Both the position numbers and the translations under genes were made by a program. Below the pieces are notes generated by a model. That model ran no database searches. It saw nothing but the letters and a program-made list of their open reading frames with translations, and was not told the origin of the DNA. A DNA stretch of 64,000 nucleotides from assembly GCF_001659685.2 (NCBI RefSeq), contig NZ_LXYE02000060.1, positions 1 through 64,000 on the forward strand, read 5' to 3'. Of the stretch, positions 1 through 64,000 are shown one piece after another. The DNA comes from Labilibacter marinus (GTDB taxonomy: Bacteria; Bacteroidota; Bacteroidia; Bacteroidales; Marinilabiliaceae). Position 1 is the stretch's first letter, and the number at the start of each line of letters is the position of its first letter.

Positions 1-91
1 AGAAATATCTTTAAGCGTAACTTTGAAGTGTCAGTTATAAATACTTATTTGCTTTCACGGATTGCGCTGCGCTAAATCCGCGCGAGCTGGG
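1..91 (+). repeat. REP-bearing repeat, copy A
   Basis: This stretch is nearly identical to 22218-22308 in the same orientation. The last 35 bases (from 56) are a REP-like palindrome in which CGGATT and AATCCG pair around a GC-rich loop. At the second copy the repeat follows directly on the 3' end of a RAYT transposase fragment, so the first base of the window probably lies just behind another RAYT end; that is inference. Confidence 0.85.
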
Positions 92-146
92 TTATCGACT
101 TTATAACTATACGAACTCATTACTTTTTTTCTCGTGCCTTGTGGAA

Positions 147-188
147 CATCGGATAAGATAAAGTGTTGTTGCTTCAACTTATCCGATG
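147..188. other. Isolated 11-bp inverted repeat
   Basis: CATCGGATAAG at 147-157 is perfectly complementary to CTTATCCGATG at 178-188, leaving a 20-nt loop. No T-run follows, so it is not a typical terminator. It lies in a gene-free stretch. The rest of 189-670 is AT-rich and shows no gene or further repeat to me; it should contain the promoter of the operon starting at 671. Confidence 0.5.
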
Positions 189-670
189 AAAATTTAGGTT
201 TTTCTAGTACATCCTTAATTGCGAAGATTCATCCGCATTAATATCGTAATTTAAAAGCTTGAGGAATATGTACATACGAATCACTAGAAATGTCAGCTTC
301 TAATAGTTTTAATTTCCTTTCCATGTAAATGAATGTAAGGACGTAGTCACTCCGTTGTAAATAGGCTAGGCTTCATTAATTATAAACTTGCTAATGAACT
401 ATAAGAATTTACACTATTAGAATGTTGTATGGTTAATAATATTCTAAAATGTAATTAAATGTAAAAGGCAACTAACGTTGAATAAATAAGTGTTATTTAT
501 TTAAAATATAAATATACTTGCTAGCAGCTACTATACATCAACGATTACGGGCTTTTAGTTTGGTAGAATATTTTTAAAAGTTAAATAGCGTGAAACATTG
601 TAATTTAACATGCGTAGTGATATGAATTATATTAGTGTAATTAATTTATACATTAAAATTGGATTTATCT

Positions 671-1585
671 ATGCGCGTTGGGGTCATTGTTATTTTTAGT
701 TTGTTAAGTATTTGTGCAGAAGCACAGATAGATAGTCGTTTGAAAGATTTTTTTAAACGAAATAGAAAAGGAGAATATGTTAAAGTAGAACTTGTTAAAT
801 GGTTAGAACATAACAAACTGCCTAAGCAAGACGTGTTTGATTATGCTCTTTCAAGTACTGAACAAGATGTAGATTTTGCCTTTTATCTATTTTATCTCGA
901 GGTTATTATTGCTAAAGAAAAGGCTAATAAACAAGATAATGTTTTCTTTATTATCAATAAGGGCTTGAAACAGCTCCCAGAACAAAAACAATACACCCTA
1001 CTAAATTACTTACAAGAATTTCCTGTTAACAGTTTTAACGAACAAAGTAAAAGTCAGCTAGCCTCTATCTTCATCAATTCGGAAACAACACATATGGGTG
1101 ATTTGGTTCGTTTATGTGGAAAACTTCAGATTCATAGCTTAGCACCTTACTTGGAATCTTTATTATTAGAAGATAATATAAAGCCTTCGTTGAAATGGAA
1201 TATTCAGCTTGCTCTAGGTAGAATGGGGTATGTAGAGCATGTTAAAAACAGCTTAAATAAAGTGCAAAACATTGGTATAAACGACCAGGTGGTGTTTTAT
1301 TTAATTCCTGACTTATTGTATTTAAACAATCGTTTATGCTTCGATTTTATATTACAGCTAATATTACTTAATGAGGAAAACTGTACTTCTACTAATCCAG
1401 ATAATGAAGTAAGGATAAACTGTGCCTTTAGGTTAATTGAAATGATTGCTCCACATATTAAGGAGTTTCCTGTGCAACTGTATGATACAGGTGATATTAT
1501 AACAGATGACTATAGCAAAACCTTGTTAGAGGTTAGAAATTGGATTATTAAGTATAACTATTTATATGAGATTAATGAACTTTAA
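671..1585 (+). CDS. Exported HEAT-like helical repeat protein
   Basis: About 304 residues. The chosen ATG gives a clean signal peptide (MRVGVIVIFSLLSICAEAQ); an upstream in-frame TTG at 659 would only add four residues. The body is helix-rich and leucine-rich (for example the segments around residues 90-130 and 150-210), which resembles HEAT/ARM-type solenoids, but I cannot name a family. It is the first gene of a four-gene operon encoding very large exported proteins and overlaps the next gene by 11 bp, which implies translational coupling. A scaffold or chaperone role for the large partners is inference only. Confidence 0.7.
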   Translation: MRVGVIVIFSLLSICAEAQIDSRLKDFFKRNRKGEYVKVELVKWLEHNKLPKQDVFDYALSSTEQDVDFAFYLFYLEVIIAKEKANKQDNVFFIINKGLKQLPEQKQYTLLNYLQEFPVNSFNEQSKSQLASIFINSETTHMGDLVRLCGKLQIHSLAPYLESLLLEDNIKPSLKWNIQLALGRMGYVEHVKNSLNKVQNIGINDQVVFYLIPDLLYLNNRLCFDFILQLILLNEENCTSTNPDNEVRINCAFRLIEMIAPHIKEFPVQLYDTGDIITDDYSKTLLEVRNWIIKYNYLYEINEL

Positions 1586-4500
1586 GCCAAACCATCTTAT
1601 TCAGCCCATTAGACTACTAATTAAGCTAATTATTTGTTGCATTATAGCTTCAACTATGGGACCAAATATTTGGGCTAATCATTACGAGGTAGGCGCTGTT
1701 CGAAGTTTTTCAGGCATTTCTGTAGAAGAAACAAATGTTTCTTTGGCTGATGAATTATTAGAAGAAGTAGAAAGCGTTTCTGAAGCAGAATTAGCTATGG
1801 ATGCAGTAAAATCTGAGATCATAAAGCAAAATCGCTTTGTTAACCGTCTCGATTCAGCATCTTTTTTCTCCTTACCCATTGGCCTTACATATGATACAGA
1901 TACCCTAGCCGACCCTAATTATTTTATTATCATCGATAAGGCCACTATTTATCCCCAATATGCAGAATTTAGTGCGTTTATGTCTATACAAAATCCGATA
2001 GACAATAAAGTAATTCGTTTTAGAGCAGACAATATTAAATTTTCTTTTAAAAGTGGATTGATTGATGGTTTTGAATTAAAGTTAGTGAGTGAACTACGCA
2101 CTAAACTTGGAGAGAGTAGTTATATGTATTGGAAACCAGGAAGTTTTATTAACTGGGATTGTGCAGGTTTTAAAAGTTTAGGAATTAATGCGGCAGTTGA
2201 GCTAAATGAAGAGAAATATAAAAAAGTAGATGTTAATTCGGGTAAAGTAGGAGGTAAGGTAAGAACTGATTTCTTTATATCCGCTTCTAGCCTAAATGAT
2301 ATTGTTTTAGAACTTAGTTTTGAGCCTTTTAAAATTAAGGGATTTGATGAAGCTTACTTTTCATTTGAAAGTATTGTTCTTGATTGTAGCGATACACAGA
2401 ATTCACCCGGCTTTGTATTCCCGTCTGGTTATCCCGGTGGATATACTGGAGATATGGCTGCACTTTGGAGAGGTTTTTATGTAAAAGAGGCTTTAATTGT
2501 GTTAGACGGGAAGTATAAGAAGAGTGATGGCACGTCGACTTCGTTTTATGCCAGAGATTTAATATTAGATGATTTTGGACTGACGGGAGATATGGGGGTA
2601 GAAAATCTTTTATCATATGAGGAAGGAAAACTAGGTAGTTGGGCCATGTCTGTAACTCACTTTGAATTAAGTTTTTTTACCGGTGATTTTAAGAAGTTAG
2701 AATTAGATGGAGGTGTTAAAGTAGATGGTATAGATGATCCGATGAAGTTTGAAGCTTTATATGATGCAGATGGAAATTATCATTTTGGCATTACTCCAGG
2801 TAAAGAATTGCCATTTAATGTTTTTGCAGCCAAAGTGACGCTGGATCCTACATCACGAATTGATGTTTGGGTAGAACAAGGTAAGTTTATGCCAGCTGCT
2901 ACATTAACTGGTGATATCACCTTTGCTTGTGCTTCAAAAGCAGGGGCATCTGATAAGCTTGTTCAAATACCTTATATTGAGTTTCAGGAGATGCGCATAG
3001 CCACTAAAGCTCCGGAATTTGATATTAAATATGTGGCTTTAGCATCCAAAGAGGGAAAGCCTGATTTTAATAATTTTCCTATTGTAATAAAAGACATATC
3101 CTATCAAAAAAGAGGAGATGGCGTTGGACGGTTTGGATTTGATATTTTCATCAACCTTATACCGGCGGGCGAACTTGGAATTTCGGGAGGTACGGAGATA
3201 GGTATTGTAGCAGACCTAAGTAAAGGAAACTGGAAATTTAAGGGAATAGAAGTAGGAGCAATTACTATTGAAGCAAGTGTAGAAGGCTCGTTTGATATAA
3301 AAGGGACTATAGCATTTATTGAAGGAGACCCAATATACGGTAAAGGGTTTAGAGGAGATGTAGACGCCACTTTTGCTGAGACTTTTAATTTAAAAGCAAT
3401 TGCCGTTTTTGGTAAAGTAGATGGTTTTAGGTATTTCTTTGTTGATGCATTTTTACACGCAAAAGGTGGAGTCGGTGCTCATCCTTTTATTATGACTGGT
3501 TTTGGAGGTGGTTTGTTTTATAAAATGAAACAAGTCAACGAAGGAGAGGGTTCTAAATTCGGAGAATCACTTTCCGGTGTAACTTATGTACCAAGTTCGA
3601 ATGATTTTTTAACGATAAAAGCTGGATTAACCGCTGCTATAGTAAATGAAGAGTTGGTGAAATGCGAGGCCTCATTTACCATTGAGTTTACGTCATCGTT
3701 CGGAATAAAGAGGATACTCATCTTAGGTGAGGGAAGTGTTATTAATCTTAGTATAGAAGTATCTGAAGAGCAAATAAAGAAAATTACAAAGAATGTAGTA
3801 AAAGGGGAGTCTATCAAATATGAAATTCCTTCTCCAATAACTATGTCTGTATCTATATTAATGGATGTCGAGAATAGCACTTTTCATAGTGAGATGGAAC
3901 TTTATATAAATGTTGCAGGAGTTCTTAAGGGAGTTGGAGAAAGAAATAGAGCAGGTTGGGGAGTACTGCATATCGACCCAGATAAATGGTATTTACATAT
4001 GGGTACTCAAACCGATCCTATAGGTCTAAACTTTATTGGTTTGATGGAGGTTAAATCGTATTTCATGGCAGGCCATGATATCCCTGATGCTATGATGATG
4101 AACCAGCGTGTACTAGAGATTCTAGACATGGATCAGTCCGAATTTAATGGAGAACGAAAAGATGGAGAGCTAATAACGGGTAAAGGATTAGCTTTTGGAG
4201 CACATTTTAAATTTGATACTGGGGATTTAACCTTCCTTATTTTCTACGCTAAATTTGAACTTGGAGGTGGCTTTGATATCATGTTATTAGATTATGGTCC
4301 TAATGTTTTCTGTAAAGGTCGTTCTGGATTACCAGGGATTAATGGTTGGTATGCTAAAGGGCAAGCCTATGCCTACTTTGCAGGAGAAATCGGTATCAAA
4401 GTCAAAATCTTTGGTAAAAGAAAGAAATTTGATATTATAAATATTCAAGCAGCGGCAGCCATTCGAATGGAAGGGCCAAATCCAACCTGGCTAATGGGAG

Positions 4501-6116
4501 TTGTAGGTGGAAAGTATCGCATTTTAGGAGGTATGATTAAGGGTACTTGTAAGTTTAAAATGACGGTGGGTGAAAAATGTGAATTAAGAACTGCAAAGGA
4601 TCTTTCCGACCTTGAAATTATTGCCGACCTAACACCTGCCAAAGACGCGGAAGAAGTAGATGTATTTACCATGCCTCAAGCTGTATTTAATATGCCGGTA
4701 GATAAGGTGCTACATATTTCGGAGGATCCAGAATTAACCAAAACTTTTAAAATTAATCTTAATGAGTATGCTGTATACACTGAGGATGGAAGTAAGTATC
4801 CTGGGGAAATAGAGTGGAATGAGGACAAAACATCCTTGGCATACCGAATTCAAGAAATATTCTATTCAAACTCTACCTATAAAATAGTAGCAAAAGTTAG
4901 CTTCGATGAAAAAGTTAATGGTGAATGGCAACAGTATAAAGGTGATGATGGTAAAGTATATTACGAAACTAAAGAAGCCACCTTCAAAACGGGCAATCTT
5001 CCTGAAAAGATTCCTAATGATGCCATTGCATATTCTTATCCAATTGATAGAATGGTTAACTTTTATAAAGAGGAGTACAATAAAGCTTATGTTGCTTTTA
5101 ACCCTGGGGTAGCACCATTCTTTGAAAATACGGATGGTTATACTCAAAAGGCAAAATGGACAGAAGTTAATGGAGAATCAATGTATTTACCTGTTAAATA
5201 TAACAAAGATTCAAGAACCGTTGAGACGGATGTTCCTTCTGGTATATTGAACGGTAAAATTTACCGTTTCGATTTGGTGCATAAACCAATATCGAATGAT
5301 GCTTCAATAGATAGGAATGTAATAGAGAATAATGAACAAGCTATTAATGATGAGGAAGGAAATAGTGCTGAAGTAACTACACGTGAAGCTATCGGTGTTA
5401 TAAACGATGGTGAAGAAATAGATTTTTGGGGATTAGATTTTAGATGTAGTAAATACAATAAGTTTTTAGATAAAATTAATTACAATGAATTGAATGTACA
5501 ATTTTTATATAATATGAAAGTTGCCGTTGATTTTCCAGGGGTTACTATCCAGGCTGATGAGGTTTTTGATAAATATGAAATTAGTGGTTCAAATAATAAT
5601 TCACCGTTGATAGTGCACTCTGCCATTCTTGAACAATCTGATTGGTATTTATCTACATATGCAAAAATGATTTATAATAATTACCCATTGCATGACGATG
5701 CTAAAATTACTTGGCGTGAAACAAATGTAGATGGCATACCACCTGTTAAAAAGATTGATATCTGGCAAGTCGGATATAACGCGTTGCTTACTGATGGTGC
5801 GATATCGAGTGGTACTTATATTTCACCTGCTCAGGAATACCATATTGTATATACATTACCAAAATTATGGGCTGATGATTATGTTGATATAAGAAATAAA
5901 CTATCCAATCTGGTGGATGCGGGAATGATACCAAATAATTCGCAGGTTGACAAGATAATAAATACGTACCCCTGGCCTCAAGTGAGTAAAGGAAATTACC
6001 CTTACAAGCTTGAATATACTTTACCTGGAACGGGAAGAGTAACAAGTACGAAAGAAATTAATCTAATTAACAAATTTGATTTCGGTCAAGTAAACTTTAA
6101 AGAAAATGAATTGTAA
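1575..6116 (+). CDS. Giant exported protein with Ig-like domain (1513 aa)
   Basis: The signal peptide is hydrophobic around residues 12-35 and ends near WANHYE. Residues about 100-1000 are beta-rich, with many Gly-rich strands and no family I can name. Residues about 1028-1140 look like a bacterial Ig-like (Big_5/SbsA type) domain. I chose the ATG at 1575 over 1566 because it gives an 11-bp overlap (ATGAACTTTAAG across the previous stop) that matches the arrangement at the next junction (ATGAATTGTAAG at 6106). No T9SS C-terminal domain is visible. Position in the operon suggests a surface or periplasmic partner of the SprB-repeat protein. Function unknown. Confidence 0.85.
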   Translation: MNFKPNHLIQPIRLLIKLIICCIIASTMGPNIWANHYEVGAVRSFSGISVEETNVSLADELLEEVESVSEAELAMDAVKSEIIKQNRFVNRLDSASFFSLPIGLTYDTDTLADPNYFIIIDKATIYPQYAEFSAFMSIQNPIDNKVIRFRADNIKFSFKSGLIDGFELKLVSELRTKLGESSYMYWKPGSFINWDCAGFKSLGINAAVELNEEKYKKVDVNSGKVGGKVRTDFFISASSLNDIVLELSFEPFKIKGFDEAYFSFESIVLDCSDTQNSPGFVFPSGYPGGYTGDMAALWRGFYVKEALIVLDGKYKKSDGTSTSFYARDLILDDFGLTGDMGVENLLSYEEGKLGSWAMSVTHFELSFFTGDFKKLELDGGVKVDGIDDPMKFEALYDADGNYHFGITPGKELPFNVFAAKVTLDPTSRIDVWVEQGKFMPAATLTGDITFACASKAGASDKLVQIPYIEFQEMRIATKAPEFDIKYVALASKEGKPDFNNFPIVIKDISYQKRGDGVGRFGFDIFINLIPAGELGISGGTEIGIVADLSKGNWKFKGIEVGAITIEASVEGSFDIKGTIAFIEGDPIYGKGFRGDVDATFAETFNLKAIAVFGKVDGFRYFFVDAFLHAKGGVGAHPFIMTGFGGGLFYKMKQVNEGEGSKFGESLSGVTYVPSSNDFLTIKAGLTAAIVNEELVKCEASFTIEFTSSFGIKRILILGEGSVINLSIEVSEEQIKKITKNVVKGESIKYEIPSPITMSVSILMDVENSTFHSEMELYINVAGVLKGVGERNRAGWGVLHIDPDKWYLHMGTQTDPIGLNFIGLMEVKSYFMAGHDIPDAMMMNQRVLEILDMDQSEFNGERKDGELITGKGLAFGAHFKFDTGDLTFLIFYAKFELGGGFDIMLLDYGPNVFCKGRSGLPGINGWYAKGQAYAYFAGEIGIKVKIFGKRKKFDIINIQAAAAIRMEGPNPTWLMGVVGGKYRILGGMIKGTCKFKMTVGEKCELRTAKDLSDLEIIADLTPAKDAEEVDVFTMPQAVFNMPVDKVLHISEDPELTKTFKINLNEYAVYTEDGSKYPGEIEWNEDKTSLAYRIQEIFYSNSTYKIVAKVSFDEKVNGEWQQYKGDDGKVYYETKEATFKTGNLPEKIPNDAIAYSYPIDRMVNFYKEEYNKAYVAFNPGVAPFFENTDGYTQKAKWTEVNGESMYLPVKYNKDSRTVETDVPSGILNGKIYRFDLVHKPISNDASIDRNVIENNEQAINDEEGNSAEVTTREAIGVINDGEEIDFWGLDFRCSKYNKFLDKINYNELNVQFLYNMKVAVDFPGVTIQADEVFDKYEISGSNNNSPLIVHSAILEQSDWYLSTYAKMIYNNYPLHDDAKITWRETNVDGIPPVKKIDIWQVGYNALLTDGAISSGTYISPAQEYHIVYTLPKLWADDYVDIRNKLSNLVDAGMIPNNSQVDKIINTYPWPQVSKGNYPYKLEYTLPGTGRVTSTKEINLINKFDFGQVNFKENEL

Positions 6117-9100
6117 GTTTAATAATTTAAGGGTTACATTAGTTAGAGTTATTATTGTAGTTTGCTTATTGTTTTTTATAAAAATAGCAAATGCTCAAGA
6201 TCCTGTAAAATATTACGTTAAATTTCATTATGAATTTTATGGACTTGATTTAAGTAAGTATACGGTAAATCCAATTTCCTTCTCAGGACCTGGAAATTTA
6301 ACTTGGCATCACTCAAACCATACAGATATTGGAAGTGATTATGTATTGGGAAATGAAAGTATTGTAATGGAATCTCTTCCATCTAATATTTCATATTCTT
6401 ATAATGTTTTTGACAACAATTCATTTTCACACATAGAAAAAAATGATCCGTCGCAAGGAGATGATAGTTGGATTTTATGTGATAATGCTTACCTAAGTGG
6501 AGATGGTTTCCTTGAAGTTTCGTATAAACCAATTTTTAATGGAATTATCATTAATGATAGAATAGCTTGTGGCGATAATCCTATTAAAATTATACTTGGT
6601 CAAACTTCGAACCAGCTTTGTGGTGTTGATATTGAAGTAACAAATATTACTCGAATAGATCACTCTGTTATTATTGAAAATTGTACTGTGCATGATGACG
6701 GTGGCTATAAAGTAGCGTATATTAATGCTAATAAACTACCAGATAATACATGGTTAAATACGGAACTAGAGATTTCTGTAAAAAATCCAGAAGGTGCGGG
6801 TGAAGATTGTAATGTTATTAATGGCATTTATTTTTTACCAGAACCTAGTTTTTCAATAAGTAATACAACTCCCCCAACATGTTATAATACAAAGGATGAT
6901 CAAATCACTATAAGTAATTTACAAGTATCTAATGTTCCAGGGCGAGTACTAAGGTTAGATATTACTAAACTTTCCAATGAACCAGTTTCAGGATGCCCTA
7001 ATACAGAATATACTGTTGATGAATATCCTGATTCAACTTTTTATTGGAGTGGGCAAACAACAATACCGATTACAATTACAAACTCTGAAATAACAATACC
7101 TACTCAACTAGGTGTTGGAGCCTTTGCGGTTAAAGCATTTTATTATGATGGAAGTAATAGTTCCCTTTGTCCTGTAATTAAAACGGATTATTTTCACAAA
7201 GAGGAACTAAAACTAAGTATGGATGCCCCAACAGAATACTCAACTAGTGATGGAACTAACAAATCGTATCAGATTCCAAAATATAATAACACCATAACAA
7301 TAAGTGGGGCTATTTCAGGAAATCAAGGTTCTACTGAATTGTTTTATAAAAAGAATGGTGGAGCACAACAAGGAGCAATTTTTAATAATACCGAGTTTGA
7401 CCAAGGCTCTTATGAATTCTATGTTACAGATAATGCAGGATGTAAAAGCAAACCTATTAACTTATCATTTGTAAAACCCGAGGAAGTTAAGGCAACAGTT
7501 ACTCCCTATAATCCAGATTGTCATGAGAATAATACTTCTACACCTGCGAAAAAGTTGGGTAAAATTACTGTTAAAGTGACGGAAGGTGGAATACCAAACT
7601 TTTCTGCAACATTATCATGTTCAAGTCCGGTTTATTCTTCAACCCAAAGCTTTGGTTTAAACTCAGAACAAGAGTTTTCAGACCTTGAGCCCGGTACGTA
7701 TAATTTGCAAATTATAGATGAAGGTGGCAAAATAGTACATTCCCAAAATAACATTAATATATCTAGAACTGAATTGGTATTAGGCCTGGATAGTTATACA
7801 AATGCAACTTGTAGTAGTCTTTCAGATGGAACCATTACGGTGCAAGCTAGCGGTGGTATAGGAAGTTATACATACATGATAAATAGTGTTCAGGGAGTAG
7901 CTAATAACAACTTGAGAGGAGGGGCAACATACACGTGCACCGTATCTGATGATAACGGATGTATAGACGATCTAACACAACATATATCAGAACCATCTGT
8001 TTTAAGTGTTGCTTTGAGGTCAAAGGAGCCTTCTTCTTGTTCCGCGGCATATAATGGAAGTATTTCGTATACGGTTAATGGAGGTTGGGATGCAGAATCT
8101 ACTTTTACTGTTTCATATACAAGTGGTCCAACTATTTTTACTGCTGCTGATGTAGATTCAAATGGTAGAAATATAACAATCAATAATCTTAAAAATGGAT
8201 CGTACGTAGTTAATATAGTTAATGCAGCAGGCTGCTCTATTTCATACCCTTTTGATATTGACGTATCGTCAACCCCAATTTCTGTGGCTATTGATGATGT
8301 GATAAAACCATTATGTACCCATACTGTCGATGGCGAAAATAATAGTGGTGAGATAAAGTTCCTAGTTTCAAATGCCCAATTGGATGGAGGTGGATTACTT
8401 AAACTATCTATAGATGGTGGTGAATTTGCTGATTTTAACCCAACAGTTTATAAAGAGGGTCTATCTGGAACTAAAAGATATAATTTTACCTTAAAGGATT
8501 ATGTTGGATGTGAGGCTTCCATTAATAATTATCAAATTGGAGTAGCTCCAAACCAATTGGCCTTTCAAACAGGATATCCAACTTCAAACAATAGTTCTTG
8601 TCTTGAAGGGACCGACGGTGCCATTAACGTAGAATTAGTTGGAGGAAAAAAAACAGGAGGTAGTGATACTGAAAAGTATTTTTATAGTATTAATAATTCT
8701 GATTATACAGAGAATTCTAACAGTTCAGTTACATATTCAGTTCAGCGTACAGATACATATACTATAAAAGTAAAAGATGAAGCGGGTTGTTTTATAACTA
8801 CCGATATTTTAGTGGATTACAATTCAAACCCACTCGAAGCTTTTATTTTGACAATGGAAGAAGAACATTGCGATGCCTCTAACGATGGTGTAATTGATGT
8901 TTCAGGACTTCCAACAAGTTGGGATGGAAACCTTAACTACGATTTAGTAGGTCATCCTAATATATACAACTGGCAAAATAATACTAGTGGTAAATTCGAA
9001 GATCTAAATAAAGGTGTATATACAGTTAAAGTTTCTCATAACGTAAATGGTTGTTCGCACGAAGATGACATAACTGTAGGGAGTAATAATTTGGTTCCCA

Positions 9101-12100
9101 CAATTACTGCAATTACAGATACAAAACTGGCTTGTGAATCGGCTAATAATGGAGAAATAAGTTTATCCATAAATACAGCTTCTTATCCAACAAGCACTTT
9201 CCCAATTTTTAATTTTTTGGATCAAAGTGATAATAACGTTAATACTTTAAAAGAGGATAATGGTTTAAGTAGAGTCTATAATCAATTAGACAATCAAAAT
9301 TACGAAGTTCTCATTGAAGATGAATTTGGCTGTTCAGCTAATATACCTATTGTTGTTGAGTTAAATCCCAACTCTATTAAACCCGCTACTACCGATCCAT
9401 TCCTTAATATGGAGGCTTCTTGTATTGCAGCACAAAATGCTAAAATAAGGTTAAAAGCAGAGGATGGTGTTGCATTTACAGGAGGAGAGTACATGTATCA
9501 TTTGATAGAAGGAATCGATACCGTTAAAATACATGGAGTAGACGCGCTGTTTGCGAACTTACCTGTGGGTAACCATTATAAACTGGAAGCCATGGATGCA
9601 GAAGGTTGTAGAACTATTTTAAGTGAAGATGTGGTGACTACAGTAGATACGGATAGTTTAAACATATCGGCCATTACTGATGTAATTCACCCTAACTGCC
9701 ATAATGCAGCAACGGGCAGTATAACGCCAGTACTAGTTCCAAATATTGAACCTTCTAAAGATTCATTAGATTATATGTATTCAATAACGAGTACTGATTT
9801 TGCAGTTAATGATCAAATATTTGAACGGGGTAATTTAATTGTTTCTAGTTTACCGCATGGAACTTACAATTTAAGTGTTAAAAGTAGTGATGGTTGTTCC
9901 GCTATTTATCCTGGCATTGTTTTAAATAATCCTGATACTTTTAAAATTTTGGACTCCAAATATAATTACATCAGGGCGAAAGATGAAAGTACTGGAAAGT
10001 ATAGTATTACGGTTGAAAAGGGTAATCAAAAATATAATTACCAGTGGCTAAATGATAAAGGTGATGTTTTAGTCGATAGCATGTTTGCTTATTCGAACAT
10101 GTTCGATACTACTTTTGTCATAAAAAATCAACCCGCAGGAACCTATACTTTTAAACTTCAGGATACGGCTCAATGTAATTATTATGGTGAATGGTTTACT
10201 GAAACGCTTACTATAAAGGAACCTGTAAATGCTTTAGGAATACAGAATGATGTGGTTACAGATGTAAGTTGTAATAAACTTGAGGATGGTGCTATTTATG
10301 TGGACGGTTTTGGTGGTTGGGGAGATGCTGATGATTATAAATATTCGTTAGATACCATTAAAAATGGTTGGTTACCGTACCATAGCTTTATAAATAAAAT
10401 AGCTGGTGATTATACAATTTTTGTAAAAGATACTGCTCAGGTGGTTTATCAAGAGATTTTTACGATTGATCAACCAGATACCTTAAATATTTTTATTGAT
10501 GACTCTTTTAAAGCATCATGTCCTAACTATATCGATGGTTGGGTGCAAGCTTCGGTGAGCAACGATGTAAAGTATACCGATTTTTTAAACTATTTTATTT
10601 TAGATGCAGAAAATGATACGGTAGTTAAAACGGATTCAAAAGGGGATACTTACTTTTTTAATCATTTACGAAAAGGAGCATATCAATTATTTGTAAAAGA
10701 TAATAATGCCTGTGTAGCTTCAAAACCATTTAGTATTGAGGAACCAGACACGGCAAAGATAGCCCTCAACAATAATTACATTATTAAAAAAGGAGATGAT
10801 ACTGGTTGGATTAACGGTAGTGTAATAAAAGGAAATGAGTTTTTCGATTATAGATGGTTAAGTAAAGGTGATATCAACCCAATTATAGAAGGGCAAACAA
10901 ATAGTGCATTGCTTATCGAAAAATTAGTTACTGGAGATTATATACTAGAAGTCCGAGATACTGCAGGCTGTGTATACGAAGATGAGGAATGGATGAGAAG
11001 AGAAATCAGCATTGTAGAACCAGACTTGGCCTTATCGTTTGATACTACCCAATTAATAGCGCCTACCTGTAATGGCTTATCCGATGCGGACTTTAAAATT
11101 CAAGGTAAAGGTGGTTGGGGAGATTATATCTACGTACTGAACGAAGATACAGTTGTAGATGGCGTTTTTACCGGTTTAACAGCTGGCGATTATCAATTAA
11201 CAGTAATGGATAGTGTGGATGTTAAACATGAGCAAAACATTACGATTACCGAACCAGATGTATTAGTCGCATCTATTCGCGATACCAAGGATATTGATTG
11301 TTATGAGGGGAATGACGGACATATTACCTTAAATATTTTAGGAGGTAATGCTGATTACAAAGTATCAGTTGATGAAACGAACTGGTTTTTGGGAGATTCG
11401 GTACCTGATTTAACCGCTGGACTCTATGATGTTTTTGTAAAAGACAAGTTAGGTTGTGAAACCCAGCAGAACAATATAACGCTTACGCAGGAGTCTGAGT
11501 TAGTTCAAACCTTTAACGATATTATAAAATCGCGTTGTTCAAAAGACGTGGGAGAAATTAAGTCGGCTTATACAGGTGGCGTATTACCATATGCTTATAC
11601 GTGGCAAAAAGATACCGTTTTTGCAGATAATTCAACCCAAATATTAGATTTAGATTATTCAACGCCAAACATCAACCAGTTGTATTCATCCAGATATTTT
11701 CTTGAGGTTCGTGATGCCTATAATTGTCCGTACCATTTTGAGTTTTTATTGGGAGATATCACCAATTTGAGTATCGACTCTATTCAGGTAAAGGATGTGG
11801 ACTGTTATGCTTATGCAGATGGTCAGGCCAAGGCATTTGTTAGCTTGGGTAACCCTAGAAACGAAGAGCCAAAGTATAATTACTCTTGGGCAAAAGAAGT
11901 GCCTGTTAGTGAAAATGATTCAGCTTGGGCCATGGAAACAGGCGTGTATAGCTTGTTGGTTCGTGATACTTTAGGTTGTGCAGTTACTAAGGAGTTTACT
12001 ATCGGTACACCTGATGACTTGAATTATAAGGTAGATAAAATTGTTCAACCACTGTGTTTGGGTGGAGAGAAAGGAGCGCTTGATGTAGTTGCTACTGGAG

Positions 12101-13677
12101 GAACAGCACCTTATAATTATTTATGGAGTACAGGCAACAATACAAATGCTTTAACGCAGGTGGATGAGGCCAGTTATTGGTTGGAAGTATTGGATAGTCA
12201 TAACTGTTATGCAAAGTTTAATTACGATTTTACTTATCAGAAAACGGCGATGCCATTCGTGGGTAACGATACTTTAATATGTCATTATAATACTTTACCA
12301 ATTGATGCAGGTAATTACAATAAGTTTCAATGGACTTCGGTCAATGGTTTCTCTTCGCGAAAGCAAAATATTGAAGTAACTGAGCCAGATACCTATTGTT
12401 TACAAGTGTCGGATGAGGATGAGTGTATTGGTTTTGATACTTTAAAAGTAGATGTAAGCTATTTAAAAATTGATAGTTCAAGTAGTAAGGATGTTACTTG
12501 TAATAATGATGCAGATGGAAAAGCCGAAATAGTCGTTTCTCCAATGGATTGGAAACACTATGTAAATTGGTCCAATGGAGCCAATACTTATGCTATTGAT
12601 AGAATTGGTGGTGGAGATTATAGCGTGAGGGTTTTTGATGATTATGGTTGTGAGGATACGGAGCACTTTAGTATTTATGAACCAGAGCCTTTAAGTGTTT
12701 CTAATACAACACTTGTTCCGCTGTGTTTTGGGGTTCCTAATGGCGAAATTAAAGTAGAGGCTGAAGGGGGAAGAACTCCTTATCAATATCAATGGTTACA
12801 TGGCGATGATGATGATAAAATTAATAGACTAGATACTGGAATATACGTGTTGGATGTTTACGACAAAATGAATTGTCATATCCGTAAGCAGTATCTCTTA
12901 CCTTACGAAACAACTATCTACCCTCAGCTTGGCGAAGATAAAATTGTATGTATAGGTAACGATGTACGTTTATATCCGGGAAAATATGAAAATTACAAAT
13001 GGAGTAATTCCTTGGGTAATGCTGCCACAGATACAGCATGGGTGGTGAGTGATAAAGCAGAATACTATGTAGAAGTTACCGATGAGGATAATTGTGTTGG
13101 ACGAGATACCGCATGGGTTGATACCAGAGATACAGATTTAACTGCTGAGTTCCTGATGGCTAGTAGTGTTCCAGTAGGAGATACCTTAATTATTATTGAG
13201 GTGAGCCAGCCTAAGCCGCAAAGCTTTGAATGGTATTTTAGTGGTAAACATCGCATAGTAGAAAAATCTAACTTTTTGTGTAAGGTGATATTTGAGGAAG
13301 AAGGTAATTACGAGGCCATCCTTAATGCACAAAGTGATAACTGTATGGCGCAGGCACGCAAAACTATTCTGGTAACGCCAAAAGCTAATCGTGAGCTAGG
13401 TGACGAAGAAGAGCAAGTTGTTCAACAAAATATAATATCGCTGGTGGCCTCACCAAATCCAAGCTCGGGTTATTTTAATGCAAAGTTAAAACTGAGCGAA
13501 GCCATAGATGCTACTTATTATTTGGTTCGCATTGAAAACGGACAAATAATTGAAAAAAGAAAAGTAAACGGACTAGATACCTATAACGAGGACTTTAATA
13601 TAAATTCGCCGGGTATTTATGCAGTTTTTGTTGAAGTAGGAGATGAAAGGCAAGTGGTTAAAGTTATTGTAGAATAA
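6106..13677 (+). CDS. SprB-repeat surface adhesin with T9SS sorting domain (2523 aa)
   Basis: The signal peptide covers residues 1-31 and ends IANAQ. From about residue 255 the protein is a chain of roughly 20 SprB-type modules, each with a pattern close to C-x4-(D/N)G-x-I, then GG-x3-Y, then aG-Y-x-V, then D-x-x-GC. Well-preserved ones include those starting ATCSSLSDGTI, SSCLEGTDGAI and PLCFGVPNGEI. A PKD-like region follows near 2310-2410. The last 80 residues (SPNPSSGYFNA ... VVKVIVE) are a type A T9SS C-terminal sorting domain. SprB proteins are cell-surface adhesins moved by the gliding machinery in Flavobacterium; here an adhesin or carrier role is inferred. It overlaps the upstream gene by 11 bp. 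Confidence 0.93.
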   Translation: MNCKFNNLRVTLVRVIIVVCLLFFIKIANAQDPVKYYVKFHYEFYGLDLSKYTVNPISFSGPGNLTWHHSNHTDIGSDYVLGNESIVMESLPSNISYSYNVFDNNSFSHIEKNDPSQGDDSWILCDNAYLSGDGFLEVSYKPIFNGIIINDRIACGDNPIKIILGQTSNQLCGVDIEVTNITRIDHSVIIENCTVHDDGGYKVAYINANKLPDNTWLNTELEISVKNPEGAGEDCNVINGIYFLPEPSFSISNTTPPTCYNTKDDQITISNLQVSNVPGRVLRLDITKLSNEPVSGCPNTEYTVDEYPDSTFYWSGQTTIPITITNSEITIPTQLGVGAFAVKAFYYDGSNSSLCPVIKTDYFHKEELKLSMDAPTEYSTSDGTNKSYQIPKYNNTITISGAISGNQGSTELFYKKNGGAQQGAIFNNTEFDQGSYEFYVTDNAGCKSKPINLSFVKPEEVKATVTPYNPDCHENNTSTPAKKLGKITVKVTEGGIPNFSATLSCSSPVYSSTQSFGLNSEQEFSDLEPGTYNLQIIDEGGKIVHSQNNINISRTELVLGLDSYTNATCSSLSDGTITVQASGGIGSYTYMINSVQGVANNNLRGGATYTCTVSDDNGCIDDLTQHISEPSVLSVALRSKEPSSCSAAYNGSISYTVNGGWDAESTFTVSYTSGPTIFTAADVDSNGRNITINNLKNGSYVVNIVNAAGCSISYPFDIDVSSTPISVAIDDVIKPLCTHTVDGENNSGEIKFLVSNAQLDGGGLLKLSIDGGEFADFNPTVYKEGLSGTKRYNFTLKDYVGCEASINNYQIGVAPNQLAFQTGYPTSNNSSCLEGTDGAINVELVGGKKTGGSDTEKYFYSINNSDYTENSNSSVTYSVQRTDTYTIKVKDEAGCFITTDILVDYNSNPLEAFILTMEEEHCDASNDGVIDVSGLPTSWDGNLNYDLVGHPNIYNWQNNTSGKFEDLNKGVYTVKVSHNVNGCSHEDDITVGSNNLVPTITAITDTKLACESANNGEISLSINTASYPTSTFPIFNFLDQSDNNVNTLKEDNGLSRVYNQLDNQNYEVLIEDEFGCSANIPIVVELNPNSIKPATTDPFLNMEASCIAAQNAKIRLKAEDGVAFTGGEYMYHLIEGIDTVKIHGVDALFANLPVGNHYKLEAMDAEGCRTILSEDVVTTVDTDSLNISAITDVIHPNCHNAATGSITPVLVPNIEPSKDSLDYMYSITSTDFAVNDQIFERGNLIVSSLPHGTYNLSVKSSDGCSAIYPGIVLNNPDTFKILDSKYNYIRAKDESTGKYSITVEKGNQKYNYQWLNDKGDVLVDSMFAYSNMFDTTFVIKNQPAGTYTFKLQDTAQCNYYGEWFTETLTIKEPVNALGIQNDVVTDVSCNKLEDGAIYVDGFGGWGDADDYKYSLDTIKNGWLPYHSFINKIAGDYTIFVKDTAQVVYQEIFTIDQPDTLNIFIDDSFKASCPNYIDGWVQASVSNDVKYTDFLNYFILDAENDTVVKTDSKGDTYFFNHLRKGAYQLFVKDNNACVASKPFSIEEPDTAKIALNNNYIIKKGDDTGWINGSVIKGNEFFDYRWLSKGDINPIIEGQTNSALLIEKLVTGDYILEVRDTAGCVYEDEEWMRREISIVEPDLALSFDTTQLIAPTCNGLSDADFKIQGKGGWGDYIYVLNEDTVVDGVFTGLTAGDYQLTVMDSVDVKHEQNITITEPDVLVASIRDTKDIDCYEGNDGHITLNILGGNADYKVSVDETNWFLGDSVPDLTAGLYDVFVKDKLGCETQQNNITLTQESELVQTFNDIIKSRCSKDVGEIKSAYTGGVLPYAYTWQKDTVFADNSTQILDLDYSTPNINQLYSSRYFLEVRDAYNCPYHFEFLLGDITNLSIDSIQVKDVDCYAYADGQAKAFVSLGNPRNEEPKYNYSWAKEVPVSENDSAWAMETGVYSLLVRDTLGCAVTKEFTIGTPDDLNYKVDKIVQPLCLGGEKGALDVVATGGTAPYNYLWSTGNNTNALTQVDEASYWLEVLDSHNCYAKFNYDFTYQKTAMPFVGNDTLICHYNTLPIDAGNYNKFQWTSVNGFSSRKQNIEVTEPDTYCLQVSDEDECIGFDTLKVDVSYLKIDSSSSKDVTCNNDADGKAEIVVSPMDWKHYVNWSNGANTYAIDRIGGGDYSVRVFDDYGCEDTEHFSIYEPEPLSVSNTTLVPLCFGVPNGEIKVEAEGGRTPYQYQWLHGDDDDKINRLDTGIYVLDVYDKMNCHIRKQYLLPYETTIYPQLGEDKIVCIGNDVRLYPGKYENYKWSNSLGNAATDTAWVVSDKAEYYVEVTDEDNCVGRDTAWVDTRDTDLTAEFLMASSVPVGDTLIIIEVSQPKPQSFEWYFSGKHRIVEKSNFLCKVIFEEEGNYEAILNAQSDNCMAQARKTILVTPKANRELGDEEEQVVQQNIISLVASPNPSSGYFNAKLKLSEAIDATYYLVRIENGQIIEKRKVNGLDTYNEDFNINSPGIYAVFVEVGDERQVVKVIVE

Positions 13678-13679
13678 GT

Positions 13680-13712
13680 TAGGAACGGTGAACAATTATC
13701 CGTTTCTAAAAA
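13680..13712 (+). other. Intra-operon hairpin
   Basis: TAGGAACGG and CCGTTTCTA form an imperfect stem in the 88-bp gap between the SprB-repeat gene and the zincin gene. An A-run rather than a T-run follows, so it may act in mRNA processing or attenuation rather than as a full terminator. Confidence 0.35.
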
Positions 13713-13765
13713 CCTTATTCAGTTAGTAATAACCATTGACCAATAACTAATGACCAAATAGAAGC

Positions 13766-16700
13766 ATGAAGAAACTAATCATACTATTTACATTACTTGT
13801 AATAACGCTAGGAGCATGGTCGCAGGCGGTGTACCCTGTGCGTACCTATACGGTACTTACACCCCCTATGCCGTATACTTTAAGTGGTTTTGCCAGTGAG
13901 CCTGGACGAATGCAGTTAAACATTAATGTTGATGATGTTTCGCTGGAGCGGTATCCTGTTTATTTTAGATTGGTTATAAAAGGGAATGGTATAAAACTGC
14001 ATACCAAACCCAATATGTATCAAGATCCATTTTATTTAGATGGAGGAATGCACGAGGTAATAACCGGTTTGGATTTAGAGCCACTGTTTAATCCTAAAAA
14101 TTTAATATTTGAAGGCTATAGCTTGCGCGAATATGAGCGAAGCGGTCGTTTACCCGAAGGCGTTTATCAGGTGAGTGTAGAGCTGTGGGATTATTTTCAT
14201 AAGATAAATATATCGCAGGTTATGCCAGGTGTAGCCGTTATGTATTTAACCCGAGCGCCACGCCTTACATTTCCACAAGACAAGGATGAGATAGATATAT
14301 TGAGTAATCCTAATCTTCGTTTTTCGTGGATGGGCAGCATGCCTAATGATCCTACTGCCGATCCGGTGTATCGATTTAATCTTTACGAAATTCGTCCGGA
14401 AGGTAGAAACCCTTACGAAGTAGTGCGAGTTTCTCCCCCTATCTTTACTTTAGATACCAAGCAATCAAGCCTGATTTATGATATGGGTATGCCTCCTTTG
14501 GAGGAAGGAATGAGTTATGCTTGGCAAATACAGTCGGTAGATTTGGAAGGAAAGGCTAAGTTCCAGAATGATGGTTTTTCTGAAGTATATAGTTTTAGAT
14601 ACGGTAAAGCTTGCGAAACACCTGAAATACAAATAACCAAGGTAACCACCTCCGATGTACAACTTAAGTTTAGTTCGGATATTAATATTCAGTTATATCG
14701 TATTTTTTACAAAACGACTGATGAGGATGATTGGCAAAGCATAGAAACAGATGTTCCTAATTATACCTTAAGCGGATTACAAGAAAATACAGGTTACGAA
14801 ATTAAAGTAAGCGCTCTTTGTGGCGAGGAAGAAAGCGACGAAAGCAGTATTGTGCGTTGCAAAACCAACCTGGATGTTGACTATACCTGTGGTAAAATAC
14901 CCGATAATTTTGATATTAGCAATACTGAGCCATTGCCAGCACTGCGTAAGTTTGACTTTTTTAAAGCCGCAGACTTTAGTATACAGGCCAGTGAAGTAAC
15001 TGGCGAAAATGGTCGTTTTTCTGGTTCCGGCTTTGCATTGGTTCCGTACTTAAGCTTTGTGAAATTTGCGGTAGAATTTGAGAATATATTTATCAATGCC
15101 GATCGTCGTATGACCGAAGGTTCGGTGCAGTTTGTATATGATGAGGCCAATGGTTTAGTACTTGCCCTGGATAAGCTAGGTAAAGGTGGAGATAATGAAG
15201 ATGATATTTCTGTTGAAGATGTATTGGGAGATGCTACCGATGATCAGATAATTGTGGAAACCGAAATAACCAATGTAACGGTAAACGGAAATACAGTTAC
15301 GGTAACCACCAAAGATGGTAAAACAGAAAAAGTAACTGTTGAAGAAGGACAAACGGTTGGAGTAGGTTCTAAAACTGGAAGCCCGGTGTATGTGGTTGAC
15401 ACAGGCAGCGGACAAGTGTATACTGCACCCAATCCTTCTACTAACGGTGCAAAGAGTAGCAGTGTGGCTACGCCTAGCCAAACAGGCGAATACGGTATAA
15501 GTGCCATATTTAAGCCTGCCGCAAATCAATTGTTTGGTTTTGACGCAGTGCCTAAAGACAGTAATAGAAAGCCTGATTCTTATTTTAATATAAACAAGAG
15601 CGGCGATAAAATTGCCTGGAAATCATTAGCTAGCGGACGTGCTGAATACCTAGAGGTTGAAATTAAAGGCAAGGCTAACGATACCGTACGTTATATACGC
15701 AGCAGTGGTATGTTGGCTCCCTATAGCAAAAACAAAGCAGGCGATCAGCTTTTACTTACAGGTATGAGCGAAGGTGAAGAGGAGATATTAACGGCTGCCT
15801 CTGTTAAAAAGGAAAGTATAAACGATTCTACCACCAACGAAATACTCACCGAAGTAGGTGCCATTGGTTTGGTAAGTTACGCGCCAATACATAAAGAGGT
15901 GGTATTAGTGCCATTAAATAATGCCCAATGCCCAACAGGTGTTGCAGGTGTGAAGACAGCCTTAGATAAACTATATGCTCCTGCTATTGTAAGCTGGACG
16001 GTTAGAATTGATAAAAACTTTGATTATGATGGATTAAAAAGCGAAAGCTTTACAACCGAAGGTACAGGTACCAGTAAGTACACCCGCGACATGAACAAGG
16101 TGATAAGGGCATATAAAAAAGCTCGTGGTACCACTAAAAATACCTATTATCTGTTTTTTGTAAAAGAACCACAAACCAAACTGGCTGGTTTTATGCCATT
16201 AACAGGGGAGTATGGTTTTATCTTTAATTTTGGAAACAACACCAACGTATTAGGCCACGAGTTAGCTCATGGAGCTTTTAACTTGCGCCACACCTTCTCT
16301 CCAAAAGCAGATGACCAGTTTACCCAAGGTACCACCCAAAATTTAATGGACTACTCCAATAGCACCGAGCTTTGGAAGTACCAATGGGACTTGATTCATG
16401 ATCCGGAGAAGATTGTATTGGCGCTGTTTCAGGATGAAGAAGAGGGTGCAAGTATAAGTGATGACATTTGTTTTAATATTAATAATTTAACCAATAGTTT
16501 TTTTAATGACATAAGTGAATATATTAATTCAGACATCTTTAACCATGTAGCAAATAACTTTAATTCATATTTGAGTTCAGTAAAAAGTTCCAACGATAAT
16601 ATTACCTTGATTAGTTATCCAGATTGGTCAATAAGAGGTGGTTCTTACAATTCCACTAATCAGACTTTTTTATCTAATACAATATTTGGTAAAATTGAAC

Positions 16701-17788
16701 AAAATAACATGCCTATCAATTTAAATACAAATGGAGTATATATAGCTGAACATACTATTGAAGAAATTCCTTACAATACTGCAATATATTGCACTAGAAG
16801 TCCCATAGATATAACTAAATTTCATATTGATAAAATCTGTGAACTATTGGAACATGAATATATAAGAGTTTCATATAGAGCACCTCATTCATATATTGCG
16901 TTTTTAAATAGTAGTAAACAGCCTGAGGTTATAATTCAAATACTTAACTGTAGTCTGGATGGTTTAAAAGTATGGACAACTTATTTAGGGTTATTTGGCG
17001 AAATGTCAGAATTAGATTATTGGAATGAATTCTTTGATGAAATTGGAGGAGGAAATAATGCTGTAATTGATAATATATTCGAAAAAGATAATCTTACAGC
17101 AAGCGAGATAAGTCAAGTAAGAGAACTTATTGAAGGGATTGAAGATATCATAGTGAAAAAAGATTATTACATTCAATTACAAAAGAAAGTGCCATATTAT
17201 AGTCAAAGAGATAATGAGACTTCTCCTAATGTTACATGTAATGTAACATCTTTAGCAGGAGCATTAACTGTTTTAGGCTTAAATAGACCCTGTATGAATT
17301 GCGATGAAGATTGTAATTCTGAAGAAACAATAGCTGATTACTTATACTGTATTGGGGAATCAATTTTAATACCTTTTGAAAGAACAAATTACGTACATTG
17401 GCAAGAGATTGCAGAACAGTTTGGAGTTACAGAATCAGAAAGAATGGATATTTGGAACAATACAAATACTTTAAGAACAACTATTAAAGGCAAACTTGAA
17501 AGTGGTTGTGGAGTATTATTATCTGCATTTCACCCAACAGGGGGGCACATTGTTCGTTTATTAGATATAACAGATGAAGGGTTGATTGTTGATGATCCAT
17601 ACGGGGAGCTTGAAGATGGAGCTGAAAGGGAGGTTAGTGGAGGTAACTATAATACCAATACAAAAAATAGTAATGAAAATGCAGGTTCTGAAAATCTATG
17701 GTTATGGACTGATATAACAGGAGAACATAATGACAGTCCTCAATCTGAGACTTATTGGATAAAATATGTAGTAACTTTTTGTAATTAA
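13766..17788 (+). CDS. Exported polymorphic-toxin-like protein: FN3, zincin and C39-like tip
   Basis: 1340 residues. The signal peptide is residues 1-20 (ends AWSQA). A beta-rich N-terminal region is followed by a fibronectin type III domain at about 285-368. A metallopeptidase-like motif HELAHGAFNLRH is at about 831-842, followed by NLMDYS, as in zincin pre-toxin domains. Residues about 1140-1335 are C39-like papain-fold: VPYYSQRD, the Cys of TCNVTSLAG near 1158, GGHIVRLL with its His near 1261, and DDPYG. The DNA becomes markedly more AT-rich from about 16440, exactly where the tip region begins, suggesting the tip was exchanged. No own T9SS tail is visible. A cysteine-peptidase toxin tip is the favoured reading; a surface protease is the alternative. 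Confidence 0.8.
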   Translation: MKKLIILFTLLVITLGAWSQAVYPVRTYTVLTPPMPYTLSGFASEPGRMQLNINVDDVSLERYPVYFRLVIKGNGIKLHTKPNMYQDPFYLDGGMHEVITGLDLEPLFNPKNLIFEGYSLREYERSGRLPEGVYQVSVELWDYFHKINISQVMPGVAVMYLTRAPRLTFPQDKDEIDILSNPNLRFSWMGSMPNDPTADPVYRFNLYEIRPEGRNPYEVVRVSPPIFTLDTKQSSLIYDMGMPPLEEGMSYAWQIQSVDLEGKAKFQNDGFSEVYSFRYGKACETPEIQITKVTTSDVQLKFSSDINIQLYRIFYKTTDEDDWQSIETDVPNYTLSGLQENTGYEIKVSALCGEEESDESSIVRCKTNLDVDYTCGKIPDNFDISNTEPLPALRKFDFFKAADFSIQASEVTGENGRFSGSGFALVPYLSFVKFAVEFENIFINADRRMTEGSVQFVYDEANGLVLALDKLGKGGDNEDDISVEDVLGDATDDQIIVETEITNVTVNGNTVTVTTKDGKTEKVTVEEGQTVGVGSKTGSPVYVVDTGSGQVYTAPNPSTNGAKSSSVATPSQTGEYGISAIFKPAANQLFGFDAVPKDSNRKPDSYFNINKSGDKIAWKSLASGRAEYLEVEIKGKANDTVRYIRSSGMLAPYSKNKAGDQLLLTGMSEGEEEILTAASVKKESINDSTTNEILTEVGAIGLVSYAPIHKEVVLVPLNNAQCPTGVAGVKTALDKLYAPAIVSWTVRIDKNFDYDGLKSESFTTEGTGTSKYTRDMNKVIRAYKKARGTTKNTYYLFFVKEPQTKLAGFMPLTGEYGFIFNFGNNTNVLGHELAHGAFNLRHTFSPKADDQFTQGTTQNLMDYSNSTELWKYQWDLIHDPEKIVLALFQDEEEGASISDDICFNINNLTNSFFNDISEYINSDIFNHVANNFNSYLSSVKSSNDNITLISYPDWSIRGGSYNSTNQTFLSNTIFGKIEQNNMPINLNTNGVYIAEHTIEEIPYNTAIYCTRSPIDITKFHIDKICELLEHEYIRVSYRAPHSYIAFLNSSKQPEVIIQILNCSLDGLKVWTTYLGLFGEMSELDYWNEFFDEIGGGNNAVIDNIFEKDNLTASEISQVRELIEGIEDIIVKKDYYIQLQKKVPYYSQRDNETSPNVTCNVTSLAGALTVLGLNRPCMNCDEDCNSEETIADYLYCIGESILIPFERTNYVHWQEIAEQFGVTESERMDIWNNTNTLRTTIKGKLESGCGVLLSAFHPTGGHIVRLLDITDEGLIVDDPYGELEDGAEREVSGGNYNTNTKNSNENAGSENLWLWTDITGEHNDSPQSETYWIKYVVTFCN

Positions 17789-17799
17789 TATTGAGAACT

Positions 17800-18453
17800 A
17801 TGAATAAATTTAAATTATTGCTATTATCTTTTATATGCATTCAAATTAGTGCTTTTTGTCAAATTCATGACATTAAAAATATTGAATTGCCTCTGGAAAT
17901 TAATGTATTTTCAGATTTAGCGTCTACAAATAATTATACTTTAAAAGAATATAATCAAACCGTAAACATAGGTAAAGGTTATATAGATAGTAAAGGTAAG
18001 TTTCATAAAGCTACTGGAATATATTCAACAAAAGAGGTAGTTAGAATGCATGAAAAATTAATTAATGGTAAATATGAACACTATCATTCAACAGATAGTG
18101 TTAAAGTAGGTTTTATAGGACAAGTTAAATTGAGTAATTGTTATGATTGTATTTTGGTAAAAATAGAAGATATACCTAATGAATACCAGAAGTCATACTT
18201 TTATAAGCTATTAAGCTTTAATAAAAATAAGGAGCACCTTTCAACTATCAAAGTTTTTGAATTAATTGATGATGCTTCAACGAAGGATTGGATGGAAGAA
18301 AAACCTCTCCCTAACGTTACTTCAAAGATTATGCAAGACGGTTCTATTATTATAAAATGGGACGAAGGATACAATGAATATTATATCCAACATGTAAAGC
18401 TCAATGCAGAAGGAATGTTTATTGTTGAAAGACTTGAGGAAGTAGTGAAGTAA
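17800..18453 (+). CDS. Exported protein, candidate immunity partner
   Basis: 217 residues with signal peptide MNKFKLLLLSFICIQISAFCQ. The ATG at 17800 is preferred to the TTG at 17791 because the signal peptide begins there. It starts 11 bp after the toxin-like gene and shares its low-GC composition, which fits a toxin/immunity pair in which a periplasmic immunity protein neutralises the C39-like tip. The sequence matches no family I recognise. It ends directly against a REP palindrome. Confidence 0.6.
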   Translation: MNKFKLLLLSFICIQISAFCQIHDIKNIELPLEINVFSDLASTNNYTLKEYNQTVNIGKGYIDSKGKFHKATGIYSTKEVVRMHEKLINGKYEHYHSTDSVKVGFIGQVKLSNCYDCILVKIEDIPNEYQKSYFYKLLSFNKNKEHLSTIKVFELIDDASTKDWMEEKPLPNVTSKIMQDGSIIIKWDEGYNEYYIQHVKLNAEGMFIVERLEEVVK

Positions 18454-18478
18454 CACCTTCGCTCATTATAACCGTCCA

Positions 18479-18511
18479 ACTCACGCGGATTTAGCTTTTG
18501 CGTAATCCGTG
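18479..18511 (-). repeat. REP-like palindrome 2
   Basis: Reverse-orientation copy of the REP core: GCGGATTTAGC, a short loop and GTAATCCGTG. It starts 25 bp after the preceding stop codon and precedes a RAYT fragment. Confidence 0.8.
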
Positions 18512-18531
18512 TAATAAGCGATATATTACGG

Positions 18532-18864
18532 AATTTTAAAAAGCATACCAGCAAGCAAATAGTAAAGCAGATACAAGAAGAGGCAGAAAGTAGACGAGAG
18601 TGGATATTACCCTTAATGCAAAAGTACTGTGCGCATTTAAAACGTAAGCAAGCATTCAAACTATGGCAAAATGGTAATCATGCCGAAATAATTTACAGCA
18701 ATAGTTTCTTCTATCAGAAATTAGATTACATCCATAATAACCCAGTATTAGATATGACTGTAGCAGAACCCGAAGACTATATATATTCTTCAGCCCGTAA
18801 CTATGCACAGCTACCTTACTTAATTGATATAATAAAAGAGACTCAAGGTTGGGTAACTATTTAA
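18532..18864 (+). pseudogene. RAYT transposase, C-terminal fragment
   Basis: The reading frame from 18532 encodes the C-terminal half of a REP-associated tyrosine transposase (Y1/IS200-like): NFKKHTSKQIVK, ESRREWILPLMQK, the strongly conserved LDYIHNNPV, and PEDYIYSSARNY. The catalytic HxH and upstream part are missing, so it is a remnant. The family is known to act on REP palindromes, and a REP sits on each side here. A shorter second copy of the same fragment lies at 20868-21045. Confidence 0.85.
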
Positions 18865-18945
18865 TAAGTAATCGGATTGCAAATCCTTGCCCTATTATTT
18901 CAAAAGCAAGTATATTTAGGCCGTAGCTAATTAAAAGAAAAGTTT

Positions 18946-18977
18946 CACGGATTACGCTGCGCTAAATCCGCGCGAGC
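18946..18977 (+). repeat. REP-like palindrome 3
   Basis: Forward copy of the REP core (CACGGATTACGCTGCG, then CTAAATCCGCGCGAGC), followed by a G-rich run at about 18978-18990. Confidence 0.85.
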
Positions 18978-18990
18978 GGGGGGGGCTGGG

Positions 18991-19503
18991 GATGCTATAA
19001 GATGTAGTGATAATAAAGTAAAACCACACGAGAGGACTCGTGCGGCAGCCGGGGGTAGACTAGTTAACTCTATCAATGGCAAATCTTACGAATCTTATTC
19101 TGATGTTTATGTAAAGATTGGCAATAGAGTAGTCGAAATAGAAACTAAAGCTGGGATGGAATTCTTCACCAATGTGGCAGGATCGAGTTCTAACTTTGCT
19201 AAGCAAAGCTTTAACTCATTGAAAAACATTGGCGGCATTGAGAATTACAAAGTATTCCTAAATGATGTTGTAAGAAATGGACTAGATAATACCACAGACA
19301 AACTAAAAGTAATTCAAGCTTGGAAAAACTTTGAAGGTGGGGCATTGTTAAAGGATGCACAGATAAGAAATCGCTTTACCGAATTTGCCAAAACCAAACT
19401 TAATAACCCAACCTTGGAGATTTTCGATGACATACAACTTGAATCGTTCCTAAATTCCAATGACGATTGGTTTGTTGAAATTTTTAAGAATAACTTAAAC
19501 TAA
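18991..19503 (+). pseudogene. Orphan toxin-tip fragment, PD-(D/E)XK-like
   Basis: An open frame with no start near its conserved part reads RLVNSINGKSYES, then SYSDVYVKIGNRVVEIETKAG, then MEFFTNVAGSS to a stop at 19501. The D ... E-x-K spacing (Asp of YSDVY and EIETK) resembles a restriction-endonuclease-fold nuclease core. The first Met (19156) lies after this core, so the piece is best read as a displaced C-terminal tip of a polymorphic toxin rather than a complete gene. It abuts a REP on its 5' side. A small hairpin (CACGAG / CTCGTG, 19027-19042) marks the junction. The next gene starts 3 bp later. Confidence 0.5.
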
Positions 19504-19506
19504 GTC

Positions 19507-20529
19507 ATGAATTTAATAAATAAGTATGAAGGAGTAGGGTCTATATGGAATACTCCTGATGGTATTTATGCTAAGAAATACAATAATGGTTTATATAAAA
19601 TCGTAGATTATGTATTAATCTCGGTGATAAAAGAAGAGATTGATTCTTTTAGAATTTTTGATGGGAAGCTAGTTTATAAACTAGTTAATAGTAGATCGAA
19701 ATTATTTTCTTTGGAAGAAAATAATATAACTGAGATTGTGTCTGATGATGACAAAGTCTTTAATATTTCTTCAGGTGTTCTAATTGAATCTAATCTTCCG
19801 GTTATTTATTACAAAAAAAATGATTTCATGCCAAGTGGGATGTATTTAGTCGGATCTAACCTTAAACTTGAAAAAGTAGCAATTTCTAATGTTTACTCTG
19901 TCCAAGTTGGACAATACTATTTTAATAAATCCAATAAAGAAGTTTTTTCATATAAAGAAGACCACGTAGTAAAATTTAGAATTGACATTAGCAATTATGG
20001 TCGTATTATCAAAAAACACAGAGATACCGGTGAAGTCTTATCAGATACGCCTAATGAGATAGATGGGGAATTATTTAGCTATAAAGGATTGCTATATGTT
20101 CCATTGAAAGGAGGCCAACTTTTAGCTTTAAATGCTATAGATGGTAAAAAAGCCTGGATTTGGGAACATGATCGTTTAGGAGCCTATGGCATAGTTGGAG
20201 ATAAAATCTACAAACAGGACGGAAAAGAAATTTTTGAGATCAATGCACTTAATGGTAATCTGATTAGAAGTAAAAGGTTTTCAGAAGAATGTGCATTAGA
20301 GGGTTTTCATACTTCAGGTCCTATTTGGGTTTATCAAGATATAATAGTTGTTGCAGATGTGTTAAGTGGTAAAATATGCATGCTAGATAGAACAAGTCTC
20401 AAAGTCCTTGAATTTTTTACGATCAACCAGAAACTACCTTTTAGTAACAACTCAATTGTTTGGCATAATAATCAATTACATATTTTGGATTTAGAAAATA
20501 CCCTCCACATCTTCGAGAAAGAAACCTAA
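19507..20529 (+). CDS. Beta-propeller-like cytosolic protein, candidate immunity protein
   Basis: 340 residues, no signal peptide. It has repeated strands with PQQ/WD-like texture, for example LLALNAIDGKKAWIWEHD, IFEINALNGNLIRS and ICMLDRTSLKVLEFF. PQQ-like propellers often carry the pattern ALd-x-x-tG-x-x-W seen here. It starts three bases after the orphan nuclease-like tip, as immunity genes do in toxin cassettes. The alternative is an unrelated PQQ-repeat protein. The immunity role is inferred from position. Confidence 0.6.
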   Translation: MNLINKYEGVGSIWNTPDGIYAKKYNNGLYKIVDYVLISVIKEEIDSFRIFDGKLVYKLVNSRSKLFSLEENNITEIVSDDDKVFNISSGVLIESNLPVIYYKKNDFMPSGMYLVGSNLKLEKVAISNVYSVQVGQYYFNKSNKEVFSYKEDHVVKFRIDISNYGRIIKKHRDTGEVLSDTPNEIDGELFSYKGLLYVPLKGGQLLALNAIDGKKAWIWEHDRLGAYGIVGDKIYKQDGKEIFEINALNGNLIRSKRFSEECALEGFHTSGPIWVYQDIIVVADVLSGKICMLDRTSLKVLEFFTINQKLPFSNNSIVWHNNQLHILDLENTLHIFEKET

Positions 20530-20597
20530 CCCATTTTAATTTTCCCATCCAGTAAATCCTTCATGCGTTTTTTTGTAAGCCCCCGTATTCTAAGACT
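20526..20597 (-). pseudogene. Short C-terminal gene remnant
   Basis: On the minus strand a frame reads SLRIRGLTKKRMKDLLDGKI and ends three residues later at 20526, overlapping the end of the + strand gene by four bases. It looks like the basic tail of a real protein, but no start is nearby. Weak support. Confidence 0.2.
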
Positions 20598-20622
20598 AAA
20601 ACAAATAAATAATTAATTTTTT

Positions 20623-20750
20623 TCAAGAGGCATATCCATATGTATCCACATAAGGTGTGCCTCTTTTAGCAACAGCAAATATCCTTGCCAGTATTTTGTT
20701 TCGGATAATATTGAGTGTTCCCATAACGTGTTTACCCTCTGCGATTCTCC
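20623..20750 (-). pseudogene. IS110-family-like transposase C-terminal remnant
   Basis: The minus-strand frame reads HVMGTLNIIRNKILARIFAV then AKRGTPYVDTYGYAS, resembling the C-terminal tail of IS110/IS116-type transposases found in Bacteroidota (RNK ... RIFAVxxRxxPYV). The upstream part of the transposase is absent and the frame runs into an unrelated repeat at 20751. Family recognised from memory only. Confidence 0.5.
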
Positions 20751-20797
20751 GCTGCCGCGAGATTGTATCTCGTGGTTTGATGAAATAAAACAAGGCT
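20751..20797 (+). repeat. 47-bp direct repeat, copy 1
   Basis: Identical to 21572-21618. It contains a 6-bp hairpin (CGAGAT / ATCTCG). In both places a REP palindrome follows within about 20-40 bp, so the two sequences travel as a unit. Confidence 0.8.
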
Positions 20798-20817
20798 TCA
20801 TTTTTAATAACGTCCAT

Positions 20818-20849
20818 CTCGCGCGGATTTAGCTTTGGCGTAATCCGTG
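20818..20849 (-). repeat. REP-like palindrome 4
   Basis: CTCGCGCGGATTTAGC, then TTTGGCGTAATCCGTG. It lies directly upstream of the second RAYT fragment, matching the REP/RAYT order at 18479-18532. Confidence 0.8.
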
Positions 20850-20867
20850 TAATAAGCCATATAGCGT

Positions 20868-21045
20868 GATTTTAAAAGCATACCAGCAAGCAAATAGTAA
20901 AGCAGATACAAGAAGAGGCAGAAAGTAGACGAGAGTGGATATTACCCTTAATGCAAAAGTACTGTGCGCATTTAAAACGTAAGCAAACATTCAAACTATG
21001 GCAAAATGGTAATCATGCCAAATAATTTACAGCAATAGTTTCTTC
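20868..21045 (+). pseudogene. Duplicate RAYT fragment, further decayed
   Basis: Near-identical to 18536-18710, but it has lost single bases (four A instead of five near 20874; a missing G near 21020), so the frame is broken. It is cut off in mid-gene by REP palindrome 5 at 21048. This is a segmental copy of the first remnant rather than an independent transposase. Confidence 0.8.
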
Positions 21046-21047
21046 GA

Positions 21048-21078
21048 TACGGATTGTGCTTTACTAAATCCGCGCGAG
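21048..21078 (+). repeat. REP-like palindrome 5 (diverged)
   Basis: ATACGGATTGTGCTTTAC, then TAAATCCGCGCGAG; the loop is diverged from the other copies but the CGGATT / AATCCG stem is kept. Confidence 0.65.
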
Positions 21079-21173
21079 TTGTGGTGTAGATATTTGAAAT
21101 GCCTGAGGGGTATCACTATAGTTGCAGGTGTTTTGGTATGGTAAAACAAAGGCTTAACAAGCTTGCGTGATGC

Positions 21174-21420
21174 TTGGTCAACGTGGCTTTTGCAGTAAAC
21201 AGGTGCTGCAGCCTCAAAACTCATGTTCATTTTGCATGCCGCAGTGTTGTAAAGTACAAAAGCTATGTGGCTTTTACTTCTCGCAATGCTGTTTGGCCTA
21301 AACCGTACGTTCGTTTTGTATGTCGCAGTCTTGTTTGGTGCAAAAGCAAAGCAACTTTTGAGCCTCGCAGTGTTGCGAGCTGCCTCCCGATGATCAGAAT
21401 GGTTGCTGCAGTGTTGTAAT
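21174..21420 (+). repeat. 42-bp degenerate tandem repeat, about six units
   Basis: Every 42 bp the sequence returns to a pattern like ttYATTTTGcatgtCGCAGTnTTGtnnggtncaaaa. Read in one frame this gives 14-residue units, each of the form K-x-x-V-x-F-x-x-R-S-x-V-x-x (HVHFACRSVV, YVAFTSRNAV, YVRFVCRSLV, KATFEPRSVA). Units differ at many positions. No start context or family supports a gene, so I annotate it as a repeat. The flanks (21100-21170 and 21420-21520) share a further diverged word around AACAAGGCTTG. Confidence 0.65.
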
Positions 21421-21571
21421 GCATTTAAGTATGGCTCAAAATACTTAACAAGGCTTGTAATTGTGCTTGCATACCTATGTAAATAGGGCGTTTTGCTATG
21501 GTGAGGGGGAATCTTAAAGTTGGTATAGTTTGGTGTTTTATTGATTATAGCTACTAGTTTATTATACCCAC

Positions 21572-21618
21572 GCTGCCGCGAGATTGTATCTCGTGGTTTG
21601 ATGAAATAAAACAAGGCT
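21572..21618 (+). repeat. 47-bp direct repeat, copy 2
   Basis: Same 47 bp as 20751-20797, again followed by a REP (21638). Confidence 0.8.
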
Positions 21619-21637
21619 GCATTTTTAAGTGCGTCCA

Positions 21638-21670
21638 ACTCGCGCTAATTTAGCTTTGGCATAATCCGTG
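21638..21670 (-). repeat. REP-like palindrome 6
   Basis: ACTCGCGCTAATTTAGC, then TTTGGCATAATCCGTG; a diverged reverse-orientation copy that lies about 105 bp upstream of a RAYT N-terminal fragment. Confidence 0.7.
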
Positions 21671-21775
21671 TAATAAGCGATAGGTTTATAACTTACAGGG
21701 GTTATCATTATACAAGTGTTTACAATAGTTTATTATTGTAAGGGTTTGCAACCCGGTTTATAAAACTAGTATTTA

Positions 21776-21991
21776 ATGTCAGATAAATATAAAATACACG
21801 ATAACACATCAGCCTATTTCATTACTCTGACTACTGTTGGTTGGATAGATGTATTTACTCGCAAAAACCATAAACAGTGTATAGTTGATTCGTTAAAGCG
21901 TTGCCAACAGTACAAAGGCTTAAAGATATATGGATGGTGTTTAATGCCAAGTCATTTACATGCCAACTCCCTCGGATATGTAAAAAAATAA
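21776..21991 (+). pseudogene. RAYT transposase, N-terminal fragment
   Basis: Begins with a good ATG and reads KIHDNTSAYFITLTTVGWID, later CLMPSHLHA, which contains the HLH (HUH-type) metal-binding motif of Y1 transposases. After HLHA the frame departs to an unrelated tail (NSLGYVKK) and stops. It is complementary in content to the C-terminal fragments but comes from a different, diverged copy. Confidence 0.85.
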
Positions 21992-22089
21992 AAGAAGGTT
22001 GTTAGCGCTGAATTGTATTCGGTGCAATAAGCGAGCTGCAGATAATATAAAGAGCTACAATTTTAAAAGTTGTGGCTCTTTTGGTGTTA

Positions 22090-22198
22090 TGGATGTAGCT
22101 TTGGCGTAATCCGTGCCATAATCTCAGCAGGTAACTATGCCTATTTGCCCTATTTATTAAACGTGATTCAGGCAACTCAGGAATGGATTACTTATTAA
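22090..22198 (+). pseudogene. Partial REP plus RAYT C-terminal tip
   Basis: A half REP (TAGCTTTGGCGTAATCCGTG) runs straight into a frame reading ISAGNYAYLPYLLNVIQATQ then EWITY and a stop at 22195-22197. This matches the end of the RAYT fragment at 18532 (NYAQLPYLIDIIKETQGW) but is a different copy. The REP has replaced the rest of the gene. Confidence 0.75.
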
Positions 22199-22217
22199 GC
22201 CCGGATTACAAATCCTC

Positions 22218-22308
22218 AGAAATATTTTTAAGCGTAACTTTGAAGTGTCAGTAATAAATACTTATTTGCTTTCACGGATTACGCTGCGCTAAATCCTCGC
22301 GAGCTGGG
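22218..22308 (+). repeat. REP-bearing repeat, copy B
   Basis: Second copy of 1-91, same orientation, including a REP (from 22273). It follows the RAYT tip at 22197 by about 20 bp, showing that this repeat is the natural 3' flank of a RAYT gene. Confidence 0.85.
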
Positions 22309-22317
22309 GCGTCCAAG

Positions 22318-22479
22318 TGGAATATCTTTCTAAATCCATTTTCTACATCCGGCAGTATGAGTGAGTCGCTATATCAAACCATGTTATTTCAAAATAGGTT
22401 AATTATTATTTCGGTTTCGGTAGTGGCTATTTTATGGGGATTAATAAATTTGCAACGCAGAGAGAAGTTTATTAAGTAA
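22318..22479 (+). pseudogene. Truncated membrane-protein tail (permease-like)
   Basis: Frame in phase with the stop TAA at 22477: NPFSTSGSMSESLYQTMLFQ, NRLIIISVSVVAILWGLINL, QRREKFIK. One transmembrane helix and a short basic tail resemble the last helix of an ABC-type permease. The upstream part is replaced by REP sequence, so it is a remnant cut by REP insertion or rearrangement. Family assignment is tentative. Confidence 0.45.
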
Positions 22480-22522
22480 TAACTTCAAGAAACATTTGAG
22501 CCAATTTATTTAAACTCTATTT

Positions 22523-23119
22523 ATGGAAAAACTAATCCTACTAACCATTATCCTATTTTTTAAGATATCCACTTATTCACAATTATTTGACAATGCTATT
22601 TATGTAAAAGGAGAAATAATAACAATATCGGATACGATTGAATGTTATATTTCCTACCAGGATTATTATGGCAGTATTATAAAATACAAGTTAGAATATA
22701 CTGATAAAAAAGCGATAAAGCTACCTTCTTATAAGGTTTTGTATATAAGTACGGGTATGTTTAATAAATTTGATAGAATATACATCAAAGAGAAGCCTCA
22801 TTTAATGAAACGCCTTTGTAAAGGCAAAATTTCCTTATATATTGATTTGTTGTCTACTGCAGGGGGAATGATGCCAACGGCAGGAGGAGGATTTACAATT
22901 ACTGGCGGGGGTAGCGAAGAAGTTATGTACCTTATAAAAGACTATAAAATTAATAGGGTGAATAGAAAGAAAGTTAATAATCTTTTGAAAGAATTAATGG
23001 CCGATGATCAAACAATCCAAGAAAAGGTAAATAACTTTGATAGAAAAGATTCTCTTTGGGATGATAACTTAAAAGAGCTAGTTAAGCACTATAATAGAAA
23101 TGCTAAGTATAATCAATAG
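22523..23119 (+). CDS. Exported hypothetical protein (198 aa)
   Basis: Signal peptide MEKLILLTIILFFKISTYSQ, then a beta-rich body with a glycine-rich patch (TAGGGFTITGGGSEE) near residue 125 and a charged C-terminal helix region. No family recognised. It is the first intact gene after the repeat region and reads away from it. A beta-sandwich periplasmic protein is plausible. Confidence 0.65.
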   Translation: MEKLILLTIILFFKISTYSQLFDNAIYVKGEIITISDTIECYISYQDYYGSIIKYKLEYTDKKAIKLPSYKVLYISTGMFNKFDRIYIKEKPHLMKRLCKGKISLYIDLLSTAGGMMPTAGGGFTITGGGSEEVMYLIKDYKINRVNRKKVNNLLKELMADDQTIQEKVNNFDRKDSLWDDNLKELVKHYNRNAKYNQ

Positions 23120-23162
23120 ATATATTATTATCCTTTATTTGCCAAATAGAATATAAACTAAA

Positions 23163-23570
23163 ATGAATCCTTTAAATAAGGTAAAACTAATATCCATCAT
23201 ACCCGGTTTTGGGGTAGCTTTGGTTGATATCTTTGTAACTATATTCTATCAACCTGCTTCGTATTGGCAAGGTAATTTACAAACAGCCAATGAAGCTAAT
23301 CCTATTGGAGCTTTCTTTATGCATGGCCATATATCGGGTATTTTTATTCTTTCTGGCTTATGGTTGGTTCTTATTGTAGTTCTTGCATATCTTCTGCCAA
23401 CTAAACTTTCCAAAGTATTTACATTATTTGTTTTATTTGCACATTCGTTTGGCGCATCATCCTGGATAATGGGGCATTGGGGATTTGCTGATATGTTATT
23501 GTTCTTTTTATCCAATGCTATTTTATATTATTGGGTTGAGCAATATAATACCAAACAAATATCAATTTAA
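23163..23570 (+). CDS. Small integral membrane protein (135 aa)
   Basis: Four hydrophobic segments, near residues 8-28, 50-75, 78-97 and 108-125, with a conserved-looking ANPIGAFFMHGH stretch between the first two and GHWGFADM before the last. No known family. It starts 43 bp after the preceding gene and may share its transcript. Confidence 0.65.
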   Translation: MNPLNKVKLISIIPGFGVALVDIFVTIFYQPASYWQGNLQTANEANPIGAFFMHGHISGIFILSGLWLVLIVVLAYLLPTKLSKVFTLFVLFAHSFGASSWIMGHWGFADMLLFFLSNAILYYWVEQYNTKQISI

Positions 23571-23803
23571 TAGAGAATCAAAAACTTTAGAATATTTAAA
23601 ATGTCCAATAATTATAAAGTCAGTTAGTTATTTCAAAATATTACTTTATAAAAAATGACCTAATGCAAATACGAGGATTGCAGCTTAAAATACGGTATGT
23701 TCTCCAAAGGGGTATTGGGGCCTATGATTTAAGCGGTTGTATATTCGATAGAAAGTCAAATTAAATTAGCCAGCTACTAGAGCCAAATGATCACCATTTA
23801 TAG

Positions 23804-24319
23804 CTAGTCGAGCACAATAAAATTCCAGCTAAGTATTTTCTAGATAAAAAACAATTGGTTCAAAAAGTATCTCTTTTAAACTACTTGTTTTATCAAAATA
23901 TATGGGATTCATCCACTGATTCCGAGAAGTCAATTTTATACGATATTGCCGAAGATCATATAGTTAACCAACGTAAGAGTCAGGAGATTGAGGTGCTAAT
24001 TAGAAAAGGATTAGTGAAAAAGGGACAGTTTTTAACTTTGTTTAATTTAAGTTTTACCTGTTTTGTACGTAAGAATAAGCTAGAGGTACAGGCCATTAAT
24101 CATGATTTAAGATCTTCTAATAGTTTAGGTTGGAGTAGGTATAATTTACCAATAAAACTTTTAGCTGCTTCAGTAATTGTTTTTTTAATCGTAATAAATC
24201 AGGAATTTTTAACCAGCATACAATCCATATTAATTTCAGCAGGAGCTATTTTAACATTTGCTATTAGGTTTTTTAACGTTCCTTCTGCAAGCGGATTTTT
24301 TACAAAATTATCATCTTAG
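23804..24319 (+). pseudogene. C-terminal fragment of a large signalling/ATPase-type membrane protein
   Basis: The open frame begins after a TAG (23801) with LVEHNKIPAKYFLDKKQLVQ and has no ATG before the conserved part. It has a winged-helix-like segment (W-x-S-x-T-x-x-EKSILYDIAEDHIVN ... LIRKGLVKK ... FNLSFTCFV), a pattern I associate with the C-terminus of large multi-domain signalling ATPases, followed by two transmembrane helices. Length and lack of start suggest the remainder was lost; 23571-23800 shows no gene. A TTG start at 23855 is possible but unlikely. Confidence 0.5.
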
Positions 24320-24376
24320 GAAGTTGTTTTTTATACCTGTTATATTAGCTAATGAAGCTATAACATCATATACAAC

Positions 24377-24410
24377 AAAGGGAAGTACCTTAAAATGCTT
24401 CCTTTTGTTA
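24377..24410 (+). terminator. Imperfect terminator
   Basis: AAGGGAAG and CTTCCTTT form a stem (one G-T pair) followed by TTGTTAG. It lies 60 bp after the fragment ending at 24319. Confidence 0.4.
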
Positions 24411-24438
24411 GTATGATTGTTGAAACTACACGATACTA

Positions 24439-24535
24439 ATCAATTAGTCGCCGCCTTTGCAGGACTAACCATCAAGAAATCAATTATTCGCTGCCCTCGC
24501 AGGGCTAATTATTTGCTACCCTCACAGAGCCGCAG
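24439..24535. repeat. Three short palindromic direct repeats (second REP family)
   Basis: AATCAATTAGTCGCCGCC.., AATCAATTATTCGCTGCCC.. and AATTATTTGCTACCCTC.. are successive imperfect copies about 35 bp apart, each with a small hairpin such as GCCCT-cgc-AGGGC. The third overlaps the last codons of the rluE-like gene. A diverged fourth (ATCAATTATTTCCTGTAGTC, hairpin TAGTCG / CGACTA) lies at 25221-25247, directly before the proposed island boundary. Confidence 0.6.
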
Positions 24536-25102
24536 TAAATCATCTGTTTTAATAACACCACCTGAGGCTAGATTATTAAGATGTATATGACCAATTCGTA
24601 CCCGAATTAATCGTAGCGTAGGAAAGCCTACAGCAGCTGTCATTTTGCGCACCTGCCTAAATTTCCCCTCGGTAATACATATAGAAACCCAACTTGTAGG
24701 ACCATGTCTGTCACTTCGTATTTTTTTAGGAGGTGTTAGTACAGGAATATCATTTAAGCGTGATACCTTGCAAGGTAAAGTTGTATATCTTTTACCATCA
24801 AAGCCTATTTCTACGCCTTGCTTTAATCTTTTAATGGCTTCATCAGTAATTAAACCATCCAGCTGCACATAATACTCTTTTTCAATCTTTTTGCTACGTA
24901 CTTGTTCGCTCACTTTTCCGTCAGTGGTAAGCAATAACAGTCCTTCCGAGTTCTTATCTAAGCGACCAATAGCCATAGTGTTTTTAGGAAAATTATAAAG
25001 CTCGCCCAATAAACGTTTGTTTTTTTGCTTTTTTTCGTTGTTCACAAACTGCGACAGAAAACCTTCTGGTTTGTGAATGATATAATGATGATGTCGTTCC
25101 AT
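24509..25102 (-). CDS. rluE: 23S rRNA pseudouridine synthase, RsuA/RluE-type
   Basis: 197 residues, the usual size for RluE-like enzymes that lack the N-terminal S4 domain. It has the catalytic-Asp motif GRLDKNSEGLLLLT near residue 46, and the family's ITEGKFRQVRKM ... GFPTLRLIRVRIGHI block at about 140-170. Such enzymes convert a single uridine in ribosomal RNA to pseudouridine; RluE acts on 23S rRNA U2457 in E. coli. The symbol is the best fit among RluB/RluE/RluF and the exact target is not provable here. The 3' end carries a short palindromic repeat. Confidence 0.85.
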   Translation of the reverse strand: MERHHHYIIHKPEGFLSQFVNNEKKQKNKRLLGELYNFPKNTMAIGRLDKNSEGLLLLTTDGKVSEQVRSKKIEKEYYVQLDGLITDEAIKRLKQGVEIGFDGKRYTTLPCKVSRLNDIPVLTPPKKIRSDRHGPTSWVSICITEGKFRQVRKMTAAVGFPTLRLIRVRIGHIHLNNLASGGVIKTDDLLRLCEGSK

Positions 25103-25248
25103 TTTTAAAATCTATCAATCCGAGTATGACACGAATAAATAATGCCCTGTTATAGCAGCTATCTAACCTTGTAAAGAAATGATTCGCAGTAACGCATGGT
25201 CATTTTGGTACTTTTAAAATCAATTATTTCCTGTAGTCGCACGACTAT

Positions 25249-25260
25249 TTTCCGATACAA
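25249..25260 (+). other. Candidate left attachment site
   Basis: TTTCCGATACAA, identical to the end of mnmE at 52670. It sits in the 418-bp gene-free gap 25103-25520. The remainder of that gap (25261-25520) is AT-rich and I see nothing else in it. Confidence 0.5.
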
Positions 25261-25520
25261 TATTTTCTAAGTGTTTATATATAGTTGTTTAGTAGGTTTG
25301 AGTAGTAAAATAAGTGTAAAAATACTAAGATGATTTAAGAATTTTTAACCCCCTTAAAATCAGTATTAATTTAGTTGGTTATGTTATCGATAACACCAAA
25401 GCAAAGTAATCTTTTGTTTTTGAATTATTCTTCACAGACAATTCTATACAACTTTAATTAGCACTTCTCAGTCGAACCTCCATATCTCTCTTCATTTTTT
25501 AATGTTTAATAAACCTACAA

Positions 25521-27788
25521 TTACATAAATCCAACTCTTCTGGGTTTTTCATAATTGTTGGTACTCTTGAAGTATGACCTTATTAGTTTTTCTACATCTT
25601 CCTTTCTAATTAATTGTAGATTTTGTGTTGAAATTTCTTCACTGTAAATTATTCTGCTCGCATGTATCAACTTTAATTTTTCGAACAGGTTTCTACATTC
25701 CCGTGCGTTTCCAAAATGCTTTGTTTTTTCCTTAGTTATTCTTGCAAAGAAAGTATTGAGTATAGTTATAGCCGAATTGTCCAATTGATAGTCTGCAGAC
25801 TCAACCATCTTATAAAAAATTTGACTTAATGCTGTATCATCATAATCTGTAAACCTTAAATAATGTGGGAAACGACTTGACAAACCCGGATTTGAATTTA
25901 AAAAATTAGCCATTAAATCAGGATAACCAGCCAAAATGACGCAGGTAGAATCTTTAATATTCTCCATTTCTGCCACTAATGTATCAATAGCCTCTTGACC
26001 AAAATCCCTTTCGTTATCTTTTTTATATAAAGCATAGGCCTCGTCAATAAACAAAATACCACCGCGAGCCTGATCAATAAAGTTTTTCATATTGCGGGCA
26101 GTGTAGCCTATGAACTGATCCACAATATCATGCCGCTTTACAGTTACTACATGGCCCTTACTCAACACTCCAATGCTCTTATAAATTTCTCCTAAGATGG
26201 ATGCTACAGTAGTTTTTCCTGTTCCCGGATTACCGGAAAAAATTGCATTTAACGACACTTCATCATCTGATTTTCTAAGTTTGGTCATTTTAACAAAGGC
26301 TGCATATTCTTTTATACTTTGTTTAACCGATTCCAGACCGACTAATTGATCTAAATTCAGCATGATTTCATTTAACGGACGACCTTTTTCTAGTGAATAC
26401 TCATCCTTAATAGCATCCATCACATCAATTTTGGTGATCCACTTTTCATCCAGGAATTGTTGTTCATTAGCGCTAACTGCATTGTAATACCTAACTTCGC
26501 GGGACAACATAGTTGATAAGATGGGCTGAAATTGACGGGGAGCTAACTGCCTATTTAAAAAATGAAAATAATCTTTTGCCAAGTCCTTTGCATCCTGACT
26601 GATTGAATAATGTTTTTTTTTCAGATTATTTTTGAAATAGTTTAACAAATGATTCTCATTGTACTGCTTGAAGTGGAATATATGCTGAAAACAGACTCTT
26701 AGTAAAGGGTTAAGCGTTTCTTGTTTTTCCCATTCTGTTTTATTTAATGAGAGAATAAATATGTTTTTTGTATTTCGCTCCAAAAAATCACATAATATTT
26801 GCACCAAATCCGTTTTTGACACATCCAATTGCATTAAGCGTTCAGCATTAAGCTGATATTCCAAATTTTCGATCACCACAATTTTCCATCTCTGTTCCTC
26901 TAAAAAACTTGAGAAGTCGCTTGCTGATTCAATTTCATTAAAGCGATATCGAATAACTTCTACACGTTTATCATTCAATACATCTTCATAAACTGACTTT
27001 AAAAAATATGATGCTATGTCGAAGGGAGCAACATTATTTTGATTTATATACACCATATTGAGCGACAAGCCGAAAATATTGCTCAGCTTGGGTTCTGTAG
27101 AAAATATTGGTTTTAGATGATCAATGAATTTTAAAAAATCAGTTGGGGAAATATCTTCAATTTGTGCATCATTCGAATTTTCTTTCTCTAATTTTTTTCG
27201 AAAATCATCTGGCTGTAAATAAACAGTTAAGCTATGGGCAAAGTCAAAAAAATCGCTAGAAACCATATCTAACTCATCGGCTGGCAACAAATCAATGAGC
27301 TGAAAATCTTCCAGCATAGCAAAGCGAATATGATCATTCATGATACATTGCTTGTTATGCTCAACAAATGGATTTTCTCCATCTCCGGCAATGATCATAT
27401 TTTTCACTTCAATGTCTCTGTCATTTGGTAAAACCTCCTCCAGTATCAGCTCTACTTCGGCTTTATTTTGTAGAATCTTTTCAAAACGCTCACTCTCGGC
27501 TTCTCCTTCTTCGGTTACTACCAAAAAATTGACCAGATAAATAATATACCCTCTATCTGCATCATCCTTATCTTTGGTTTCAGTAAGTAATAATAAATCA
27601 GCATTAAAGCCTGTAAAAACAATGTTTAGATCAAGCGTAGAAAGCTGATCGTGAATTTCTCCAAGAAATACTTTTTTCCACCCTTCATTCTGCTCATCAA
27701 GAAAAGAGGCATATAGCTTAAATGCTTCCGAATTATTATTTTCAGTGAGTTTTTGATTTGCTTTCTCTATTAAGTCCCAGTTGTTCAT
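25521..27788 (-). CDS. CbxX/CfxQ-type AAA ATPase with long N-terminal extension
   Basis: 755 residues. The C-terminal third is a clear CbxX-type AAA module: Walker A GNPGTGKTT near 518, the pore/sensor region HDIVDQFIGYTA, Walker B ILFIDEAYAL near 578, sensor VILAGYPDLM and arginine-finger region NPGLSSRFPHYL. The first 470 residues are not recognised; residues about 300-400 resemble a degenerate AAA domain. CbxX proteins are remodelling ATPases (rubisco activases in autotrophs) and also occur in secretion and conflict loci. It is the last gene of a minus-strand series running from 35770. A remodelling or activator role for the neighbouring STAND/RyR proteins is inference. Confidence 0.85.
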   Translation of the reverse strand: MNNWDLIEKANQKLTENNNSEAFKLYASFLDEQNEGWKKVFLGEIHDQLSTLDLNIVFTGFNADLLLLTETKDKDDADRGYIIYLVNFLVVTEEGEAESERFEKILQNKAEVELILEEVLPNDRDIEVKNMIIAGDGENPFVEHNKQCIMNDHIRFAMLEDFQLIDLLPADELDMVSSDFFDFAHSLTVYLQPDDFRKKLEKENSNDAQIEDISPTDFLKFIDHLKPIFSTEPKLSNIFGLSLNMVYINQNNVAPFDIASYFLKSVYEDVLNDKRVEVIRYRFNEIESASDFSSFLEEQRWKIVVIENLEYQLNAERLMQLDVSKTDLVQILCDFLERNTKNIFILSLNKTEWEKQETLNPLLRVCFQHIFHFKQYNENHLLNYFKNNLKKKHYSISQDAKDLAKDYFHFLNRQLAPRQFQPILSTMLSREVRYYNAVSANEQQFLDEKWITKIDVMDAIKDEYSLEKGRPLNEIMLNLDQLVGLESVKQSIKEYAAFVKMTKLRKSDDEVSLNAIFSGNPGTGKTTVASILGEIYKSIGVLSKGHVVTVKRHDIVDQFIGYTARNMKNFIDQARGGILFIDEAYALYKKDNERDFGQEAIDTLVAEMENIKDSTCVILAGYPDLMANFLNSNPGLSSRFPHYLRFTDYDDTALSQIFYKMVESADYQLDNSAITILNTFFARITKEKTKHFGNARECRNLFEKLKLIHASRIIYSEEISTQNLQLIRKEDVEKLIRSYFKSTNNYEKPRRVGFM

Positions 27789-27946
27789 TTATACCTAAAT
27801 TATCGTTTGTTCTGGATGTGTTTCAATTTAACCTTCTCCTGCTTCTCCTAAATCGCCATCAAAGGAAGGGTAATGCCCAAATGTTTAAATATCATGATTT
27901 TGTGAGTATTTACCATTTGTTTTATGAAACAAATTATTTAGATCTA

Positions 27947-28321
27947 TTAATATTTAACTAATTGGAAAGGTACTTTTGCGAAAAATTGAAAATCCTCACC
28001 AGCTTTCTGAAAATCTTCATCATCAGATGTGTAATGCCAAAATATTTCAATTTTATCCCGTCCTGAATAGCTGTTGTTTATTTTTGAAATCAAGTTCAAA
28101 ATTTGCTTTGAAGTCGATTTTGGAACATAATCTACACTAAAAAATACCTGAGTTAGTTCCTGTGGATCCTCAAAATATCTATCCATCCAAGCATCTAGCT
28201 CAGCAAAAAGGTCTTTTTGATCATAGGTAAAAGTACCTTTTACTTCAATTTTACCATTGTTGGCATCAGCAATTATTTCACCTTTATGTGTTAAAGATTT
28301 TAAATGTAGTTTTTTTAACAT
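27947..28321 (-). CDS. SiaC-family (DUF1987) regulatory phosphoprotein-like protein
   Basis: 124 residues, the usual family length. It shows the core pattern G-x-I-x-V-x-G-x-F, then LDAWMDRYFEDP, then the phospho-acceptor region SVDYVPKSTSKQILNLI, then IEIFWHYTSDDEDFQKAGEDF. In Pseudomonas, SiaC is controlled by phosphorylation on a Thr in this region and activates the diguanylate cyclase SiaD; here no cyclase is adjacent. It lies between an AAA ATPase and a STAND ATPase, so it may be a switch subunit of that operon. A second related but broken copy lies just upstream. Confidence 0.8.
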   Translation of the reverse strand: MLKKLHLKSLTHKGEIIADANNGKIEVKGTFTYDQKDLFAELDAWMDRYFEDPQELTQVFFSVDYVPKSTSKQILNLISKINNSYSGRDKIEIFWHYTSDDEDFQKAGEDFQFFAKVPFQLVKY

Positions 28322-28539
28322 GTCAAATTATTAAATATCAGCAACTTGTTAGTTTGTTGTAGTGCATTGTAAACGGTGCTTACTTATGTGTATCCTTTAG
28401 TGTCAATCCATATGTCCAACCTTCAGTTCATCCGTTTTCTATCTAATGAATGGTACTTGTTCTGCCAGTTGCTCTATTAGTTGTTTTGAAATAGTGAGCA
28501 TCTAATGCAGTGGGAATATTATTAATACAAATACTATCG

Positions 28540-28937
28540 CTACAAATAAAAGAAAAAGAGTAAGAACGGCTTTATTTTTCTCTTAGGTTCATGTTGTACT
28601 GAATCGACATGTTTGTTAAACGTTTCAGCATTTAATAATTTATCCTTTGTACTTTTATTTAAAAAACATTGAATAGAAACCAATAATTCATTTATTGCTA
28701 TTTCTATATTAGTGTTTTTTTCATCAAACCAATGTGCTGAAGATATATATAAATTCCTTTCATCATCATGTGTTACATTTTCAAGTCTGAATGGAATAAC
28801 TATTTTCCCACCCTTAATTTGCTCGCATCTTCTAAAGAGAAAGACCCTTCCAGTTTTATTATGCCCTCAGTCGTATCAGTTATTATCTGGCCGTCATTAT
28901 TGGTGTATGTAAAATTCTGCATAGAGTAACTTGTCAT
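28540..28937 (-). pseudogene. Frameshifted small protein, SiaC-like start plus membrane tail
   Basis: From ATG 28937 the frame reads MTSYSMQNFTYTNNDGQIIT, then GIIKLEGSFSLEDASKL and stops. Shifting one frame near 28810 gives KGGKIVIPFRLENVTHDDER, NLYISSAHWFDEKNTNIEIA and a C-terminal hydrophobic segment ending at 28540. The two parts read as one protein interrupted by a single-base indel. The opening (D-x-x-G-x-I-x-x-x-GSF) echoes the start of the SiaC-like neighbour. Either a recent pseudogene or a programmed shift. Confidence 0.55.
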
Positions 28938-29013
28938 TAATTAGTTCAAAAATAGTTTAATAGTTCAATATTCATATTTAGCAACTCTACAATAAAAATG
29001 CTTCATTTTGTTC

Positions 29014-29214
29014 TTAGGAAGCATGCTCTAATGCCTTTTGCTGCATACTTTGATACTTCTCATCATTTGTCGCTTCATATAGTTGCCTAAATAACTCTGC
29101 CGACATTTCAAACTGCACTCTTGCCTTTTTTTTTTTTCTTTTGAGATAGAACTGACCAAAAGTAAATAAACTTTCGGCTACTTTTCCCAATATTAAAAAT
29201 TATGATGCATTCAT
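29014..29214 (-). pseudogene. Disrupted TPR-like fragment with a 12-A slippery run
   Basis: The minus-strand frame from 29214 (MNAS, stop, FLILGKVAESLFTFGQFYLK) continues as ARVQFEMSAELFRQLYEATN ... QKALEHAS after a shift at an uninterrupted run of 12 A (29126-29137). The combined text looks like a TPR helix pair. It follows the STAND-TPR gene and may be a remnant or copy of its last repeats. Confidence 0.45.
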
Positions 29215-29232
29215 CTTTAATTTAACCCAACT

Positions 29233-32200
29233 TTAATCTCTCAAATATTTCCTTAATTGAACTACCTTATTATTATAGTCGTATCCGTTTTCATTCAGTT
29301 CAATAAATAAATCCAATGCAGCAGAACCAGCTTTTTTAGCTTCATCATACTTCTTTAAGTTATGATATGTAACAAGTAAGTTATTGTATGCATCCGCTAA
29401 TGTTATTTTATGTTTTTTCGGCTTTACCTGATTAAGAGGAATTAGTTCTTTTATAATTTCATTATATAGTTGTGCGCGTTTTTCAAATATTTTAAGACTA
29501 CCATAAACCAAACATAAATTCAATTTAGAATTTACAAGTTCGATTATATGTTTTTCAACTCGATCTTCAGCTACTTTTCTTCGTATAAAAATACTCTCCT
29601 CAAACCTTTTCATACTATTTTCAAGGTCTTCCATCGAATAATATAAAACTCCCAAATTATATAATATGTCACCTAATTCCTTATCTGAATTATATTCTGA
29701 GACCATGGATTGCTTAGACTTTAGCTCAGAAATAAGAGCATTCTGGTGCATGAGTGCTTTTTTGTAGGCTGTTTCTGACTCATCATATTTCTTTAACCTA
29801 TAATTTGCAAGGGCAAGTCCATGCCAAATCCTAGCTATTGCATATGTGTTATCTAAATTATCAGGAATTCTATTGCCGTATTGCATTCCTTTTAAGTAGA
29901 TGTTTTTAGCATCTGCATAACGCCCTTGCAAGCGATGTTTTTGTCCTAATAGCATAATTGAAAATAGCAGAACTTTAGAAGCATGCCTCTTATCTTTATC
30001 ATTGGTAATTACATCTTCTCCAATAGATATTGATTTCTCAAGCAATTCTATTATTTCCGATTCATCATGGGAAACATCATCATAAATATCAGCTAATTTA
30101 TAAAACAAATCCTGCAAATATCCTGCTGACTCACGTGCTTCTTTTTTTGGCAATCCCTCTCCAATTTTAATGGCAATAACAAAATGCACTATTGACTTCT
30201 CAACATCACCTAGCCTCTTAAACAGTTCTCCTAAACGGTAATGAGACTCCATTAAGAGCGACAATGTATAAGGTTTAATATTCGATGGTAACTGTTCCTG
30301 GTAATTAATAAGGTAATGAAAAATATTTTTTGCGTCTTCTTTATTGGTCAATTCTGTATCTACTCCTAAGGTTAACAAAGAAGAATAACTTTTACGGAAC
30401 AGTGGCAAAAACAGGCTTCGGTTCTGATTGACTAATTCTTCGCTTGTTTTCAGAGAAGCCTTAAAGGCCGCAAAGGCGTTTTTATTATTTTTAAGGTTTT
30501 CTGTATATAAAAGTCCCAAATTATAATACGATGTTTCTAAATCCGTTAATATTCGCTTTCCTCCTTCTTTATAAATTTGTTTTTTAATCGTGATTGCTTT
30601 CTTATGTAAGGACTCTGACAGCTCATTTTGTTTGAGATAATAACATGAAGTTGCATAATTTGTAAGAAGAATGGAATATTTATCTTTAAATCTCTCTGAA
30701 GTCTTCTTATTTAATTTCTCAAACAGAGGCATGGCCTCCTTAAAAGCGTTAATAGCCTCTTCAAATTCCTCACGTCTAGCAGAGTCATTGCCAATATTAT
30801 GTAGAGACGTCGCTAAACCCTCTAAGTACTGTTCGCCATAGTCATCAGCCTGCTTCCTACGGATTTTAAGAGATTTTTCATAAACTTCCTTGGCTGCCTT
30901 CGGGTCATTTAAATCATGGTAAACACTCCCTAAATTATTATATATGGTAGCTAATTCAGTATCTACATTTTTATTGTGGTTGGACCTTAAAGCCAAATAA
31001 ATATCAATTACATTTAGATAACAGCTCTTTGCTTCTTTATATTCATGGCATTGCTTTTTAACTGCAGCGATATTATTTAAGAGTGATGCTTTATCATACT
31101 GCTGCTTTTCGGAATTAGGTGAATGAGATTCTTTATTAATTTCAAAAGCCTTATCGTAATACAATAGTGATTTATCATTATCTCCAATCTGATAATATAA
31201 AATAGCGACATTATTTAGCACTGTACCATAATGTTTTAAGTATGATGAATCTATCTTAGACAAGTCGTGAAATATTACATTCAATTCTTCGTAAATTGAA
31301 ATAACACTATTATATTTTTTTAAGCAGTGATAGTAATGGGCAATAGTAAACAACTGACCAGCTTGTTGATGCTTGTCTTTTGTCTTTGCAATATTTTGCT
31401 TTAATAATTCTAGTAAATCAAAGTTTTCATCAATATTATCAATATATATATTTAACTCCGTATTTAATCCATAACCATCATATAATCCCCAAAACACATT
31501 CGGATCACCAAGTAAATTTCCAAGTTCATTCCAATCTTTTAATTCATTATAAAGCCATGGTAAATTATGCAGCGATCGAGAGCTTAATGGATCTTTCTTA
31601 AAATATGCAACCTGTTGCTTTTGATAAGCATGTATTTTAGATTCATCTGTATGGTAACGGTCAGCCACAGCCTTTTGTAGCAGACCATGAAACCATGTCA
31701 AAACACCATCCTGTTCTTTTAAGTGTGGACGAAGAGTTTCATACAATCCAGACCATTCAAGATTTGTGAAATTTGTTTCGGAATCGTTCTTAACAATTAG
31801 TAGTATTTCATTCTCTGTCAATCCAGACCGTGAAACCCCCAAATGCATTAGAACCTTTTTGGCTCCGTCAAAGTCACGCTCTATGCGCTTCAATACTTTT
31901 TCAAAAAAGGCTTCCTTGCTGCTGGAAGTAATATAATTCGTGATATCCTTTTTAAGTGTGTTATGATTTCCGAGTAAGCGAACTTCCTCAATAAGGGTTC
32001 TTAAAATTAGTGGATTCTTTGATTCTTCGTCTTGAACAATTTCGCGCATTAAATCCTCAGGTAATTGCTTACTATAAGCTCCAAGTAACGCATTTATTAT
32101 TTGCTCAATTTCAGGCAGATTAAGTGGCTCTACTTTAATCTCAATATATTTTCTTTCGCTAAGCAGAGAAACAGCAGAATGATTTTTATCTTTTATTGGT

Positions 32201-33585
32201 GACTTAACACTAAGAAGAATGCTTATATGATCTGGAATCACATCAGGTAGCCAGTTAAAATTATTGAGATTATCCAATTGATCTATGGCATCAATAACGA
32301 AAACATATTTTTTCCCATATGGTAATGATGAAACTTCCTTTATAAAAGCAGCCAGCAGTTCTTTTTCTTCATTAGGAACTTCAACTGGTTTATCCATATA
32401 TCTTTGTAACTCTGCAATCAATCTTACGAGCAATGAGTCAAGGTTATCGGAATGCATCGAGCCTCCGCAAAAGTGGTAGAACACTTCACAGTTGCTACTG
32501 CGCCGTTGTTTATAAGCTACATAACTGGCCATTTGAGAGGTTTTGCCCGAGCCAACTCCTCCCGTTATAAACACCTTACCATTACTTTTAAGATTTGCTT
32601 CAATTTTCTGCAACAAACCATCTCTTTCAACAAAATAACGTAATCGATTATGGGCGAAACAGGCATGCTGCCAATTCTCTTTATCCAGTTTATTCGCAGA
32701 TAGATTACGGTATCCTCCCTTCGAATTATTTAGCTTGTCGTTTTTTAATCCATCATCCAAGTCTAAAGAAAATTGCTTCTCAAAAAAATCATCAAAGCTA
32801 TTTGAAACATACTGTTCCAATTCTTCATTGTTGGCAAATTCAATTTGCTCTTCCAAGAATGCCTCAAAGTTATTTGTAACTAACTGTCCTAATTCTTCTT
32901 TGTTGGCATATTCAGACAGCTGATTATTTGATAATTCTCTTTTGATTCTATTTTTAAGAACGAGAAGGGAAGTCTCCCCATTCTTTTTATCTTCATCATA
33001 ATAATTAATTGTAGTATTCTTCGATTGCAATTCCTCTAAACACTCCTCACTTCTTGAAAAAAAATACGCTTGATTAGCAAGTTGTTTCTCTCTATCTATT
33101 TTTCCTAAAATGGCATAATCCATTTCCATTTCTGTTACCGAGAGTTTATTATCTATGTACTTCTTTACAATTGGATAATCTTTTATAATAGCGGTATCTT
33201 TCTCAATATCTGCATAGGTCGGTTGCCAGCCATATCTATGCCCTATTATTCCAATAAAAAATGGTAATTCATCGCTTTTCTCTTTACATAAATCAATTTC
33301 ACTTAAACACAGTCGAACTACTTTTCCATTTTTAGCTTCCTCTTCGGTTATTCCCCATCGCAAATCAACTTCCGTAAGGTCAAGTCCTCTTTTACCTGCA
33401 ATTCTTTTCAAGTGTGGGAAAACAACATTAATAAGATACTCCCGCTCTTCCTGCATATCAGCAAATGTGGAAGACAAAAAGACACGAATTGATTTCGACT
33501 TAAATTTTTCATTAAGGTCAGGCATGTGATAACTTTTCTCAGCCTTAGTTTTTCTCGTAAAAAAACGTTTAAAGTTTATTACCAT
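29233..33585 (-). CDS. DUF4062-STAND NTPase with TPR sensor array (1450 aa)
   Basis: Residues about 32-160 are DUF4062 (VFLSSTFADMQEEREYL ... DLRWGITEEEA ... IIGHRYGW), the TIR-related module of NPHP3/TEP1-type proteins. A P-loop GGVGSGKT is near 342, with Walker B YVFVIDAIDQLD near 425, then a winged-helix-type region. From about 750 to the end are more than ten TPR repeats (for example NNLGSVYHDLNDPKAAKEVY). This is effector-NTPase-sensor architecture as in antiviral STAND (Avs-like) and NLR proteins: TPRs would sense a trigger, the NTPase oligomerise, and the N-terminal module signal or kill. Defence function is inferred from architecture and context. Confidence 0.88.
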   Translation of the reverse strand: MVINFKRFFTRKTKAEKSYHMPDLNEKFKSKSIRVFLSSTFADMQEEREYLINVVFPHLKRIAGKRGLDLTEVDLRWGITEEEAKNGKVVRLCLSEIDLCKEKSDELPFFIGIIGHRYGWQPTYADIEKDTAIIKDYPIVKKYIDNKLSVTEMEMDYAILGKIDREKQLANQAYFFSRSEECLEELQSKNTTINYYDEDKKNGETSLLVLKNRIKRELSNNQLSEYANKEELGQLVTNNFEAFLEEQIEFANNEELEQYVSNSFDDFFEKQFSLDLDDGLKNDKLNNSKGGYRNLSANKLDKENWQHACFAHNRLRYFVERDGLLQKIEANLKSNGKVFITGGVGSGKTSQMASYVAYKQRRSSNCEVFYHFCGGSMHSDNLDSLLVRLIAELQRYMDKPVEVPNEEKELLAAFIKEVSSLPYGKKYVFVIDAIDQLDNLNNFNWLPDVIPDHISILLSVKSPIKDKNHSAVSLLSERKYIEIKVEPLNLPEIEQIINALLGAYSKQLPEDLMREIVQDEESKNPLILRTLIEEVRLLGNHNTLKKDITNYITSSSKEAFFEKVLKRIERDFDGAKKVLMHLGVSRSGLTENEILLIVKNDSETNFTNLEWSGLYETLRPHLKEQDGVLTWFHGLLQKAVADRYHTDESKIHAYQKQQVAYFKKDPLSSRSLHNLPWLYNELKDWNELGNLLGDPNVFWGLYDGYGLNTELNIYIDNIDENFDLLELLKQNIAKTKDKHQQAGQLFTIAHYYHCLKKYNSVISIYEELNVIFHDLSKIDSSYLKHYGTVLNNVAILYYQIGDNDKSLLYYDKAFEINKESHSPNSEKQQYDKASLLNNIAAVKKQCHEYKEAKSCYLNVIDIYLALRSNHNKNVDTELATIYNNLGSVYHDLNDPKAAKEVYEKSLKIRRKQADDYGEQYLEGLATSLHNIGNDSARREEFEEAINAFKEAMPLFEKLNKKTSERFKDKYSILLTNYATSCYYLKQNELSESLHKKAITIKKQIYKEGGKRILTDLETSYYNLGLLYTENLKNNKNAFAAFKASLKTSEELVNQNRSLFLPLFRKSYSSLLTLGVDTELTNKEDAKNIFHYLINYQEQLPSNIKPYTLSLLMESHYRLGELFKRLGDVEKSIVHFVIAIKIGEGLPKKEARESAGYLQDLFYKLADIYDDVSHDESEIIELLEKSISIGEDVITNDKDKRHASKVLLFSIMLLGQKHRLQGRYADAKNIYLKGMQYGNRIPDNLDNTYAIARIWHGLALANYRLKKYDESETAYKKALMHQNALISELKSKQSMVSEYNSDKELGDILYNLGVLYYSMEDLENSMKRFEESIFIRRKVAEDRVEKHIIELVNSKLNLCLVYGSLKIFEKRAQLYNEIIKELIPLNQVKPKKHKITLADAYNNLLVTYHNLKKYDEAKKAGSAALDLFIELNENGYDYNNKVVQLRKYLRD

Positions 33586-33652
33586 GTTAAATTTTAATGA
33601 TTAATCCATTTAACTTAATTGATGTTTAATGGTAAAAAATAGAACCTTTTCA

Positions 33653-33970
33653 CTATTTCTTTTCAACATCTTCACTATACAAATGTAGCTTACCCAACTT
33701 ATTCATTGGGGCAGGCAATTCTTTTTCAGCTGAAAGTTGGTATAGTTGTATCGATTTTTCGAGATTACTCTCTTCACAAATGCCACAATTATAACACAAA
33801 CCTATAAGATGCATGGCCTCAGGTAATTGGTGTTCTAAAGCTTTTTTCCAGTTCTGATGGTTTGCTGGCGCATTTTCAGCTAGCCAAGCTGTTGTTTGAA
33901 CAAGTGATTTTCGCTTCCTATCGAAATCAGTTTTAGTTACATTAATATAGTCAGGTATGATGGCAGTCAT
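33653..33970 (-). CDS. Sel1-like repeat protein
   Basis: About 105 residues from the ATG at 33970; an upstream ATG at 34027 would add an unconvincing Cys-rich leader. It contains two Sel1/TPR-like repeats (ALEHQLPEAMHLIGLCYNCG and KSIQLYQLSAEKELPAPMNK). Such repeats mediate protein contacts. It sits between the RyR protein and the STAND ATPase on the same strand, and its ending (SEDVEKK) is abrupt for a Sel1 protein, so it may be truncated. Confidence 0.6.
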   Translation of the reverse strand: MTAIIPDYINVTKTDFDRKRKSLVQTTAWLAENAPANHQNWKKALEHQLPEAMHLIGLCYNCGICEESNLEKSIQLYQLSAEKELPAPMNKLGKLHLYSEDVEKK

Positions 33971-34042
33971 AATTAAATCAATTTGAAGGCAATAAAAACA
34001 ACGACTCTTTAAATTGTAAAGAGTCATTCCATATTCTTTTTT

Positions 34043-35770
34043 CTAATATTCTTCTACTTGTTGTCTTTTCTTTCTTAACAACTCTGGAATATTCTTAATC
34101 GCATTTCTATCATATTGTTTGGTTGGCTCATCGAGTTCTGCATAAGGTACCATATCACAATGAATTTTCTTACTATCATCTTTTACTGTGCCATAGACAT
34201 GACCAGATAAGGCTTTATTGGCCCACCAGCGTATATGTTCCATCTCCGACAGAATTTCAATTTCTTCATCAGATAGCTTATTAATTCCATCTAGGGTTTT
34301 GCTCGTATCGCCAATAGCCCGTGCTTTAATGGCTATATGATCGGCTTGCTCACGATTGGCATTTCTATTTTCGTTGGATAGTTCATCCCAAGGATATTGA
34401 GTAGCTCTCCTGTTAGGATTACTCCTGATCTCTTCGGGCAGTTTATTGTAATAATCACCATGAATAAACTTTGCCAATTCATCTAATTTATTGTTAAAAA
34501 GAGATTCCTGAGTAAACACTTTTTCAATTAAATTAAACTTGTGAATTTTTATCTGATTCAGCTGCTCAACCTTATACCATTTGTTAAGAATTCCATTGGG
34601 GTCAACTAATGATAGAATCACATTTAAAGTGTTATCTATATTTATTTTAGATAACTTATTCAGTATGTTGGAACTCAATGCATCATCTTCACATAAAAGA
34701 TACACTGCTGTATAAGGGTTTTCTTTATGTGTTTTTTCAAACAATTCTGAATCAAACATATCTAAATCGTCATAACGTAAATTCAAATCAACAAATTTGC
34801 GAATTGGCTTGATATTGCGCTCCAAACGAGGAATCATTTTTTCATCTTCGTGAAAAAGTGTTATTTTAAGTCTTTTTAGATTGGCGTAATGGCCTAATCT
34901 TGCAAAACGTAATAATACACTCTGAACTAGCTGCCCTGAGCCAATTAAAGCAATGTGCATTTGAGGATCAGTAGGAGATTTTATATCTTGAAAAATATCA
35001 GGTGAAAATTCATTGAATAATATACGTGCAGCTCTTTCATTCGATGAAAATGTACGAATATGACAATTCGCTTTCTTCATATTTTGAGCAGAATAAGGCT
35101 TAAAGAAATTAAGTTCCTCAAGCTCGCTCATTTTTAAATCATTAGCCACATGGGTTAACAGGAGTTGTTCCTTATCTTTTCCCTTAGTCTTAAGGTAATC
35201 ATATACGGCGTAAGTTTCTTCCAGATTTTTATCATCCTCTTGATCAATAAATACAATTGATTCTGATTTATGTGCAGATACAGTTTTTAAAAATGCAGAC
35301 GATGTCAAATCACCATCTATACAAGTGATTCCTTTAAGACTATACGAATATTTGGTTTTAAATTCAGTTCGGTCAGCAATAACCACAACATGTTTTTTAT
35401 GCTGAACTAGCTCCTTTATCAGGTTGTTAGAATGTATACGGTATGCAGAGATAATGACGTGGTTTTTGCGGAATTTTAATCGGAATACACTCATCTCACT
35501 ATGGAGTATTAGAAGTACCGTTTTAAATGCCGCAAATAATACAACAAAAGGCGAAACCCAACGTGCTAACTCAAGACTTGGGGGCAATGGAGATTTAAAC
35601 TCATCAGGAAATTCCATTCCGTAAAGTTTCAATGACTGAAAAGCCAAATCAATTGGCGAACGCTCAATACTAGTCTTCTCAAATAATATATGAAATCCAT
35701 ATATTCCAAGTAAATAGGATCCGATACCAATTACACCGATAATCCACCATTCATAACTTCTCCTATTCAT
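34043..35770 (-). CDS. Membrane TrkA-N-like protein with C-terminal RyR domain
   Basis: 575 residues. Two transmembrane helices (about 10-30 and 70-92) are followed by two Rossmann-like TrkA-N-type segments: HVIISAYRIHSNNLIKELV ... GDLTSSAFL (about 105-165) and IALIGSGQLVQSVLLRFARLG (about 268). The C-terminal part (about 500-560) is a RyR domain: EMEHIRWWANKALSGHVYG ... KIHCDMVPYAELDEPTKQYDRN. Bacterial RyR domains are known from comparative genomics to be linked to nucleotide-signal and conflict systems. It may couple membrane ion flux to a ligand seen by RyR or Rossmann domains; inference. First gene of the minus-strand operon. Confidence 0.82.
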   Translation of the reverse strand: MNRRSYEWWIIGVIGIGSYLLGIYGFHILFEKTSIERSPIDLAFQSLKLYGMEFPDEFKSPLPPSLELARWVSPFVVLFAAFKTVLLILHSEMSVFRLKFRKNHVIISAYRIHSNNLIKELVQHKKHVVVIADRTEFKTKYSYSLKGITCIDGDLTSSAFLKTVSAHKSESIVFIDQEDDKNLEETYAVYDYLKTKGKDKEQLLLTHVANDLKMSELEELNFFKPYSAQNMKKANCHIRTFSSNERAARILFNEFSPDIFQDIKSPTDPQMHIALIGSGQLVQSVLLRFARLGHYANLKRLKITLFHEDEKMIPRLERNIKPIRKFVDLNLRYDDLDMFDSELFEKTHKENPYTAVYLLCEDDALSSNILNKLSKINIDNTLNVILSLVDPNGILNKWYKVEQLNQIKIHKFNLIEKVFTQESLFNNKLDELAKFIHGDYYNKLPEEIRSNPNRRATQYPWDELSNENRNANREQADHIAIKARAIGDTSKTLDGINKLSDEEIEILSEMEHIRWWANKALSGHVYGTVKDDSKKIHCDMVPYAELDEPTKQYDRNAIKNIPELLRKKRQQVEEY

Positions 35771-36048
35771 TATTTACAGCTAAGGTTAATATAATCATCA
35801 TAAATGCACATACGTCAATCAATAACTTATATTTACAGACTCTTAAGAAAATATGTAAATTGTAAAGATTGTGAAAATCAAATGTAATTATTAATGCTAA
35901 AATATTTAGGGAAGTTGGGAAAACTTTTGCATCATGTGGATGAAATTGATTATTGTTCTTTTCGTATAATCCTTCAGTTCTATGTATGTTGTATTATATT
36001 CAGTTGGATTTACTATAAAAATTAGTTCCCACTTAAAATTATCCAGCT

Positions 36049-36421
36049 ATGGGAAACCTCGATTATGATATCCCAACATTTCTTATAGGTAATAGAGGGA
36101 AGGCCTTTGTCGAAATACGATTAGATGATTATAGTGCTTACTTTGACGAGGTGCTGAGTGTGCAAGAGAAGGTACGGCTTCTATAAAGTGTCATCATAGA
36201 ATTATGAAAAGGAAGGGAAATCTGACAATAATGAAAAGGTGTTTTTATGACTGAAACGATAAGGTGAACTGGATGGACAAATGAGTTTCAATTATGCCCA
36301 ATATTTTACTAAAATTAAAGGACCGTTTACTTCTGAACTGGAAAAGTATCTTTATGGACTCAGGAATCTAAAAATATTGCATAAAGGAGTTTACTTATAT
36401 TCCAATCCGATTGACGATTAA
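36049..36421 (+). pseudogene. Decayed gene remnants
   Basis: Within the 920-bp gap 35771-36694, two short frames (36049-36186, MGNLDYDIPTFLIGNRGKAF..; and 36281-36421, MSFNYAQYFTKIKGPFTSEL..) look protein-like but are separated by several stops in all frames. A part between them (EKEGKSDNNEKVF) also reads well. I take them as pieces of one broken gene; family not recognised. The rest of the gap is AT-rich. Confidence 0.35.
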
Positions 36422-36643
36422 CGAATCTGTACGTTTTCTTTTTACTCAAAAAAGAGGTAAAGATTGTATTTTCTTAAAATAGTTTATGAAACTCTTCCTA
36501 AAGCGTGCACTCCCCAATAAATGTATAATATTTTCTTATTCTTTGTTCACTTTATTACTTAGATATGGCTTTCGTTATAAGCATGCCTCTCCTTAGAAAT
36601 GTAAAGTAGTAAAAAACACAATTTATAGGAAAAAATAAACGAA

Positions 36644-36675
36644 TTTGTTTATAATTGAATGGTTTTGTAATTTTG
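36644..36675 (+). promoter_or_regulatory. Bacteroidota-type promoter
   Basis: TTTG at 36644-36647 and TAATTTTG (TAnnTTTG) at 36668-36675 are separated by 20 bp, matching the Bacteroides -33/-7 consensus. The predicted start is about 36682, only a dozen bases before the HigA-like ATG, so the leader is very short. Confidence 0.65.
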
Positions 36676-36694
36676 AAGAATTAAAATACTAATT

Positions 36695-37204
36695 ATGCTA
36701 CCCGATATAAATAAAATAAAAGGTATTCACCCAGGAGCTATTCTGAAACGAGAGATTAAAAAGCGAGGTCTGAAAAATAAGGATTTGGCTCTTATGTTAG
36801 ATGAGCATGCTCAAACAATTAGTGCAATACTGAAGGAAAAAAGAAGTGTAAATCCTAAATTATCCATTAGGTTGGGAAAGCAACTAGGTGTGGAAGAAGA
36901 TTATTTTATGCTTTTACAAGCCAGTTATGATGTTAAAAAGGCTTACCAGGAAACGAGCAAAAAATTATTCCCTAACCTAAAATCAATTAGAAAGGCTATT
37001 TTTTGGGATACCGATTTTGATAAAATAGATTGGTTGAAAAATAAGAGAGCTATTATAAAACGAGTTTTTGAAAGAGGAAATGAATTAGAAATTAGTGAAA
37101 TATTAAACTTCTATGGAACTGCAGACGTAAGGCATGAAATAAGCAGTATAGGAAGTAGTTATTTGGATTCTTTTAGCAAGAATGTGGCAAAATATTTACA
37201 TTAG
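36695..37204 (+). CDS. HigA-like XRE antitoxin
   Basis: 169 residues. The N-terminal HTH is of HigA type: IHPGAILKREIKKRGLKNKD, LALMLDEHAQTISAILKEKR, RLGKQLGVEEDYF. The C-terminal half (WDTDFDKIDWLKNKRAIIKR ... ERGNELEISEILNFYG) resembles the segment found in antitoxins that accompany AbiEii-like toxins. It ends two bases before the toxin gene, a tight TA operon, and probably represses its own promoter. In the classical AbiE system the antitoxin is AbiEi; the XRE partner here differs. Confidence 0.8.
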   Translation: MLPDINKIKGIHPGAILKREIKKRGLKNKDLALMLDEHAQTISAILKEKRSVNPKLSIRLGKQLGVEEDYFMLLQASYDVKKAYQETSKKLFPNLKSIRKAIFWDTDFDKIDWLKNKRAIIKRVFERGNELEISEILNFYGTADVRHEISSIGSSYLDSFSKNVAKYLH

Positions 37205-37206
37205 TT

Positions 37207-37857
37207 ATGACCATCTATAAAGAAACAGTTTCAGATTTACTTTGGGATACGCTTAAAAAATTAATGAAGTTTAAAGAACTGGATGCTTTTAGGTTGGTAG
37301 GAGGGACGTCTTTGAGTTTGCTTCTAGGGCATAGAATTTCCGTGGATATTGACTTATTTACAGATGCAGAGTATAAATCAATTGATTTTGATAAGATTGA
37401 CAATTTATTTGAAACAAACTTTAAATACGTAGATTATTGCTTTGGAGGTAATGATAGCATGGGGAAATCATACCTGGTAGGCGCTCATAAAGAAGAAACC
37501 ATAAAAGTTGATTTGTTTTATACTGACCCGTTTCAATATCCAATTGTAAACTATGATGGTATTAGATTATCTCAATTAGAAGAGATAGTTGCTATGAAAC
37601 TAGAAGTTATTGGCAATAATGGAAGAAAAAAAGACTTTTGGGATTTACACGAATTGATGGAGTCTTTTTCCTGGAATGAGATGTTGAGCTTTTATGAAAA
37701 AAGGTATCCTTATAATAACACTAGGGAAGACATTATTAATAAACTGACAGATTTTAGTACTGCAGATACCGACTTAGACCCAATTTGTTTAAGAGAAAAA
37801 CATTGGGAATTAATCAAGTTGGACATAGAAGAATCTATAGCTGAAAATCTGGATTAA
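37207..37857 (+). CDS. AbiEii/AbiGii-type nucleotidyltransferase toxin
   Basis: 216 residues with the NTase-fold signature LVGGTSLSLLLGHR, then SVDIDLFTD (the DxD metal site at about 50-52), a third acidic strand KVDLFYTD, and LEEIVAMKLEVIGNNGRKKDFWDLHEL, all typical of AbiEii proteins. These toxins add nucleotides to tRNA 3' ends or other targets and block translation, giving abortive infection. It is directly downstream of the HigA-like gene. Target unknown. The tRNA connection is notable because an RNA-repair locus lies about 2 kb away. Confidence 0.85.
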   Translation: MTIYKETVSDLLWDTLKKLMKFKELDAFRLVGGTSLSLLLGHRISVDIDLFTDAEYKSIDFDKIDNLFETNFKYVDYCFGGNDSMGKSYLVGAHKEETIKVDLFYTDPFQYPIVNYDGIRLSQLEEIVAMKLEVIGNNGRKKDFWDLHELMESFSWNEMLSFYEKRYPYNNTREDIINKLTDFSTADTDLDPICLREKHWELIKLDIEESIAENLD

Positions 37858-37995
37858 ATTAATTAATGTACTGATAATGTGTTTGTAAAACTGCTTACAG
37901 AACAAATTCTGAAAGCGTTATATGTATTTAGATATAATTAGTAGCTAGTTATGCTTTTTATATCTTAATGCATGTAATTTATTAATCAATACTCA

Positions 37996-38020
37996 ATTAC
38001 GAACGCCTTGCGTTCGTAAT
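37996..38020. terminator. Perfect 11-bp hairpin between convergent genes
   Basis: ATTACGAACGC and GCGTTCGTAAT with a 3-nt loop. It ends one base before the stop codon of the minus-strand WYL gene and lies 140 bp after the AbiEii gene. No long T-run on either strand; it may act as a weak bidirectional terminator. Confidence 0.5.
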
Positions 38021-39034
38021 CTATTTGTTGTATTGTTCACTGGCTTTTGTAAGCAAATCACTCATTTTTTTCCTTAAAGAAGGAGGAGATAATACTTCCA
38101 ATGCTGGTCCAAAACCTAGTAATAATCGTTCCAATTCATAATTAGGTATTAATTTAATACTGATGATAATTCCATTTTTATTTTGTTCAATGAGTTCCTG
38201 TGTCCAATGAATTGGTTTGGTTAAAACGTAAGGTGCATTTTCTTGGTTAATGGCTAATTTTATTATTCTTGGTACAAGACCATGATTTACGGTAACACCA
38301 ATAATGTTTTCATAATAGGAGTGAGGATGAAAAGTTTCATCCATATTGAATTTAATATTCTCTGCTGGTTGGAAAGATTCAATACGATCCAATGCTAAGG
38401 TGATAATTGATTCTCCTTTTGTTTTTCTGCCCACTAAGAACCATCTATTGTTAAACTCCTTTAATAGATAAGGATGAAAATAGATACGCTGTGCTTTCTT
38501 GGCTTTAAAAGATTTATAATTAATAAGGATGACTTGCTGCTTAAGAATTACTTCGTACAATCCATTTAGATGCTCAAGACCTTTTAACTCTTCGTTGCGT
38601 TCAATATGTATGATTGGACGAGATTGATTTTGCTCAGTATGTATTTTGTTCTCTAATTTCTGTATTAGTCCTGTCATCTCTTTAAAATGACTAAATCCTT
38701 GAAACTGTTTTAAGATTTCTATTGCATCCGTTAGTTTATCTAAGTCCTGATTTGATAAGGGCAAATTTGTAATTGAATAATCAGGATCTTCATAAGTGTA
38801 GTACTTTTTATCGGTGATTATGATAGGAGCATTATATCCCAATTTCTCACTTCGCATGGTTTGAATATCCAATTGAATGGTGCGTTTACTAACCCCTTTG
38901 TCAATTCCCTCAAACTCATATAAAGCATCAGAACAAGTTTCAATTAAATCCTCTAAAGTCCACTTCCTATATCTGTTACGCAAGCATTTATCAATAGTAG
39001 TATATCTAATGAGGGCATTCCTATTAACTGGCAT
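38021..39034 (-). CDS. WYL-domain transcriptional regulator
   Basis: 337 residues. The N-terminal winged HTH (about 1-75, YTTIDKCLRNRYRKWTLEDL ... SKRTIQLDIQTMR) is followed by a linker, a WYL domain (about 155-250, LKQQVILINYKSFKAKKAQR ... FHPYLLKEFNNRWFLVGRK) and a WCX-like C-terminal region. WYL domains bind nucleic-acid-type ligands and often control DNA-damage, defence or RNA-repair genes. It is divergent from the slipin-rtcB operon and a near-perfect operator-like palindrome lies just upstream, so it probably controls that operon, filling the place RtcR holds in proteobacteria. That link is inference. Confidence 0.85.
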   Translation of the reverse strand: MPVNRNALIRYTTIDKCLRNRYRKWTLEDLIETCSDALYEFEGIDKGVSKRTIQLDIQTMRSEKLGYNAPIIITDKKYYTYEDPDYSITNLPLSNQDLDKLTDAIEILKQFQGFSHFKEMTGLIQKLENKIHTEQNQSRPIIHIERNEELKGLEHLNGLYEVILKQQVILINYKSFKAKKAQRIYFHPYLLKEFNNRWFLVGRKTKGESIITLALDRIESFQPAENIKFNMDETFHPHSYYENIIGVTVNHGLVPRIIKLAINQENAPYVLTKPIHWTQELIEQNKNGIIISIKLIPNYELERLLLGFGPALEVLSPPSLRKKMSDLLTKASEQYNK

Positions 39035-39070
39035 ATTGTATTTTTTTTAAGAAAAATAAAAAAAATATTC

Positions 39071-39095
39071 TACTACGCAAAAAGATTGCGCAGTA
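39071..39095. promoter_or_regulatory. Operator-like palindrome upstream of the WYL gene
   Basis: TACTACGCAA, a 5-bp spacer AAAGA, then TTGCGCAGTA: 9 of 10 positions are symmetric. It lies 37 bp upstream of the WYL start codon and on the path to the slipin-rtcB leader, as expected of an autoregulatory operator. Confidence 0.5.
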
Positions 39096-39300
39096 ACGAT
39101 GAATCTTTGTAGAGTCAATCAGACAAACGTTCTTTGAATACACTCACTTTTGTGATTAAAAATATTTCTTCTCTGTATGAGAGGATAAAGACATGATTAA
39201 AACAAAGTTTCAAGGCTTGATGTAAGTTTCTGTATAGCTTCATAGTATTGGCTTAGTAAAGTTCAATGTGCTACTTGTTTTTTTGCTTTTTTTCATACCC

Positions 39301-39370
39301 GATGTGTGTTGGAGGTTCGAGCCCTCCTTCTGATAAATGTCAGAATAGCTAAAATAGGTAGAGCAACATC
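39301..39370 (+). ncRNA. Circularly permuted tRNA-like element
   Basis: In 5' to 3' order: GATGT (39301-05, anticodon-stem 3' strand), 5-nt variable loop, T-arm GGAGG-TTCGAGC-CCTCC (39311-27), acceptor 3' strand TTCTGAT (39328-34), linker AAAT, acceptor 5' strand GTCAGAA (39339-45), T8 A9, D-arm GCT-loop with GG-AGC (39348-64), A26, and anticodon-stem 5' strand ACATC (39366-70). The acceptor pairs over 7 bp (one G-T), the anticodon stem over 5 bp, the T-stem over 5 bp, all with canonical spacing. No canonical tRNA start or CCA exists. The alternative is the junction of two decayed tandem tRNA genes. It lies in the leader of slipin-rtcB. Confidence 0.55.
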
Positions 39371-39395
39371 TCTAATTGGTAAGGTCGCAAGACTA

Positions 39396-39410
39396 CAGGT
39401 TCGAACCCTG
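39396..39410 (+). ncRNA. Second isolated T-arm-like hairpin
   Basis: CAGG-TTCGAAC-CCTG is a 4-bp stem with a consensus T-loop, 26 nt after the permuted element. The flanking bases do not make an acceptor or anticodon stem with the D-arm upstream (only about three pairs are possible), so a normal tRNA over 39339-39420 is not supported. Confidence 0.45.
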
Positions 39411-39414
39411 ACTT

Positions 39415-39436
39415 TGAGTTGACTACTCACTTTTTA
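39415..39436 (+). terminator. Weak terminator/attenuator-like hairpin
   Basis: TGAGT-tgact-ACTCA followed by a run of five T (39431-39435). It is placed directly behind the tRNA-like sequences and 262 bp before the slipin gene, where it could end a short leader RNA. The remaining leader (39437-39697) holds no gene I can see. Confidence 0.4.
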
Positions 39437-39697
39437 ACAGTTACATGAAAGTAGAGTGACTAATAGCCAGTATTCATTTTCGGATGATAACAATCTTTGG
39501 CTTACTAGCGAATGAGGTGTAATGATTATTGCGGATAATTACTTACTCTATAGATATGCAATTCAGATTATCGAATTCAATCAATAGATAAACTAATTGT
39601 TCAGAAATAGTGATTCTCTAATTCCCGTTACCAAAGATGGCTTTGTCGCTCTGCTTATTTATTAAATGAATGATTAACAAACTAAAAATACCTAAAG

Positions 39698-40798
39698 ATG
39701 AAACGAATAAGAATAAACAAAGGTAAAATCGGTTTAGTATTTAGAAATGGAGATTATATTAAAATATTAAAAGCTGGTACTCATTGGGTGTGGTTCTTTG
39801 ATAAAGTAGGAATTTGTAATATGTCGCAACCATTTACATTATCTATGGAATTAAACATCTTGTTGCAAGATGAAGAATTAGCCGACATGTTAGAAGTTGT
39901 AGAAGTGTTGGATAATGAATTGGTATTGAAATATGAAAACGGAGTATTCAATGAAGTGCTTAAGCCTGGGCGTTATGCGTATTGGAAAGGATCAACGAAC
40001 TATGCCTTTAAAAAAGTAGATTTAAGTAAGGTAGATATTACCGAAGATATACCTGTAAATATTCTTTATAAAACTGATATTTTTCCTTATGTAAGAATTT
40101 ATCGTGTAGAGTCGTACGAAAAAGGTTTGTTGTTTGTTAATGATAAGTTTATTAAAGAGTTAAACCAAGGTGTATATTGTTTTTGGAAAAATAATACGCC
40201 TGTGCTTGTTATGAAAGCTGATTTGCGTCAGACACAATTAGAAATTTCGGGACAAGAATTATTAACAAAGGATAAAGCAGCGATTCGAATCAGCTTTTTT
40301 GCTACGTATAAAGTAGTAAATGCGATGAAAGCTTTAACAGAAAATCAAGATTATAAGAAGCAATTGCATGTAACGCTTCAGTTAGCTTTGCGAGAATATG
40401 TGGGTACTTTAACCTTGGATGAAATATTGGAGAGAAAAGAGGAGGTGGCTGATTTTATTATGGGTTCCGTACGCGAAAAATCTGTTGATTATGGTATAGA
40501 GTTATCTGATGGTGGTATTCGAGATATTATATTACCAGGGGAAGTTAAAGAAATCATGAATCAGGTATTAGTAGCCCAAAAGAGAGCTCAAGCTAATATC
40601 ATCACGCGCAGAGAAGAAACAGCATCTACACGAAGTTTATTGAATACTGCAAAATTGATGCAGGATAACACAATGCTTTTTAAGTTAAAAGAAATGGAGT
40701 ATGTGGAAAAAATTGCAGATAAAATTAATACTATTTCCTTATCCGGTGGAGGTCAAGTAGTAGATCAGTTAAAGGAGATATTCTCTACTGATAGATAA
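39698..40798 (+). CDS. Slipin / band-7 (SPFH) protein
   Basis: 366 residues. An N-terminal beta-rich region duplicates a motif (KILKAGTHWVWFFDK and EVLKPGRYAYWKG and ELNQGVYCFWKN). An SPFH/band-7 domain follows at about 170-290 (ELLTKDKAAIRISFFATYKV ... REYVGTLTLDEILERKEEV ... GIRDIILPGEVKEIMNQVLVAQKRA). There is no transmembrane helix at the N-terminus, unlike stomatin. Slipins recur beside rtcB in bacterial RNA-repair operons (established by comparative genomics). It lies 158 bp before rtcB on the same strand, so a shared role in RNA repair or stress response is likely; biochemical function unknown. Confidence 0.85.
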   Translation: MKRIRINKGKIGLVFRNGDYIKILKAGTHWVWFFDKVGICNMSQPFTLSMELNILLQDEELADMLEVVEVLDNELVLKYENGVFNEVLKPGRYAYWKGSTNYAFKKVDLSKVDITEDIPVNILYKTDIFPYVRIYRVESYEKGLLFVNDKFIKELNQGVYCFWKNNTPVLVMKADLRQTQLEISGQELLTKDKAAIRISFFATYKVVNAMKALTENQDYKKQLHVTLQLALREYVGTLTLDEILERKEEVADFIMGSVREKSVDYGIELSDGGIRDIILPGEVKEIMNQVLVAQKRAQANIITRREETASTRSLLNTAKLMQDNTMLFKLKEMEYVEKIADKINTISLSGGGQVVDQLKEIFSTDR

Positions 40799-40956
40799 AA
40801 AAAGAAAACATTAAAGAATCCCATTTTAACAAAAAATGACACATAGAGTATGACCATAACTTAATGGGAGTTAGTAAAGAATTATGGTGTATTGGTTTTA
40901 CTTCCTGTACATCAGTCTAAATACTTTATACTTGTGTCTTGATATTAAAATTAAAT

Positions 40957-42120
40957 ATGAAACAAGTTATATCAACAGAAAACCGACCTATAAAAATGTG
41001 GTTGGACGAAATAGAAGAGAATGCCTTAATTCAGGCAAAAAACATGGCCAACTTGCCCTTTGTACATAAGCATGTTGCCTTAATGCCTGATGCGCATATG
41101 GGTTATGGAATGCCTATTGGAGGAGTATTGGCTACCAAAGGAGTTATTATTCCCAATGCGGTAGGCGTTGATATTGGTTGTGGTATGTGCGCCATGCGAA
41201 CCAATATAGATGATGCTGATTCTGATACATTAAAACGTATTATGAGTCAAATACGAAAGCTGATTCCTGTAGGATTTAATTGGCATAAAGAGGTTCAGGA
41301 TGATAAATACATGCCAAGTATGGATGAATTACCCTCAATCGTTGAACGACACATAGATAAAGCAAAAAAACAAATAGGCTCTTTAGGAGGAGGGAATCAC
41401 TTTATAGAAATACAACACGGGTCCGATGGTTATATCTGGGTAATGATACATTCTGGAAGTAGAAATTTGGGGAATCAAGTTGCTCAATTCTACGACAAAA
41501 AAGCGAAAGCCCTAAACGAACGCTGGCACGCTTCAGTTCCAGCTTCATACGACCTAGCATTTTTACCCATCGAAACGGATGAAGCACATGCTTATATGGA
41601 AGAGATGAATTACTGCGTAGATTTTGCTTTTGCTAACCGTAGTTTAATGATGGAGCGTGTGCAACATGCTTTTCAATCAGTTATAAAAGGAGAAGTGGAG
41701 TTTGATGAATTAATAAACATTGCCCATAACTATGCTGCTTGGGAGAATCATTTTGGCGAAAATGTGCTGGTTCATCGCAAAGGGGCAACCAGAGCACGTT
41801 TAGGTGAATTAGGTATTATCCCTGGATCGCAAGGAACAAAATCGTATATCGTGGAAGGTTTAGGCAATCCAGAAAGCTTTGAGTCATGCTCGCATGGTGC
41901 AGGTCGTGTAATGGGACGAAAGCAAGCGCAACGAGAATTAGATTTAAATACCGAAATCAAACGTTTGGATGACAAAGGAATCATTCACGGCATTCGCCAT
42001 AACAAAGATTTAGATGAAGCTGCGGGTGCTTACAAAGATATTGATACCGTAATGGCCAATCAGAAGGATTTAGTGAAAATAAAAGTGGAGTTGGAGCCTT
42101 TGGCAGTGGTGAAGGGATAG
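40957..42120 (+). CDS. rtcB: RNA-splicing ligase RtcB
   Basis: 387 residues from ATG 40957; an in-frame TTG at 40939 is less likely. RtcB joins 2',3'-cyclic-phosphate or 3'-phosphate ends to 5'-OH ends through a GMP-His intermediate, using GTP and Mn. Conserved blocks are DAHMGYGMPIGGV, NAVGVDIGCGMCAM (metal Cys), GSLGGGNHFIE, HSGSRNLGN and CSHGAGRVMGR, whose His (about 313) is the guanylylated residue. Length and motifs are complete, so it should be active. No archease, RtcA or RtcR lies nearby. Together with the WYL regulator, slipin and tRNA-like leader it forms an RNA-repair locus, possibly countering tRNA cleavage by toxins. Confidence 0.95.
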   Translation: MKQVISTENRPIKMWLDEIEENALIQAKNMANLPFVHKHVALMPDAHMGYGMPIGGVLATKGVIIPNAVGVDIGCGMCAMRTNIDDADSDTLKRIMSQIRKLIPVGFNWHKEVQDDKYMPSMDELPSIVERHIDKAKKQIGSLGGGNHFIEIQHGSDGYIWVMIHSGSRNLGNQVAQFYDKKAKALNERWHASVPASYDLAFLPIETDEAHAYMEEMNYCVDFAFANRSLMMERVQHAFQSVIKGEVEFDELINIAHNYAAWENHFGENVLVHRKGATRARLGELGIIPGSQGTKSYIVEGLGNPESFESCSHGAGRVMGRKQAQRELDLNTEIKRLDDKGIIHGIRHNKDLDEAAGAYKDIDTVMANQKDLVKIKVELEPLAVVKG

Positions 42121-42197
42121 ATTCTAAAGATTCTAGATTTTATCTAGTATCATAAAAACTCCGTTGGTTATTTGATTTCTCCATCTTTTGTTACTTT

Positions 42198-42347
42198 CTA
42201 ACCTTTTACAAAATATAGGTCATCTGTTACTGGTTCGGAGGCAATTCTTTTTGCTCTACTTCTACCTGTATTGGCATATAGGTTTATAGTCCAGTCAGAC
42301 AGATCAGTTACGGTTGGAATATATTTATCTAGTTTGTTTGTACTCAT
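42198..42347 (-). CDS. Small conserved-looking protein (49 aa)
   Basis: MSTNKLDKYIPTVTDLSDWT, ending SEPVTDDLYFVKG. It is hydrophilic, starts with ATG and lies 12 bp after the stop of the pentapeptide gene on the same strand. No family recognised; could be a fragment. Confidence 0.4.
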   Translation of the reverse strand: MSTNKLDKYIPTVTDLSDWTINLYANTGRSRAKRIASEPVTDDLYFVKG

Positions 42348-42359
42348 GCGCTATATAAA

Positions 42360-44174
42360 TTAAAACCTCCCATATTTTCTAAATGCCTGGATTGTTTGAT
42401 AAAGGCCTACACCGATAAAGATTCTAGCTATAAAATCAAAGAATACAGTCCAGGCTCCTTTGGTAAATATTTCTTCACTATAATGGTTTTCCATAAAACT
42501 GACCCTATGCGTTGGATTAGTAAAGTTTAGATAATTACTAAAAATATTTCCAATTCCATCAAGAGTATGCTCCAAAGAAGCATTTACATTGAAAACTACA
42601 GGTGCTTGTTCCAAAGAAAACCAGAATAGCATAAAGAAAATAGCAGATGTTGATAGTGTAAATATTATTCCTCTTTTCCAGTCCGAACCATGGTTATTGG
42701 TTATTTGATTAAGTCTTAGAACAAATAAATCAGAGTTAAATTTAATATTTGCAAAGGGGTAGCAAATAACCATTATTAAGATTATAGGGATAGCAAAGGG
42801 TGCCAATACAATGCTTTTTACAATAGTATCTTTTTTGAATGCCCTCTCAGATAACTTATGCGCTAGTTTATCAAGTTTTGTCTCTTTACTAGTTCGGGAT
42901 AAAATATAGTTTCCTTTTTCTTTCACACATAAAGTATGCGACTCCATCTCTCTTGCATGAAAATCTAAAGCTGCAATACGATTATTTTGCTTTATAGCTT
43001 CATTTTTAAGTATTCTGTATGTTTCCCTCTTGTGCTCAAATGATATTTTTTTCCAGTTTTCGTCCAAGTACACATCACCTGCATCTAAAGATGCTTTAAA
43101 GTCGCCAAAATTGCAATTAAGTGCATTGATGGTACCTTCTCCGTTACCATGCATTGGAGCAAGGTTTAATCCTTGTTCGAAAGTTGCATCATGAAGAATA
43201 AAACTTTTAGCAACAGATGAATTAACAAATGCCAATAGGTTTTTTTTTATTTTTACTTTGGTTAAAATCAAGCTATCTAAAAAGCGTGTTTTTATAAATG
43301 GAATACCTTCTAGAAACGTAGAATTATAAAAATCAGCAACTCCCTTAAAAATTACATCATAGAATAAAACGCTCTCAAAGTGTCTGTCAAAGAAAACAGT
43401 TTCACCCCAAAATTCTGAGTATTTAATATCAATTGAACGTATTGAAGGAGTTGTTTGTAATGCTGAAAAATCTATGTTGCTTTCGAATATTGCTTTATTG
43501 ATTGAAAAACTATTTAAACGTAGTTGCCTAAAGGAAACATCTAACTTAAAATTACTTAGGCTAATAAGAAAGAAGGTAGCAACACTTCCTTCTTCAAAAG
43601 AAAATAGACTGTTAAAAATACAATTGTTCAATGTTAGCCAGTTGATATGTGCTACTGAAAAGAAAACTTTACCATTAAAGGTGCAGTCATTAAATTCTAT
43701 TTCTTCTTTTATTATTGCTTCCTTAAAATCTACAATTCCTTCAAAGGTGCATGATATAAACTTTGCTCCACGGAGAAACCTTGATTTTGAAAATCTTACA
43801 TCATCTTTGAAGTTGACATTTGAAAATTCTGTTTCGCTACCAAAGAATACATTGGCAAAAACAGCCCTGTTATTTACATTACCGGTATGAGAAAAAGATT
43901 TGCTAAATATACTACCTTTAAATACCAGCGGTTTTTCAAATTCAGCATTAATCGTTACTCCACTAGTGAATAAACATTCTTTTAATTCAATAACATAGCT
44001 AAAAGTTTTTTCAAAGAAAAAATGTGCTGCAGAAACTATCTTTTTGTTACTGTGAAACACCGATGCTTCTGTATCAATTTGATTAGAATCAAGATGAACA
44101 TTATCACCCTCAAATTCTCTAATCTCTTGATTGAGTTTTTCTTTAGTAAGTGATTTTAGAATCTCATTATCCAT
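42360..44174 (-). CDS. Pentapeptide-repeat protein with C-terminal membrane domain
   Basis: 604 residues. Residues about 70-370 are degenerate pentapeptide-type repeats with F or L every fifth position (AVFANVFFGSETEFSNVNFK, FISCTFEGIVDFKEA, FNDCTFNGKVFF), predicting a right-handed quadrilateral beta-helix. Then comes a charged linker, and three or four hydrophobic segments: about 458-483, 510-530 and 575-596. Pentapeptide-membrane fusions are known but poorly understood; the last part resembles a small ion-channel-like region. It is the downstream member of a module with the TPR-membrane and AAA-TPR genes. Perhaps a membrane effector; inference. Confidence 0.75.
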   Translation of the reverse strand: MDNEILKSLTKEKLNQEIREFEGDNVHLDSNQIDTEASVFHSNKKIVSAAHFFFEKTFSYVIELKECLFTSGVTINAEFEKPLVFKGSIFSKSFSHTGNVNNRAVFANVFFGSETEFSNVNFKDDVRFSKSRFLRGAKFISCTFEGIVDFKEAIIKEEIEFNDCTFNGKVFFSVAHINWLTLNNCIFNSLFSFEEGSVATFFLISLSNFKLDVSFRQLRLNSFSINKAIFESNIDFSALQTTPSIRSIDIKYSEFWGETVFFDRHFESVLFYDVIFKGVADFYNSTFLEGIPFIKTRFLDSLILTKVKIKKNLLAFVNSSVAKSFILHDATFEQGLNLAPMHGNGEGTINALNCNFGDFKASLDAGDVYLDENWKKISFEHKRETYRILKNEAIKQNNRIAALDFHAREMESHTLCVKEKGNYILSRTSKETKLDKLAHKLSERAFKKDTIVKSIVLAPFAIPIILIMVICYPFANIKFNSDLFVLRLNQITNNHGSDWKRGIIFTLSTSAIFFMLFWFSLEQAPVVFNVNASLEHTLDGIGNIFSNYLNFTNPTHRVSFMENHYSEEIFTKGAWTVFFDFIARIFIGVGLYQTIQAFRKYGRF

Positions 44175-44195
44175 GGTAATAAAAATTATTAATCT

Positions 44196-44330
44196 TTATC
44201 TAACTACCTCCCTCAAACACCTCTGCATTAAATTCTCCACCTGCTTTGTATTTTGTGCAATCTCTTGTTCCAATTGGTCGCATAAGTTTACTTTGGCTAC
44301 TATGGCTTTTATGTTTGTTGTAATGCTCAT
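44196..44330 (-). pseudogene. HsdS (type I specificity subunit) C-terminal remnant
   Basis: 44 residues: VNLCDQLEQEIAQNTKQVEN followed by LMQRCLREVV, the coiled-coil ending typical of type I restriction specificity subunits (L-C-D-x-L-E-x-x-I ... LxQxxLRE). No target-recognition domain precedes it; the ATG at 44330 is probably fortuitous. It sits 21 bp downstream of the TPR-membrane gene. Confidence 0.6.
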
Positions 44331-44351
44331 TATAAACTAAAATTGAATTTG

Positions 44352-45581
44352 TTATTTACCCATTTGTGATATCCATGTGTAGGCAATAGTACCACCTAAA
44401 AATAAAAACCATAACGATGGAATATCATTTCCTGCTATGGGTAAAACTATATTTGCAACCCATAGTATGCTCAAAGCAATGGTATAAACCAAATGAGGAA
44501 TAAACTTTTTGGTGTCCCATCTATTAAAAGTTCCGGATACAGGCAAGGTAAGAAACAGAGCTCCAATAGCTCCTGTAATAGGATACCAGGGAAGTGCAAA
44601 TGTTAATAGATATTGTGTTGCTGCCGAAATCAGTAAAAAGGCCATAATGTTAGAGGCTATAATCTCTCCTCTGTTAAGTGCATATTTCGCATACTGGTTA
44701 AACCGCATGAAAATATTAAATATGGGGTCTATTGTCCATGATAGGAATGCAAATAAGATATACAAGGCAAAGATAAAACCAAGCACAGGTGCAATAGGAG
44801 AGTTGGTTTCGCTTACTTTTCTTAATACGCGCATAAATACATAGATGCCAATAATAAATCCCCATCTGGCAGAAGGAGATAGGCTTGCAATCCAAGTATG
44901 AAACTTGTAAAACAAATTAAATAAAGGGTTTTGCGCTTTTAAAGCCATCACCATGCCCGACTTAGCAAATTCACTATTCGGGTCAATCATAACTGCACTT
45001 TTAAAATGTTGTAACGATTCCTTTGTATTGCCAGAATCTAAGGCTGTCCAACCTTTGGCTGCAAATGAATGCGCATCTTCTGGATTATCCTCCAATGCCT
45101 CTTGTGCAATATCATCAGCCTCCTTGTAACGTCCTTGGTTTCGTAATACAATTGATTTTATTTGTTTGCTTCCTGCATGTTCCGGATCATTTTCTAAAGC
45201 ACTATTGAGTGCCGTTATGGCTTCTTCATATTTTTTCAGGTCGCATAATATAGCTCCATGGTTGCATAAAAAATCGGCATCATCAGGGGCAAATCTTAAA
45301 GCTTGTTCGCTCGTAGCTAAAGCATCTTTTAGGTTATCAATACTTACATAACACCTAGATAATACATATAAAGGGAAAGATGCGTCAGGAATTAGACTTA
45401 CGCTTTGTTTTGCTGCTTCTAGCGCTTTCTGGTCTTTACCGAGTCCCGAATAGGCCAATGCCAGGTAAGCATGAGAAAAAGCGTCGTTTGGGTTTTCGGC
45501 TAAATGTAATTGTAATTCCTTTTCTGCTAAATCATATTTGTTTTGCTGCAGTAATAACTCAGCTCTGCTTATAGTACTCAT
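44352..45581 (-). CDS. TPR protein with polytopic C-terminal membrane domain
   Basis: 409 residues. Residues 1-205 hold about six TPRs (AELLLQQNKYDLAEKELQLH, AFSHAYLALAYSGLGKDQKA, ADFLCNHGAILCDLKKYEEA, AHSFAAKGWTALDSGNTKES). The remainder has at least five hydrophobic helices (about 232-250, 262-285, 312-330, 335-350, 365-405). The start codon lies 2 bp from the stop of the AAA-TPR gene, so the two are co-translated and likely act together, with the TPR face in the cytosol. Family not recognised. Confidence 0.8.
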   Translation of the reverse strand: MSTISRAELLLQQNKYDLAEKELQLHLAENPNDAFSHAYLALAYSGLGKDQKALEAAKQSVSLIPDASFPLYVLSRCYVSIDNLKDALATSEQALRFAPDDADFLCNHGAILCDLKKYEEAITALNSALENDPEHAGSKQIKSIVLRNQGRYKEADDIAQEALEDNPEDAHSFAAKGWTALDSGNTKESLQHFKSAVMIDPNSEFAKSGMVMALKAQNPLFNLFYKFHTWIASLSPSARWGFIIGIYVFMRVLRKVSETNSPIAPVLGFIFALYILFAFLSWTIDPIFNIFMRFNQYAKYALNRGEIIASNIMAFLLISAATQYLLTFALPWYPITGAIGALFLTLPVSGTFNRWDTKKFIPHLVYTIALSILWVANIVLPIAGNDIPSLWFLFLGGTIAYTWISQMGK

Positions 45582-45583
45582 AG

Positions 45584-46912
45584 TTACTTAATGTTTAAAA
45601 AGGTTTTGATATCATCATATTGTCCACCTTGATTTGAGTACACGGCATAATTTCGTGCAGTTTCAAACCATTCCATACTCGAAGGCCTAATTTTTTTAAT
45701 AGCAGATAAGAAGTCCTTGGTTTTTATAGGTGTTTCTTTGCCCGATTTTAGAATCACTTTTAATTTTTCTTCAATGGTGTAGTCTACTAACGATTTTAAA
45801 TCAGCACCAGTAAAGTTTACCGCTTTATTGGCTACCTTTTCTATATCAACCTCCATTTTAGGTTTATCCTTAAGCTGAATTTCCAATATTTCTTTTCGCG
45901 CAATAGCGTCTGGTGGTGGAATAAAGATGATTCTGTCAAATCTTCCTGGTCGCTTAAATGCATTATCTATATGCCAAGGTGCGTTGGTGGCTCCTAATAC
46001 TAATATTCCATCGTTTGAAGCATTGATGCCGTCTAGCTCTTGTAAAAACTGATTAATTACATTTTTTCCAGCGCTACCTCTCATGTCATTTCTACTCGCA
46101 CCTAATGCATCAACTTCATCAAAGAATATCACTGCTGGCGTATTATTTCTGGCAAAGTCAAATATCTCATGTAACTGTTTTTCACTTTGGCCAAGGTACA
46201 TATCCATTACCTCATTAATGCCTACCGAAATAAATGCAGAATCAATTTCTCCTGCAGTAGCCTTGGCAATATGTGTTTTTCCGCACCCAGGAGGACCGTA
46301 AAGTAGAATTCCGCCCCCAATCTTTTTACCGTACTGCTTAAATAAATCGGCATGTTTAATAGGGTTGATGATTTTCATGGAGATGTCTTCCTTAACAGAT
46401 TGCATACCTCCAACATCATCAAAAGAAACGTCAGGTTTTTCTAAAGGTATAATAGGCGTAATCTTTTCAGGAGCGCTAAGTAAGCGTATTTTATCATCTT
46501 CGCTACTGTTATCATCTTCAGAACTAAACAATTCGTCTATTTCTTCGTCAGAAAAATCAGGATCTATACGCTTTAGTCTTTTATAATATTTGTAAGCGGT
46601 ATTTTCATCATTCTCTTTATAGTAAAGAAGGATAATTAACTTATAGGCTTCCATATTATTCGAGTCAGAAGCTAATGCGTTTTCCAAAATCAATACACCT
46701 TGCGAAATTTTATTTAGATGGTAAAGTACCTGAGCAAACTCCACTTGATGCTCAACTGACGGTTCCAGCTTGTTTAGGTTAGATATAATTTCTTCTGCTT
46801 CGTTCCATTTATGGAGTGCTTTTAAACCATTGAAATACATTTTCAATAGTACTACATTATCAGGAGATAATTCTACAGCACTTTTGAGTTGATTTAGTTG
46901 TTCTTCTGTCAT
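45584..46912 (-). CDS. TPR-AAA ATPase of the Vps4/katanin-like class
   Basis: 442 residues. N-terminal TPR-like helices (about 1-130) are followed by an acidic linker (SSEDDNSSEDD) and a classic AAA module: Walker A GPPGCGKTHIAKA near 209, Walker B VIFFDEVDALG near 262, sensor GATNAP, second region RPGRFDRIIFIPPPD, and a C-terminal lid. The tail SSMEWFETARNYAVYSNQGG is like the meiotic clade of AAA (Vps4-type) rather than Clp. These enzymes unfold or disassemble protein polymers. Its ATG directly follows the stop of the hsdR relic, and it probably pulls on the TPR-membrane or pentapeptide partner; inference. Confidence 0.85.
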   Translation of the reverse strand: MTEEQLNQLKSAVELSPDNVVLLKMYFNGLKALHKWNEAEEIISNLNKLEPSVEHQVEFAQVLYHLNKISQGVLILENALASDSNNMEAYKLIILLYYKENDENTAYKYYKRLKRIDPDFSDEEIDELFSSEDDNSSEDDKIRLLSAPEKITPIIPLEKPDVSFDDVGGMQSVKEDISMKIINPIKHADLFKQYGKKIGGGILLYGPPGCGKTHIAKATAGEIDSAFISVGINEVMDMYLGQSEKQLHEIFDFARNNTPAVIFFDEVDALGASRNDMRGSAGKNVINQFLQELDGINASNDGILVLGATNAPWHIDNAFKRPGRFDRIIFIPPPDAIARKEILEIQLKDKPKMEVDIEKVANKAVNFTGADLKSLVDYTIEEKLKVILKSGKETPIKTKDFLSAIKKIRPSSMEWFETARNYAVYSNQGGQYDDIKTFLNIK

Positions 46913-47523
46913 TTATGCAGTTTCGTATAGTTCGTTTTCTAATTCTTTAATTGCTTTCTCAAAATCTTTCTTTTTACCAAAGGCTTTAACTAATTCTACT
47001 GGGCCACCCAATTGATTTAGGGGTTGTACTTTTAAAACTGAGCCCGTTTCAATGGAAACAATACCTTCGCTTTCATACTTATCAAGTAAGCTGGTAATTA
47101 CCTTTTGAGCCAGTTCGCTGTATTTACCAAAGTAAAAATTCATCTAAGGTTAGTTCAGTTTCAATTTGTCCGTTTATTGCCGACTTGTCGTGAAATACAA
47201 ACGAATCTCCATTAGAAGTAAATACGAAAGGTATTTGTAGTATTTCTGCATATTCTAAAGCTTGTTGCATTCCTGCACCCCACAGGTTTTTTATTGTCTT
47301 TTGCCTCAATAATAGCAATGGGTACATTGGGTTTGTTGTAGAGTATGTAATCAGCTCGCTTTCGTTTTCCACGCGCATGCAGTTTACCTTGTACAATAAT
47401 TCGTCCGTCGGTAAACGAAACTTCTTCACGTACCTGTTTTCTCATATTCCACCCTGCTTTTTCAATGGCTGGATTAATGAACTTGGTACATATGTCTCTT
47501 TCGGAAAGGTTTTGTTTGTTCAT
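46913..47523 (-). pseudogene. hsdR: Type I restriction HsdR relic (N- and C-terminal ends joined)
   Basis: From ATG 47523 the frame gives the HsdR N-terminal nuclease region: MNKQNLSERDICTKFINPAI, TDGRIIVQGKLHARGKRKRA and DYILYNKPNVPIAIIEAKD, including the E-x-K active site. A run of four G near 47280 breaks the frame; removing one base continues GAGMQQALEYAEILQIPFVF ... TELTLDEF. The motor domains are absent and a third frame (47143-46913) gives an HsdR-like C-terminus: FGKYSELAQKVITSLLDKYE ... AIKELENELYETA. Thus a large internal deletion plus one frameshift: an inactive remnant. Confidence 0.8.
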
Positions 47524-47751
47524 TTGCTCGCAATTGGTAAAACGGTTGTGAAAATAGTAAAACAATAGGCTTTTATTGTAATAAAAGTGAAATAAAGGAA
47601 TATGAAAGCAAATTTGATAACGGTTAAAGGATGTTTAAAAACATTAATCGCTATAAACCTGTAGTTTATTGAATTTTTACTATTATACTTTAAAGAATTT
47701 TAATTTATCATTTTATAATGAGCTTATTTCACAAATATCAACAGGTTCTTG

Positions 47752-47775
47752 GTTAAGTATTCATCAGTACTTAAC
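47752..47775 (+). promoter_or_regulatory. Perfect inverted repeat before a small gene
   Basis: GTTAAGTA, 8-nt loop, TACTTAAC, ending five bases before the ATG at 47781. It could be an operator or a translation-controlling hairpin. The region 47524-47751 is AT-rich and otherwise featureless. Confidence 0.45.
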
Positions 47776-47780
47776 TAAAA

Positions 47781-48050
47781 ATGGAACATTTTGAGGAGAA
47801 TTTACCTCATAGCTTTAAAGTAAAAACAAAGAAAGAATTCCGTCTGAAAAAAGCTTTTGGATGCTATTATCCAGGTTTGGTAGACATTCCTAAAAAGTAT
47901 AATAACGTTAGAATTTCGAGGATTCAAAACTTTATTGAAATGGGAGGGTGCAGATTCTGTTATCCTCATGGAAGGGAGACTCCTAATTCAACCCTTAAAA
48001 AAGGGAGAAACCGAAATTGGAAAAGATACCGTAAAACAAGATGGAAATGA
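47781..48050 (+). CDS. Small basic Cys-pair protein (89 aa)
   Basis: Highly basic, especially the last 25 residues (KKGRNRNWKRYRKTRWK), with a C-x-x-C pair in GGCRFCYPHGRETPNST that, with the nearby His, might bind zinc. The composition suggests nucleic-acid binding. I recall similar small proteins in Bacteroidota mobile regions but know no function. It is the only + strand gene in this part of the island, with its own hairpin upstream and a terminator behind. Confidence 0.65.
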   Translation: MEHFEENLPHSFKVKTKKEFRLKKAFGCYYPGLVDIPKKYNNVRISRIQNFIEMGGCRFCYPHGRETPNSTLKKGRNRNWKRYRKTRWK

Positions 48051-48056
48051 ATTATG

Positions 48057-48083
48057 AGGCATCAGTTATGGTGCCTTTTTTTT
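48057..48083 (+). terminator. Rho-independent terminator
   Basis: AGGCA(T) and (A)TGGTGCCT pair with a short loop, followed by eight or more T. Serves the small + strand gene ending at 48050. Confidence 0.7.
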
Positions 48084-48109
48084 ATGCTTTAACTATTGTG
48101 TCTATAGTT

Positions 48110-48357
48110 TATCCATAATTAAATAATATATAAATATACATTCTATGAATATGGAAATATATATTTATATAAAATGATATGGATTATCTGTTGTTGGTAA
48201 TTTACTTGTTGTTTGGCTGGGTGTAAGTTGTTGTAGGTGTGAGGGAAGTGTAAATACATAAACATATTTTATATAAACAAATATTCATATAATATATGTT
48301 TATGTATTCTATATATGTAATAATCCATATTCACAGAATATATAAATATGGAACTTG
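48110..48357. repeat. AT-rich region with large inverted repeats
   Basis: ATTCTATGAATATGGA (about 48151) recurs inverted as TCCATATTCACAGAAT (about 48329). Inside, ACATAAACATAT (about 48257) is inverted in ATATGTTTATGT (about 48295). No gene. Such nested AT-rich palindromes beside mob and rep genes could be part of a replication or transfer origin. Confidence 0.5.
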
Positions 48358-48358
48358 A

Positions 48359-48712
48359 TTATTGAATTGCTTTTGTAATCATCTTTCCGTATGCTTTTTC
48401 TAACCTAATTTGAATTTTAATGTAGGAATCCAGTAAATTATTATATTCCATTAGCAAATTATCACTGGGTGTATCTTTTCTTTGGTTTACATATTTAGCA
48501 ACTTGATTTATATTATTGCCAATTTTTTTCATATCCAGAGAAACTTCATCCATCACGCGAATAAAATCAACTGGATTAATCGGATTAGAAAAATTATTAA
48601 ATATACACGAGCGAACAAAGTGCGAGGTGTTTTTATATCCATTTGCCAATAAATCCAGCTCCTCTTTTTCTTTTTGATTAACGCGAATCCATAAACGTTT
48701 GTCTCTATTCAT
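48359..48712 (-). CDS. mobC: MobC-like mobilisation protein
   Basis: 117 residues: a ribbon-helix-helix-like N-terminus (RLWIRVNQKEKEELDLLANG, TSHFVRSCIF) and the MobC signature KKIGNNINQVAKYVNQ. MobC proteins help the MobA relaxase open the origin of transfer. Normally mobA follows immediately; here only AT-rich DNA follows, so the relaxase is missing. The gene may still function if a relaxase is supplied in trans. Confidence 0.8.
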   Translation of the reverse strand: MNRDKRLWIRVNQKEKEELDLLANGYKNTSHFVRSCIFNNFSNPINPVDFIRVMDEVSLDMKKIGNNINQVAKYVNQRKDTPSDNLLMEYNNLLDSYIKIQIRLEKAYGKMITKAIQ

Positions 48713-48789
48713 AACTGTACTGTAAGTTTAATATGTTACTAGTATAAGAACCCAAGTTGCGAGGGTTTTTCCACTCCTGATTCACTCAG

Positions 48790-48845
48790 GCAAGAAGGTT
48801 TTGTGCTGATAAATTTTAATTTGTCCGCACAAAAACACATCTTGC
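48790..48845. other. Nested palindrome, candidate oriT
   Basis: Three concentric inverted arms: GCAAGA/TCTTGC (48790-95, 48840-45), TTTGTGC/GCACAAA (48800-06, 48827-33) and AAATT/AATTT (48811-15, 48818-22). It lies in the 287-bp gap upstream of mobC, where oriT is usually found. A smaller hairpin AACCC ... GGGTT is at about 48751-48770. No gene in 48713-48999. Confidence 0.45.
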
Positions 48846-48999
48846 TTCATTTTTATCAAATCTACTTTGCGATACTTTTTAATTGGAATTTTCTTTCTGA
48901 TAAATTAAGGGACAAAATGTGAACATTTGCTAAAAACGCTAGGGGAATTATATTAAGTAGGTTTAATAATTGTGGCGTAAATTATTATTTTCCCTAATG

Positions 49000-49638
49000 T
49001 TAGTTTCTTCTATCAATGCCAGGGTAATTAATCACGTTAACCATTTCTCTTAATCTACTTCTAACTCTAGCCCCATAATACTCTTCTATTTGCTCTCCTG
49101 TAAAGTTGGTTGTAATAAAAGTTTTCATTTTAAATTGAATGAATTGGTCATATCGAGTAAGTAATATTTTTTCCATAACATTGGTTTTGTTTGCATAAAA
49201 CCCTGTTAATCTATCTTCTGTGCCTAAGTCATCATAGCATTTTATGATTGGTTGTTTTTTATCTAAAATACCATTTTTCTTTCCAAAACAGTTTTTACCA
49301 TGTTTCTCGATAATAGCATACCCATTTTGAGAGTATTCGCCAGCGATATCAAAAGCCTTCTCCATTCGGAAATTTGTTTGTGGTGATTTTTCTTGAAGTA
49401 GGTCTCTAAATATTGACATCATTAGGCTTTTTCCCACGCCAATATCTCCAGTAACAAGCAATCCTTTAGATAATCGATACGAAGGGTGCAATTTTTCAAA
49501 TTGATTGTTTTGGTAAAAATATAGAAAGAGTCGTTTGTAGATTTCTTTATCCCTATCGTTTAAATAGAAATTATCAACCCTTCTTGCTCCTAGAAGGGAA
49601 ATGTATGCATAAACTGATTTAAGGTTATAATTCGACAT
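49000..49638 (-). CDS. DnaC-like helicase-loader ATPase
   Basis: 212 residues with Walker A GLLVTGDIGVGKSLMMSIF near 68, Walker B KCYDDLGTED near 120, sensor KTFITTNFT and a C-terminal RVRSRLREMVN box, as in DnaC/IstB-type loaders of mobile elements. It would load the host replicative helicase at the element's origin. It overlaps the initiator gene by 14 bp. Confidence 0.82.
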   Translation of the reverse strand: MSNYNLKSVYAYISLLGARRVDNFYLNDRDKEIYKRLFLYFYQNNQFEKLHPSYRLSKGLLVTGDIGVGKSLMMSIFRDLLQEKSPQTNFRMEKAFDIAGEYSQNGYAIIEKHGKNCFGKKNGILDKKQPIIKCYDDLGTEDRLTGFYANKTNVMEKILLTRYDQFIQFKMKTFITTNFTGEQIEEYYGARVRSRLREMVNVINYPGIDRRN

Positions 49639-50122
49639 AAAAAGGATCTTTTTTTGATTTTGTATTATTTAGAAAATTATCATTAGATGTTAACTTCTTT
49701 TCTTCTTTTTCATTCTTTACATTCTTGTTTGGTACCGCGCGCGTTTCGCTTGCGTTCCGTTTTTTAATCCGTTGCGTTTCACTTGCGTTTCGCTCACCTT
49801 GGTAATGTTCATAATTACAGATTGTTATCCGTGTCGATTTATGAATGCTTTGCGTTTCAATCATGTGTCGATTTTCGAGCATTTTAAAAAACCTCGATAC
49901 TTTTGATTTAGACCATTTGAAGGTGTATGCATAGCTATTTAGAGACCTTATGCTTTGGCCTCTTTCGCAGAGAAAAACTTGATTGCCAATAACGATTTCT
50001 TTGCTTGAATGATTGGCAATAAGAAGTAAATGAATCCATGCTTCTCTTTTTGAAAAAGGTTGATTGTCATTGTAAAGCCAATGCTCTAATAGGCTTCGAT
50101 GTAATTTGATCCATCCTTCCAT
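49625..50122 (-). CDS. Replication initiator / replisome organiser
   Basis: 165 residues. The start MEGWIKLHRSLLEHWLYNDN and a winged-helix-like region (WIHLLLIANHSSKEI ... SYAYTFKWSKSKVSRFFKML) resemble phage and element replisome organisers. The C-terminal part is low-complexity and contains a repeated peptide (RNASETQR / RNASETRA) encoded by DNA iterons, followed by a lysine-rich tail. In such genes the replication origin often lies within the coding sequence, which the iterons support. It overlaps the loader gene. Confidence 0.75.
   Translation of the reverse strand: MEGWIKLHRSLLEHWLYNDNQPFSKREAWIHLLLIANHSSKEIVIGNQVFLCERGQSIRSLNSYAYTFKWSKSKVSRFFKMLENRHMIETQSIHKSTRITICNYEHYQGERNASETQRIKKRNASETRAVPNKNVKNEKEEKKLTSNDNFLNNTKSKKDPFYVEL
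49741..49861. repeat. Intragenic iterons, candidate replication origin
   Basis: The word TTGCGTTTC(G/A)CTTGCGTT and its partial forms occur at 49741-49757, 49772-49793 and 49848-49860 on the + strand (GCGTTTCGCTTGCGTTCC; TTGCGTTTCACTTGCGTTTC; CTTTGCGTTTCAA). They lie inside the initiator gene and are much more GC-rich than the surroundings. Confidence 0.5.
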
Positions 50123-50152
50123 ATAATTGGTTGTTACTACAGAAAAATTCCA

Positions 50153-50222
50153 TAATTTTGGAATATTATTTTGGATTAAAATTCAATGAAATAAGGAAGC
50201 GTTGTGGAGGCAACGCTTTTTT
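50153..50222 (+). ncRNA. Candidate short + strand RNA between initiator and HTH genes
   Basis: A TAnnTTTG box (TAATTTTG, 50153-50160) is followed 38 bp later by a strong + strand terminator: AGCGTTG-tggagg-CAACGCT with six T (50198-50222). All neighbouring genes are on the minus strand, so this terminator has no protein gene to serve. It could end a counter-transcribed control RNA of about 55 nt. The -33 element is poor. Confidence 0.4.
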
Positions 50223-50225
50223 AAA

Positions 50226-50516
50226 TTAGCGCCTTCTGTTTAACAGATAATCACTAGCCTCCTGATCTAATTGTTCTCTTGTTGGAATTTTATTTGAATT
50301 TAGTAACCAGTCATCTACTGCTTCTTTATCGAAGAAGAGCTTACCGCCACCCGGTTTAGAATGTGGAATGGAACATGAGCTTGTTAATTTGTAAACATAC
50401 GAGGGCTTGAATCCCGTGTAATCAACAAGATTCTCAAATGTTAAAGTCCTCTTTTGTGAAATAAGAAGTTTCTCAATACGAATAAGTCGTTCCTCTAGTG
50501 AAATAATATTGTCCAT
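50226..50516 (-). CDS. Small HTH (excisionase-like) protein
   Basis: 96 residues. A MerR/HTH_17-type domain is at about 22-75: LTFENLVDYTGFKPSYVYKL, SIPHSKPGGGKLFFDKEAVD, DWLL. Such proteins act as excisionases or as regulators of rep/int genes of integrated elements. A short helical N-terminus (ISLEERLIRIEKLL) may oligomerise. Between integrase and initiator genes. Confidence 0.75.
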   Translation of the reverse strand: MDNIISLEERLIRIEKLLISQKRTLTFENLVDYTGFKPSYVYKLTSSCSIPHSKPGGGKLFFDKEAVDDWLLNSNKIPTREQLDQEASDYLLNRRR

Positions 50517-50645
50517 GATCTTTTGTTATAAAAGTGAATATGAACAAATGGCCATTTGCGTTTATTTTGAATTCGTAAACAAAGTAAAAGCAAGTTAAGT
50601 AAGTGGCCTAAAATCAAGAGGAAACAAATAGGAAATTAGTGTTTC

Positions 50646-51386
50646 CTATCTTATATTATCAAGAAATATTGATTGAATGTCGCGTCTTAGTTTGGTGTAT
50701 ATATGTTTGTTGTGTAGGATTTCTGCTTTCACCTTTGGTAATTCGGTTTTAAGCCCTGATAATTCATAAGGAGTATTGTCTTTACATATGAAATAATGAG
50801 ATATTATATTACTTAATGACTTTAGGTTGATATCATCAATATCAAATACTATAAAAATAAAACGTATTAAGTCACGTTTTGTGTAATAGCTAATTATTTT
50901 TGAATCAGAAGAAATCTTTTTTAGCTTTAAAAAACAAAAAAAAGATTCTAAATCGCACTCAATTATTTGTTTGTCAATAAATTCTTTTAGGGTGTTATTT
51001 ATATTATATCCATTGATGTACGGACATAATAATTTTTCTGAAAGTAGGTTTTCTCTAATGAATGGTATTAACTTTTTTTCAAATCCTTTACTCCAAATGT
51101 AAACCATGGTCGAAAGCCCAATGAGGTTTAGACATACTGCTAGTATATAAACTAGTAGCCAATTATTGTCGTTGTACTTAAAAAATGCCCAGGAAAAAGT
51201 ACTAAAGCATAGTCCTAGTATAAAAAATAGTAATCTGGGTTTTTCTATATCTTTATTCCACCAAAATATCGGTGAGTTGAACATGTAAAAAACAAAATAT
51301 TTGAAATATAGAAAGAACATTTTTCCGATAGGCAAAAGTAGGAGTAGGGTTATCCCTGTTTGGGTATAAGTCAGAAATCTTTCCAT
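50646..51386 (-). CDS. Membrane protein of unknown function co-translated with the integrase
   Basis: 246 residues. Hydrophobic helices lie near 12-35, 50-68 and 75-98, followed by a cytosolic part of about 140 residues rich in charged helices. Its ATG overlaps the integrase stop by one base (TAATG), so it is translationally coupled. No family recognised. A hairpin (GGAAAC / GTTTCC, about 50621-50646) ends the gene. Confidence 0.65.
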   Translation of the reverse strand: MERFLTYTQTGITLLLLLPIGKMFFLYFKYFVFYMFNSPIFWWNKDIEKPRLLFFILGLCFSTFSWAFFKYNDNNWLLVYILAVCLNLIGLSTMVYIWSKGFEKKLIPFIRENLLSEKLLCPYINGYNINNTLKEFIDKQIIECDLESFFCFLKLKKISSDSKIISYYTKRDLIRFIFIVFDIDDINLKSLSNIISHYFICKDNTPYELSGLKTELPKVKAEILHNKHIYTKLRRDIQSIFLDNIR

Positions 51387-52513
51387 TATAAGTTAATTTC
51401 GGGTATAATATTGGCTGCTTCTTTTTGTTTTTGATCCACTATCTTGGCATAAATCTCTGTAGTTCTAATTTCTTTATGTCCAAGCCGTTTTGAAACCGTG
51501 TAGATGTCAGCTCCATTCTCAAGCATCAGAACTGCATTCGTATGTCTGCTAGCGTGAAATGTAAATTCTTTAAAAACTCCTGCTTTAATAGCCCACTTCA
51601 TCAGAAGTTGTGATGTTTGAGCGGTGTATTTTAATCCTGTAAATACTTGTTCTTCAGGATCACCTTTTGTACCCATTAATTCTCGGGCATTTTCACTTAT
51701 GTATAAATACTCAAGACCATCCGTTTTCTTTTGATTAAAGATGATTCTTAATTCGTCTTCATTTTCCCTTAGTTCTTTCCAAGTAAGTTTTTCTACATCG
51801 GAATATCTTAAACCAGTTAAGCATGCAAATAAAAAAGCTTTCTTTAATATTGGTTTACGACATTCCGTATTGGCTAACTTTTGCACTTCGCTGTGGGTTA
51901 AATATGGGCGCTCTACTTCTGCTTTAGGAAAGCTTTTAACAATATCTCCAGGATTTTCAAATATAATACGTTCTTTAAAGGCTTGATTAAGTGCTGACTT
52001 TACTTTGTTAAAGTATGAAATCTTTGTGTTAGGAGCTAAGTTTTTGCCTTGCGGCGTTGTAGCATCATTATCAAGGTACTTTTTAAATGATGTAAGTTTA
52101 TCAGCACCAAAATCGCGAAACATAAGACGTTCCCCAAAATGTTTTATTAGGTGACGATGTGTACTTTCCCAATTGCCATGGTTACCTTTGCTTTCAAATC
52201 TTTCATCCGTTAACTTCTTAAAGTAATCAATGAAGTCGATATTTATTTTTGAAGTATCCTTGAATCCAAATTTTCCAGAATCATACTCAGCTTGACGTTT
52301 AGTTTTAATCTTTTCGGCTAAATCAAGATTTGTTTTGTTTTGCTGTTTAGCGTTTGGTGTTTTAGGTTTATCTGTGAGGTAAAGTTCTAGGTTTTCGAAT
52401 TCTCGATTATGCTTAATTTTACCATCTTCGTTTTTAGAGTACCCTTTGTAGTACTCAAGGAATAAACTAGTGCGTCCATCCTTGAGTTTTCTTTTTCGTA
52501 AATTTATTTTCAT
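51386..52513 (-). CDS. int: Tyrosine recombinase (integrase)
   Basis: 375 residues. N-terminal Arm/SAM-like DNA-binding domains (about 1-190) precede the catalytic domain with LTGLRYSDVEKLTW (catalytic Arg, about 238), KTDGLEYLY (Lys), FTFHASRHTNAVLM (HxxR), LGHKEIRTTEIYAKI (His/Tyr nucleophile, about 356). All catalytic residues are present. This is the phage_int_SAM_5-type integrase common in Bacteroidota elements. It lies 152 bp from the end of mnmE, the presumed attachment site. Confidence 0.93.
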   Translation of the reverse strand: MKINLRKRKLKDGRTSLFLEYYKGYSKNEDGKIKHNREFENLELYLTDKPKTPNAKQQNKTNLDLAEKIKTKRQAEYDSGKFGFKDTSKINIDFIDYFKKLTDERFESKGNHGNWESTHRHLIKHFGERLMFRDFGADKLTSFKKYLDNDATTPQGKNLAPNTKISYFNKVKSALNQAFKERIIFENPGDIVKSFPKAEVERPYLTHSEVQKLANTECRKPILKKAFLFACLTGLRYSDVEKLTWKELRENEDELRIIFNQKKTDGLEYLYISENARELMGTKGDPEEQVFTGLKYTAQTSQLLMKWAIKAGVFKEFTFHASRHTNAVLMLENGADIYTVSKRLGHKEIRTTEIYAKIVDQKQKEAANIIPEINL

Positions 52514-52665
52514 TTTTTACAACTTCAAATAGTATGAGTTGTAAAAGTAAGGTAAAAAGATGTAAAAAGAAAGTATAGCGAACTCAAGTGGTAAATTTAA
52601 ATAAATACTTAACATCACTGATAATCAAGTGTTAAATTTCGTTGGTTTGACTTTGTTTTCGATAT

Positions 52666-54081
52666 TTACTTTCCGATACAAAAGTTCTTGAATATATTAC
52701 CTAATACCTCGTCTGTATGTATCTCTCCACCTGTAATCTCAGCAAGGTGACTTAGCACTTCTCTGATATCTTGAGCAAGAAAGTCCCCCGAAATTCCGCT
52801 TTTAAGTCCGTCTAACACTCTTGATATAGATTCGTGAGAACGTTGAAGCGCTTCGTAGTGGCGAGCGTTTGTTACAATTACTTCATCATTATCTACAGCC
52901 TTAAGGTTAATTGTCTTAATCAATTCAGAAGACAAAAGATCAATACCCTTTTGTAGTTTGGCCGACATTGGAACAATAGCATCTGTGCCTGATAGTTCCT
53001 GAAAATTGTTCTTGTCAAAACGAGCACCAATTTCTTTTTCATTGAGTAAGTCAATTTTATTGATGGCGACTACTAGCTTTTGATCCTCATTCATTCGGTC
53101 TTTTACATCAGAGATAGCCTCATGAATCTTTTCATCCGGATCGTTTATGTCGAGCATGAGGATGACAATAGAAGCAGATTCAATTTTACCATAAGTACGA
53201 TCAATACCAATGTTTTCGATGGTATCAGAAGTTTTCCGAATACCGGCCGTATCAATAAAACGAAAGGTGATACCTTCAATGTTGATGGTATCCTCAATAA
53301 CATCGCGTGTAGTGCCATGAATATCTGATACAATAGCTCTATCTTCCTGTAAAATAGTATTGAGTAGGGTAGACTTGCCTGCGTTGGTATGACCCACAAT
53401 AGCCACGGGAATACCGTTTTTGATGGCATTTCCTAATGAGAAGGAACTAACGAGTTTTGATAATACTTTTTCAATTTCGTCCACTAAACCTACCAATTGT
53501 TTACGGTCGGCAAATTCAACATCTTCTTCACTAAAATCCAACTCTAATTCTATTAATGAGATAAAATTTAATAGGCGTTCTCTTAAATGAACTAGTTCGT
53601 TAGAGAACCCACCTTTCATCTGTTGCAGAGCAACTCGTCTCGCAGCTTCACTTCTGGATGCAATTAAATCCGCCACCGCTTCGGCCTGAGATAAATCCAT
53701 CTTACCATTTAAAAAGGCACGTTGGGTAAATTCACCAGGAGCAGCAAGTTGAGCTCCGCTATTAATAAACAACTCCAGTACTTTTTGTTGGATATAAGGG
53801 GCGCCATGACACGATACTTCTACAGTATTTTCTCCGGTAAAAGAGTTGGGAGCCTTAAAGATACTGACCAATACTTCGTCTAATTCCTTATCGTTATCTA
53901 TTAAGGAACCAAAATGGATGGTATTAGCGCTTTGGTCAACAAGTTTTTTACCCTGTTTTACGGATTTAAATACCTGATCACAAATACTTATACTTTCTGG
54001 TCCTGTTAAACGAATAACAGCAATAGCTCCTGCACCTTGAGCGGTAGAAACCGCGACAATTGTATCCTTAAGATTAATCAT
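52666..54081 (-). CDS. mnmE: tRNA-modifying GTPase MnmE
   Basis: 471 residues, full length. The N-terminal formyl-THF-binding domain starts DTIVAVSTAQGAGAIAVIRL; helical region; G domain with GHTNAGKST near 232, switch GTTRDV, DTAGIR and NKID; and the invariant C-terminal C-I-G-K. With MnmG it makes the cmnm5 modification at U34 of certain tRNAs. Core gene and reference point for the island. Confidence 0.97.
   Translation of the reverse strand: MINLKDTIVAVSTAQGAGAIAVIRLTGPESISICDQVFKSVKQGKKLVDQSANTIHFGSLIDNDKELDEVLVSIFKAPNSFTGENTVEVSCHGAPYIQQKVLELFINSGAQLAAPGEFTQRAFLNGKMDLSQAEAVADLIASRSEAARRVALQQMKGGFSNELVHLRERLLNFISLIELELDFSEEDVEFADRKQLVGLVDEIEKVLSKLVSSFSLGNAIKNGIPVAIVGHTNAGKSTLLNTILQEDRAIVSDIHGTTRDVIEDTINIEGITFRFIDTAGIRKTSDTIENIGIDRTYGKIESASIVILMLDINDPDEKIHEAISDVKDRMNEDQKLVVAINKIDLLNEKEIGARFDKNNFQELSGTDAIVPMSAKLQKGIDLLSSELIKTINLKAVDNDEVIVTNARHYEALQRSHESISRVLDGLKSGISGDFLAQDIREVLSHLAEITGGEIHTDEVLGNIFKNFCIGK
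52670..52681 (+). other. Candidate right attachment site (in mnmE)
   Basis: TTTCCGATACAA, encoding the last residues (F-C-I-G-K) of MnmE on the minus strand. The integrated element leaves the mnmE end intact. Identical to 25249-25260. Confidence 0.5.
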
Positions 54082-54275
54082 TATAACGCATATTTTAGCG
54101 CAAAAGTAAGTAAAGCATTACCTACTTTAAAACTTCAACCATAAAAAAGCCGAACATATTTGAAAAAGCATTGTTATTTTATGTAATTCGAGCCAACAGA
54201 ATATTTTTGATATATGTAATTGGCTTTATGTAAAAAAAATCCTACTTTGTTAAACAAACATTTAGAGAAAAAAAT

Positions 54276-55145
54276 ATGAGTGTATTAGTTTCAGATAAAT
54301 CGAATGTAATAGTTCAAGGTTTTACCGGTAGTGAGGGTACATTTCATGCCTCACAAATGATTGAATACGGAACCAATGTAGTTGGAGGTGTTACTCCAGG
54401 AAAGGGTGGAAGTACTCACCTAAATTTGCCTGTTTTTAATACAGTTAAAGAAGCTGTAGAAAAGGTAAAGGCCGATGTGTCGGTAATTTTTGTACCACCA
54501 GCTTTTGCGGCGGATGCTATAATGGAAGCTGCTGATGCGGGTATTAAGGTGGCCATTGCGATCACAGAGGGTATTCCTACAGCGGATATGGTAAAAGTGA
54601 AGAATTTTATTACAGGAAAAGATATACGATTGGTTGGACCAAACTGTCCAGGTGTTATTTCGCCAGGATTAGCTAAAGTGGGTATTATGCCTGGTTTTAT
54701 CCATTCTAAAGGTAAGATTGGCGTTGTTTCTCGCTCAGGTACATTAACCTATGAGGCGGTTGATCAATTAACCAAAGAAGGTTTAGGTCAGAGTACTTGT
54801 ATTGGTATTGGAGGTGATCCTATTATTGGTACTACTACTAAGGAGGCTGTTAAGCTTTTAATGGATGATCCAGATACGGATGGTATTATTATGATTGGAG
54901 AGATTGGTGGAGGAATGGAAACTGAAGCTGCCAGATGGATCAAGGAAAATGGTACTAAACCAGTAGTGGGTTTTATTGCAGGACAAACAGCGCCAAAGGG
55001 TCGTAGAATGGGACATGCCGGTGCAATTATTGGTGGAACAGATGATACTGCTGCTGCTAAGATGAAAGTGATGAAAGAATGCGGAATTCATGTAGTGGAG
55101 TCGCCAGCAACACTTGGTGTTACCATGAAAAATGCATTATCGTAA
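54276..55145 (+). CDS. sucD: Succinyl-CoA synthetase alpha subunit
   Basis: 289 residues, the standard size. It has the CoA-binding Rossmann start ([20 protein letters not shown]), [24 protein letters not shown], and the phospho-His motif GHAGAIIGG (His about 247). It forms succinyl-CoA or succinate plus NTP with SucC in the TCA cycle. sucC is not adjacent here. Divergent from mnmE. Confidence 0.97.
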
Positions 55146-55198
55146 TTGAAATTAGCCCGACTTAATAGAGTGGGATAATAAATAACATTTATAGAATT

Positions 55199-55234
55199 AA
55201 GCTTCTTTGGTAGAAATATCAAAGAAGCTTTTTT
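55199..55234 (+). terminator. Rho-independent terminator of sucD
   Basis: AAGCTTCTTTG and CAAAGAAGCTT, a perfect 11-bp stem, 10-nt loop, then TTTTT. It overlaps the 3' end of the convergent GNAT gene. Confidence 0.9.
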
Positions 55235-55740
55235 ATTTTCTTTTCTTCAACTATGGTTTTGTACCATGTGAAACCTGCCTTTTTATAGGTGCTTAAGGCA
55301 TTGGGATGATCTAAATCGCAGGTGTTTAATTCAATGAATTTAGGACAAAGGCTCCAAGCTAATTCAATGGTTTTGTTTAAAAAGTATTTTCCATATCCCT
55401 GTCCAATAAATTCTGGTGTTAGACCAAAGTACAAAATTTCAACAGAATCATCTTCCTGAACTAATTCGCAATAACCAGCATGTTTTCCTTCTATCTTAAA
55501 ACAGAAAATGTGCGTGTTCTTACAGTTTATTTTTTCTTGAAGAACATCATCTTTCATAAAAGTTCTATCCAACCAGTTTAAGTTTTCACCAACACTTGAA
55601 TATAATGCTCGATACCAGTCGGTGTCTATCGGCTTTGCTATTTCTTCAATAGATGTACCTTCTTTATCAATTAAAGATGCTGAGGGCTTTTTATCCATCT
55701 TTAAAAAAAAGATGGATGACTTTACTGTTTCGTATAACAT
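55219..55740 (-). CDS. GNAT-family N-acetyltransferase
   Basis: 173 residues from ATG 55740; an in-frame ATG at 55782 would add 14 aromatic-rich residues of doubtful use. It has the acetyl-CoA-binding motif EILYFGLTPEFIGQGYGKYF and the GNAT motif B region ELNTCDLDHPNALSTYKKAGF. It resembles small GNATs of unknown acceptor. The N-terminal 60 residues are not conserved-looking. Convergent with sucD. Confidence 0.8.
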   Translation of the reverse strand: MLYETVKSSIFFLKMDKKPSASLIDKEGTSIEEIAKPIDTDWYRALYSSVGENLNWLDRTFMKDDVLQEKINCKNTHIFCFKIEGKHAGYCELVQEDDSVEILYFGLTPEFIGQGYGKYFLNKTIELAWSLCPKFIELNTCDLDHPNALSTYKKAGFTWYKTIVEEKKIKKLL

Positions 55741-55828
55741 ATTATGGAATCCTATTTTGCTGTAAAAATAAAAATCCCCCATCGTATAAACAATGAGGGA
55801 ACAAACAAAAGGCGTATTTAAATGATTT

Positions 55829-57475
55829 CTATGACAAAATCATTCGTTCGATATCATCTTTTACATTAGTGATACCGCCAATATTAAAGTTTTCAACCAA
55901 TACGTTAACTACATTTGGCGATAAGAACGCTGGTAATGTAGGTCCAAGGTTGATGTTTTTTACTCCTAAGCTTAATAAAGCAAGCAATACAATAACTGCT
56001 TTTTGCTCGTACCAAGCAATGTTATATACAATTGGTAAATCGTTAATGTCATCAAGCTCAAATACTTCTTTAAGTTTAAGTGCAGTAACCGCTAATGAAT
56101 ATGAATCATTACACTGTCCAGCATCTAATACTCTTGGAATACCACCAATATCACCTAATGGTAATTTATTGTAACGATACTTAGCACAACCCGCTGTTAA
56201 TATTACTGTATCTTCAGGTAGTTCTGTCGCAAAGTCGCTATAGTAATCACGATCATTCATTCTACCATCACAACCAGCCATTACAACAAATTTCTTGATA
56301 GCACCACCTTTAACAGCATCGACTACTTTGTCGGCTAATTGTAAAACCTGATTGTGAGCAAATCCACCTACGATTTCTCCAGTTTCAATTTCGGTTGGAG
56401 AAGCACATTTTTTAGCATGCTCAATAATTATACTGAAATCTTTTGGCTGACCATCTTGACGATCTGCAATATGTGTACATCCGTCAAAACCACTAGCTCC
56501 AGTTGTATAAATACGGTCGATATAGTTTTCTTTTGGAGGAACGATACAGTTAGTAGTAAACAAGATTGGTCCGTTGAAGCTTTCAAATTCTTCTTTTTGC
56601 TTCCACCATGCATTACCGTAGTTACCTACAAAGTGCTCATACTTTTTAAATTCTGGATAGTAATTAGCAGGTAACATTTCGCTGTGTGTATATACATCAA
56701 CACCTGTTCCATCAGTTTGCTTTAATAGCTCTTCCATGTCCTTAAGGTCGTGGCCCGAAATAAGGATAGCTGGCTTGTTACGAACGCCAATGTTAACAGA
56801 CGTAATTTCTGGGTTACCAAAGCTTTCAGTGTTGGCTTTATCTAATAATGCCATTACATCAACACCAAACTTACCACACTCAAGTACTAGGCCTACTAAC
56901 TCGTCAACGCTTAAAGTATTATCAGTAGAAGCGATTAATGCTTTTTGAATAAAGTCACAAACTTCTTGGCTATTGTAGTTTAGGTTCATTGCATGTTCTG
57001 CATAAGCAGCCATACCTTTTACCCCATAAATTAAAAGTTCTTTTAACGAACGTATATCTTCGTTTTCGATAGCTAAGATGCCAATGGCTGGTGCAACAGC
57101 TAAAAAGTCTTCTTTAGTTGACCCTGCGTAGTTTACACTGTGCTCTTTAGTAGTTGAGTCAATGCCTTTAGCTGCGAGTGCAGCTTTTAACTCATCTCTT
57201 AACTGAATTCCTTCGTTGATTTTAGCTTCAATTTTACCACCATCAAAGTTTGCATTAGTGATGGTAATAAATAAAGCATCAACCATATATTTATAGGCTT
57301 TATCACTTCCTAAATCGTTTTTAGAAGCAAGAGCATTTACATGTGCAACTCCCTTGGAAACAAAAAGTAATACATCCTGAAGTGCAGCCACCTCGTCGGT
57401 TTTACCACAAACTCCTTTAACTGTACAGCCTGTACCCTTAGCTGCTTCCTGACACTGATAACAAAACATGCTCAT
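55829..57475 (-). CDS. hcp: Hybrid cluster protein (hydroxylamine / NO reductase)
   Basis: 548 residues from ATG 57475, which gives the usual Hcp start [10 protein letters not shown]; extension to 57529 would add a non-family leader. Cysteines C-x2-C-x8-C-x5-C bind the N-terminal [4Fe-4S] cluster, and the family motifs [35 protein letters not shown] and [13 protein letters not shown] provide hybrid-cluster ligands. Hcp reduces NO to N2O and/or hydroxylamine, protecting from nitrosative stress. The ferredoxin gene upstream on the same strand is its likely electron donor. Confidence 0.96.
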
Positions 57476-57730
57476 TTTTCGATTTTTTAAGTATTTGTTT
57501 AGACTATTTGAATTATGCTTGATAGACAATGTATTTTAATTGTCCGTTTTAATTTGTTAATTAACGAAAGGGAAACTCCATCCATCATCCTATCCTTATT
57601 CCCTAAACTCAACTTCACTTTTCCCTTTCGTTTAATATCGCACCATAAAGTGCAACTCCTCCTCATATCGCTCTGTAAGTTTATTGCTCATACAAGCTGC
57701 TTAGTCGCGATAAATATTTTTGTTGATTGG

Positions 57731-58606
57731 CTATACCCATTCTTCAGAAAGCACTTCGCCTTCTACAGATACGATAGCTCGTTTTAGAGGAATTTTTCTA
57801 CTTGCTAATTGCAATGCTTGTTGCGCAACTCCCATCAATCCACCACAACAAGGTACTTGCATAATAACCACTGTTAATGAGTTAATTTTGGCATCATTAA
57901 TCAATGAAACAAGCTTATTTAAATAAACATCCATTCCGTCATCCAATTTAGGACAAGCAATACCTAATACTTTATTTTTTAAGAATTTTGAGTGAAAATC
58001 TCCCATAGCAAATGGTGCGCAGTCCGCTGCTAATACCATATCAGCTTCTTGAAAAAAGCTAGCTCCTGGATTGATTAAATGCATTTGCACAGGCCACTGT
58101 CTCAATTGAGATGTTTGTGGTGCTGCAGGTGCAGCGTCGGCTAATGAAAATGCAGGTTTGTTAATTTCTCTACTTTGTGATCCTGGACATCCGCCACCTT
58201 GATTTGCCATAGCTGCTGGTTTGTTATGCATTGCGTTAATTACTTCTTCTAATTCAAAATCATATTTATCCTGGTTGTTTTTAAGGAATGTCATAGCTTC
58301 CTTTACAAACTCCATTTCGTTATGATCTTTTAAATGTTTTAAGTGTGCTACAACTGTGTTAATTCCCTTAGAAACCATAATCTCCATTACTTTGGTTTCG
58401 TTATATGGGTCTGCTTCTCTACGTTCAATTTCCATAGCTCCCATAGGGCAGTGTCCTAAGCATGCTCCTAAGCCATCACACATTAAATCGCTAATTAATC
58501 GTGCTTTTCCATCAATTATTTGTAAAGCACCTTCGTGGCAACCTGGCACGCATTCACCGCATCCGTTGCACAGCTCTTCGTCTATTTTGATTACATCTCT
58601 TTCCAT
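57731..58606 (-). CDS. 4Fe-4S ferredoxin associated with Hcp
   Basis: 291 residues. An N-terminal 2[4Fe-4S] ferredoxin region (LCNGCGECVPGCHEGA; CDGLGACLGHCPMGA) is followed by a linker and a C-terminal Rossmann-like part with extra Cys (IACPKLDD, QVPCCGGLMG) that may hold another cluster. Such proteins sit beside hcp in anaerobes and donate electrons to it. It has an unusually clear ribosome-binding site (AAGGAG, 6 bases before ATG). Gap to hcp 255 bp; hcp may be co-transcribed. Its promoter region contains the HcpR operator at 58661. Confidence 0.88.
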   Translation of the reverse strand: MERDVIKIDEELCNGCGECVPGCHEGALQIIDGKARLISDLMCDGLGACLGHCPMGAMEIERREADPYNETKVMEIMVSKGINTVVAHLKHLKDHNEMEFVKEAMTFLKNNQDKYDFELEEVINAMHNKPAAMANQGGGCPGSQSREINKPAFSLADAAPAAPQTSQLRQWPVQMHLINPGASFFQEADMVLAADCAPFAMGDFHSKFLKNKVLGIACPKLDDGMDVYLNKLVSLINDAKINSLTVVIMQVPCCGGLMGVAQQALQLASRKIPLKRAIVSVEGEVLSEEWV

Positions 58607-58660
58607 TGTACTCCTTTTTGTTTGTTTGATGCAAATATGAGGCGAAAATTGAAGCTATGC

Positions 58661-58678
58661 TTGTAACATATGTTACAA
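58661..58678. promoter_or_regulatory. HcpR/Fnr-type operator
   Basis: TTGTAACATATGTTACAA is a perfect 18-bp palindrome, centred in the 125-bp interval between the divergent ferredoxin and Crp/Fnr genes. It matches the TGTAA-N6-TTACA form of Crp/Fnr-family sites controlling hcp in anaerobes. Confidence 0.85.
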
Positions 58679-58731
58679 TTCGGATAAAAAATTGTATTTT
58701 TCTTGCAAGGAGTATTTATATAACATTAAAC

Positions 58732-59412
58732 ATGATGATTGAAAACTTTCCGATGTTAGAGAAGTGTCCTGTATTTAAGGGTCTTAGCTTTAAAGAAATC
58801 ATAGCACTCTTTACGCAAATTCATTTTCAGATAAAGAAGTACTCCGATGGGCAAATAGTAGCACATGAAGGGGAAGCTGTTGAAAAGCTATATATAGTAT
58901 TATCTGGAAGTGTAAAAGGAGAGATGGTCGATTTTTCGGGTAAAACCATAAAGATTGAAGATATTGAACCTCCTAAACCTTTGGCTATTGCCTTTTTATT
59001 TGGAAGACAAAATAACTACCCAGTCAATGTAGTATCCAATAAAGAGTCTCAATTATTGATTATACCCAAAGCCTCGGTATTACAACTTTTTGCCAGTAAT
59101 CAGGTCATTTTACTAAATTACCTTAATGTTATCTCGGATAGATCTCAATTTCTTTCGCAAAAAATAAAGTTTTTATCCTTTCAAACGGTAAAAGGAAAAA
59201 TAGCTAACTACATATTACAACTTCGCACAGAAGCAGGTAATGGTTCGGTTACTTTACCTTTGTCTCAAAGTCAATTGGCTGAGTTATTTGGTGTTGCACG
59301 TCCTTCTGTAGGTAGAGGAATGCGTGAGTTACACAACGAAGGCATCATAGAGGCCAAAGGAAAAGAGGTAAAACTTCTGGATATAGCAAGACTTAAAGAA
59401 TGCTTGGTTTAG
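58732..59412 (+). CDS. hcpR: Crp/Fnr-family regulator, HcpR-type
   Basis: 226 residues from ATG 58732. The cyclic-nucleotide-binding-like beta-roll is at about 10-125 (GQIVAHEGEAVEKLYIVLSG) and the winged HTH at about 165-215 (LPLSQSQLAELFGVARPSVG RGMRELHNEG). It lacks the Fnr Cys cluster. HcpR proteins sense NO (haem-based in Porphyromonas) and activate hcp. Upstream in-frame codons before 58732 run through the operator and are therefore not coding. The palindrome sits 54 bp before the start. Confidence 0.85.
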   Translation: MMIENFPMLEKCPVFKGLSFKEIIALFTQIHFQIKKYSDGQIVAHEGEAVEKLYIVLSGSVKGEMVDFSGKTIKIEDIEPPKPLAIAFLFGRQNNYPVNVVSNKESQLLIIPKASVLQLFASNQVILLNYLNVISDRSQFLSQKIKFLSFQTVKGKIANYILQLRTEAGNGSVTLPLSQSQLAELFGVARPSVGRGMRELHNEGIIEAKGKEVKLLDIARLKECLV

Positions 59413-59568
59413 AAACTGTTTAAATCATTATCCTTCGTCAGAATTCATCAAAATTGTACTGAAAAACAAATTTCAAACAATTTCTTATTTTTTTTAAGGC
59501 TTGAAGCAACCCATCTTTTTTTCTACAGTCATACTTGCAGATTGATTAATTAAAAACAGGAAAGAAAG

Positions 59569-60327
59569 ATGAAAAAATTAATGTTATTGATGGCGGCGTT
59601 TGGGATGTTATTTTTTACGTCGTGTAGTAATGATGATGATGGCTATAGTTTAGGTGATTTCTGGTTGTCATCGGGTACAGTGACAAAAGACGCAGAATCG
59701 TTTCATATAACAACCGATGATGGAACAATCCTTTGGCCTTCTGCAACAGCAGTGGACCCTAGCTTTTTAGAAGATGGTATGCGTGTAATTGTAAATTATA
59801 CCATATTAGGAGATGCGGATGATGATGAGCGTTACGATCATTATGTGAAAGTAAATAGGATTACAGAGATTTTAACAAAGCCGGTATTTAAATTCACTGA
59901 AGAAACTACGCAAGAGGTTATTGACTCTATAGGCCATGATCCTGTTACAATTATTGATACTTGGTTTACGGATGACTATTTAAATGTGGAGTTTGAATAC
60001 GGTGGAGGTGGAGGAATTCACTTTATTAATTTAGTACATAATAGTGAAGAGTCGGAAACAGATGAAGGAGAAGTTATTTTGGAACTTAAACACAATAAAA
60101 ATGGTGATCCTTACAATGTTCGCCAATGGGGAATAGCCTCTTTTGATGTTTCAAGTTTTAAGTCGGACGAAAGTAATAGTATTGACTTTTTTGTAAGAAG
60201 TATGGGAAAAGATGGCGAATATGAATACAACGAAGTATTAACTTATACCTATGATGAACTGGATATGCCACAAACAAATGCTGTGAAATTGCATCACGAT
60301 TACAATGAAACTGGCTTGATTAAATAA
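59569..60327 (+). CDS. NigD-like lipoprotein
   Basis: 252 residues. A lipoprotein signal peptide ends FTSCS with the lipobox Cys near 19, followed by an acidic stretch (SNDDDG) typical of surface-exposed Bacteroidota lipoproteins. NigD-type pattern: GYSLGDFWLSSGTV, HITTDDGTILWPSAT, GMRVIVNYTILGD, YVKVNRITEILTK, then a C-terminal beta-rich domain. Function of the family unknown; originally linked to a bacteriocin locus in Prevotella. Own terminator follows. Confidence 0.88.
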   Translation: MKKLMLLMAAFGMLFFTSCSNDDDGYSLGDFWLSSGTVTKDAESFHITTDDGTILWPSATAVDPSFLEDGMRVIVNYTILGDADDDERYDHYVKVNRITEILTKPVFKFTEETTQEVIDSIGHDPVTIIDTWFTDDYLNVEFEYGGGGGIHFINLVHNSEESETDEGEVILELKHNKNGDPYNVRQWGIASFDVSSFKSDESNSIDFFVRSMGKDGEYEYNEVLTYTYDELDMPQTNAVKLHHDYNETGLIK

Positions 60328-60334
60328 CAAGAAT

Positions 60335-60364
60335 AAAAAAGGAGCAATTATTTGCTCCTTTTTT
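60335..60364 (+). terminator. Rho-independent terminator
   Basis: AAGGAGCAA-ttat-TTGCTCCTT with A-run before and T-run after, so it can act on both strands. Confidence 0.92.
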
Positions 60365-60451
60365 GTTTGTCTTATGTTTCTGATATACTTTTTGTTAAAG
60401 TATAATTGCTTATTGTAAGTTAAAATAACATCAAGTTTTTAAGAATAGGGC

Positions 60452-60483
60452 TTGGTTTGAAAGAAATAAATTCCCTATATTTG
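60452..60483 (+). promoter_or_regulatory. Promoter of the tRNA-Arg genes
   Basis: TATATTTG (TAnnTTTG, 60476-60483) with TTGG (60452-60455) 20 bp upstream; a TTTG at 60456 is slightly too close. Transcription would start about 60490, 37 bp before the first tRNA. Confidence 0.5.
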
Positions 60484-60526
60484 CACCGCATTTGAGAAAA
60501 ACGTTCTCTAAAAGCAACTAAATATT

Positions 60527-60600
60527 GGACCTGTAGCATAACTGGATAGTGCACTGCGTTACGGCCGCAGAGGTTAGGGGTTCGAATCCCTTCAGGTTCA
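60527..60600 (+). tRNA. tRNA-Arg (anticodon ACG), copy 1
   Basis: 74 nt. Acceptor GGACCTG / CAGGTTC, D-arm GCAT..GTGC, anticodon stem CTGCG / CGCAG with loop TTACGGC (anticodon ACG), T-arm AGGGG-TTCGAAT-CCCTT, discriminator A. CCA is not encoded. Confidence 0.95.
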
Positions 60601-60606
60601 CAAGAA

Positions 60607-60641
60607 AGCCCATAAGTAAGTAATTTACTTATGGGTTTTTT
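60607..60641 (+). terminator. Terminator after tRNA-Arg copy 1
   Basis: CCCATAAGTAA-gtaat-TTACTTATGGG followed by TTTTTT. Confidence 0.9.
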
Positions 60642-60684
60642 AAAGTTGTTTTTCGGAATTATTTTTAATGCAAAATTACATATT

Positions 60685-60758
60685 GGACCTGTAGCATAAC
60701 TGGATAGTGCACTACGTTACGGCCGTGGAGGTTAGGGGTTCGAATCCCTTCAGGTTCA
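60685..60758 (+). tRNA. tRNA-Arg (anticodon ACG), copy 2
   Basis: Differs from copy 1 only in the anticodon stem, CTACG / CGTGG: one compensatory pair change and one Watson-Crick to T-G change. The same anticodon loop TTACGGC and all other arms are kept. Confidence 0.94.
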
Positions 60759-60783
60759 CTTTTACATAATTGAATGTAGCAAA

Positions 60784-60817
60784 AAGCCTATAAATCGTAT
60801 GATTTATAGGCTTTTTT
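60784..60817 (+). terminator. Terminator after tRNA-Arg copy 2
   Basis: AAGCCTATAAATC-gtat-GATTTATAGGCTT followed by TTTT. It may also serve the minus-strand gene ending at 60838. Confidence 0.9.
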
Positions 60818-60837
60818 GTTTCGTAATAAATGAGTGT

Positions 60838-62841
60838 TTATCTAGTTACCGTTATAACTGCTCTTTTAGCTTCATTAATACTTTTATAATAAGTAATGTA
60901 ATTGCCAGGTTTAATATCCTTAAGCTGTATAACATTGATGCCAGTATTTACTGTATTGAGCTGAATCATCTGTCCGTCCATTGAAAATATCTGCACGGTT
61001 CCTGGAGAATTAGCTACTATTTTAAATTCATTAGTCATTGGGTTAGGAAACAATTTTAGCTTACTCTTTTTTGAGCCAGAACCGATGCTAGTATCTTCTG
61101 CATCGCCACTAATCACATCATCCATACATGTGGTTGTTTCTGTCACTTCAGATGCTTTGTAGGTAGCGTCATCGCCAGAAAGTCCTTTGTAGAAAACAAA
61201 TTTATCAATTTGTATATGTTCGGATCGGCCACAAATCTTCATGGTATAGTCTCCTGCAGTAGAAAAATTACCAATTAGCGCGTATGAATGATGATCAATA
61301 TCTAAAGCTCCGTTCATCGTGAATACGGTTTTACTTCTGCCAACAAACTTTTTGTAGGAAGTTAATTGTTGATCTCCCGAATAACCACGGTCACCGTCTA
61401 TATAAACCCAAACATCATTGGATAGATCACCTTCAGCTTCATCTGGCTGACGCATAAACCATTTAACTGTATATCGACCTGGGTTTGTTATCGTAAAAGT
61501 ATAAGAAATTTCATTCGCTAGGTTTTGGTTATTATAACTGTTTGAACCAGTATATGTAATATACTTGCCTCCCGAAGCATAATTATCATTTTCAACAACT
61601 TCCCATGCACCTTTTAAGTTGAAACGCTCAGCTTCAAAAACCAACAGACCGTCTTTTTCAATTAATTCGCAAGTAGCTGTACAATCTTCACAATTAGAAT
61701 CACTAATTACCTTAATGTCTATTTCGTCTGTTGTACCATCTACACCTCCATGTATGGTTATTTTAGCCGAGCCAGGAGAAACTCCAACTAATCTGCCTGT
61801 TGGAGAAATATAGGCTACTTCTGCATTACTAGTAGTCCAAGTGTAAAAATTATCCCAAGGTTCGGCTGGCATTGTAGTAAAGCTTAATTGATATCTACGC
61901 TGTGGAAATATAGTGACAGACTGATCTGTTATGTTTATGTTTTCAATAATTTCATCACCTGGAAGTAGAATTCCATAATCGAAGAAGGTCTTTAGAGTTG
62001 ACGGACTTCCGTTTTCATTGTTTTTTAGTAAATAAAAAATCAATCCCGCATCCGACACATCGGCTTTGCCATGTTTGTGGTCATGCATTCTGTCCCATAA
62101 CCATACTAAATTTGGGTCGCGATGATCTCTTAAAAACTGCCATTGAAAAAAGTTGGTATTAGAACAAAGGCCTTGATAACCAATGTTACAAGTGTTTTGG
62201 TCTTTAATTAACTTGTAATTTATGCGATTACCACTCAAAGTGATACATTGAGTCATGGTGTGTTCATTGTCGCGTCTTAAATGATTGTCGTTATAATTAC
62301 TGTGTGAAATAACATAAATATGCGATAAGGACTCTGTATTACCTTGATCTATTACAGCTTTTACAGCCTGATAGAAGAACTCAGAAGGTCCCATATGTAA
62401 AAAGTATAATGGATCAGATGCCGTTGATTTTGCAATTTCGTTTTTAAGACTTAAAATAGCCTCAGCTTTGTGCGTACCCACATCAAAAAACACATCAGTA
62501 TTAAACTTAAATCGAGTAGCGCCATCTTCGGCATTTTGTTTCATATAATTTGTCTCTGTAGTATGCACAGGAGAGGGCATAAAATTGTTATACGAAAAAT
62601 GAACTAATTTATCTTGTAGTTGAGCTTTGGCTATTATTGCTAAAGTCATAGGGGTAGCTCCCCAATCATCAGGATCTGCGGTATTGTATGTTCCTGTATA
62701 TTCCAAATCGGGTTGATTATTTCCATCAGCACTACATGCTATACGGTTGTTATTGTAACCCAAGGCTTGAGCTGTTATAGTGCTTGGAATACTTATAACA
62801 GTCATTACTAATACTAATAATAAAGCGTGTGTTTTTTTCAT
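60838..62841 (-). CDS. Secreted T9SS protein with CBM-like module
   Basis: 667 residues. The signal peptide ends TITAQA (about 26). The N-terminal domain (about 28-300) has the texture of nucleoside-hydrolase-like (DUF1593-type) domains: IACSADGNNQPDLEYTG, DPDDWGATPMTLAIIAKAQL, YVISHSNYNDNH. A BIG2-type Ig-like domain follows at about 310-395 (ITDQSVTIFPQRRYQLSFTT ... PTGRLVGVSPGSAKITIHGG), then a carbohydrate-binding-like module (about 405-570, LLVFEAERFNLKGAWEVVEN) and a T9SS type A sorting domain (KLFPNPMTNEFKIVANS ... AVITVTR). Probably a surface glycan-related enzyme; substrate unknown. Confidence 0.8.
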   Translation of the reverse strand: MKKTHALLLVLVMTVISIPSTITAQALGYNNNRIACSADGNNQPDLEYTGTYNTADPDDWGATPMTLAIIAKAQLQDKLVHFSYNNFMPSPVHTTETNYMKQNAEDGATRFKFNTDVFFDVGTHKAEAILSLKNEIAKSTASDPLYFLHMGPSEFFYQAVKAVIDQGNTESLSHIYVISHSNYNDNHLRRDNEHTMTQCITLSGNRINYKLIKDQNTCNIGYQGLCSNTNFFQWQFLRDHRDPNLVWLWDRMHDHKHGKADVSDAGLIFYLLKNNENGSPSTLKTFFDYGILLPGDEIIENINITDQSVTIFPQRRYQLSFTTMPAEPWDNFYTWTTSNAEVAYISPTGRLVGVSPGSAKITIHGGVDGTTDEIDIKVISDSNCEDCTATCELIEKDGLLVFEAERFNLKGAWEVVENDNYASGGKYITYTGSNSYNNQNLANEISYTFTITNPGRYTVKWFMRQPDEAEGDLSNDVWVYIDGDRGYSGDQQLTSYKKFVGRSKTVFTMNGALDIDHHSYALIGNFSTAGDYTMKICGRSEHIQIDKFVFYKGLSGDDATYKASEVTETTTCMDDVISGDAEDTSIGSGSKKSKLKLFPNPMTNEFKIVANSPGTVQIFSMDGQMIQLNTVNTGINVIQLKDIKPGNYITYYKSINEAKRAVITVTR

Positions 62842-63465
62842 TGGTTTAAATTTTTTTAAAATCCGGACAATCCTTGTAAAAGCAGGTATGTGTTATAATA
62901 AGTCACCTAAACGGTAATGCGCCTAAATAATTTACATAGGTCATGCCAGTCTCATGATTTGTATTTTTTAATTCAATAGATAATAGATGAACTAAAATTA
63001 CATGCACAGCCTTAAGTCATCAATTAATTTAACTTAACCATAACTTTACAAGGAGTGAATGATTGGAGATATACCACTTTTAATACCCATGGTATTAGTG
63101 ATTACCGTGGAGGTTTTTAAGTTAATAGGGAGGTTTTTTTATTTATTGAAGAAAACTATTTGTGCTTTTGTTTGAATTGTATGGCTGATTTGTTTCATGG
63201 GTTTTGTATGTAGAACTTTTTAAAATGATTAAAACCTTAAATTACTTAATCACAATTTCTATACAGGGCAACTATTGCAGTTTTATATGTGTTGAATATC
63301 AGGGCTTTCTGATGCTTCTGTTTACCCCCTTTTTTTGTACATGTTAGTATCCTAAATAAAATTATATTTAGTGTTATACTTACCTAAACATGTTAAACCA
63401 ATAAATCTCACGTGAGGCCTTCGTTCTCAAACTTAGGTCTTCGAAATCTACAAAACAACAGAGGT
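62842..63465. other. Divergent intergenic region
   Basis: 624 bp between two divergent secreted-protein genes. No ORF, repeat or RNA recognised. It should contain both promoters; the last 20 bp before the ATG at 63466 include a purine-rich AGAGG. Confidence 0.4.
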
Positions 63466-64000
63466 ATGAAGAAAAAATCTACACTATTATTTACCCTTTT
63501 GCTTGGCTTGTTTATTATCTTTTTTGCTGATATTACAGCATCGGGAATTGAATATGGCGATAATTTTATTGTTTTTGAAGCAGAAGCAGCTAGCTTCTCT
63601 AGTAGTCATTGGAAGCTAAGAACACCGTCGTATGCCGATTACGAAAGATATGTAAGCTCAGGCAGTCAGAGTGGAATTGCACCAGTAAACGATACCTATC
63701 TGCAATATACAGGTCCTTGGCAAGGAGATGGCGAAAACTCTAAAATAGAGTATAAATTCACTTGCCCTTCTACAGGTGATTATCAATTGGCCATGCGTTT
63801 GCACCAACCGCTTGAAGCAGGTGAAAAGGGTGATGCTAAAAATGATTTCTTTGTTAAAATGGCTGGCGATTTTACTAGTGCTTCTAAGTTTGCGACAGAT
63901 GATTTAACACATAAGCATAAGTTTTGGGGGCGAGGAATTAATCAGTGGGGAACCGCTCAGTATTTAGAACATGGAGGTTCAGATATTCCTGTTTATAGAC
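63466..64000 (+). CDS. Secreted CBM-containing protein, 3' end outside window
   Basis: The first 178 codons are visible. A signal peptide (MKKKSTLLFTLLLGLFIIFF, then ADITASG) is followed by a module that begins NFIVFEAEAASFSSSHWKLR and includes DTYLQYTGPW and YQLAMRLHQPLEAGEKGDAKNDFFVKMAGD. This parallels the module of the divergent gene (LVFEAERFNLKGAWEVV, YITYTGSNSY, YTVKWFMRQPDEAEGDLSNDVWVYIDGD), so the two proteins are related in binding specificity. Type of catalytic domain, if any, is not visible. Confidence 0.8.
   Translation, partial: MKKKSTLLFTLLLGLFIIFFADITASGIEYGDNFIVFEAEAASFSSSHWKLRTPSYADYERYVSSGSQSGIAPVNDTYLQYTGPWQGDGENSKIEYKFTCPSTGDYQLAMRLHQPLEAGEKGDAKNDFFVKMAGDFTSASKFATDDLTHKHKFWGRGINQWGTAQYLEHGGSDIPVYR

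Follow-up and report, generated by a model that had tools for sequence, protein, structure and literature searches.

An mRNA leader that imitates tRNA to control an enzyme acting on tRNA is known from thrS of E. coli; it mimics anticodon arms rather than a permuted tRNA body, and its likeness to the RNA described here is drawn at the level of general description. The Y RNA YrlA (RF02553), encoded beside rtcB, has its T-arm, closed acceptor and D-arm in permuted order together with an open anticodon stem, and is described in the available text of its report as a tRNA-like domain on a basal stem (PMC8394870). In Salmonella, the regulated operon rsr-yrlBA-rtcBA joins such a tRNA-like RNA and the RNA ligase RtcB; it is under RtcR control, includes a Ro60 orthologue and RtcA and, according to the portion of the report available, responds to and is activated by tRNA fragments (PMC7790460). 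A slipin gene enters the picture in Anabaena, where one repressor acts on a tRNA array (the trn operon), rtcB and a slipin gene, but the genes of this TrcR regulon are dispersed and the accessible text mentions no tRNA-like leader RNA (PMC10272220). Similarly, the rtc locus of Pseudomonas aeruginosa PA14 includes PaFlo8, a gene for an SPFH-domain protein, among those for RtcA, RtcB and RtcR, again with no leader RNA mentioned in the text at hand (PMC13086221). Finally, tmRNA joins a tRNA-like part to pseudoknots and is a target of RtcB in E. coli, the ligations being reported in the pseudoknots in what is available of that study (PMC9650030).

The locus described here lies in a stretch of 64,000 nt from Labilibacter marinus (contig NZ_LXYE02000060.1, assembly GCF_001659685.2), referred to below as the window. 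As in the Rtc repair operons, RtcB and a regulator stand beside a tRNA-like RNA. However, RtcR and RtcA were absent beside RtcB (open reading frame list for 35-45 kb, and Pfam on eight of its proteins), a divergent WYL-domain regulator and a slipin being found instead (Table 1). The slipin is 89% identical to that of a Saccharicrinis MAG, its nearest relative with a name. Adjoining the WYL gene, at 36695-37857, are an HTH/DUF6922 protein and then an AbiEii-type nucleotidyltransferase, which resemble a type IV toxin-antitoxin pair. Between the WYL gene and the leader RNA sits an operator-like palindrome. In its strict form it precedes slipin in 38 of the 80 relatives, whose upstream DNA amounts to 227 kb, against two occurrences in 308 kb of downstream DNA. 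The palindrome is a putative operator to which the WYL regulator is predicted to bind, and transcription would start directly behind it, giving a leader of up to about 590 nt.

Table 1. Features of the leader RNA and of its neighbouring genes in the window.
Feature	Position	Strand	Basis
WYL-domain transcription regulator, divergent	38021..39034	-	Pfam WYL 44.1 bits, WCX 40.9 bits
Operator-like palindrome TACTACGCA-N7-TGCGCAGTA, ahead of leader	39071..39095		Sequence and relatives
5′ domain with helices P1 and P2 and conserved GUUUCUGUAU loop	39213..39278	+	Model R2, 72 bits, E 4.8e-19 (window itself in R2 training set, as L001)
5′-domain helix P1	39220-39226 with 39238-39243	+	Alignment of relatives
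5′-domain helix P2	39246-39250 with 39264-39268	+	Alignment of relatives
Permuted tRNA module T1	39301..39370	+	Geometry, Rfam YrlA match, covariation, covariance model
T1 anticodon stem, GATGT/ACATC, 5 bp	39301-39305 / 39366-39370	+	Read from sequence
T1 variable loop, 5 nt	39306-39310	+	Read from sequence
T1 T-arm, 5-bp T-stem	39311-39327	+	Read from sequence
T1 acceptor, 7 bp including one G-U	39328-39334 / 39339-39345	+	Read from sequence
T1 linker, 4 nt	39335-39338	+	Read from sequence
T1 T8-A9	39346-39347	+	Read from sequence
T1 D-arm, 3 bp and A-G mismatch	39348-39364	+	Read from sequence
T1 base 26	39365	+	Read from sequence
Second T-arm, 4 bp, rudiment of module T2	39395..39411	+	Sequence read and relatives compared
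H-type pseudoknot	39415..39443	+	Complementarity with permutation test
Pseudoknot S1	39415-39419/39425-39429	+	Complementarity
Pseudoknot S2	39420-39424/39439-39443	+	Complementarity
Slipin (SPFH / Band 7) gene, constant neighbour of the RNA	39698..40798	+	Pfam Band_7 112.9 bits
RtcB RNA ligase gene	40957..42120	+	Pfam RtcB 399.8 bits

An earlier, sequence-only reading of this DNA had described the leader of a slipin-rtcB operon as holding a permuted tRNA-like RNA, which is borne out by its structure, by covariation and by the Pfam assignments of the genes. All of the strands and spacings it described are present, exact to the base, in T1, with the order anticodon 3′ strand, variable loop, T-arm, closed acceptor, T8-A9, D-arm and anticodon 5′ strand. 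The extent it gave, 39301..39436, holds for 39301-39370, while 39371-39436 consists of the second T-arm and most of the pseudoknot and falls outside the permuted tRNA. The module is also incomplete as a description of the RNA, being part of a much larger conserved structure that starts at or before 39213.

A strict geometric finder gave a single match on both strands of the entire window, exactly at T1. The same finder recovered a module in 54 of 95 relatives' leaders (800 nt each, at least nine of the 95 duplicating another). In the controls it matched one of 1900 dinucleotide shuffles and nothing in 95 reverse strands or 75 downstream segments. With a covariance model built from 17 sequences, none of them titled Bacteroidales, T1 of the window scored 56.9 bits (E 1.4e-15 in 152 kb), the next-best match in the window being one of 16 bits at the second tRNA-Arg gene. 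There are two such genes in tandem, both tRNA-Arg(ACG), at 60527-60601 and 60685-60759. In alignment A1, whose 24 modules were picked out of 69 leaders by the finder and thus favour the acceptor, T-stem and D-stem pairing which it requires, 93.5% of cells are paired and 18 of 21 pairs have two-sided changes, including seven of seven in the acceptor. Its covariation score is 0.713, against 0.240 when shuffled and at most 0.216 with strands slid. The anticodon stem, which was no selection criterion, is 85% paired in A1, with all five pairs changed on both sides. The paired strands are therefore kept in homologous leaders through compensatory changes, and because a model without sequences titled Bacteroidales finds the window and 18 of 21 pairs change on both sides, T1 is more than a chance arrangement.

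Folded in isolation, the sequence has a minimum free energy of -39.4 kcal/mol (z -2.0), and at this minimum the closed acceptor hairpin is kept, the T-stem is extended to the second T-arm and no permuted tRNA is formed. Taken alone, the single-sequence fold goes against the permuted reading and is overruled by the covariation. ARAGORN predicted no tRNA at the leader site, and the Rfam tRNA family (RF00005) reached 16.8 bits there (E 1.5), under its cut-off of 29 and with no complete cloverleaf. An ordinary tRNA at 39339-39419 was considered and rejected, as its 3′ acceptor strand is not kept in relatives and overlaps pseudoknot S1, and as ordinary pairing fits merely 8 of the 67 leaders with an acceptor call. 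The proposal that the open anticodon stem is a site of ligation was left without support: YrlA has the same opening as the joint to a longer stem, and 49 of the 82 sources have a further module (second match to model R1, at least 20 bits) that begins no more than 10 nt from T1.

The 5′ domain has two helices which are conserved among relatives. In alignment A2 (46 of 65 extracted sequences, not chosen on pairing, the omitted ones being mostly Flavobacteriia with longer inserts and close copies), 99.0% of cells are paired and 10 of 11 pairs have two-sided changes, with slid controls at 23-65%. RNAalifold found little in the region before T1, and segment alignments were used instead. The domain is the sole strong R2 match in the L. 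marinus genome (E 4.7e-18, the next being E 0.19). It was found ahead of slipin in 82 of 87 sources, of which 46 are training sequences including the window and the weakest are L082 (19.4 bits) and L100 (21.2 bits). T1 follows 12-54 nt behind it in every one of the 82. No R2 match was obtained in sources L035, L048, L049, L050 and L053, the leader of the last being 226 nt long. In L048-L050 the palindrome lies about 170 nt before slipin with no RNA, and in L048 and L049 a tRNA-Tyr gene occupies the place where the leader RNA would be, possibly an ancestral or reduced arrangement.

When the 5′ domain was searched alone in 395 Bacteroidota genomes with stricter filters, 18 had a match and 17 of these had slipin and T-arm hairpins behind it, the L. 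marinus genome being included in both counts. The exception is a weak match of 25 bits in L145, with neither slipin nor T-arms. It is therefore the whole RNA, and not the module alone, that is tied to slipin. An exact pattern of the 5′ motif had no matches in viral contigs, a weak test in that the pattern itself recovers just 32 of 166 loci.

Many relatives have a second permuted tRNA in the position of T2, and behind it there are frequently one or two anticodon arms. Counts for this part of the RNA refer to 70 leaders, that is 96 leaders minus 17 without a T-arm pair and nine copies. A hairpin of the anticodon-arm type (5-bp stem, 7-nt loop) follows T2 in 49 of the 70, against 184 of 3500 mononucleotide shuffles, although the 49 include chance-like matches (for instance in the window and L007) and some acceptor hairpins. 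Such arms are missing in the other 21. The window and its family are without tRNA-type arms, the sole match of the arm scan in the window having no tRNA-type loop. With the amino acid assigned from the anticodon, the commonest arm loops are those for Lys (12), Asn (8), Leu (7), Phe (5), Asp (4) and Met (4). There are 16 RNAs with two arms, at least eight of them from Flavobacteriaceae and hence not independent, in which the first arm carries U36-A37-A38 in 13 cases and the second A36-A37-A38 in 14. By comparison, among the 177 tRNA genes of the same loci U36 is present in 39 and A36 in 58. We take these two triplets to be the signatures of t6A and i6A sites respectively.

The second stem of the pseudoknot is supported by complementarity in 36 of 70 leaders (51%), against 19% with downstream strands permuted (maximum 33%, 1000 permutations), in a test which selects on stem 1 and linker only, in which several rows took wrong sites and which 34 of the 70 leaders fail. 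A scan for the best-pairing pseudoknot gave a score of at least 20 in 68 of 70 leaders, yet shuffles also did so in 27 of 70. Alignment A3 misaligns several rows and was left uncounted. Just before the slipin start codon, at about 39625-39650, there is a conserved CCGT...AGATGRT stretch, seen also in L005, L041, L044, L056, L100 and L109, which is a probable 3′ domain of the RNA, judging from sequence.

The gene content around slipin is variable in the relatives. Of 80 loci, 47 have RtcB no further than 3 kb downstream and 33, some of them at contig ends, do not; a divergent WYL gene precedes slipin in 29. The gene that the RNA constantly adjoins is slipin, and not RtcB or WYL. RtcB was sought elsewhere in 13 genomes, of which L099 was dropped, as its RtcB adjoins slipin. 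Ten of the 12 counted, which are without an adjacent downstream RtcB, have the gene elsewhere, and two are without any RtcB. Four Flavobacteriia (L097, L100, L104, L106) carry it on the same strand, 2.8-10.7 kb upstream, two genomes have it about 19 kb (L094) and 22-28 kb (L089) upstream, and in four it is on another contig. The geometric finder gave no permuted module at any of the 20 RtcB loci returned, and a looser palindrome was present in seven of these (L156 and L165 being one place). The contigs of L097, L100 and L104 (L148/L162, L153/L160 and L152/L163) each have two RtcB-family matches of two score classes, which share the strand of the tRNA array or slipin and precede it by 2.8-10.7 kb.

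Three downstream regions without RtcB were annotated, namely those of L108, L094 and L104. Behind the slipin of L108, at 3364-6261, there is an RNA-repair cassette consisting of a T4-type RNA ligase, RlaP and a PNKP-like protein; KptA and a macro domain were found in L094, and two RlaP matches in L104. In a way reminiscent of the Anabaena regulon, many of the Bacteroidota relatives have tRNA genes beside the slipin locus, real tRNA genes being found upstream of slipin in 43 of 80, as many as 16 of them in L110. The Flavobacteriia L097, L110, L111, L113, L101, L102, L104 and L105 have 8 to 16 predicted tRNA genes arrayed upstream of slipin.

The pointer of the sequence-only reading to Y RNAs proved apt, YrlA being the only strong Rfam match. 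It covers 39288-39388 of the window with 31.4 bits (E 7.9e-5), where the gathering score is 69 bits, and the best relative reaches 45.9 bits. The permuted tRNA-like domain of YrlA (T-arm, closed acceptor and D-arm) is present in the leader, as seen from both the model match and the covariation. The alignment of the window spans the whole model, but the middle stem is mostly deleted on both sides, leaving no long basal stem of the type that binds Ro60. In eight relatives, matches on leader modules are confined to the tRNA-like part, the widest covering model positions 18-91 of 114, and the Ro stem is unmatched. An exception is the leader module of L055 at 2537-2649, which matches the full YrlA model (1-114) with 43.5 bits. 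The leader also differs from YrlA in being a larger RNA, to which a conserved 5′ domain, a pseudoknot and in many cases a second module belong, and in having slipin as its neighbour. As regards tmRNA, Rfam matches in relatives are at most 20 bits against 47 and are mostly T-arm pieces of 17-18 nt, with none in the leader of the window.

No Ro60 (TROVE) protein was found in the L. marinus genome, nor in 43 of 49 genomes with the RNA (39 of the 49 are without a completeness figure), and it is present in the other six. In L063 the order is Ro60 gene, further YrlA-like modules, palindrome and leader, and in L055 it is Ro60, one YrlA-like module, tRNA-Cys and leader. The upstream YrlA-like copies (L063 1820-2069, L055 2082-2153) share a GCCGTAG...TTACTTCG start, not seen in the leader, which may be the Ro-binding strand. 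These copies fall under the Rfam cut-off and are apparently real Bacteroidota Y RNAs. Weak matches to the Deinococcus Y RNA also lie beside Ro60, at 1381-1519 of L063 (34.7 bits) and 590-729 of L129 (34.2 bits; cut-off 80), while L127, L128 and L129 have YrlA-like modules within 1.5 kb of Ro60 genes that are remote from the slipin locus. No Rfam 15 family matched the leader of the window at its cut-off and no published description was found in titles and abstract starts or, for the terms searched, in PMC2864571; the claim of novelty extends no further than this. YrlA already provides a known case of the permuted tRNA body, while the whole RNA may merit a class of its own.

Several other explanations of the leader were weighed. 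Decay of a tandem tRNA array would account for the real tRNA genes upstream in relatives and for model R1 also scoring tandem tRNA genes, with up to 57 bits in the L. marinus genome. It would likewise fit the Rfam tRNA matches in ordinary order, which exceed the cut-off of 29 in eight of eight relatives (nine partial matches, 29.2-36.7 bits) and also in L033, L034, L041, L043 and L044. Nevertheless, such decay is scarcely credible, since 61 of 67 leaders close the acceptor of T1 in permuted order with no more than one mismatch, against the eight in which ordinary pairing (with the T2 strand) is possible, and five of these eight pairings are weaker than or different from the permuted one. The control in which 3′ strands were swapped between leaders gave 399 of 1320, a figure that is high owing to the kinship of many leaders and to the permitted loop lengths of 3-40 nt. 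The prospect that relatives would show ordinary tandem tRNA genes here was thus largely dispelled. ARAGORN finds no tRNA in the window-family loci L001-L011, and both 5′-domain helices and the module spacing are kept across the phylum, unlike in decay. The halves of T1 are ordered as in the permuted tRNA genes of red and green algae, and with RtcB encoded downstream it could be imagined that nuclease cuts in the anticodon region and ligation by RtcB yield a circular precursor, from which trimming produces a working tRNA. This is very improbable, as the acceptor of relatives often has 6 bp and a loop of 3-5 nt, the window has no anticodon loop around the break and the acceptor stem drifts freely, with changes on both sides of each of its seven pairs.

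It is also improbable, if less so, that the leader is an ordinary member of the YrlA family which Rfam has missed. The match in the window, the shared genomic theme of rtcB, the full-length match in L055 and the Ro60 gene and YrlA-like modules just upstream of the leader in L055 and L063 all speak for membership. However, every YrlA match seen is under the gathering score, those in eight relatives are limited to the tRNA-like part, Ro60 was found neither in L. marinus nor in most of the genomes with the RNA, and in L063 the leader stands apart from the other YrlA-like copies and lies downstream of them. We conclude that the leader module and YrlA have either an origin or a shape in common and that the leader is a separate RNA which persists without Ro60. 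The main rival for its function, as slipin is the only constant neighbour, is that an RNA processed from the leader acts in trans as a Y-RNA-like scaffold on slipin, forming a membrane-bound RNA-repair particle in which the tRNA-like end would recruit an enzyme, and the 5′ domain and pseudoknot would bind the slipin assembly in the stead of Ro60. In support of this, the 5′ domain is elaborate and strongly kept, and YrlA tethers a Ro60-like protein to PNPase, as given in the available text (PMC8394870). Against it, the RNA sits ahead of slipin in the sources examined, as a cis element would. To our knowledge, slipins have no known RNA-binding surface, and on balance we regard the scaffold as rather unlikely.

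The reading preferred here, put forward tentatively and at somewhat less than an even chance, is that the leader is a tRNA mimic which is bound or cut by RNA-repair or tRNA-cutting proteins, the output of the operon following the load of damaged tRNA. The operator ahead of the leader RNA would control its synthesis, and transcription would continue into slipin and rtcB as one unit. T1 offers the tRNA elbow, formed by the T- and D-loops, but with its acceptor closed by a short loop it is not a mature tRNA. RNA-repair or tRNA-cutting proteins may then bind or cut the mimic, which would serve as a sensor or decoy, autoregulation by titration being included. This is favoured by covariation in the module, in the 5′ domain and in pseudoknot S2, and by the position of the RNA between the palindrome and slipin in the window and before slipin in the relatives. 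It is further favoured by the RNA-repair genes in the vicinity (RtcB or, in the annotated regions without it, other repair proteins), by the anticodon-arm-like hairpins of relatives and by two precedents, tmRNA as a substrate of RtcB and the Salmonella operon, whose authors have suggested, in the accessible text, that YrlA may inhibit an anticodon nuclease (PMC7790460; PMC8394870). It is opposed by the 33 of 80 loci with no RtcB within 3 kb downstream, by the lack of the module at the 20 returned RtcB loci and by the 21 of 70 leaders that are missing anticodon arms, the natural target of an anticodon nuclease. A further point against it is that YrlA fragments were undetected in Salmonella, and YrlA is therefore not cut by the nuclease, in the part of the report that is available (PMC7790460).

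More broadly, and with slightly greater reserve still, the leader may belong to a new, slipin-linked class of large structured RNAs in the Bacteroidota. Its members would consist of the 5′ domain, a permuted tRNA body or two, two anticodon-arm mimics in a set order, and a pseudoknot. Such an RNA would display artificial pieces of tRNA to nucleases, modifying enzymes or ligases and thereby measure tRNA damage or modification, with slipin as the partner that replaces Ro60. RtcB operons are widespread, and the persistence of a tRNA mimic tied to slipin in many genomes with no detected Ro60, the known protein partner of YrlA, offers a natural deletion that separates a role as a Ro60 tether from one as a sensor of tRNA damage. 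The lineages which have the RNA and lack Ro60 include cultured species, and the anticodon arms added in relatives give concrete predictions as to which tRNAs are watched.
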